36,292 nt of DNA from assembly GCA_905479535.1 (NCBI GenBank), contig CAJQMW010000309.1, forward strand, positions 1 through 36,292, written 5' to 3'. Of this stretch, positions 1 to 36,292 are shown in pieces. The DNA is from an uncultured Maribacter sp. Its GTDB lineage: Bacteria; Bacteroidota; Bacteroidia; Flavobacteriales; Flavobacteriaceae. The translations under genes were made by a program, and so were the position numbers. Position 1 is the first letter of the stretch, and each line of letters starts with the position of its first letter. The notes under the pieces were generated by a model that saw only the letters and a list, made by a program, of their open reading frames with translations, was not told where the DNA came from and made no database searches.

Positions 1-1
1 T

Positions 2-298
2 ACCTGTATAATGACCAATAAAAATAAAACCGTACTCTACGTAGGGGCAACCAATGACATTGAAAGAAGAATAAATGAACACAAACATCGTATTTATCCG
101 AATGCGTTTACCAAAAGATATAATTGTGATATTTTAGTGTATTTTGAAGAATTCGATGAAGTTAAGGACGCCTTTGCAAGAGAAAAACAATTGAAGGCAG
201 GCAGTCGAAAAAAGAAGCTGCAACTTATAAGCGGCCTAAATCCGAATTGGAATGATCTTGGACTAAATTGGCATGGTGCAAATTTTTTGTTGAGATGA
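2..298 (+). CDS. GIY-YIG nuclease family protein (5' end probably truncated by window edge)
   Basis: TNKNKTVLYVGATNDIERRINEHK...FAREKQLKAGSRKKKLQLI matches small flavobacterial GIY-YIG proteins; the frame stays open upstream of the ATG at 11 (TCI-MTNKN) and the expected YxYI N-terminal motif lies just upstream. Confidence 0.85.
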   Translation, partial: TCIMTNKNKTVLYVGATNDIERRINEHKHRIYPNAFTKRYNCDILVYFEEFDEVKDAFAREKQLKAGSRKKKLQLISGLNPNWNDLGLNWHGANFLLR

Positions 299-315
299 AA
301 AGGACAAATTTAAAC

Positions 316-357
316 AGATTGCCACGCTTCGTCAGCTTCACTGACTTCACTCGCAAT
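316..357. repeat. REP-like / intergenic palindromic repeat remnant
   Basis: AGATTGCCACGCTTCGTCAGCTTCACTGACTTCACTCGCAAT: outer arms ATTGC/GCAAT and inner arms GTCAG/CTGAC; resembles the 'GTCATTGCGAGCGAAG...GTGGCAATCT' repeats common in Flavobacteriaceae. Confidence 0.6.
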
Positions 358-359
358 TT

Positions 360-2828
360 ATGACCAGAGAAGAACTATACAAAATCGCCAAGGACTGGTT
401 CCATGAACAGGGCTGGAAACCGTTCTCTTTCCAAAAACAAACTTGGAAAGCCTTTTTGCAGGGCAAACACGGACTTTTAAACGCACCAACGGGAAGTGGC
501 AAAACCTACGCTTTATGGTTTCCCATCGTCCTGAATTACATCAAACAAAATCCAGATTACAAAAACAACCATAAGAAGGGATTGAAGGCAGTTTGGATTA
601 CGCCGTTGCGTGCACTATCGCAAGAAATAAGACAATCTGCCGAGCGTGTTACCGCAGATTTGGGCACCCAAATGACCGTCGGAATACGAACCGGCGACAC
701 TACGACAAAACAAAGGGCACAGCAAAAAAAACAGATGCCGGATTTATTGATTACCACCCCGGAGAGCCTACAGCTCTTACTGGCCACTAAGGGCTATGAT
801 AAAATTTTTAAGGATTGCAGTGCAATTGTGGTAGATGAGTGGCACGAGCTATTGGGCACCAAAAGAGGTGTACAAATGGAACTCGCGCTGTCCCGATTAA
901 AGACGGTCTCCAAAAAACTGCGTATCTGGGGCATCTCGGCCACCATAGGCAACTTGGAACAGGCACGGGAAGTTTTACTGGGCCCTGAAACTGAGGCTTT
1001 GGAAAATTCGGTCATGATCAAAGCGAACATCAAAAAGAAAATTACGGTAAAGAGTATTATTCCAGATAAAATGGAAACCTTTCCATGGCGGGGACATCTG
1101 GGCCTTCATTTGCTAGAATACGTCATACCGATAATCAATAAAAGCAGGACCACGTTACTTTTCACCAATACCCGTAGCCAATGTGAGATTTGGTTCCAGA
1201 AAATATTAGAGAAACACCCAGAATTTGCAGGGGAAATAGCCATGCACCATGGTAGCATCAATAAAGATACACGGGTTTGGGTGGAAAATGCCATCCGCAA
1301 TGAAGAATTAAAAGCTGTGGTTTGCACCTCCAGTCTGGACCTTGGGGTCGATTTTGCCCCAGTAGAAACCGTAGTCCAAATTGGTGGCCCAAAAGGGGTG
1401 GCCCGTTTTTTACAACGTGCCGGGAGAAGCGGACACCGACCCGGAAAAGAAAGTGTTATCTATTTCCTTCCCACTCACGCCATAGAACTCATAGAGGCCT
1501 CGGCACTTCAGGAAGCGGTAAGGCAAAATGCCGTTGAAGACCGTATGCCCTACCTCAACAGTTTCGACGTTCTCCTTCAATACCTAACCACCTTAGCCAT
1601 ATCCGACGGATTTTATCCCGATGAAATATTCAACGAAGTACGACACACTTTTTGTTATCAGGCCTTATCCGAAGAACAATGGCAATGGTTATTAAATTTT
1701 ATCGTGATGGGTAGTCAGAGTCTACAGACCTATGATGAATATAAAAAAGTGGAAATAGAGGCCGATGGAAAATTCAAGGTAAACAATAAGGGTGTGGCCA
1801 TGCGTCATCGGTTCCAAATTGGGACCATTGTGGGTGATGTGAACCTAACGGTACGCTATCAAAAAGGAGGCTACATTGGCTCCATAGAGGAGTACTTTAT
1901 TTCTAAACTTAACCGTGGCGATGTTTTTACGTTTGCGGGCAGAAACTTGGAGTTCATCCGGATTAAGGATATGCAGGTTCACGTAAAGAACTCCACAAAA
2001 AAAACGAATAAAATATCCAGTTGGATGGGCAGTCGCCTGACGCTTTCTGCGCAAATGTCAAAACTATTGCGTGAAGAGATGTACACGGCGAACGACATTG
2101 AAAAAAATCAATCAATAGAAATAAAATCTTTGTCCCATCTATTCGAGCGGCAACGTAGGGAAAGTATTGTTCCCGGACCCGATGAATTTCTAATCGAAAC
2201 CTTTAAAACAAGGGATGGCTATCACCATTTGTTCTATCCTTTCGAGGGCAGGTTCGTTCATGAGGCTATGGGCAGTCTATTGGGCTATCGAATAAGCCTA
2301 TTATCGCCCATAACATTCTCCCTCGCCTTCAACGATTATGGTTTTGAGTTGTTATCGGATAAGGAGATAGATATTCAACAGGTGCTGGACAACAATCTCT
2401 TCACTTCCGATTATCTTTTGGATGACCTTCAAAAAAGTCTAAACGCTACGGAGATGGCACGCCGCAAATTTCGTGATGTGGCCATCATTAGCGGTATGGT
2501 CTTCACCGGATATCCGAACAAGGGCATAAAAATGAAGCACTTACAAAGTAATTCACAATTACTTTTTGAAGTTTTCCGAGATTATGAGCCAGAAAATCTT
2601 CTTTTTCAACAGGCCTTTACGGAAACGTTTCAGCATCAACTAGAAGAGGGACGTTTACGGCTTTCCATGGAGCGTATTGCCACACAAGAAATCATTTGGA
2701 AACAATGTGAAAAAGCTACACCCTTTTCATTTCCGTTAATAACCGATAGGTTAAGCAGGGAAAAATTATCCAGTGAAAAATTGGAAGACCGCATCAAGCG
2801 CATGGCCGCCTTATTGATGAAGAAATAA
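360..2828 (+). CDS. Ligase-associated DNA damage response DEXH-box helicase (Lhr-like)
   Basis: 822 aa; Walker A APTGSGKTYA, DEWHELL (DEXH), SATIGN, TSSLDLGVDF, QRAGRSGHRPG; followed by pdeM. Confidence 0.93.
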   Translation: MTREELYKIAKDWFHEQGWKPFSFQKQTWKAFLQGKHGLLNAPTGSGKTYALWFPIVLNYIKQNPDYKNNHKKGLKAVWITPLRALSQEIRQSAERVTADLGTQMTVGIRTGDTTTKQRAQQKKQMPDLLITTPESLQLLLATKGYDKIFKDCSAIVVDEWHELLGTKRGVQMELALSRLKTVSKKLRIWGISATIGNLEQAREVLLGPETEALENSVMIKANIKKKITVKSIIPDKMETFPWRGHLGLHLLEYVIPIINKSRTTLLFTNTRSQCEIWFQKILEKHPEFAGEIAMHHGSINKDTRVWVENAIRNEELKAVVCTSSLDLGVDFAPVETVVQIGGPKGVARFLQRAGRSGHRPGKESVIYFLPTHAIELIEASALQEAVRQNAVEDRMPYLNSFDVLLQYLTTLAISDGFYPDEIFNEVRHTFCYQALSEEQWQWLLNFIVMGSQSLQTYDEYKKVEIEADGKFKVNNKGVAMRHRFQIGTIVGDVNLTVRYQKGGYIGSIEEYFISKLNRGDVFTFAGRNLEFIRIKDMQVHVKNSTKKTNKISSWMGSRLTLSAQMSKLLREEMYTANDIEKNQSIEIKSLSHLFERQRRESIVPGPDEFLIETFKTRDGYHHLFYPFEGRFVHEAMGSLLGYRISLLSPITFSLAFNDYGFELLSDKEIDIQQVLDNNLFTSDYLLDDLQKSLNATEMARRKFRDVAIISGMVFTGYPNKGIKMKHLQSNSQLLFEVFRDYEPENLLFQQAFTETFQHQLEEGRLRLSMERIATQEIIWKQCEKATPFSFPLITDRLSREKLSSEKLEDRIKRMAALLMKK

Positions 2829-3027
2829 CTAGCCCCCTAGCCCTAAGGTGAATTTCAAGTATTATTGAAACATCAAAGACTCTTCTATTTTAGTACATTT
2901 ATAAAAAGATAAGTATGCGCCCTTTCAGTCAACCAAAATATTGTATTCAACAGCTTATGATAATTAAAAATTCGATTAAATATATTATTCCGTACTTCAA
3001 AAGATTTTAAAATTCAAGTTGATTAAA

Positions 3028-3507
3028 ATGTCAAAAAAAAAATTATTATTCATATTTCTCTCCATTTTAATATTTTCCTGTTCTAAAAATTCCTCTTCCA
3101 CAAAGTTTACTTGCTGTACGGACGAAATAAATGGCAATGTCAACAATCTCCAAATACCGGATACAGTGGATGTGCAAATACAGGCTTTTAACGTGATTAC
3201 TCCTAATGGAGACGGAATAAATGATTTTTTATTTATTCGAGATTTATTTCTTTACCCTAATAATAACGTCCAAATTTTTGACAACAGAAATCGTTTGGTT
3301 TTTGAGGACTCCGGTTATTTATCGGAACAAAATGTATTTGATGCGACTGGCTTGAAAGAAGGTACTTATCGTTATAAGATAGTTATTGAAAATGAAGAAA
3401 TTTTCTTACTCCAAGGATTTTTATGCGTAGTAACTTCCTTTCCAAACGATTTTGAATTTGGTTTAGGATGCAGCGTTTGGGACCCTATAGACCCGCTTCT
3501 TCAGTAG
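3028..3507 (+). CDS. Lipoprotein consisting mainly of a gliding-motility-associated C-terminal (CHU_C / T9SS type B-like) domain
   Basis: Signal peptide with lipobox (LIFSCSKN) followed by ITPNGDGINDFLFIRDLFLYPNNNVQIFDNRNRLVFEDSGY, the CHU_C signature. ORF track uses TTG at 3019; ATG at 3028 preferred. Confidence 0.75.
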   Translation: MSKKKLLFIFLSILIFSCSKNSSSTKFTCCTDEINGNVNNLQIPDTVDVQIQAFNVITPNGDGINDFLFIRDLFLYPNNNVQIFDNRNRLVFEDSGYLSEQNVFDATGLKEGTYRYKIVIENEEIFLLQGFLCVVTSFPNDFEFGLGCSVWDPIDPLLQ

Positions 3508-3526
3508 GTGCTGATAATTTTACAAT

Positions 3527-4192
3527 ATGACCAAATCCGTCCAAATCTTAAAGAACACCTTTGAAATGCACTGCTCTGGTGTACTCTTTTGGCAGGAAAG
3601 GTCAACCCTCATCATTAGCGATGTACATTTGGGAAAAATATCCCATTTTAGAAAATTTGGAGCAGCTGTGCCGCAAAAAGCGGTAGAGCAGAATTTTTTG
3701 GTCATGACCGAAGTTATCGAACTTTTTAAACCGACGGTCATCATTTTTTTGGGAGATTTGTTCCATTCTTCTGTTAACAAGGAGTGGCAATTCTTTGAGG
3801 AATGGATTTCAAAACTTACGGCAAAGGTTATATTAGTTAGTGGCAACCATGATATTATTTCTCCTTTAAAATATGAGGATTTAGGTGTGCAAGTAACCAA
3901 AGAACTTCTTTTGGACGGTTTTCTACTTACGCACCATCCAGAAGAAAGAGAGGGTCTCTTCAATTTTTCGGGTCATGTACACCCTGCCATTCGGTTACAC
4001 GGGGTTGGGAGACAATCGGTTCGTTTACGGTGTTTTTTTAAAACACAGCGTCAGATGATATTGCCAGCTTTTGGGGAATTTACCGGGAATTACACCATGG
4101 AACCAATAGCTGATTGCGAGGCTTATGCTTTGTTGGGAGATACGGTACTTCAAGTCCCGTTTAAGGAGACAAAACGACGCAAGAGATTTTAA
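3527..4192 (+). CDS. pdeM: Ligase-associated DNA damage response endonuclease PdeM (metallophosphoesterase)
   Basis: Calcineurin-like motifs DVHLGK, GDLFHS, GNHD, GHVHP; located downstream of Lhr-like helicase. Confidence 0.9.
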   Translation: MTKSVQILKNTFEMHCSGVLFWQERSTLIISDVHLGKISHFRKFGAAVPQKAVEQNFLVMTEVIELFKPTVIIFLGDLFHSSVNKEWQFFEEWISKLTAKVILVSGNHDIISPLKYEDLGVQVTKELLLDGFLLTHHPEEREGLFNFSGHVHPAIRLHGVGRQSVRLRCFFKTQRQMILPAFGEFTGNYTMEPIADCEAYALLGDTVLQVPFKETKRRKRF

Positions 4193-4265
4193 AAAAGTCC
4201 ATATTGAAAGGGTTTTAGACAAATCAATATCTAAAAAGGCCATATTTTTAAACAAAAAGGAGTTC

Positions 4266-5063
4266 ATGAAAAAACTAGCAATTATCAACTTGGCTTCTGT
4301 GGTTTTAGTAATTGCCGTAAATTATATTTCCCAAGCGCTAAGGTTGAACAATACGACCATAGGGGAGATTAGTGCCAAATACGACAACTTATTTACTCCC
4401 GCTTCCTACGCTTTTGCCATTTGGGGAATCATATTCATTAGTTTGTTGGCGTACGGTATATTTCAAGTGCGTCGTGCTTTTTTTAGTACTAAGCAAAGCG
4501 ATTTTATTCAAAAGACCGGGTATTGGTTCTTAACGGCAAACCTTTTAAACGCGGCATGGGTGTTTGCCTTTGTTTACGACTTCACAGGGTTATCCGTATT
4601 GATTATGCTTGGAATCTTGTTCTCCTTGATAAAAATAATACTGAACGCCAATATGGAACGATGGGATGCTCCAATAACTATCATCGCTTTTGTCTGGTGG
4701 CCCATTTGCATCTATAGTGGATGGATAGCCGTAGCGACCATCGCTAATATTTCTGCGTATTTGAGCAAACTTGAGTGGAACGGTGGCCCATTATCCGAGA
4801 ATAGCTGGACAATGATTATGATCGGAGTAGCCGTTCTCCTAAATCTCTTCATGATTTGGAAACGTAACATGCGGGAATTTGCTTTAGTAGGTGTTTGGGC
4901 GTTGTTCGCCATATACATACGCCACAAAGACGCTCTAGAAAACATTGCCTATAGCGCATTATTTGGAAGTATTTTATTGACCGCCGCTATACTGTTCCAT
5001 GGTTACCAAAATAGGCACACCAACCCCTTTGAGAAACTTAAGGAAAGGTTGAAAAACGATTAA
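4266..5063 (+). CDS. TspO/MBR-like tryptophan-rich integral membrane protein
   Basis: Multi-TM protein, PASYAFAIWGIIF, LLNAAWVFAF, typical of flavobacterial 'tryptophan-rich sensory protein'; start ATG 4266 (MKKLAIINLASV) preferred over 4125, which overlaps pdeM. Confidence 0.75.
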   Translation: MKKLAIINLASVVLVIAVNYISQALRLNNTTIGEISAKYDNLFTPASYAFAIWGIIFISLLAYGIFQVRRAFFSTKQSDFIQKTGYWFLTANLLNAAWVFAFVYDFTGLSVLIMLGILFSLIKIILNANMERWDAPITIIAFVWWPICIYSGWIAVATIANISAYLSKLEWNGGPLSENSWTMIMIGVAVLLNLFMIWKRNMREFALVGVWALFAIYIRHKDALENIAYSALFGSILLTAAILFHGYQNRHTNPFEKLKERLKND

Positions 5064-6410
5064 AGCATACTTTTGACATCGTTGGCCCATGAAGGATAGG
5101 TAAAAAATCGTACCCTGCAAATCATCGGCGGTCATCTTGGCATTAATGGCCATAGCAAAAATATTAATGGTCTCCCCAGCTTCAGGGCCAAGGATATGAG
5201 CTCCAATTATTTCTTGAGTTCGTTCGTTCAAGATGATTTTATAGCTGTATACTGGAGCATTGATTCTTTTGGCATTGAACCAATTGGGAACAGAAGCCTG
5301 TTTGACCAGTATATTTTTATATCGACTTTTCGCTTCCTCCTCGGAATATCCGACCGAAGCCAAATTGGGTAATGTAAATACCCCCGAAGGTATTTCCGGA
5401 AAAGATAATTTTTTTTGATTTCCGTTCAAGATATTCTCAAATACTACGCAGCCCTCTCTCCCAGAGAGTGGGGTAAGCGGCAACCCATTGTCCGAAACAT
5501 CTCCACAAGCGTACACCTTGGGATTACTTTTACTTTGCAAAAAGACATTGGTCTTTATGCCACTATCAACAAAAGTAACATTGACTTTTTCCAAATCAAG
5601 TTCCGACAGTGCCGGAACCCGACCCGCTGTATTGAATACAGCTCTAGATTTTAAGGATTGTGAGGTTCCATTTATATCATACTTCAGTTTAAAATTCTTA
5701 CTTAGTTTCTTTACCTCAGTTGTTTTTGCACCAAAGACAAAGTCTATGCCCAATTTCTTAGAATATTTCGTAAGCTCCTTTACTAAGTCACTGTCAAAAG
5801 CGTTCAAGGGACGTTCGCCTGTTTCCAAAACCGTAACCTTGGCTCCAGCCCTTACCGCCATGTGGGCGAATTACATTCCCACGTAACCGGCTCCGATAAA
5901 GGTGATCTGTTTGGGTAGTTTTTTCAAATTCAAAAAATCGTCACTAGTTAGTAAATGCCCGTTCCCTTTAAACGATAATTTACGGGGTTCATATCCGGTA
6001 GCGATGACAATCGTTTTAGCGGTTATCTTTTTTTCTTCCACCATTAAAGAATCCTCCGTTAGGAATTTTGGGGATTGATGATATAGTTTAATTCCCATAC
6101 CTTTCAGGTCTTTTTCCGTACTCTTGGGAACGGCGGCCGTAAATTCTTTTTTAAACTTTTGAAGTTTTTTCCAATTTATTTTCGGAAGCTTTGCGATACC
6201 CTTCCCGTGTAAATTCTTCGAGTTCTCAAGCACCTCCGTTATCCCTAGGAGTACTTTTTTTGGATCACAACCCTTATTGGCGCAGGTACCACCAAACTCA
6301 CGCTTGTCCGCTATGGCCACTTTAAGCCCAGCTTCGGCACATGCCTTGGCCACTGTTTGACCCGCAATACCGCTACCTATTACAAATACATCAAATTGAT
6401 TTTCCTTCAT
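5060..6410 (-). pseudogene. NAD(P)/FAD-dependent pyridine nucleotide-disulfide oxidoreductase (dihydrolipoyl dehydrogenase/mercuric-glutathione reductase-like), disrupted by a nonsense codon and a frameshift
   Basis: Two ORFs (5871-6410, 4974-5861) lie in the same frame, separated by TAA: FIGAGYVGM*FAHMAVRAGAKVTVLE. Redox motif GGTCANKGCDPKK. Near the 3' end a 6-A run (+ strand 5102-5107) shifts the frame; removing one base restores ...GTIFTYPSWANDVKSML* ending at 5060. Span 1351 nt = 3n+1. Confidence 0.88.
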
Positions 6411-6506
6411 CAGTTTAAGTTATAAAAATTAAAGGTGGCGCGTTTATGGGGCAATCATTGATGCAAATTAGACAACTTTGAACGCAATACGTTTGGCGTG
6501 GTTATG

Positions 6507-6514
6507 TATCTTTG
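6507..6514 (+). promoter_or_regulatory. Bacteroidota -7 promoter element (TAnnTTTG) upstream of mfd
   Basis: TATCTTTG 20 nt upstream of the TTG start at 6534; no convincing -33 element at standard spacing. Confidence 0.5.
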
Positions 6515-6533
6515 CATCTCAAATTTTTAGCGG

Positions 6534-9500
6534 TTGACGCATTCCTCCATTCAACAACTATTCGCACAGTCTTCCAACATCGGAAAACTGAGGGACGCTA
6601 TTGCCGAATCTGAAGGCGAGGCCAAGGCGAGGGTATACATTAAAGGACTTACGGGCTCCTCGCTCTCCTTTGTCATGCCAGATGTATTTAAACAAACCGA
6701 CGCACCTTTTTTATTGGTTTTTAATGATAAGGAGGAGGCAGCCTATTACCTAAATGATTTGGAACGGCTTGTTGGGGAAAACGACGTGCTTTTCTATCCG
6801 GGCAGCTATCGCAGACCATATCAAATAGAGGAGACGGACAATGCCAATGTCTTGTTGCGGGCCGAAGTGTTGAACCGTATCAACTCGCGTAAAAAGCCAG
6901 CCATCATCGTTACCTATCCGGATGCCCTTTTTGAAAAAGTGGTTACCCGTAAGGAGTTGGACAAAAACACCCTTAAAATAAAGCTGGACGATACGCTTTC
7001 ATTGGATTTTTTAAACGAAGTCCTTTTTGAGTATAAGTTTAAACGAGTGGATTTCGTTACGGAACCAGGTGAGTTTTCCGTGCGTGGGGGAATTGTAGAC
7101 GTGTTCTCCTTTTCACACGATGAGCCCTATCGCATTGAATTTTTTGGGGACGAAGTGGATAGCATACGAACCTTTGACGTAGAGACGCAGCTTTCTACGC
7201 AAAAGGTGAAGAAAATCAGCATTATCCCAAATGTGGCCAATAAAATGCTCCATGAAAAACGGGAAAGTTTCCTCAAGTACATATCTGCTAACACCGTCCT
7301 GTTTACGAAAAATACCGATTTCCTTTTTGACCGTTTGGATGATTTTTTTGTAAAAGCAAAAGAGGCATTTTTAAAATTATCAAAGGAAATAATACACGCT
7401 GAACCGTCAGCATTGTTCCTAAATTCCAAACAGTTTAAAGAGCAGTTACAAGATTTTAGATTAATTTCCCTCAACCCTATCCAAGATGACGGTTCAGTAA
7501 TTCAATTCAATACCAAACCGCAACCTTCTTTCAATAAGAAATTTGATTTATTGATAGAAAACCTTAACGAGAACCACTCCAAAGGTTATTCCAACTATAT
7601 CTTCTGCGCATCGGAGCAACAGGCGAAACGTTTCCATGATATTTTTGAGGAAGTTGGGCAACAAGTGCATTATAAGACCATTGTCTTTCCATTGCATCAA
7701 GGATTCATCGATGACGACCTTAAACTTGTATGCTATACGGACCATCAAATATTTGAACGCTACCATAAATTCCATTTGAAAAATGGATACGCCAAGAAGC
7801 AGGCCATTACGCTTAAGGATTTGAACAAATTGGAAATTGGGGACTATGTTACCCATATAGACCATGGTATAGGCAAATTTGGGGGACTTCAAAAAATTGA
7901 TGTAGAGGGCAGGAAACAGGAGGCCATTAAATTAATGTACGGTGAACGGGATATTCTTTACGTGAGTATTCATTCCTTACACAAAATATCCAAATTCAAC
8001 GGTAAGGATGGTGCTCCCCCAAAAATCTATAAATTAGGTTCCGGCGCTTGGAAAAAGGTCAAGGACAAGACCAAGTCCCGGGTAAAGAAAATAGCTTTTG
8101 ACCTTATAAAAGTATATGCCAAAAGGCGCTTGGAGAAAGGGTTTCAATACAATCCGGACAGTTACCTGCAGAACGAACTCGAAGCTTCCTTTATTTACGA
8201 GGACACCCCGGACCAGAGCACCGCTACGGAAGATATTAAAAAAGACATGGAGAGCGAACGTCCCATGGACCGCTTGATCTGTGGCGATGTCGGCTTTGGC
8301 AAGACCGAAGTTGCCATTCGTGCCGCATTTAAGGCCGTGGACAACGGTAAACAAGTAGCCGTGCTCGTACCCACAACCATTTTGGCGTTCCAACATCACC
8401 GTACGTTTACCGAGCGTTTGAAGGAGATGCCAGTTACGGTAGATTATCTAAACCGATTCCGAACGGCGAAGGAGCGTAGGGAAACCTTGGAAAAATTGGA
8501 AGCAGGGAGAGTGGACATTCTTATAGGTACGCATCAATTGGTCAACAAAAAGGTGAAGTTTAAGGATTTAGGTCTTTTAATCGTGGACGAGGAACAAAAA
8601 TTTGGTGTGGCGGTAAAGGACAAGTTGAAATCCATTAAAGAAAATGTGGATGTCCTTACCTTGACCGCAACGCCCATCCCCAGAACTTTGCAATTTAGTC
8701 TAATGGCGGCGAGGGACCTCTCCGTCATCAATACGGCTCCACCAAACCGATATCCCATAGAAAGTAGCGTAATCCGATTTAACGAAGAGACCATACGGGA
8801 CGCGATTAGTTACGAAATTGAGCGTGGAGGACAGGTGTTCTTCATTCACAACCGAATAGAAAATATAAAAGAAGTCGCCGGTATGATCCAGCGTTTGGTG
8901 CCCGATGCCAAAGTAGGTATTGGACATGGACAGATGGAAGGGAAAAGACTGGAAAACTTAATGCTAGGGTTTATAAACGGGGAGTTCGATGTATTGGTTT
9001 CCACGACCATTGTTGAAAGTGGCCTGGACGTAACCAATGCCAACACCATCTTTATAAATAACGCCAATAATTTTGGGCTTAGCGACCTACACCAAATGCG
9101 TGGTCGTGTTGGACGTGGCAACAAAAAAGCCTTCTGCTACTTCATAACACCACCGTACGATGTAATGACGACCGATGCGCGTAAACGAATTGAGGCGCTT
9201 GAGCAGTTTACGGAACTGGGAAGTGGTTTTAACATTGCCATGAAAGATTTGGAAATTCGTGGTGCGGGGGATTTGTTGGGCGGGGAGCAAAGCGGCTTTA
9301 TTAATGAAATAGGTTTTGAAACCTATCAAAAGATATTGGCAGAAGCTATAGATGAACTTAAGGAAAACGAGTTCAAGGAACTATATGAAGAGGTGGAAGG
9401 CAAAATTGATAAGATTTTTGTGAAAGAAACCCAAATCGATTCTGATTTTGAACTCCTTTTCCCGGACGATTACATCAATAACATTACAGAGCGATTAACG

Positions 9501-9905
9501 CTATATACAGATTTAAACCAGGTCAAAAACGAAGAAGAACTGCAAAAGTTCGAGGCGCAATTGGTGGACCGTTTTGGTGAACTTCCCACCAATGCCGAGG
9601 ATTTATTGAATTCAGTTCGCATAAAATGGATAGCGAGCAACATAGGGCTCGAAAAAATAGTGATGAAAAAAGGTAAGTTGATCGGTTACTTTATTGCGGA
9701 CCAACAATCGGAATTTTATCAAAGTCCCACGTTCACCAAAGTACTTCAGTTCGTACAGAGTCATCCTCAGCATTGCAAGATGAAAGAAAAAAATACCCGG
9801 AACGGACTACGCCTTTTATTGACTTTTGACAACATCACGTCCGTTGACAAAGCCTTGAAAGCATTGGAGCCTTTAGACACGAAAAAAGCAATCATAGCTG
9901 AATAG
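6534..9905 (+). CDS. mfd: Transcription-repair coupling factor
   Basis: 1123 aa; UvrB-like N-terminus, CarD/RID region (LEIGDYVTHIDHGIGKFGGL), helicase motifs GDVGFGKTEVAIRAAF, DEEQKFGV, TATPIPRT, RGRVGRG. TTG start. Confidence 0.97.
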   Translation: MTHSSIQQLFAQSSNIGKLRDAIAESEGEAKARVYIKGLTGSSLSFVMPDVFKQTDAPFLLVFNDKEEAAYYLNDLERLVGENDVLFYPGSYRRPYQIEETDNANVLLRAEVLNRINSRKKPAIIVTYPDALFEKVVTRKELDKNTLKIKLDDTLSLDFLNEVLFEYKFKRVDFVTEPGEFSVRGGIVDVFSFSHDEPYRIEFFGDEVDSIRTFDVETQLSTQKVKKISIIPNVANKMLHEKRESFLKYISANTVLFTKNTDFLFDRLDDFFVKAKEAFLKLSKEIIHAEPSALFLNSKQFKEQLQDFRLISLNPIQDDGSVIQFNTKPQPSFNKKFDLLIENLNENHSKGYSNYIFCASEQQAKRFHDIFEEVGQQVHYKTIVFPLHQGFIDDDLKLVCYTDHQIFERYHKFHLKNGYAKKQAITLKDLNKLEIGDYVTHIDHGIGKFGGLQKIDVEGRKQEAIKLMYGERDILYVSIHSLHKISKFNGKDGAPPKIYKLGSGAWKKVKDKTKSRVKKIAFDLIKVYAKRRLEKGFQYNPDSYLQNELEASFIYEDTPDQSTATEDIKKDMESERPMDRLICGDVGFGKTEVAIRAAFKAVDNGKQVAVLVPTTILAFQHHRTFTERLKEMPVTVDYLNRFRTAKERRETLEKLEAGRVDILIGTHQLVNKKVKFKDLGLLIVDEEQKFGVAVKDKLKSIKENVDVLTLTATPIPRTLQFSLMAARDLSVINTAPPNRYPIESSVIRFNEETIRDAISYEIERGGQVFFIHNRIENIKEVAGMIQRLVPDAKVGIGHGQMEGKRLENLMLGFINGEFDVLVSTTIVESGLDVTNANTIFINNANNFGLSDLHQMRGRVGRGNKKAFCYFITPPYDVMTTDARKRIEALEQFTELGSGFNIAMKDLEIRGAGDLLGGEQSGFINEIGFETYQKILAEAIDELKENEFKELYEEVEGKIDKIFVKETQIDSDFELLFPDDYINNITERLTLYTDLNQVKNEEELQKFEAQLVDRFGELPTNAEDLLNSVRIKWIASNIGLEKIVMKKGKLIGYFIADQQSEFYQSPTFTKVLQFVQSHPQHCKMKEKNTRNGLRLLLTFDNITSVDKALKALEPLDTKKAIIAE

Positions 9906-10073
9906 AGCTCAGCGTGTTTTTAATAAAAGTACCGTTACATAAAACCATCAAAACTACCGGAATACCGGCTTTTCCGGCAAATGCCGTGATAATGTCGGGT
10001 CAAATTTCAAAAAGTTCATAGGTTTGGTTTTATCTTGATTGTAACATTGTGGAAACATTTTAAATGCAACATC

Positions 10074-10883
10074 ATGAAACAACCACTATTAGGAATTAAA
10101 ATCACCGAACTACGGAAGCAAAAAGGATTTACACAAGAGGAATTGGTAGACTTGTGCAATATAAATGTCCGTACCCTACAGCGAATAGAGAGCGGTGAAG
10201 TGAGCCCAAGAAGCTATACGATAAAAACCATTTTATCCGCATTGGACCAAGACTACGAGGAATTGTATGAGAAAGATACGGAAACGTCCGAAATTCTTAA
10301 CTTAAATTCAGCCAAAGAAGCGAGCTCAGTTCATAAATTATTGACGTTCGCCTGGATATCCGGCATTATTTATTTTCTTCTTGGAGTTCCGGAAGGAATC
10401 GCCGATTGGTTTCGGTTTTCAGAGGATGAACTAATTTTTGGTACCGCGGGGCACCTTGCTTTAAAAATTGGAGCATTCGTTTTTTACGCTTTTACCCTCT
10501 ACGGCTTTTTGATAGCGGGAAAACTACTGAAAAACTACTTGATGAAGATCATCTCTATTTTGATGCTCTTCGCCCTCTTTTTCTTTTACCTTTTCGATGG
10601 CATCTCTCTTTTTAAACCTTCCGTTGCCGTAGAAGCTATTTTAGTGGCAGAAAGTATCCTTACGGGAATATTGGGAGTCCTCTTCGGAATAGCCATCATC
10701 AAGTCTCAGAAGCAATTGGGGTCCTTGGCCTATGCAGCCGGAGGCATGGAAATTTTGGCAGCATTCTTTCTGCTGACCATTGTTCTTGCTCCCTTAGGTT
10801 TGTTGTTGTTATTGCCTGCGATAATTTTAGAAGTGGTGTTACTTTATAAGTTAAGTACCATGGTAAAGGCGTATAAAAGGTGA
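10074..10883 (+). CDS. XRE-family helix-turn-helix protein with C-terminal transmembrane region
   Basis: ITELRKQKGFTQEELVDLCNINVRTLQRIESGEVSP HTH, then several hydrophobic segments; ATG 10074 preferred. Confidence 0.85.
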   Translation: MKQPLLGIKITELRKQKGFTQEELVDLCNINVRTLQRIESGEVSPRSYTIKTILSALDQDYEELYEKDTETSEILNLNSAKEASSVHKLLTFAWISGIIYFLLGVPEGIADWFRFSEDELIFGTAGHLALKIGAFVFYAFTLYGFLIAGKLLKNYLMKIISILMLFALFFFYLFDGISLFKPSVAVEAILVAESILTGILGVLFGIAIIKSQKQLGSLAYAAGGMEILAAFFLLTIVLAPLGLLLLLPAIILEVVLLYKLSTMVKAYKR

Positions 10884-10948
10884 AAACTATTCAAGGTTAG
10901 TGTTTAAAATTACGTATCTTCATCTTCTTCTAACCCACAATTAGAAAA

Positions 10949-11281
10949 ATGACCATACCCACACTACCCTTCTCATTGGCGGAGAAATCTGCTATCGTAA
11001 AATTGATGTATTCCGTAATTCTTGCTGATGGACATGTTCACCCTGGAGAAATCGATGCTTTTAAGCAATTCATGCATGCCTTCGATTTTGACAGTAATTT
11101 TATACAACAGTCAAATGCCATTAGTCAAGAACAAGGTGAAATGATTCTTACGAACATGCCAACCGAAAAAAAGAAAATTTTTGTCCAACTCTTAGAGGAT
11201 ATGGCCAAATCAGATGGTTTTGTCCATGAAAAAGAAATAGCATTGATTCTCAATTTCTGTACCACCATAGGCATCGGGTAA
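10949..11281 (+). CDS. TerB-like (tellurite resistance family) protein
   Basis: 110 aa, LMYSVILADGHVHPGEIDAFKQFMHAF...LLEDMAKSDGFVHEKEIALI: duplicated acidic TerB-type helices. Confidence 0.65.
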   Translation: MTIPTLPFSLAEKSAIVKLMYSVILADGHVHPGEIDAFKQFMHAFDFDSNFIQQSNAISQEQGEMILTNMPTEKKKIFVQLLEDMAKSDGFVHEKEIALILNFCTTIGIG

Positions 11282-11387
11282 GAAAGATAAATCATGTTCT
11301 TTTTATGCCATAGGGCAGTACGCTAGAATGGTTGTGATTTCAGTATCTTTAAAAGGTCGGTTACGTCCGCTCCAAACTAAAGCTATC

Positions 11388-12671
11388 ATGAAGCACCTAT
11401 CAGTTTTCCTCGTTTATCTTCTCCTCCTCGTCTCTTGTAAAAGCGAACCAAAAGAAAATCCGGTCAATGAACCAACCGTTGTAACGGATCAGGCCAAAGC
11501 ACGGTTGGATTCCGTTTTGCAAAGCTTCGTAGATTCCAGGAATGTCGCAGGAGTTTCCGCCCTTATTTACGAGAAGGACCAAGAAGTTTATTTCAATACT
11601 TTTGGTTATGCAGATAGAGAGGCCAAGGACAAAATGGACCGCAATACCATTGTCCAAATCTATTCCATGACCAAACCGATAACTGGGGTCGCCTTAATGA
11701 CGTTATATGAGGAAGGTAAGTTCAAATTGGATGACCCACTGTCCAAATATGCCCCGGAGTTTGCCGATATGAAGGTATATGTTGGAGAAGATGCAAACCG
11801 AAATCCCATTCTTGAAGATGCAAACCGAGCAATCACTATACAAGATATTACCCGCCATACGGCAGGTTTTAAACGGGGTGCAGACTCCACTTATCTAGGC
11901 CAACTCCTTGCCGAGGCAGATCCACTAAACCGTGACAACACATTGAATCAGATGGCCGAGAAAATGGGAGCCATACCGTTGGCCTTTCATCCCGGCGAGC
12001 AATGGGAGTATGGCCCCAGTGTAGACGTACAAGCATTTATGGTAAAGCGCATCTCTGGGATACCCTATGCCGAGTACGTCCAAAAAAATGTTCTGGACAA
12101 ATTAGGGATGCAAAAGACCCGTTATTTCATTCCAGAGGAGGACCGTAAAGATTTTGCTGCGATGTATGTTAGAAAAGGAGAAGGGGAATTGGTACGGGAT
12201 TCCCTCACCTACGATAATTATATCAAACGTTGGCCATTGACCCGTGGTGGATCAGGACTCACCTCTACGTTGGACAATTATATGAAATTCGCCAAAATGC
12301 TAGTGCATAATGGCACCTTGGACAGTATTACCATTCTAAAGCCAGAAACAGTAAAACTCATGGCTTCTAACCAATTGGCAGATAGTGTCACTGAGCGCTC
12401 CTTTCTCCCCAGCAAAGGGCAGGTAGGTTTCGGAATCGATTTTGCCGTAAGAGTGGAACCCCCGGCATCGCCTGATGAGAATATGGGGGAAGTAGGAGAG
12501 TTCTTTTGGGACGGGGCGGCATCTACTCTCTTTTGGGTAGATCCTAAAAACGAACTTACAGCCGTTCTTTTTGTTCAATTATTCCCCTATGACCCCATAG
12601 GGCTTCATAAAAGTTTTAGGGATGCGGTTTATGGGCCATACAAACCCGCTACAATTAACAGTATGGATTAG
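11388..12671 (+). CDS. Serine hydrolase, class C beta-lactamase-like, lipoprotein
   Basis: Lipobox LLLLVSCKSE; SMTK (SxxK), WEYGPSVDV, TRGGSGLTST; beta-lactamase/transpeptidase-like fold. Confidence 0.88.
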   Translation: MKHLSVFLVYLLLLVSCKSEPKENPVNEPTVVTDQAKARLDSVLQSFVDSRNVAGVSALIYEKDQEVYFNTFGYADREAKDKMDRNTIVQIYSMTKPITGVALMTLYEEGKFKLDDPLSKYAPEFADMKVYVGEDANRNPILEDANRAITIQDITRHTAGFKRGADSTYLGQLLAEADPLNRDNTLNQMAEKMGAIPLAFHPGEQWEYGPSVDVQAFMVKRISGIPYAEYVQKNVLDKLGMQKTRYFIPEEDRKDFAAMYVRKGEGELVRDSLTYDNYIKRWPLTRGGSGLTSTLDNYMKFAKMLVHNGTLDSITILKPETVKLMASNQLADSVTERSFLPSKGQVGFGIDFAVRVEPPASPDENMGEVGEFFWDGAASTLFWVDPKNELTAVLFVQLFPYDPIGLHKSFRDAVYGPYKPATINSMD

Positions 12672-12736
12672 TAAAATTAACAGTAAGCCCAAATATCAGC
12701 GTATAATACCTACTTTTAAAGAAACACTGTCAGCCC

Positions 12737-14407
12737 ATGCCAAAGACCTACTGGAGAAATATTTTTTTACTTATTTCTATAACACTAATCCTGATCTTCA
12801 CAGCATGCAGAAAAAAGGTACTAGCGGCAGAACTTGTAATTACGAACGCCACCATATGGACCGGAAATAAAGAACAGCCCATGGCGACTGCCATGGCAAT
12901 ATCCGGTGATACACTTATAGAAATTGGTAGTGATATTGATATGGAAGCATTTATAGGGCCCAATACACAGCTAATGGATATGGAAGGTGCATTCATTACT
13001 CCAGGGTTTATAGATAGTCATGTCCATTTAATGATGGGAGGCAATGCATTACTTAGCGTGGAATTACGAGATGCCGATACCCCGGAAGAGTTTATCAAAC
13101 GTATTACAGAATACGCCGCTGCTTTGAAACCTGGCGCCTGGGTTTTGGAGGGAAATTGGGACCATACCCTATGGGGCGGAGCGCTGCCCAAAAAGGAATG
13201 GATTGATGAGTTTACCAAGCAAAACCCTGTAGCCCTGTACCGATTGGACGGACACATGATTTTAGCAAATTCCTTGGCATTGGAGCTCGCAGGAATCGAT
13301 AAAAATACGCCAGAAATAGTCGGAGGTGAAATCGTTAGACATACTGATGGCACACCAACAGGAATATTAAAGGATAACGCCATGAACGTTGTCTTTGAAA
13401 AAATAACCCCCATGACCCTGGTACAAAAAGAGAACGCCCTAGGGGAAGCTATGGACTACCTACTTTCCAACGGAGTTACCTCCGTTCATGATGTAGACAG
13501 TTTGGGCACGTATGCCGTAGCCAAAAAAATAAAGAAAGAAGGAAAATTAGCGATTCGTATTTACGCTATCAATCCCTTAAACCATTGGAATAAAAGGTAT
13601 GAAGGGAGTTTGCAAAGTGATTTTTATTTAAAGACCGGGGGCCTAAAAGGTTTTGTGGATGGTTCCTTAGGCTCCCATACGGCGGCCTTTAGGACTCCTT
13701 ACACGGACAAACCAACCGACAGTGGTTTTTTTATCAATTCAGAAGAAAAGTTGTACGAATGGATTAAGACGGCGGACAAGGAGAATCTACAGGTTTTGGT
13801 GCATGCCATAGGCGATAGGGCGATACACTCCATATTAGATATTTTTGAAAAAGTAAGCGAGGAGGAAGGGATTAAGGATCGCCGCTTTCGGATAGAGCAT
13901 GTACAGCATATTGAGCCCAAGGATATACCTAGACTTTCCCATTTAAACATTATTGCCAGCATGCAACCTTATCATGCCATTGACGATGGCCGGTGGGCAG
14001 AGGAATTAATAGGTCCCGAACGTGTTAAAACCACCTATGCCTTTAAGGACTTGTTGGATGCAAAAACGGTCCTTACATTTGGTAGTGATTGGCCCGTTGC
14101 CCCGGCCACACCTCTAGAAGGAATCTATGCTGCCGTTACACGACGTACGCTTGATGATAAAAATCCAGAGGGATGGGTACCCGTACAAAAAATTACAGCC
14201 GAGGAAGCATTACTCGCCTATACCAAGAATGGTGCCTTCGCATCCTTTGAAGAAGATTTAAAGGGAACGCTAGAGCCCGGCAAGCTGGCCGATTTTGTAG
14301 TTCTTGATAAGAACATCCTTAATGTGATGCCAAACCAAATAAAGAATATTAGAGTATTGCAGACTTTTGTAGGTGGCAAAAAAGTTTTTGAGACTACATC
14401 CGATTAG
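12737..14407 (+). CDS. Amidohydrolase (YtcJ-like), predicted lipoprotein
   Basis: Signal/lipobox LIFTACRKK; ITPGFIDSHVHLMMGG, HAIGDRAIHSILDIF, RIEHVQHI, FGSDWPVAP. Confidence 0.9.
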   Translation: MPKTYWRNIFLLISITLILIFTACRKKVLAAELVITNATIWTGNKEQPMATAMAISGDTLIEIGSDIDMEAFIGPNTQLMDMEGAFITPGFIDSHVHLMMGGNALLSVELRDADTPEEFIKRITEYAAALKPGAWVLEGNWDHTLWGGALPKKEWIDEFTKQNPVALYRLDGHMILANSLALELAGIDKNTPEIVGGEIVRHTDGTPTGILKDNAMNVVFEKITPMTLVQKENALGEAMDYLLSNGVTSVHDVDSLGTYAVAKKIKKEGKLAIRIYAINPLNHWNKRYEGSLQSDFYLKTGGLKGFVDGSLGSHTAAFRTPYTDKPTDSGFFINSEEKLYEWIKTADKENLQVLVHAIGDRAIHSILDIFEKVSEEEGIKDRRFRIEHVQHIEPKDIPRLSHLNIIASMQPYHAIDDGRWAEELIGPERVKTTYAFKDLLDAKTVLTFGSDWPVAPATPLEGIYAAVTRRTLDDKNPEGWVPVQKITAEEALLAYTKNGAFASFEEDLKGTLEPGKLADFVVLDKNILNVMPNQIKNIRVLQTFVGGKKVFETTSD

Positions 14408-14568
14408 GGCCCGTTAACACTAAACGAAAATCACGGATTTTTTGATGATTTTTTCGGGTTTTTAGGCGGTTTTAGCCAAACATAGTGAGCTACGTTGGCA
14501 AAAAACAACGAAGAAATACGAAAAAAGGGCTAAAAAGCCACTTTTGGGCTTAGTGTTAACAGGCCCTA
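14405..14568. mobile_element. MITE-like imperfect inverted-repeat element (~164 bp)
   Basis: Termini TAGGGCCCGTTAACACTAA (left) and reverse complement TAGGGCCTGTTAACACTAA (right); centre GCCAAACATAGTGAGCTACGTTGGC; no coding capacity. Confidence 0.65.
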
Positions 14569-14611
14569 GTTTAACTTAATCTTTTGGTTTAATTTTTGTG
14601 CTATACCTATC

Positions 14612-15934
14612 ATGAAAAAATTACAATTTCTAATTCTTCTATTCGTGGTGAATATTGGTCTCGGACAATATTCCATTTCCGGAAATTTGACGCCAGCAAA
14701 GGATTTTAAATGGCTAATTGCCTATGAATTAACGCCAACAGGTCAAAACTATATCGCGGACACCGAGGTCAGTGAAGGGTATTTTAATTTAAAACTACCG
14801 GTTACTGCGCAGCCGGGAGTGTATCGGTTGGTTTACGCAATTCCACAAGATAAGTTCTACATCGATGTTATTTACACTAAGAATGAGGATATAGAATTCA
14901 ATTTTAATTTAGAACAAGGCCTCAATTTTATCAAGTCCGAAGAGAATTTGTTGTATACAAAATACTTAGAGGAAATAGGTAATGCGCAAGATGAATTATT
15001 GAATTTCTATTCTGCCGGAAAAACCTCGCAGAGTGAATTCGAAGAGATTACTGAAAATTTAAAGGAAATACAGGAAAGATATGAGCTTATTGCTCCAGAG
15101 TCTATAGCACATCAATTGATAATCGCAAACAGGACCTATGTTCCTGATACCCGGGAGTCCTTGGAAACTTTTCTTCAAAATAAAAAATCGGCTTACTTTG
15201 AACATTTGGATGTAAGCAATCGCATCTTACAGAGTTCGGGTTTCCTAAGGGATAAAATAACGAACTATGTTTTTTCTGCCCTTTCACCTAAAATTTCCAC
15301 ACCATTAGAAATGGAAACGGCAATCAAAGAAAATATAGGGGTAGTACACCAAAAAATTTCAGGCACATCTAAAATTTATCAATTGGCCCTTTTTCAAGGA
15401 CTCTGGAATCTAGCACATGTCAATACCCTTTATACCGTGGCAGATTTTATCTATGCTTCCTATCTGAAAGGCTTGGCCCTGGATAATGATAAGCAAACAT
15501 TAATCGATGAAATAGAAGGAATATCCAGATTACGGTTGGGAAATAAATCGCCTGAAATCACGTGGGAAAAAAATGGAAACACCTATTCTTTGTCGGATTT
15601 GAATGCAGCGGAAAACTACGTACTCATATTCTGGAGCAGCACCTGTTCCCATTGTTTAAAGGAAGTTCCGCTACTTCATAAAGAGCTAAAAAATTATCCT
15701 AACGTAACCGTTTTAGCCATTGGTTTAGAGGACGATGAAATAAATTGGAAAAAAGAGGCGGCCAACTTACCGAACTTTGAACATGTCCTTGCCCTTGAGA
15801 AATGGGAAAGTGATTATGCCAAACTTTTTGCCATAGACAAAACACCTACCTATTTTATTTTGGACTCTGAAAAAAGGTTCATTTCCAAACCGGAGAGTGA
15901 TAAAGAACTCATAGAATTTCTTAGAAGCCAATAA
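14612..15934 (+). CDS. TlpA-like thioredoxin-domain protein, exported
   Basis: N-terminal signal peptide, C-terminal thioredoxin fold with FWSSTCSHCLKEVP and TPTYFILD. Confidence 0.85.
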   Translation: MKKLQFLILLFVVNIGLGQYSISGNLTPAKDFKWLIAYELTPTGQNYIADTEVSEGYFNLKLPVTAQPGVYRLVYAIPQDKFYIDVIYTKNEDIEFNFNLEQGLNFIKSEENLLYTKYLEEIGNAQDELLNFYSAGKTSQSEFEEITENLKEIQERYELIAPESIAHQLIIANRTYVPDTRESLETFLQNKKSAYFEHLDVSNRILQSSGFLRDKITNYVFSALSPKISTPLEMETAIKENIGVVHQKISGTSKIYQLALFQGLWNLAHVNTLYTVADFIYASYLKGLALDNDKQTLIDEIEGISRLRLGNKSPEITWEKNGNTYSLSDLNAAENYVLIFWSSTCSHCLKEVPLLHKELKNYPNVTVLAIGLEDDEINWKKEAANLPNFEHVLALEKWESDYAKLFAIDKTPTYFILDSEKRFISKPESDKELIEFLRSQ

Positions 15935-15938
15935 GACT

Positions 15939-16598
15939 TTACAGTGTTTTGAGGTCTTTAATGGTTTTGAAGGCAATATCTACCTGATCATCGTTGACCA
16001 AAATGGTAAATTCGTTGGTCGTGGAAATGACCTCGTAAAGCACAATACCCTCCCAAGCCAGTCTTTGAAAAATAAAATAATAGATTCCAGGGACCGATAC
16101 ATTTTCTGCCGGCAGTTTAACGGTGATTGAAGAAAGCTCTTCCGCTTTTTGGGTACACTTTTCGTCCTTGAACAATTCCTCGACAGTTTTGTCCATCATA
16201 TTGCTGATGACAATATTAATTTCGTTAACGCCACGGGAAGAGGTATAGAACACATCTTGGTTACTATTGATTTCTTCTAAAAGCTTAGCTTGTTTTACCA
16301 AAATATCATCTGAAGCTAAAAAGGTATAATCTGTGAGCGATGACCTAACGGTAATTTCCCCAATATTTTTGAGGACCTTGATAATCTTATGGGTAGCCCT
16401 GAATTCCAAATCGTCCGAAAGTCGTTTCAAGGCCATAACTATGGCCCCATTTCGGATATCCTTTCCCAGCTCCTCCTCAATTTCCGGTTTTACAATTCTA
16501 GATAATGAGGTTAGGTTGATGATGCCTTGGGCCAGGGCACTTTGCAAAAAGGGTTTTTTCCTTATATACTGCTCTACAATGGATGAGATTGTTTTCAT
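15939..16598 (-). CDS. ACT-domain/aspartokinase-like regulatory protein (conserved hypothetical)
   Basis: 219 aa; C-terminal VSVPGIYYFIFQRLAWEGIVLYEVISTTNEFTILVNDDQVDIAFKTIKDL resembles aspartokinase-type ACT domain; no kinase domain. Confidence 0.6.
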   Translation of the reverse strand: MKTISSIVEQYIRKKPFLQSALAQGIINLTSLSRIVKPEIEEELGKDIRNGAIVMALKRLSDDLEFRATHKIIKVLKNIGEITVRSSLTDYTFLASDDILVKQAKLLEEINSNQDVFYTSSRGVNEINIVISNMMDKTVEELFKDEKCTQKAEELSSITVKLPAENVSVPGIYYFIFQRLAWEGIVLYEVISTTNEFTILVNDDQVDIAFKTIKDLKTL

Positions 16599-16685
16599 GA
16601 TCGATATATTATTTTCAAATATAACAACATGTTATAAATAAAACAAATTGTCCTAAAAATTTAATCTATTACCCCAGTAGGATAA

Positions 16686-17045
16686 TTAAAAATGATAGAA
16701 AGCATTTTCTAAGTGTTCCAGTTCAAACCGCTTCTTATTTTTAAGGATAGTGATGATGTCAAACCTTACCTCAACGTCCAAGTTTGCTTCCGTCACATAA
16801 TGGTCGGCCGCCGCAACCAATAATTTTATTTTCTTGGGGGTAATGGTATCGGCGATATTCTCAATGAAATCTGAGCTCCGCGAACGCACTTCCACCACGG
16901 CCAATATATTCTCTTTCTGGGCAAGAATATCAACTTCGGCCTTTAAGTACCTATAGTTCCTGTAGACAATTGTATAGCCCTTTTTTAAGAGGAAATCCAC
17001 AGCAATTTGCTCACCTTCCTTACCAAATTCATTATGTTTGCCCAT
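16686..17045 (-). CDS. YraN family (UPF0102) nuclease-like protein
   Basis: GKEGEQIAVDFLLKKGYTIVYRNYRYLKAEVDILAQKENILAVVEVRSRSS: UPF0102 endonuclease-like motif. Confidence 0.92.
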   Translation of the reverse strand: MGKHNEFGKEGEQIAVDFLLKKGYTIVYRNYRYLKAEVDILAQKENILAVVEVRSRSSDFIENIADTITPKKIKLLVAAADHYVTEANLDVEVRFDIITILKNKKRFELEHLENAFYHF

Positions 17046-17230
17046 AAAATTAGCCCAATATTGTGCAGTTCATCGAAAATATGGGCAACTGAACGGCCTT
17101 TTAGAAATTTGCCCTTACTTTCGAGTGTCAGTTGACGAAAGTACTTGGATTAGTATACTAAGACAAATTTCGTTGCGTTAAATAGAAGCCCCAACTCTAT
17201 GAACGTAATTTACTAACGCCTTTTGAGACT

Positions 17231-18724
17231 ATGGAATATTTCATTAATTGTAATACTTCTACTCTTGCGCCTTATAATGCTCCATTAGATCAGCTTAGAG
17301 CTTCGCATTTGTACAGAAGATTAGGATTTAGTGCATCCGTTGACACCATTAATCAGGCAGTTGGCCAGAATGCAGGTACGCTTGTCGACTCTTTAGTAGA
17401 TCAAGCAATCAATATGCCTCCGTTAGCAGCTCCCACTTGGGCAGACTGGACCAATGCCAACTACCCGGCAGACGATGATGCAGCCAGACAACTACGTAAT
17501 CAACAGCGATCGGAGTTCCGGTTGGATTACGCCAACGGGATGCTTGACAACAACCTCCGAGATCGCTTAAGCTTCTTTTGGAGCAACCATTTTGTTACGG
17601 AACTGGATGTTTATGACTGTAACTCTTTCTTGTACTACTATATTAACTGTCTACAACGAAACGCCGTTGGCAATTTCAGGGATTTTACCAGCGAAATTGG
17701 TTTAACCAGTGCAATGCTCTACTATTTGGACGGTGTATTCAATAATGGTAACAATCCAAATGAAAATTATGCTAGAGAGCTTTATGAGCTTTTTACACTC
17801 GGTGAAGGAAATGGTTATACGGAAGAGGATGTGATTGAAACCGCACGAGCGCTCTCAGGTTACGTGGAACGTGGCGAAGTAGGTTGTACACAAGTGACCT
17901 TTAGGGCAGACAGACACGATGCCGGAGCAAAGACCATTCTTGGTCAAACAGGAAACTGGGGCTATGATGATGTCATTACTATTTTGTTTCAACAGCGACC
18001 AAATGAAATCGCAGAATTTATCTGCAGGAAATTATACGAGTTTTTCGTTCATCCAGACTCTAGGGACGAAGCCAATAATGCGCAGGTTATAATAGACGGT
18101 ATGGCAGCTACTTTTTTAGCCAATGACTTTGAAATAGCCCCTGTTTTAAGGCAATTGTTCAAGAGTGAACACTTTTTTGATGACGAAGCCATTGGTGTCA
18201 TCATCAAAAGCCCCGTAGATTTTTATTTCAACACATTAAAAGAAACCAGTTTTACCTATACGGATACTACTGTAAGCGAAATGCTCAACTACAGTAGACT
18301 GTTGAGCCAAGAAGTCTTTGATCCTGTTGACGTTGCCGGTTGGCAAAGGGATAGAACTTGGATCAATACAAACTTCATTATTGGTCGTTGGTTAACTATT
18401 GAAAGTATGTTGGAAGCATTTTATCAGGCGGATAATGAACAGTTCAGGTCTTTGGGACTGTCTATATCCGGAAATGCCGGATTAACCAGCAACAATCCTG
18501 ATGAAATTTCTAGACTAATTATCGATTTTATCCTGCCCAAAGGTCTTTTGGACGATGGGGAGTATCAAAAAGCCTATGACATCTTTAGAAGTGATGTAGA
18601 GGATGTATACTACGAGGGAGGAAATCAAGAATCATGGACCTTGGCCACATGGCCGTCGGCTCCCTTCCAAGTCTACCTATCACTTCAATATTTGGTAAGA
18701 CAACCTGAATTTCAACTAAAATAA
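17231..18724 (+). CDS. DUF1800 family protein
   Basis: HLYRRLGFSAS, DRLSFFWSNHFVT, NPNENYARELYELFTLGEGNGYTEEDVIETARALSG; paired with DUF1501. Confidence 0.92.
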   Translation: MEYFINCNTSTLAPYNAPLDQLRASHLYRRLGFSASVDTINQAVGQNAGTLVDSLVDQAINMPPLAAPTWADWTNANYPADDDAARQLRNQQRSEFRLDYANGMLDNNLRDRLSFFWSNHFVTELDVYDCNSFLYYYINCLQRNAVGNFRDFTSEIGLTSAMLYYLDGVFNNGNNPNENYARELYELFTLGEGNGYTEEDVIETARALSGYVERGEVGCTQVTFRADRHDAGAKTILGQTGNWGYDDVITILFQQRPNEIAEFICRKLYEFFVHPDSRDEANNAQVIIDGMAATFLANDFEIAPVLRQLFKSEHFFDDEAIGVIIKSPVDFYFNTLKETSFTYTDTTVSEMLNYSRLLSQEVFDPVDVAGWQRDRTWINTNFIIGRWLTIESMLEAFYQADNEQFRSLGLSISGNAGLTSNNPDEISRLIIDFILPKGLLDDGEYQKAYDIFRSDVEDVYYEGGNQESWTLATWPSAPFQVYLSLQYLVRQPEFQLK

Positions 18725-18735
18725 CACCTACGATT

Positions 18736-20454
18736 ATGTGCGATATAAATCACAATTCTCCTCATAAGGGCCTGCAACACGATGGCCACGACCATGAACA
18801 TCAATATTGGAGCCGCCGTTCCTTTTTACAGGCATTGGGTATAGCAGGTTCTGGCTCCATGATGTTGGGTGCCAATATGCTTACGGCCTCTGCCCCATCC
18901 CCATTATCCGCGGGTATTGCGGCAGCTGAAACTGATAATATTTTGATATTGATACGCTTATCCGGAGGTAACGATGGGTTAAGTACGGTCATTCCTATTG
19001 AGCAATACGATAGTTATGCCAATGCACGACCTAATATTTACATTCCGGAAAGTAAAGTTTTGAAACTTACGGATGAATTTGGAGTTCCTTCCTATATGAG
19101 TGCCCTGGAACCCATGTGGGGCGATGGCCAATTCAAGGCTGTTCACGGTGTTGGATATGAAGGTCAGAGTCTATCCCACTTTACTGGGTCCGACATCTTT
19201 GCGAACACCGATTTGACTACCACCGGTTTTAGTGGTCTAAATACAGGATGGATGGGCAGGTATTTTGAAAACATCTATCCCGATTACTTAGTGAATCCGC
19301 CAGCGGCACCAGCAGCTATTCAAATTGGTCAATTTGGTAATTTGGTATTTCAAGGAGAGGAAACCAATTATGCATTTGTTACCTCGAATATTAATCAATT
19401 GGAAGAGATTGCCCAATCTGGAGTTGTATACGGTTTGGACGATTCCCTTTTCAACGATTGTATGTACGGCGACCAATTAAAATTCTTGAGAGGCGTTGCC
19501 AATACAACATATGAGTATTCCGGTTTAATCAATGAAGCTTACGAACGTGGTGATGCCTTAGGATGTGGTGTAGAATATCAAGATAACGGCTTTGCAAGAC
19601 AATTATCGGTTATTTCCAAACTTATAAAAGGAAACTTAGGAACTAAAGTATATATGATTTCCATGGGTGGCTTTGATACGCATGGCAACCAACCTTTGGC
19701 CCATGAAAGATTAATGTCCAATCTTTCCATAGGCATCAACAGTTTTTATGAGGATTTGGCCTGTACACAACAGGACAATCAGGTGTTGAGCATGACCTTT
19801 TCCGAATTTGGAAGAAGGATCTTTGAAAACGGTTCCAATGGTACCGATCACGGTAAAGCGGCACCGACCCTATTCTTTGGGTCGGGACTGAACGGAAGTG
19901 CTTTTGTTGGAGACCATCCGACTTTAGACAATCCTGATGGTCGTGGAAACTTGGAATATACCATGGATTTTAGAGATTTGTACGCAACCGTCCTTGCGGA
20001 ATGGTTGTGCGTAGATATACCCCTAGTGGAACAACATTTGTTGGACCACCCTTACGCCCCTGTAAATCTTGGATTTAACTGCAGTGGTGTTGACTTTCCA
20101 GATATTGTTTACAGTGATGGAGATGTCACCCCACCAACACCACCGGATGGCGAAGGGATGGATCCAGCGCCATTTGACCCAGATTTACTGAATGCTATAG
20201 TTCACAAACCGTTCTATCCTACGGATAGTACACCCTACATTTACTTGGAAATGCCGTTTACGGCCCAAGTGGACATCCAATTATATAATATCCTTGGACA
20301 AAATGTGGGAACCGTCTTTAACGAGATGATGCTAGAGGGCTCTACAGAAATAAATATACGAGAGCGCATGCCCAAGCACCTATCCACTGGTAAGTACATT
20401 TATCGTATAAGTGTACAGAATCAGAAAATGAGTAAGTCAGTTATGGTAGCTTAA
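18736..20454 (+). CDS. DUF1501 family protein with Tat signal and T9SS type A C-terminal sorting domain
   Basis: SRRSFLQALGIAGSGSMML (twin-arginine); LIRLSGGNDGLSTVIP, SMGGFDTHGNQ, TFSEFGRR (DUF1501); C-terminal VDIQLYNILGQNVGTVF...LSTGKYIYRISVQNQKMSKSVMVA (Por-type CTD). Confidence 0.92.
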   Translation: MCDINHNSPHKGLQHDGHDHEHQYWSRRSFLQALGIAGSGSMMLGANMLTASAPSPLSAGIAAAETDNILILIRLSGGNDGLSTVIPIEQYDSYANARPNIYIPESKVLKLTDEFGVPSYMSALEPMWGDGQFKAVHGVGYEGQSLSHFTGSDIFANTDLTTTGFSGLNTGWMGRYFENIYPDYLVNPPAAPAAIQIGQFGNLVFQGEETNYAFVTSNINQLEEIAQSGVVYGLDDSLFNDCMYGDQLKFLRGVANTTYEYSGLINEAYERGDALGCGVEYQDNGFARQLSVISKLIKGNLGTKVYMISMGGFDTHGNQPLAHERLMSNLSIGINSFYEDLACTQQDNQVLSMTFSEFGRRIFENGSNGTDHGKAAPTLFFGSGLNGSAFVGDHPTLDNPDGRGNLEYTMDFRDLYATVLAEWLCVDIPLVEQHLLDHPYAPVNLGFNCSGVDFPDIVYSDGDVTPPTPPDGEGMDPAPFDPDLLNAIVHKPFYPTDSTPYIYLEMPFTAQVDIQLYNILGQNVGTVFNEMMLEGSTEINIRERMPKHLSTGKYIYRISVQNQKMSKSVMVA

Positions 20455-20479
20455 TCTGTTTCCCCACTATGCAACTTGG

Positions 20480-20523
20480 CCTTCGGCGGTATCCATAAGA
20501 TATGCCGAAGGTTTTATTTTTTT
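20480..20523 (+). terminator. Rho-independent terminator downstream of DUF1501 gene
   Basis: CCTTCGGC(20480-20487)...GCCGAAGG(20504-20511) followed by TTTTATTTTTTT. Confidence 0.85.
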
Positions 20524-20557
20524 AGGACTGCACGCATTTCTTAGGTATAAAAATCTT

Positions 20558-20565
20558 TATTTTTG
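20558..20565 (+). promoter_or_regulatory. -7 promoter element (TAnnTTTG) upstream of metG
   Basis: TATTTTTG 18 nt upstream of the metG ATG at 20583. Confidence 0.5.
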
Positions 20566-20582
20566 TGGCCTAACTAGAATAC

Positions 20583-22685
20583 ATGTCTTCCAAAATAAAA
20601 ATCCCCAACAGGTATACCATCACGGCTGCATTACCTTACACCAATGGCCCAATACATATAGGGCACTTGGCAGGAGTGTATGTCCCGGCCGATATCTACG
20701 CACGCTATCTTAGGTTGATAGGCAAGGATGTCGCTTTTGTATGTGGAAGCGATGAGCACGGCGTGGCCATCTCCATGAAGGCCAAGAAAGAGGGGATTTC
20801 ACCCAAGGATGTCATTGATAAGTATCACGGTATCATCAAGAAGTCTTTTTTAGATTTCGGGATTACTTTCGATAATTATTCTAGAACGTCCGCACCCATA
20901 CACCATAAGACCGCATCGGACTTTTTCGTAAAACTCTATGAACAGGGAGATTTTATTGAAGAAACCACCGCTCAATTATTTGACGAGGAAGCACAACAGT
21001 TCCTGGCAGACCGTTTTGTAATGGGTACCTGCCCAAAATGTGGAAATGAGGAAGCTTATGGCGACCAGTGCGAGAATTGTGGGTCGTCACTTAATGCAAC
21101 CGACCTTATAAATCCAAAATCTACCATAACCGGAAGTATCCCAACCACAAAAGAGACCGAACATTGGTTCTTGCCCTTAAATCGTTATGAGAATTTTCTA
21201 AGGAAATGGATATTAGAAGGACACAAAAGCGATTGGAAACCTAATGTTTACGGGCAATGTAAGTCTTGGATAGATGGCGGATTGGAACCAAGGGCGGTAA
21301 CACGGGATTTGGATTGGGGTATTCCAGTACCTGTAAAGGGAGGTAAAGGAAAAGTACTGTACGTTTGGTTCGATGCCCCCATCGGTTATATTTCGTCTAC
21401 AAAAGAGTGGGCCGAACGTGAAGGAAAAGATTGGGAACCCTACTGGAAATCTGAGGATACCAAACTGGTACATTTTATAGGCAAGGACAATATCGTTTTT
21501 CACTGTATTATTTTTCCGGTAATTTTAAAAGCACATGGAGATTTTATACTTCCAGAAAACGTACCCGCCAATGAATTTTTGAATTTGGAAGGCAACAAAT
21601 TGTCCACTTCCAAAAACTGGGCGGTATGGCTGCATGAATATTTAGAGGAATTTCCGGATATGCAAGATGTACTTCGCTATACGTTGACCGCAAATGCTCC
21701 GGAAACCAAGGATAACGATTTTACTTGGAAGGACTTTCAAGCACGAAATAATAACGAGTTAGTGGCCATCTTCGGAAACTTCATCAATCGGGTAGTGGTT
21801 TTGACCCATAAATACTATGATGGGCGGGTACCACCCGCTGGGAATTTGTTGAAAGTGGATGTAGGTACGTTGGAGCAATTGCGAAAATACCCTGAAATCA
21901 TTTCAAGTTCCATAGAAAGGTATCGCTTTCGGGAAGCAGGTCAGGAATTGATGAATCTTGCCCGTTTGGGAAATAAATATTTGGCCGATGAAGAGCCTTG
22001 GAAGGTCATTAAAGAAGATAAGGAACGGGTAAAGACCATCATGTTCGTTGCATTACAGATTGCAACAAGCTTAGCAGTTTTGAGCGAGCCCTTTTTACCC
22101 TTTACTTCTGAAAAATTAAAAAACATCCTCGCTGTTCGGTCGAGCGCAGTCGAGACCTCTTGGGGCGAAATTTCTTCTAAAGAAAGCCTGCTCCCATCCG
22201 GTCACCAAATCAACAAAGCCGAACTCCTTTTTAGGAAAATAGAAGACCAAGAAATACAAGCTCAACTTGACAAATTAGAAGCTACAAAGAAGTCTAACAC
22301 TACGGCTTCACTAAGCACGGGTGAGAACGATAACAAAAAACTTATGCCACAAAAACATACGATTACCTTTGATGATTTTTCTAAACTGGATATGCGGGTC
22401 GGAACCATAGTTGCCGCTGAGAAAATGGCCAAGACCAAAAAATTATTGGTACTCAAGGTAGAGACAGGATTGGATACAAGAACCATAGTTTCGGGTATCG
22501 CCGAGAGCTTTAGCCCTGAGGAGGTAGTTGGGAAAAAAGTTACTGTCCTTGTCAATTTAACGCCCCGTGCCCTAAGAGGTGTGGAAAGCGAAGGCATGAT
22601 TTTGATGACCGAGAACTCCAACGGAAAATTAGTCTTTGTCAATCCGGATGAGGAGGGTGTTGATGACGGGTTTACGATAAGTTAA
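20583..22685 (+). CDS. metG: Methionine--tRNA ligase
   Basis: 700 aa; [14 protein letters not shown] (HIGH), [18 protein letters not shown] zinc knuckle, KLSTSKNW (KMSKS-like), C-terminal tRNA-binding domain [18 protein letters not shown]. Confidence 0.97.
22134..22157. repeat. REP-like palindrome embedded in metG CDS
   Basis: TTCGGTCGAGCGCAGTCGAGACC, like the 'CTGAGCGCAGTCGA' class of flavobacterial intergenic repeats; read in frame as AVRSSAVET. Confidence 0.55.
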
Positions 22686-22693
22686 TATTAGAA

Positions 22694-22726
22694 AGACCCC
22701 AAAGGTTTTGAGAACCTTTGGGGTCT
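22694..22726. terminator. Perfect 14-bp-stem hairpin between metG and HDAC-like gene (terminator or palindromic repeat)
   Basis: AGACCCCAAAGGTT-TTGAG-AACCTTTGGGGTCT; no strong U-tract follows on + strand. Confidence 0.65.
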
Positions 22727-22737
22727 AAAATCACCCT

Positions 22738-23640
22738 ATGCTCAAAATAGCTTTCCATCCCATTTACAAACATCCCCTACCGGAAGGTCATCGGTTTCCC
22801 ATGCTGAAATATGAATTGCTGCCCAAGCAATTACTACATGAAGGCACTTGCGAACCACAAAATTTCTTCGAACCTGAACTACCTAACGACAAGTACATCG
22901 TTGCCGTCCATGATCCTGAGTATTATTACGATTTATTGAACATGAAGATTCCCCAAAAAAAAGCCCGTAAAGTAGGGTTCCCTTTGTCTGAAGTTTTGGT
23001 GGAGCGAGAACGTATCATTGCTGATGGCACCATGAAAGGCTGCGAATTCGCCCTTGAAAATGGAATCGCCATGAATATCGCTGGCGGAACTCATCATGCC
23101 TACACAAACCGTGGCGAAGCATTTTGTATGCTGAACGACCAGGCCATTGGCGCTCGATACCTTCAAGCGAAAGGTCTTGCAAAAAAGATATTAATAGTGG
23201 ATTTGGACGTACATCAAGGAAACGGGACTGCGGAGATATTCCAAAACGACACCTCGGTCTTCACCTTCTCCATGCACGGAGCCGGAAACTACCCTTTCAA
23301 AAAAGAAAAATCCGATTTGGACATTCCCTTGGAAAAAGGAACTACCGATGCTACCTATTTATCCATCTTAAAAGAAACCCTTCCCAAGCTCATCGCCTCA
23401 GAAAAGCCTGATTTCATCTTCTACCTCTGTGGCGTGGACGTCATCGCCTCCGATAAATTAGGAACTTTGGGACTCAGCGTGGAAGGCTGCAAGCAACGCG
23501 ATAGCTTTGTATTGGAGACCTGCCTTAATCTTCAGATACCGGTGCAATGTAGTATGGGCGGAGGGTATTCGCCCGATATAAAAGTGGTCGTGGACGCTCA
23601 TGCCACTACGTTCCGAGTAGCCAATGAGGTTTATTTTTGA
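22738..23640 (+). CDS. Histone deacetylase / acetoin utilization-like deacetylase family protein
   Basis: GGTHHAYTNRGEAFCMLNDQAIGA, DLDVHQGNGTAEIF, CGVDVIASDKLGTLGLS. Confidence 0.93.
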   Translation: MLKIAFHPIYKHPLPEGHRFPMLKYELLPKQLLHEGTCEPQNFFEPELPNDKYIVAVHDPEYYYDLLNMKIPQKKARKVGFPLSEVLVERERIIADGTMKGCEFALENGIAMNIAGGTHHAYTNRGEAFCMLNDQAIGARYLQAKGLAKKILIVDLDVHQGNGTAEIFQNDTSVFTFSMHGAGNYPFKKEKSDLDIPLEKGTTDATYLSILKETLPKLIASEKPDFIFYLCGVDVIASDKLGTLGLSVEGCKQRDSFVLETCLNLQIPVQCSMGGGYSPDIKVVVDAHATTFRVANEVYF

Positions 23641-23727
23641 TAATCCTCTCCAATGATTTTTAAAAAATGGGTTATTTTTTCTTTGAAACGAATCCGCTTT
23701 ACATACAAGTAATAGTAATTTTACATC

Positions 23728-24573
23728 ATGAAAAGATATCTCCTAATACCCCTTCTACTTCTTATAAGTTTCCGATCCACATTTGCCCAGGACAGTATTA
23801 TTTTTAAAAATCCCGATACCCGATGGGAAATGTTCACCTATGATTTGGGTAATGTCTTCAAGGGTATTGGTTATTCTTATGCGCGACCGTTACACTGGCA
23901 AAAAAAGCACTGGACAACTTTTGGCTATGTCATGGGAGGTACAGGGTTGGCTTATTTGGTAGACACCCCGACGAGCGATTATTTTAGGGGAATTAAGGAT
24001 GATGTTCCCAAAGCTATACGCGACTATGGGTTTGAGTATGGTAGTCCTTCAAATAATTATCTCATTACAGGAGCCGTTTATCTGACGGGGCTAGCCATCA
24101 AGAACGAAAAGTTGAGAAGGACCGGTGTACTTCTAATTTCCTCGGCCTCCTCTGCAGGACTATTACAACAAATCCTAAAATCTGCGGTGGGTAGAGCCCG
24201 GCCACTTAGCGGTAAAAATAAAGATACCTATAGACCTCTATGGGCTGGGGATAGGAAGTACCATTCTTTTCCCTCTGGTCATGCTATCCTGGCCATGACG
24301 AATGCCCATGCCATAGCAAAACAATTCAAGAGTGTATGGATAAAGACCGGGATATACACCTTAGGTTCCATTCCGGCAATTTCTAGACTATGGGAAGGTA
24401 AGCACTGGCTTTCCGATGTAGTCCTCGGTGTTGCCATCAGTATTTTCACCGTTGAATCCATAGACCGCTACCTGGACAGCAAGTACGATCAAAAGTATAA
24501 CGACAATTCCAAAAAACTAAGTTGGAACCTCAACTTTGGACCGGGACAAGTAGGCCTAAACGTACGTTTCTAA
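23728..24573 (+). CDS. PAP2 family phosphatase, exported/membrane
   Basis: Signal peptide; KSAVGRARP, SFPSGHA, SRLWEGKHWLSDVVLG (PAP2 motifs). Confidence 0.93.
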   Translation: MKRYLLIPLLLLISFRSTFAQDSIIFKNPDTRWEMFTYDLGNVFKGIGYSYARPLHWQKKHWTTFGYVMGGTGLAYLVDTPTSDYFRGIKDDVPKAIRDYGFEYGSPSNNYLITGAVYLTGLAIKNEKLRRTGVLLISSASSAGLLQQILKSAVGRARPLSGKNKDTYRPLWAGDRKYHSFPSGHAILAMTNAHAIAKQFKSVWIKTGIYTLGSIPAISRLWEGKHWLSDVVLGVAISIFTVESIDRYLDSKYDQKYNDNSKKLSWNLNFGPGQVGLNVRF

Positions 24574-24586
24574 GATTCCTTAGAAA
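24567..24586. terminator. Short hairpin shared by convergent genes
   Basis: TTTCTAA-GATTCC-TTAGAAA; arms contain the TAA stop codons of both convergent genes. Confidence 0.5.
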
Positions 24587-26229
24587 ATGAAATAGGTACT
24601 AAGAACCAAGGCGGAAATTAAAGCACCCGCAGCCCATGCATATTTCCAAGGGGTTGTATCTATAACCTCCGTAGTTTGGGGTATATAGATATCGGATTTT
24701 GGCTTTACGGCACCTACGATAAGCATGATTATGACATTGATTGCGAAAAGGATGCCCATGATATGTAGAAAATGGGGGTAGGCCTCCGCTTCTATGATCG
24801 CCAATTGAGCACTATCCGTAATACCGTTTGCCTCTGCCTCGGCAAGCGCGGAACCAATCATTTTTGGCCCTAAGTATAGCAAACTTACAAGATACATCAA
24901 CACACCACCAATCAACACTATTTTTGCTCCTATTGCTGGAACTTTTTTGGTCAAAATCCCAATGGCCACCACGGCTAAAATTGGGACACTTAAGCTTCCC
25001 AAAGCTTGCTGGATATAAGAGAATAGACCATCTGGGGCATAGCGAATAAACGGTGCTATCGACATGGATACTATGGCCAATCCAAACCCGAAGAATTTTC
25101 CGGCCTTTACCGCTTTGTGCTCCGAGGCTCCGTGATTGAAGAATTTTTTGTAAAGATCAAATCCGAAAAGCGTAGCACTACTGTTCAGCAAACTGTTGAA
25201 CGAGCTCAGCACAGCACCAAATAAAACGGCGGCAAAAAAGCCTAATAAGCTAGCTGGTAAAACACGTCGCACCAACTCCGGATAAGCAGCATCGGCATCG
25301 TTGAGCTCGCTTCCAAATAGGTGCCAGGCAATGATTCCCGGAAGCACAACGATAACCGGAATCAAAAACTTTACAAATGCCGCAAGCATCATTCCCTTTT
25401 GACCTTCGGCTAAACTTTTAGCACCAAATACACGCTGTAAAATGGCTTGGTTGGTTCCCCAATAGTACATTTGCGCAATCATCATTCCCGTAAAAACCGT
25501 ACCAAAGGGAATGGAAGAAGTAACATCACCTGTTACATCGAATTTATCCTGATTTTCTGTCCAAAGGGTGCTAAGTCCGTCAACTAAACTCCCATCTCCC
25601 ACTAAGGACAAGCCAAACATTGGGATAAGCAATCCGCCAATAAGTAGACCAATAGCATTTATCAAATCGGAAACGGCAACGGCTTTTAGCCCCCCAAAAA
25701 TAGCGTACACGATGCCGATTGAGCCGATGCTCCAAACGCATATCCAATAAGAGGTGGTTTCCGAAATACCGAGCAGCTCAGGAAGTTCGAACATGGTAAT
25801 AAACGCCTTTGATCCCGCATAAAGGATTGTGGGCAATAAAACAATTCCGAAAGCTATCAAAAACAAAACGGAGAGTATAGCTTTGGTATTTTCGTCAAAG
25901 CGTTCCTGTATAAATTCAGGAATGGTAGTAATACCCTTGTTCATGTATTTTGGGAGTAACCAAACTGCGGTAATCACCATAGAAATGGCCGCTAGGGTTT
26001 CCCAGGCCATGACCAAAATACCTTCTGAGAATGCCTGCCCGTTAAGTCCCACAATTTGTTCTGCGGAAAGGTTGGTCAACAGTAAGGATCCCGCGATCGT
26101 TATGGCCCCTAAACTTCTACCTCCAAGATAAAAACCATCTGCAGAACTCTCATCCGTTCCTTTTGTGGCGTACCATGCTACACCTGCAACCAAAAGTGTG
26201 AACCCAATGAAAGTGATTATCGAAAGCAT
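24580..26229 (-). CDS. Sodium:solute symporter family transporter (SSS, YidK-like)
   Basis: 549 aa, ~14 TM; DGFYLGGRSLGAITIAGSLLLTNLSAEQIVGLNGQAF, FNSLLNSSATLFGFDLYKKF. Confidence 0.9.
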   Translation of the reverse strand: MLSIITFIGFTLLVAGVAWYATKGTDESSADGFYLGGRSLGAITIAGSLLLTNLSAEQIVGLNGQAFSEGILVMAWETLAAISMVITAVWLLPKYMNKGITTIPEFIQERFDENTKAILSVLFLIAFGIVLLPTILYAGSKAFITMFELPELLGISETTSYWICVWSIGSIGIVYAIFGGLKAVAVSDLINAIGLLIGGLLIPMFGLSLVGDGSLVDGLSTLWTENQDKFDVTGDVTSSIPFGTVFTGMMIAQMYYWGTNQAILQRVFGAKSLAEGQKGMMLAAFVKFLIPVIVVLPGIIAWHLFGSELNDADAAYPELVRRVLPASLLGFFAAVLFGAVLSSFNSLLNSSATLFGFDLYKKFFNHGASEHKAVKAGKFFGFGLAIVSMSIAPFIRYAPDGLFSYIQQALGSLSVPILAVVAIGILTKKVPAIGAKIVLIGGVLMYLVSLLYLGPKMIGSALAEAEANGITDSAQLAIIEAEAYPHFLHIMGILFAINVIIMLIVGAVKPKSDIYIPQTTEVIDTTPWKYAWAAGALISALVLSTYFIF

Positions 26230-26264
26230 AGATTATAATTTAAAGTTAGTTGGTGTGGTTATTT

Positions 26265-26822
26265 TTAATTGTTGATTTCTTTCAAAACTTTACATGGGTT
26301 CCCGGCCGCAACAACATTCTCGGGAATATCCTTGGTGACTACACTTCCTGATCCAATAACGCTATTGTTCCCTATGGTTACTCCCGGATTTATAATTGCG
26401 CCACCACCTATCCAAACATTATCCCCAATGCTTATGCTCTTGGCAAATTCCAGTCCCATATTCCGTTCTTTGAATTCGATTGGATGGGTTGCCGTGAACA
26501 ATTTTACCGATGGGGCCATCATCACATTTTCCCCAATATACACAGGGGCGGCGTCTAATATAATACATCCAAAATTAGCATACGAATTTTCACCCCAATA
26601 AATATTGGAGCCATAATCACATATAAAAGGGTTTTCTATATAAAACTTTTGTCCTGTTTTACCCAGCAGTTCTTTAAAGAAGTGCTTGCGTTGTCGTTCT
26701 TTGTCTTCAGGTATTTCCGCAATTTTTCTTAAAAGTGAACGAGCATTCAATCTACCGGATACGAGCTCTTTATCCCTAGGGTTGTACAAAAGACCCTTAA
26801 TCATCTTCTCTTTTTCCGTCAT
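26265..26822 (-). CDS. Sugar O-acetyltransferase (maltose/galactoside acetyltransferase-like, LbH)
   Basis: PFICDYGSNIYWGENSYANFGCIILD, hexapeptide repeats SIGDNVWIGGGAIINPGVTIGNNSVIGSGSVVTKDIPENVVAAGNPCKV. Confidence 0.93.
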   Translation of the reverse strand: MTEKEKMIKGLLYNPRDKELVSGRLNARSLLRKIAEIPEDKERQRKHFFKELLGKTGQKFYIENPFICDYGSNIYWGENSYANFGCIILDAAPVYIGENVMMAPSVKLFTATHPIEFKERNMGLEFAKSISIGDNVWIGGGAIINPGVTIGNNSVIGSGSVVTKDIPENVVAAGNPCKVLKEINN

Positions 26823-27103
26823 GACTATTATTTATTATTTGTTGGCTTTAAAACCCTATAGGCAGTAGTTAACAGCCCTAATCATACCTTGGACCAACTG
26901 CTTGCCCTAGAAATCGTATTTACCATATTCGATAGCTTTTTTTCGCATTGAAGACATTTGTTAAATGTATGAAGTAGCAATTAAACTTGAGGAATCCTTT
27001 CCATATTATTATGAAATAACTGAAGAACAGTTAATAACCCATACAATTAATTCAGACTAAAAAATCTTTCCTTACATTTAATCGAACACTTATATTATTA
27101 CCC

Positions 27104-28390
27104 ATGAAGTATTACAACACTCTTTTGCTATTATTTCTTTCATTTTCGGTGTTTTCACAAACATCGTCCATAAAAAATACTGCGCCACTATTTTATGACG
27201 ATGGAAGAGAAGTAGGAATGTCCGAAGAAAGGTTGGCAAAAATTGACGCCATGCTGAATAAATCGGTCGTGGAAGGTAAATTACCCGGAATTGTAGCGCT
27301 AATTGCTCGAAACGGAAAAATCGTACTTCATAAAGCCTACGGAATGAGCGATAACCAAGTTGGAAAACCTTTGGAAAAAGATGCCATATTCAGAATAGCC
27401 TCTCAAACAAAAGCAATTACGGCTACCGCAGTAATGATTCTTTGGGAAGAAGGTAGGTTTAAACTGGACGACCCTATTTCAAAGTATTTACCAGAATTCA
27501 AGGAAGCTCAACTTTTGGATACCTTTAACGCAAGCGACTCGACCTACACTACGAAACCAGCAGAGAATCAGATTACAATTCGAGATTTAATTACACATAC
27601 TTCGGGAATTGGTTACGGCGTCATAGACGGTGATGAACAATTCAAGAAAATATACGCCAAGGCTGGCATTACCGATTTATTTACAACAGAAAATATCACT
27701 ATTGGGGAAAGTGTAGGAAAGCTTGCTAAACTACCCTTACATCATGAACCAGGAGAAAAATGGACCTACAGTGAGGGACTAGATGTTTTGGGCTATTTCA
27801 TAGAAGTCATTTCGGGGATGCCTTTTGATGATTTTCTCAGAACTCGGATTTTTGAGCCTTTAGGGATGAACGATACTTGGTTCTATTTGCCCAAAGACAA
27901 AACAGAGCGATTGGTTAACGTACAGAAAAAAGAAAACGGAAAGTGGGTAAAATATCCTATCACCTTTTATGATACGGATTATCCCGTTAAGGGAGCCAAA
28001 ACCTTCTTTTCAGGAGGGGCAGGTCTTTCCAGTACGGCAAAAGATTACGCAACTTTTTTACAGATGTATCTGAACATGGGGGAATTTAATGGCGTGCGTT
28101 TATTAAGCCGAACTACGGTAAACAGTATTATGGGCAACCAGATAGGAACCATTTGGGACGGCGGAAAAGATTACGGATTGGCATTTGCAATTATCAATGA
28201 AAAAGGTGAAGCTGCGGGAGGAGACGGAAGCATAGGCACCTTTGATTGGGGCGGTTATTTTAATACGCAATACTTTGCAGACCCGTCTGAAGAAATTATA
28301 GGGGTTTTAATGAAGCAAACCCAAGGCCCGGTAGATGACGCTACGGGATGGAAATTCAGACAAATGGTTTTTGCAGCGGTGGACGATTAA
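27104..28390 (+). CDS. Serine hydrolase, class C beta-lactamase-like, exported
   Basis: Signal peptide; SQTK (SxxK), WTYSEGLDVLGY, FSGGAGLSSTAKDY. Confidence 0.9.
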   Translation: MKYYNTLLLLFLSFSVFSQTSSIKNTAPLFYDDGREVGMSEERLAKIDAMLNKSVVEGKLPGIVALIARNGKIVLHKAYGMSDNQVGKPLEKDAIFRIASQTKAITATAVMILWEEGRFKLDDPISKYLPEFKEAQLLDTFNASDSTYTTKPAENQITIRDLITHTSGIGYGVIDGDEQFKKIYAKAGITDLFTTENITIGESVGKLAKLPLHHEPGEKWTYSEGLDVLGYFIEVISGMPFDDFLRTRIFEPLGMNDTWFYLPKDKTERLVNVQKKENGKWVKYPITFYDTDYPVKGAKTFFSGGAGLSSTAKDYATFLQMYLNMGEFNGVRLLSRTTVNSIMGNQIGTIWDGGKDYGLAFAIINEKGEAAGGDGSIGTFDWGGYFNTQYFADPSEEIIGVLMKQTQGPVDDATGWKFRQMVFAAVDD

Positions 28391-28484
28391 ACCATTAAAT
28401 TGCAACCCATACAACTGCCCCACTACAACAAACTTCCCCCAAAAAACATTAGCTAAACAATTTAAACCTAATTAAAAAGGAACC

Positions 28485-29084
28485 ATGAAAAATCAATTTT
28501 TATCCACATTAGTCATGCTAGTAATGGTAGGTGCTACCGCTCAAAAATTAAAAGTACAGGAGGGAGATTTTGAAAATTTAAAAGGTATAGGCACCTATAC
28601 TGTGGTGTTTGATTACACCGATGTGCAGATACCTAAATTTGAGAATGAAGAGGAATTTCTGAAGGATAAAATGGACAAAAGGGAGAAAAAAGAGGCAGGT
28701 GATGGGGAACGTTTTAAAAATGATTGGTTCAATGATCGCCCAGATCGATACCACCCCAAATTCATTGAGTCGTTCAATAAAAGATTTGATGGTGAGGTTA
28801 AGGTTACCGAGGATGACGCCGAATACACTATGAAAATCCACACTACCAAAATATATCCAGGTTACAACGTGGGTATCGTTAGGCATAATGCTGAAATCGA
28901 CGCTACTTTTACCGTTTTCAAAACTGGAGACGAGGGCAACACATTATTTTCAGGAAGCTACAGAGATGTACAAGGAAGTGGCGCCATGGGTTATGACTAC
29001 AACTCGGGATATAGAATTTCGGAATGTTACGCCAAACTTGCAAAAAATATTGCCGGAGTAATCAAGAAAAAAGTTTTAAAATAA
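28485..29084 (+). CDS. Conserved hypothetical exported protein
   Basis: 199 aa, signal-peptide-like N-terminus, no recognised enzymatic motif; typical codon usage and a clean ORF. Confidence 0.7.
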   Translation: MKNQFLSTLVMLVMVGATAQKLKVQEGDFENLKGIGTYTVVFDYTDVQIPKFENEEEFLKDKMDKREKKEAGDGERFKNDWFNDRPDRYHPKFIESFNKRFDGEVKVTEDDAEYTMKIHTTKIYPGYNVGIVRHNAEIDATFTVFKTGDEGNTLFSGSYRDVQGSGAMGYDYNSGYRISECYAKLAKNIAGVIKKKVLK

Positions 29085-29107
29085 ACCGTAATCAGAAATG
29101 GTTTATA

Positions 29108-29132
29108 AACGCTGGCACTATGTGCTAGCGTT
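29108..29132. terminator. Bidirectional hairpin terminator between convergent genes
   Basis: AACGCTGGCAC-TAT-GTGCTAGCGTT (11-bp stem with one G:U) followed by TTCTCTTTCC. Confidence 0.65.
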
Positions 29133-30362
29133 TTCTCTTTCCATATCGGTGATATGGGCAACCGTTCTAACCAGACGGTGGTGATTTTTTACAAACGGAT
29201 TTGTCTTATCCCAGACATAACCCGCAAGTACGGCGCAAATCTGGGATTTTATTATGGGGTTTTCAGAATCGGTAAAGAAAATTTTTTGAAGATTACCCGT
29301 ATACCACTCCTTTACATAGGTTGAAAAAACATTAACGCCATCAAGCATATATTTGGAATAGTCGGTTTCCCAATCTACCTGCTCACCCTTTAATTCTTTT
29401 GCTATCATTTTGGCAGCTAAGTGTGCTGACTCCGTCGCAAATGTAACACCAGAGGAAAAAACAGGATCTAAAAATTCTGCACTATTGCCCGTAAGGACAT
29501 ATCCATCACCATATAATTTAGTAACAGATTTGGCAATGTTCTTTATCATTTTAGGTTCAAATTTATAAGGCACTCCATCGAACCTATCCAAATAGTGGTT
29601 GGAAAGCTTCATCATTTGTTGAAGCTTTTCGGTATTGCTACCCTCAAAGGATTCCAAATAATCCGTTGGTCCCACGTAACCTATGCTCGTATCTCCGTTT
29701 GAAAAAGGAATTACCCATAGCCAAGTCTCCAAGCTTACAATATCAAACGTAATGCGATGTCCTTCCCAACCATCCGGTCTTCTAACATCCTTTACGTGGG
29801 TAAATATTGAGCAATGCTTGGGAATCTCGGAAGGTTTGTCCAAACCTAACAATCTAGGTAAGACCCGTCCAAAACCACTGGAATCTATGATATATTTTGC
29901 TTCAATTTGAGATGGGTTTCCGTCTGCATCTAAAATAGTTGTTGTGGAGATACCATTCGAAAATTCTACGGCCGTAACTTCTTTTTCAAAAGCAATATCC
30001 ACTCCCCTTTTCGTCAATTCATCGGTTAGGGTTTTGTCAAATTCCGCCCGTGGAACTTGCCAGGTCCAATCCCAGCCTTTGGTATGTTTTTTACTGAAAT
30101 CAAATTCGCAGACCTTTGAACCTTTCATAAATCTGGCCCCGGTCTTTACCTCAAAACCTTTAGCTTTAAGACAATCCATAAGACCAACGGCCTCAAAATG
30201 GTCCATGCAGCGGGGTATTAGGCTCTCCCCAATGACAAACCGAGGAAACTTATTTTTCTCAACGACCTTTACGGATAGTCCGTTATTATGCAGATACGAA
30301 GCTGCCACAGCGCCCGATGGTCCCGCCCCAATTATCAACACGTCTACATTTTCCTTTGTCAT
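29118..30362 (-). CDS. NAD(P)/FAD-dependent oxidoreductase, flavin-dependent halogenase-like
   Basis: GAGPSGAVAA (GxGxxG), FVIGESLIPRC, WLWVIP (WxWxIP), GDGYVLTGNSAEFLDPVFSSGV; divergent from pigment-type operon. Confidence 0.82.
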   Translation of the reverse strand: MTKENVDVLIIGAGPSGAVAASYLHNNGLSVKVVEKNKFPRFVIGESLIPRCMDHFEAVGLMDCLKAKGFEVKTGARFMKGSKVCEFDFSKKHTKGWDWTWQVPRAEFDKTLTDELTKRGVDIAFEKEVTAVEFSNGISTTTILDADGNPSQIEAKYIIDSSGFGRVLPRLLGLDKPSEIPKHCSIFTHVKDVRRPDGWEGHRITFDIVSLETWLWVIPFSNGDTSIGYVGPTDYLESFEGSNTEKLQQMMKLSNHYLDRFDGVPYKFEPKMIKNIAKSVTKLYGDGYVLTGNSAEFLDPVFSSGVTFATESAHLAAKMIAKELKGEQVDWETDYSKYMLDGVNVFSTYVKEWYTGNLQKIFFTDSENPIIKSQICAVLAGYVWDKTNPFVKNHHRLVRTVAHITDMERENAST

Positions 30363-30407
30363 GACCGTATTTCCAATAATTTCACTATCCTAATTCGCCA
30401 AAAATTT

Positions 30408-30415
30408 TAATTTTG
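30408..30415 (+). promoter_or_regulatory. -7 promoter element (TAnnTTTG) for ammonia-lyase operon
   Basis: TAATTTTG in the 116-bp divergent intergenic region. Confidence 0.5.
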
Positions 30416-30478
30416 CGCATCAAGTTGCTTATTTTTACGTACTAAGGTATTATTAATACCGGACAGAATCAACCATAC

Positions 30479-32014
30479 ATGCCAGAAATTAAGGGGAAGT
30501 TAGGAATATCGGATTTTTACGATGTAATTTTTGATGAAAAGTCCATAACGCTTACTGATGAGCTATTGGACACCGTTCAAAAAAGCTTTGATTTTCTAAA
30601 GGAATTTTCTAAAAACAAAGTGATTTACGGGGTCAATACAGGGTTCGGACCCATGGCCCAATATAAAATTAAGGATTCCGAAACCTTACAACTACAGTAT
30701 AACCTCATTCGAAGCCATGCCTCTGGAACAGGCAATCCCATTACTTCAAAATACGTGAAGGCCGCTATGCTAGCACGTCTAAACACTTTGAGTTTGGGCA
30801 ACTCAGGGGTTCATGTCTCGGTGATTACCGTTATGGCGGAGCTTATCAACAAAGACATTATACCCTTAATCTATGAACATGGCGGCGTTGGTGCAAGCGG
30901 GGATTTGGTACAATTGGCCCATTTGGCCTTAGTGCTGATAGGAGAAGGGGAAGTATTCTATAAGGGTGACCGAAGACCTACCCGAGAAGTATTTGAACTG
31001 GAAGGAATACGACCTATTAAAGTGGTGCTTCGTGAAGGATTGGGACTTATAAACGGCACCTCCGTAATGACAGGAATCGGTATCGTAAACACTATTTATA
31101 CGAGACGATTGCTGGAATGGGTCATTTCTTGTTCCTCTGCCATAAACGAGATTGTTGAGGCTTATGACGATCATTTGTCCTACGACCTCAACCAGACCAA
31201 AAAACACCTTGGTCAACGAGAGATCGCAAGATCCATGCGAAGTCATCTAGAGGATAGTTCGCTCACCCGAAAACGGGAACATCATCTTTATACGGATAAC
31301 AACGGAGTTTCAGTATTCGAAGAAAAAGTGCAAGAGTATTACTCCATCCGTTGTGTCCCGCAAATTTTAGGGCCTATTCTGGATACCCTAAACGAAGTAG
31401 AACGCATTCTTATAGAGGAGGTGAATTCCGCCAATGACAACCCCATTGTGAACGTTGAGAAACAACATGTATACCATGGCGGTAATTTTCATGGGGACTA
31501 TGTTTCACTGGAGATGGACAAACTCAAGATAGTTGTTACTAAAATGAGCATGCTGGCGGAACGTCAATTAAACTATTTATTGAATTCCAAATTGAACGAT
31601 ATCTTGCCTCCATTCGTTAATTTAGGTACATTAGGGTTAAATTTTGGCATGCAAGGTGTACAGTTCACGGCAACTTCCACCACTGCGGAGAATCAGATGC
31701 TGTCCAATCCCATGTACGTTCATAGCATCCCTAATAACAATGACAATCAGGATATCGTTAGTATGGGTACCAACGCTGCCCTAATCACTAAGAAAGTTAT
31801 AGAGAATGCCTTTGAAGTTGTTGCCATAGAAATGATTACGGTAGTGCAGGCGATTGAATATTTAGGAGTTAAGGATAAGGTTTCTTCTAAGACCAAAAAA
31901 ATGTACGATGCCGTTCGTAACATAGTCCCCCCATTTAAAGAAGACGAGGTCATGTACCCGTATGTGAATGAAGTAAAGAACTATATTATTAATCATCAAA
32001 ACAAAAAATCATGA
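30479..32014 (+). CDS. Aromatic amino acid ammonia-lyase (HAL/PAL/TAL family; tyrosine ammonia-lyase likely from context)
   Basis: VGASGDLVQLAHLALVLIG (MIO-forming Ala-Ser-Gly), YGVNTGFGPMAQ, ANDNPIV; upstream of FabG/KS/ACP. Confidence 0.93.
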   Translation: MPEIKGKLGISDFYDVIFDEKSITLTDELLDTVQKSFDFLKEFSKNKVIYGVNTGFGPMAQYKIKDSETLQLQYNLIRSHASGTGNPITSKYVKAAMLARLNTLSLGNSGVHVSVITVMAELINKDIIPLIYEHGGVGASGDLVQLAHLALVLIGEGEVFYKGDRRPTREVFELEGIRPIKVVLREGLGLINGTSVMTGIGIVNTIYTRRLLEWVISCSSAINEIVEAYDDHLSYDLNQTKKHLGQREIARSMRSHLEDSSLTRKREHHLYTDNNGVSVFEEKVQEYYSIRCVPQILGPILDTLNEVERILIEEVNSANDNPIVNVEKQHVYHGGNFHGDYVSLEMDKLKIVVTKMSMLAERQLNYLLNSKLNDILPPFVNLGTLGLNFGMQGVQFTATSTTAENQMLSNPMYVHSIPNNNDNQDIVSMGTNAALITKKVIENAFEVVAIEMITVVQAIEYLGVKDKVSSKTKKMYDAVRNIVPPFKEDEVMYPYVNEVKNYIINHQNKKS

Positions 32015-33132
32015 GAACACTTTTTACACTTATTTTAAGCATTTGTTTCACTTTTTCCTTTGCTCAAGAATTGGCATTGGTAAGGGAAGACGGCCTGTTT
32101 GGCTACATCAACACTTCTGGTGAATACGCTATCCAACCTCAATTTGAAAAAGCCAAAAGTTTTTCTGAAGGTTTAGCGGCCGTGGAGAAAGAAAAGACAT
32201 GGGGATTTATAAACACCTCCGGGGAGTGGGAACTGGAACCGGAATATGACAAGGTAAAATACTTTAATTCGGGGTATGCGCTCGTTCTAAAGGATGACCA
32301 ATGGCGTTACATAGATGCATCCGGAAAAGAATTGGAAGCACCCGTGAGTGACAAATACTATGATTTTGAGGAGGGTGTCGCCTTAATCCGTCAGAATGAT
32401 AAAATCGGACTTATTGATACATCAGGTAAAACTGTTTTAGAACCTTCTTTTGATGAGATAAAGGAATTTAGGGAAGGTCATGCCAAGGTAAGAAAGGGAG
32501 AGCTCTGGGGTATGATAAACACTAAAGGAGAAACTGTTATCCCTGCAGAATATGAAGAAATAGGAAACACGTATAGTGACTCGGGAGTTTATGGTAAAAA
32601 AGGTGACGATTTTGGAATTATCCACAATGGAACTTTTAATGTAATAGAAGGTGCGGATAAAGTCTGGAATTTTCATGGAGATTCCGGCCTTACCTATGCC
32701 AGAAAAGATAAAAAAACAGGCTTCGTAAACTCTCAAGGCGAATGGGTCATTGCTCCAGATTTTGATAAGGTAAGGGCATTCTCCAATGGTTTGGCACCTG
32801 TGGCCAAAGGTAAAATGTGGGGTTATATTAATACCAAAGGTGAAACGGTAATTGATTTTCAATATAGGGATGCTGAAGTCTTTTCCGAAAACGGGTTGGC
32901 CCCGGTAAAAGAAAAAGACTGGGGATTTATTGATACTTCTGGAAATTTAATCATTCCAATGGATTACGATATCACAGCTGGTCTAGCTTTTCTTTCGGGA
33001 AATAACGACAAAGGTTTCTTAGGGGAATTTGCTCGTTTGAAATCAAAAAAAGGTTGGGGGTTTTTCAATACAAAAGGAGAACTTTTAGGGAACAAATGGT
33101 ACCAAAATGCGGAACCGTTCGTTAAGAACTAA
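32011..33132 (+). CDS. WG-repeat-containing exported protein
   Basis: Signal peptide MRTLFTLILSICFTFSFAQ, then repeated WGFINTSGEWELEPEYDKVKYF-type units; ATGA overlap with ammonia-lyase stop. Confidence 0.9.
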   Translation: MRTLFTLILSICFTFSFAQELALVREDGLFGYINTSGEYAIQPQFEKAKSFSEGLAAVEKEKTWGFINTSGEWELEPEYDKVKYFNSGYALVLKDDQWRYIDASGKELEAPVSDKYYDFEEGVALIRQNDKIGLIDTSGKTVLEPSFDEIKEFREGHAKVRKGELWGMINTKGETVIPAEYEEIGNTYSDSGVYGKKGDDFGIIHNGTFNVIEGADKVWNFHGDSGLTYARKDKKTGFVNSQGEWVIAPDFDKVRAFSNGLAPVAKGKMWGYINTKGETVIDFQYRDAEVFSENGLAPVKEKDWGFIDTSGNLIIPMDYDITAGLAFLSGNNDKGFLGEFARLKSKKGWGFFNTKGELLGNKWYQNAEPFVKN

Positions 33133-33155
33133 CTACTACCTGTGGCAGGAAAAAA

Positions 33156-33902
33156 ATGAAAGAGGAAAAAATTAAATATGCATTGGTTACTGGTGGTTCC
33201 AGAGGTATTGGACGTGCAATATGCATCGCCCTCGCCAATGATTTGGATTACCGCTTATTGATTAATTACAACTCTAGCGAAGATCCAGCTAAGGAAACAC
33301 TTAAATTGGTAAGTGAAGCCGGTGGACAAGGCGAACTTCTTCAGTTTGACGTCACCGATAGCGAAGCCGTTAAGTCCACTTTGGATAACTGGCTTACATC
33401 GAACAAAAATGCGATTATAGAAGTGGTTATAAACAACGCAGGGATCAAAAAAGATGGCCTGTTCATGTGGATGCCAAAAGAGGATTGGTCTTCCGTAATC
33501 AACACAAGCTTAAACGGATTTTTCAACGTTACCAATGCACTCATCCAAAAATTACTAACGAACAGGTACGGCCGAATTATTAATATAGTCTCGGTTTCCG
33601 GATTAAAAGGAACTCCTGGTCAGACCAATTATTCTGCCGCAAAAAGTGCCGTTATCGGTGCTACAAAAGCTCTTGCACAAGAGGTGGCACAAAGGAACGT
33701 AACGGTGAATGCCATTGCCCCAGGATTTGTAGACACCGATATGACCAGCGAACTTGACGAAAGTGAACTTAAAAAAATGATACCCTTGAACAGGTTTGGA
33801 AAACCGGAAGAAGTGGCCGATTTAGTTTCGTTTATTGCATCAAGAAAATCTTCTTATATTACTGGGGAGGTCATTAATATTAACGGAGGAATCTATTCTT
33901 AA
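33156..33902 (+). CDS. 3-oxoacyl-ACP reductase (SDR, FabG-like)
   Basis: TGGSRGIGRAI, NNAGIKKDG, VSVSGLKGTPGQTNYSAAKSAVIGATKALAQE, APGFVDTDMT. Confidence 0.93.
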   Translation: MKEEKIKYALVTGGSRGIGRAICIALANDLDYRLLINYNSSEDPAKETLKLVSEAGGQGELLQFDVTDSEAVKSTLDNWLTSNKNAIIEVVINNAGIKKDGLFMWMPKEDWSSVINTSLNGFFNVTNALIQKLLTNRYGRIINIVSVSGLKGTPGQTNYSAAKSAVIGATKALAQEVAQRNVTVNAIAPGFVDTDMTSELDESELKKMIPLNRFGKPEEVADLVSFIASRKSSYITGEVININGGIYS

Positions 33903-33917
33903 CCTAATCGCAGACCA

Positions 33918-35135
33918 ATGAGGAAAGTCGTAATTACGGGTATGGGAATTTATTCTTGTATTGGTAAAAATCTACAGGAAGTAAAAGATTCGCTGTATAA
34001 TGGAAAATCTGGAATTATCTATGATCCGGTACGAGCCGAATTCGGATATAGATCGGCCTTAACTGGTTTTGTCGAAGACCCAGATCTAAAGTCCTACTTA
34101 TCCAGAAGACAACGCATAAGCATGGGAGAGGAAAGCAGGTACGCCTACATGGCTACCATCGAAGCGATGCAAAATGCAAAAATGGATGAAGATTTTTTTG
34201 GTCAGCATGAAGTAGGCATCATTTACGGGAACGACAGTACCGCATTGTCCGTAATCGAGTCCATTGATACTATCCGAGAAAAAAAGGATACCACTTTGGT
34301 AGGTTCAGGTGCCATATTCAAGGCCATGAACTCCTCTGTTACCATGAACCTCTCTACTATTTTTAAGTTGACGGGTATTAATTTTACCTTGAGTGCAGCT
34401 TGTGCCAGTGGTTCACATTCCATAGGAATAGCCTACCATTTGATAAAAAGTGGTCTTCAGGATTGCATCATAACCGGTGGCGCACAAGAAATAAACCATT
34501 TGGCGATGGCAAGTTTTGACGGGCTTGGCGTTTTTGCCATGAGGCAGCATGAGCCTACAAAAGCCTCCCGACCATTTGACAAAGAAAGAGACGGCCTTAT
34601 ACCTAGCGGTGGCGCCGCAACCGTAATATTAGAAAGCTACGAATCTGCCTTAAAACGTGGCGCACCTATTTTAGCGGAAGTAGTGGGATACGGATTTTCT
34701 TCCAATGGCGCACACATCTCTACCCCTAATGTTGAGGGTCCGTCGCGAGCAATGAGCAAGGCATTGTTAGACGCGAGCTTGGAAGCTTCGGCCATAGATT
34801 ATGTAAACGCACATGCCACTTCCACCCCTGTTGGAGATGCCAACGAGGCCAAAGCAATTTTCAATATTTTCGGAAAAAGCAATCCGTTGGTCAGTTCTAC
34901 AAAATCCATGACCGGTCATGAATGTTGGATGGCTGGCGCGAGCGAGGTAATTTATTCTGTATTGATGATGAAAAACAATTTTGTCGCCCCAAATATCAAT
35001 CTGGAAAATCCCGACGAAGATTCTATAAAACTTAACATTGCCAGAGAAAGGGTAGATAAAAAAATTGATGTATTTTTGTCCAATTCATTCGGGTTTGGCG
35101 GTACGAACTCCGCCTTGATCGTAAAAAATTGCTAG
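33918..35135 (+). CDS. Beta-ketoacyl-ACP synthase (FabF-like, secondary metabolism type)
   Basis: SAACASGSHSIG (active Cys), NAHATSTPVGD, STKSMTGHECWMAGASE, FGFGGTNSAL. Confidence 0.95.
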   Translation: MRKVVITGMGIYSCIGKNLQEVKDSLYNGKSGIIYDPVRAEFGYRSALTGFVEDPDLKSYLSRRQRISMGEESRYAYMATIEAMQNAKMDEDFFGQHEVGIIYGNDSTALSVIESIDTIREKKDTTLVGSGAIFKAMNSSVTMNLSTIFKLTGINFTLSAACASGSHSIGIAYHLIKSGLQDCIITGGAQEINHLAMASFDGLGVFAMRQHEPTKASRPFDKERDGLIPSGGAATVILESYESALKRGAPILAEVVGYGFSSNGAHISTPNVEGPSRAMSKALLDASLEASAIDYVNAHATSTPVGDANEAKAIFNIFGKSNPLVSSTKSMTGHECWMAGASEVIYSVLMMKNNFVAPNINLENPDEDSIKLNIARERVDKKIDVFLSNSFGFGGTNSALIVKNC

Positions 35136-35141
35136 CCAGAG

Positions 35142-35387
35142 ATGATGACCAAGGAACTTATTGTTGAAAAAATAATCGCCTTCCTCATTGAGGATTTTGA
35201 GGTCGAAGAAGAAGTGTTGGAACCAGGGGCCAATTTAAAGGATACCATAGGTCTAGACAGTCTAGATTTTGTCGATTTGGTAGTAGCCGTAGAAAGTAAT
35301 TTTGGCGTAAAACTTGTTGGTGAAGATTTTGTAAATGTGGTTACCTTGAACGATTTCTATAACCTCATTCAAAACAAATTGGACTAA
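35142..35387 (+). CDS. Acyl carrier protein
   Basis: 81 aa, GLDSLDFVDLVVAVESNFGVKL phosphopantetheine motif. Confidence 0.95.
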   Translation: MMTKELIVEKIIAFLIEDFEVEEEVLEPGANLKDTIGLDSLDFVDLVVAVESNFGVKLVGEDFVNVVTLNDFYNLIQNKLD

Positions 35388-35410
35388 TCCAATCTTAGCA
35401 CCTAGACTAA

Positions 35411-36292
35411 ATGGCGACCGAGTGGGAAGGAAAATCTAAAGGAACGCTTTTAGGATACAAGCTCTACATCTTCTTTCTAAGTACGTTCGGTATAGGGACC
35501 GCCTATTTTGTGCTTCGGTTCGTAGTTACTTATTATTTTCTATTTTCCTTTCAAAGCTCCAAAGCCATCTATTATTATTTTAGGAAAAGGTTGAAATACT
35601 CCCAACTCAAAAGTGTTTTCAGCATCTATAGCAGTTACTACACATTAGGAAAGGTACTCACGGACAGGGTGGCGATTTCCACGAAATTCAAGGATAAATT
35701 CACCTACACCCACGATGGTATTGAACATATAGACCGTCTCTTAAAAAAGAACAAAGGTGGAATCTTAATAAGTGCCCACGTCGGAAATTTTGAAATCTCC
35801 CATTATTTCCTGCAGGACCGCTACTCAATTTCTAAAATATTTATGGTCACTACTCACGCGGAACATGCCAATATAAAGGAATATATGGATGGCATCGTTG
35901 CAGCATCCACCATGAAGTTCATAGTGGTCCAAGATGATATGTCGCACATCTTCGAAATACATAGTGCTCTCGATCAAGGTGGATTGGTCGTTTTCACCGG
36001 AGATCGTTATCTTCCGGGAGCAAAGAAATTAACTGAAAAGTTTGTCGGAGCCAACGCGGATTTTCCGCTTGGACCTTATTTATTGGCCTCCCGCTTAAAT
36101 GTTCCGGTATTGTTCGTTTACGTATTGAAGGGAAATGGACGCAAATATAATCTCTATGCCAGACAGGCGGTAGCAAAGGCACGTGACCCCCAAGCATTGT
36201 TAAAGGAATATACCCAGAGCGTAGAATGGATATTGAAGAAATACCCCTTGCAATGGTTTAATTATTTTGACTTTTGGAAAGACGCCAATAAA
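35411..36292 (+). CDS. LpxL/HtrB-like lysophospholipid (lipid A biosynthesis-type) acyltransferase, truncated by window end
   Basis: Own translation from ATG 35411, open to window end: MATEWEGKSKGTLLGYKLYIFFLSTFG...GGILISAHVGNFEISHYFL...PLQWFNYFDFWKDANK; HX4E motif. Not in supplied ORF track because no stop in window. Confidence 0.88.
   Translation, partial: MATEWEGKSKGTLLGYKLYIFFLSTFGIGTAYFVLRFVVTYYFLFSFQSSKAIYYYFRKRLKYSQLKSVFSIYSSYYTLGKVLTDRVAISTKFKDKFTYTHDGIEHIDRLLKKNKGGILISAHVGNFEISHYFLQDRYSISKIFMVTTHAEHANIKEYMDGIVAASTMKFIVVQDDMSHIFEIHSALDQGGLVVFTGDRYLPGAKKLTEKFVGANADFPLGPYLLASRLNVPVLFVYVLKGNGRKYNLYARQAVAKARDPQALLKEYTQSVEWILKKYPLQWFNYFDFWKDANK

Follow-up and report, generated by a model that had tools for sequence, protein, structure and literature searches.

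The window, by which we mean the whole 36,292-nt stretch of DNA analysed (from an uncultured Maribacter sp.), carries on its plus strand an amidohydrolase gene (12737-14407, 556 aa; PF07969, E 2.4e-102) followed by a thioredoxin-like gene (14612-15934; PF13905). Both were assigned by profile match and by comparison with a same-genus genome, G012, in which the downstream gene is syntenic. A 164-nt sequence with terminal inverted repeats (TIRs) at both ends lies at 14405-14568 (coordinates and sequence checked). Its left TIR, TAGGGCCCGTTAACACTAA, occupies 14405-14423 on the plus strand and its right TIR, read as TAGGGCCTGTTAACACTAA on the minus strand, 14550-14568; each is 19 bp long, the right being the reverse complement of the left bar one mismatch, as seen in the sequence and a 20-copy alignment and, for the right end, in a TIR search. 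We take 14407-14566 (GGG...CCC) as the best reading of the mobile segment, with a target-site TA on each flank (14405-14406 and 14567-14568, both assigned from the G012 empty site described below); the left TA and the element's G14407 together form the TAG stop of the amidohydrolase.

Zero ORFs of at least 50 aa fall inside the element in the ORF list of the window. Folded end to end, all 164 nt form one interrupted hairpin of -57.7 kcal/mol (z = -6.4 against dinucleotide shuffles). Within it lies an internal hairpin module of ~52 nt (AGGC - hairpin - AAC; 14462-14513, plus strand), whose apical stem, by sequence and model alignment, is the inner palindrome GCCAAACATAG-TGA-GCTACGTTGGC at 14475-14499. 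An earlier note had described the sequence as MITE-like, with TIRs at both ends, a palindromic centre (now seen to form part of the module) and no ORF, and had placed the start of the left TIR at TAG 14405-14407, the amidohydrolase stop, and the next start codon 43 bp after the element. These points all stand: the repeats, the palindrome and the lack of an ORF are as given above, the stop follows from the 556-aa ORF, the ATG is at 14612, and the MITE-like nature is borne out by multiple copies, TIRs, a TA duplication, empty sites in a congener and autonomous IS5-family elements elsewhere that have these TIRs.

Copies in the genome and among relatives

The genome of the window (2.88 Mb in 587 contigs, 64% complete) contains 18 copies of the MITE including that at 14405-14568, at least 16 of them at distinct sites. 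SusD-like genes in this genome point to Bacteroidota, with Flavobacteriaceae as the probable family. The 17 further copies are 81-93% identical (E down to 6e-61), a repetition far beyond chance, and mean column identity across 20 aligned copies was 90%. The copies on contigs C346 and C360 are truncated or shortened, and C2 also carries a truncated copy. Two loci, L006 (C62) and L016 (C483), differ in their left flanks and share a common right flank; C483 stops 35 bp past the element, and the pair represents either an assembly chimera or recombination between copies.

No copy was found in 35 same-genus genomes, where the sole match was a 41-bp fragment in G033, and only 6 of 400 genomes of the family had the TIR at up to one mismatch. 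Copies of 164-165 bp with 84-90% identity were present in three other genera of the family (G347, G260 and G221). The window copy is 90.2% identical to that of G347 and 89.6% identical to its nearest full-length own-genome copy (C446), and it clusters with these two (support 93/93). The patchy distribution is consistent with horizontal arrival. Plasmid and phage collections gave no match to the MITE. G221 also has solo TIRs of ~18-20 bp without a second end (L193, L194 and L200). In L193 and L194 they directly follow the stop codon of a gene, and all three look like what is left of elements that lost their interior.

Insertion into the amidohydrolase stop codon

The empty site was predicted by joining the two flanks with a single TA. 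G012 matches this predicted site unbroken over 1239 bp at 79% identity, the junction reading GAT-TAG-TTTAAC in the prediction and AAT-TAG-ATTGGT in G012, with amidohydrolase C-termini TTSD* and ATSN*, respectively. The earlier note had suggested that the insertion may have replaced the original C-terminus or terminator. For the C-terminus this was not borne out, because the uninterrupted G012 gene ends in ...ACATCAAAT-TAG, at the same base as in the window; by this comparison the stop codon is ancestral and the C-terminus intact, with no residue lost. The TAG was rebuilt because insertion into TTAG duplicated the TA and the GGG end of the element supplied the G. Both ends of the element start with G and the TA is duplicated, so insertion at any YTAR site restores a TAG whichever strand is read; a TAG or TAA stop preceded by a pyrimidine can therefore be hit without harm.

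With 16 joined flanks as query, G012 yielded the sites of nine more copies, each aligned across the empty junction, giving 10 copies in total with an empty junction there, 14405-14568 included. The target was a G012-conserved stop codon in the copies on C379 (TAA) and C546 (TAG, minus strand) as well. YT|AR flanked 46 of the 53 elements that had these TIRs among the matches listed from other genomes. Judged from the empty sites and flanks, the target of the MITE is YTAR, with duplication of the TA.

Autonomous elements with the same ends

An exact scan for AGGGCCTGTTAACACTAA with one genome per species returned at least 117 stretches. Among the matches listed, most were from Gamma-, Beta- and Zetaproteobacteria, plus some from Acidobacteria and others, and paired TIRs were spaced by 46-321 bp (peak 267-268 bp), by 506 bp in one case, or by 817-825 bp. 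Elements of ~820 bp with identical TIRs carry two overlapping ORFs in -1 register that correspond to an IS5 transposase (L080, L103 and L156). The fused two-ORF protein matched NF033580 (transpos_IS5_3) at 260 bits against a cut-off of 110, and also PF13340 and PF01609; the reading frames suggest a -1 frameshift. In the same phylum as the window, G739 has an 856-bp IS5-family element with these TIRs.

A TIR search at 3 mismatches and searches with PF13340 and NF033580 found no full-length IS with these TIRs in the window's own genome, whose assembly is 64% complete and of a kind from which repeats often drop out. All its PF13340 and NF033580 matches proved to be IS5-like genes or remnants that lack these TIRs, among them a degenerate IS5-like transposase remnant at L206 (G000:C14:1746-4937). 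TIR-like sites on C180 and C221 lie within coding sequence and look like chance. The autonomous IS with the same TIRs that the earlier note had proposed looking for was found, then, in other genomes (~820-856 bp) and not in this one.

As the same TIRs bound ~820-bp two-ORF IS5-family transposons elsewhere, the mobiliser is read as probably IS427-type, to which the shared TIRs, ORF layout and YTAR target with TA duplication point. The window's genome yielded no IS of this kind, so mobilisation in trans is something that we only infer. The MITE and the autonomous ISs have little in common beyond the TIRs, so the MITE did not arise from the ISs seen by simple internal deletion.

Origin of the element and choice of site

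We propose that an IS5-family transposase of IS427 type would mobilise the MITE in trans, recognising the GGGCCTGTTAACACTAA ends, inserting at YTAR and duplicating the TA. The entry point here was T-TA-G, the amidohydrolase's own TAG stop, and the element spreads together with its structured internal hairpin module, which distant relatives with these ends have also kept and which may serve as a co-factor of transposition or as a structured RNA within the transcript. We put the probability of this reading, a non-autonomous MITE moved in trans by an IS427-type IS5 transposase that rebuilt the stop and carried a hairpin module, at about 0.93.

A palindrome with a very stable fold immediately 3′ of a stop codon might also be an ordinary intrinsic terminator or attenuating hairpin of the amidohydrolase gene, and the earlier note would have taken a single copy with its palindrome conserved in synteny among relatives for such a terminator. 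The copy search that it proposed, in this genome and its relatives, gave the opposite picture: the element is multi-copy with fixed ends, 17 further copies being present, and is missing from the syntenic locus in G012, where empty sites were found. In addition, a search of 14300-14700 found no terminator-like site (a G+C-rich hairpin followed by a T-run). A terminator as origin of the palindrome is refuted by the multi-copy state and the G012 empty site, and we regard a terminator or attenuator reading of the locus as extremely improbable. The MITE might instead seek out stop codons or the 3′ ends of genes in their own right, as a specialised safe-site strategy: a conserved stop codon is the exact site of 3 of 16 scorable own copies, and, with other genera included, 10 of 21 copies have a stop no more than about 10 bp away, a count with P about 1e-4 under the G012 null. 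However, YTAR sites alone are expected to fall in stops at 8.5% (G012 sample) to 17% (window) of non-coding sites, so that 3 of 16 does not demonstrate a preference for stop codons, and the window's own null gave P = 0.54 for the copies in stops and P = 0.05 for those near one. The gene calls used were crude (longest ORFs), and the G012 null rests on a caller that inflates non-coding DNA. Because YTAR insertions near stops are harmless and all survive, selection alone can give the near-stop pattern. In these null comparisons, specific stop-codon targeting beyond YTAR plus intergenic selection found no support; we consider a safe-site strategy improbable, and stop codons are hit about as often as YTAR targets and intergenic survival predict.

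A conserved hairpin module inside the MITE

The module of the transposed MITE is shared with elements from distant bacteria. Diverse Proteobacteria carry MITEs of near-constant length, 265-269 bp (L064, L066, L091, L093, L100, L116, L184 and others), laid out as TIR, spacer, ~53-nt module, centre, inverted module and TIR; this layout persists although 16 aligned sequences have an average column identity of only 65%. Complete elements of 265-268 bp also occur on viral-classed IMG/VR contigs (L181 and L184), which may place them on prophages or host flanks, and in 321-bp variants (L089 and L086) a further, degenerate TIR adjoins the left end, perhaps through nested or tandem insertion.

Aligned with MAFFT, 27 module sequences share a hairpin in which 11 of 12 pairs show changes on both sides and 94% of cells are paired. 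The covariation score was 0.671, compared with 0.238 ± 0.023 for shuffles and 0.05-0.12 for slid controls. The AGGC and AAC flanks hardly vary, and G-A mismatches occur in the lower stem. Covariance model R1 was built from proteobacterial sequences alone, with no flavobacterial sequence, after the resemblance had been noticed by eye; with E allowed up to 1, it matched the window at 14462-14513 alone (27.8 bits). Over 67 kb, R1 gave eight matches up to E = 10, all at the same place of flavobacterial elements (best E 2e-4), and it gave zero matches in 240 kb of G012 and zero in the IS-bearing loci. At two module pairs (columns 65-104 and 74-96), both sides have also changed among the flavobacterial elements themselves. 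Searched as whole genomes, Agaribacterium haliotis gave 39 module matches and Ca. Thiodiazotropha endolucinida 97. Each of the 30 module loci checked adjoins these TIRs or lies between them, with no locus seen that lacked them; 28 have TIRs on both sides, and L311 and L313 on one side, at up to 5 mismatches. The distance from module to TIR is fixed at about 54-57 nt. Since the module covaries, selection on its pairing is strongly indicated by these alignments.

Rfam 15 gave no match at gathering score; a weak MIR821 match, far below that score, was taken as a palindrome artefact. The box order of attC sites is RYYYAAC...GTTRRRY, and an attC-like reading of the module was dropped because its own order, AGGC...AAC, is unlike this.

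The module might act at the DNA level, as a single-stranded hairpin or cruciform that signals to the transposition machinery or a host factor, or as a structured RNA in read-through transcripts, where it could affect stability, shield against polarity or bind a host protein. That every module locus checked sits beside or inside these TIRs, at a fixed distance from them, and that IS-bearing loci are without it, speaks for a DNA signal. Yet the module is missing from the full-length ISs that have these TIRs, so it is not required for transposase recognition, and we hold the DNA reading as a tentative one. The strong covariation and the near-invariant flanks with G-A mismatches would suit an RNA, as would the two modules of the 267-bp relatives, whose opposite orientation means that transcription from either direction would yield one. 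Against this, the flavobacterial elements have one module only; in 7 of 10 scorable copies it is in the sense of the gene reading in, which is not significant; and in the window the minus strand folds better than the plus, so that folding leaves the strand undecided. An RNA role thus appears rather doubtful. For the family as a whole, it is plausible, at somewhat less than even odds, that elements with IS427-type ends, from Bacteroidota to several classes of Proteobacteria, carry a covarying ~52-nt module that does not come from the parent IS and acts as a functional RNA or single-stranded DNA structure.

Discussion

The ~820-860-bp ISs with these TIRs resemble members of the IS427 group of the IS5 family (IS711, IS1248 and ISPpa2) in having two overlapping ORFs, a YTAR target and a 2-bp TA duplication. 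IS711 is reported to have a YTAR target, a TA duplication and a -1 frameshift (PMC2266754), and similar properties are reported for the Paracoccus IS427-group ISs IS1248 and ISPpa2 (PMC3281130). Unlike these, the window element has no ORF and would be a non-autonomous partner. The TIR string GGGCCTGTTAACA had no occurrence in the literature searched, where shorter strings appeared only in unrelated papers.

Bacterial MITEs are short, multi-copy and mostly intergenic, with TIRs, no ORF and a stable transcript fold (PMC10969869), general features that the window element shares with QMITE2 of Coxiella and MITEAba12. It differs from other bacterial MITEs in its probably IS427-type parent with TA/YTAR targets and in a covarying module common to MITEs of other phyla. 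Bru-RS1 and Bru-RS2 of Brucella, compared by description only, are likewise palindromic repeats tied to an IS427-type IS, but are reported as insertion hot spots for IS711 (PMC2266754). A further likeness, in ends and module, is to the 265-269-bp MITEs of Gamma-, Beta- and Zetaproteobacteria, which have identical 18-bp TIRs, the YTAR target and the same hairpin module, whereas they carry two inverted modules to the one in the window element and are otherwise dissimilar in sequence. No published name for them was found in the literature searched.

A MITE with a rebuilt stop is ordinary in kind, here with unusually clean evidence, and the conserved module is of specialist interest. The rebuilt stop codon provides a clean worked example of insertions that stay invisible. 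MITEs are usually read as decayed ISs; a module conserved in distant bacteria together with identical ends suggests that these MITEs carry something selected. If the module does act as a functional structure, the elements would be mobile carriers of an undescribed structured motif, more than deletion derivatives, and the defined motif, its covariance model and the many copies would provide material for asking what a bacterial MITE needs besides its ends.
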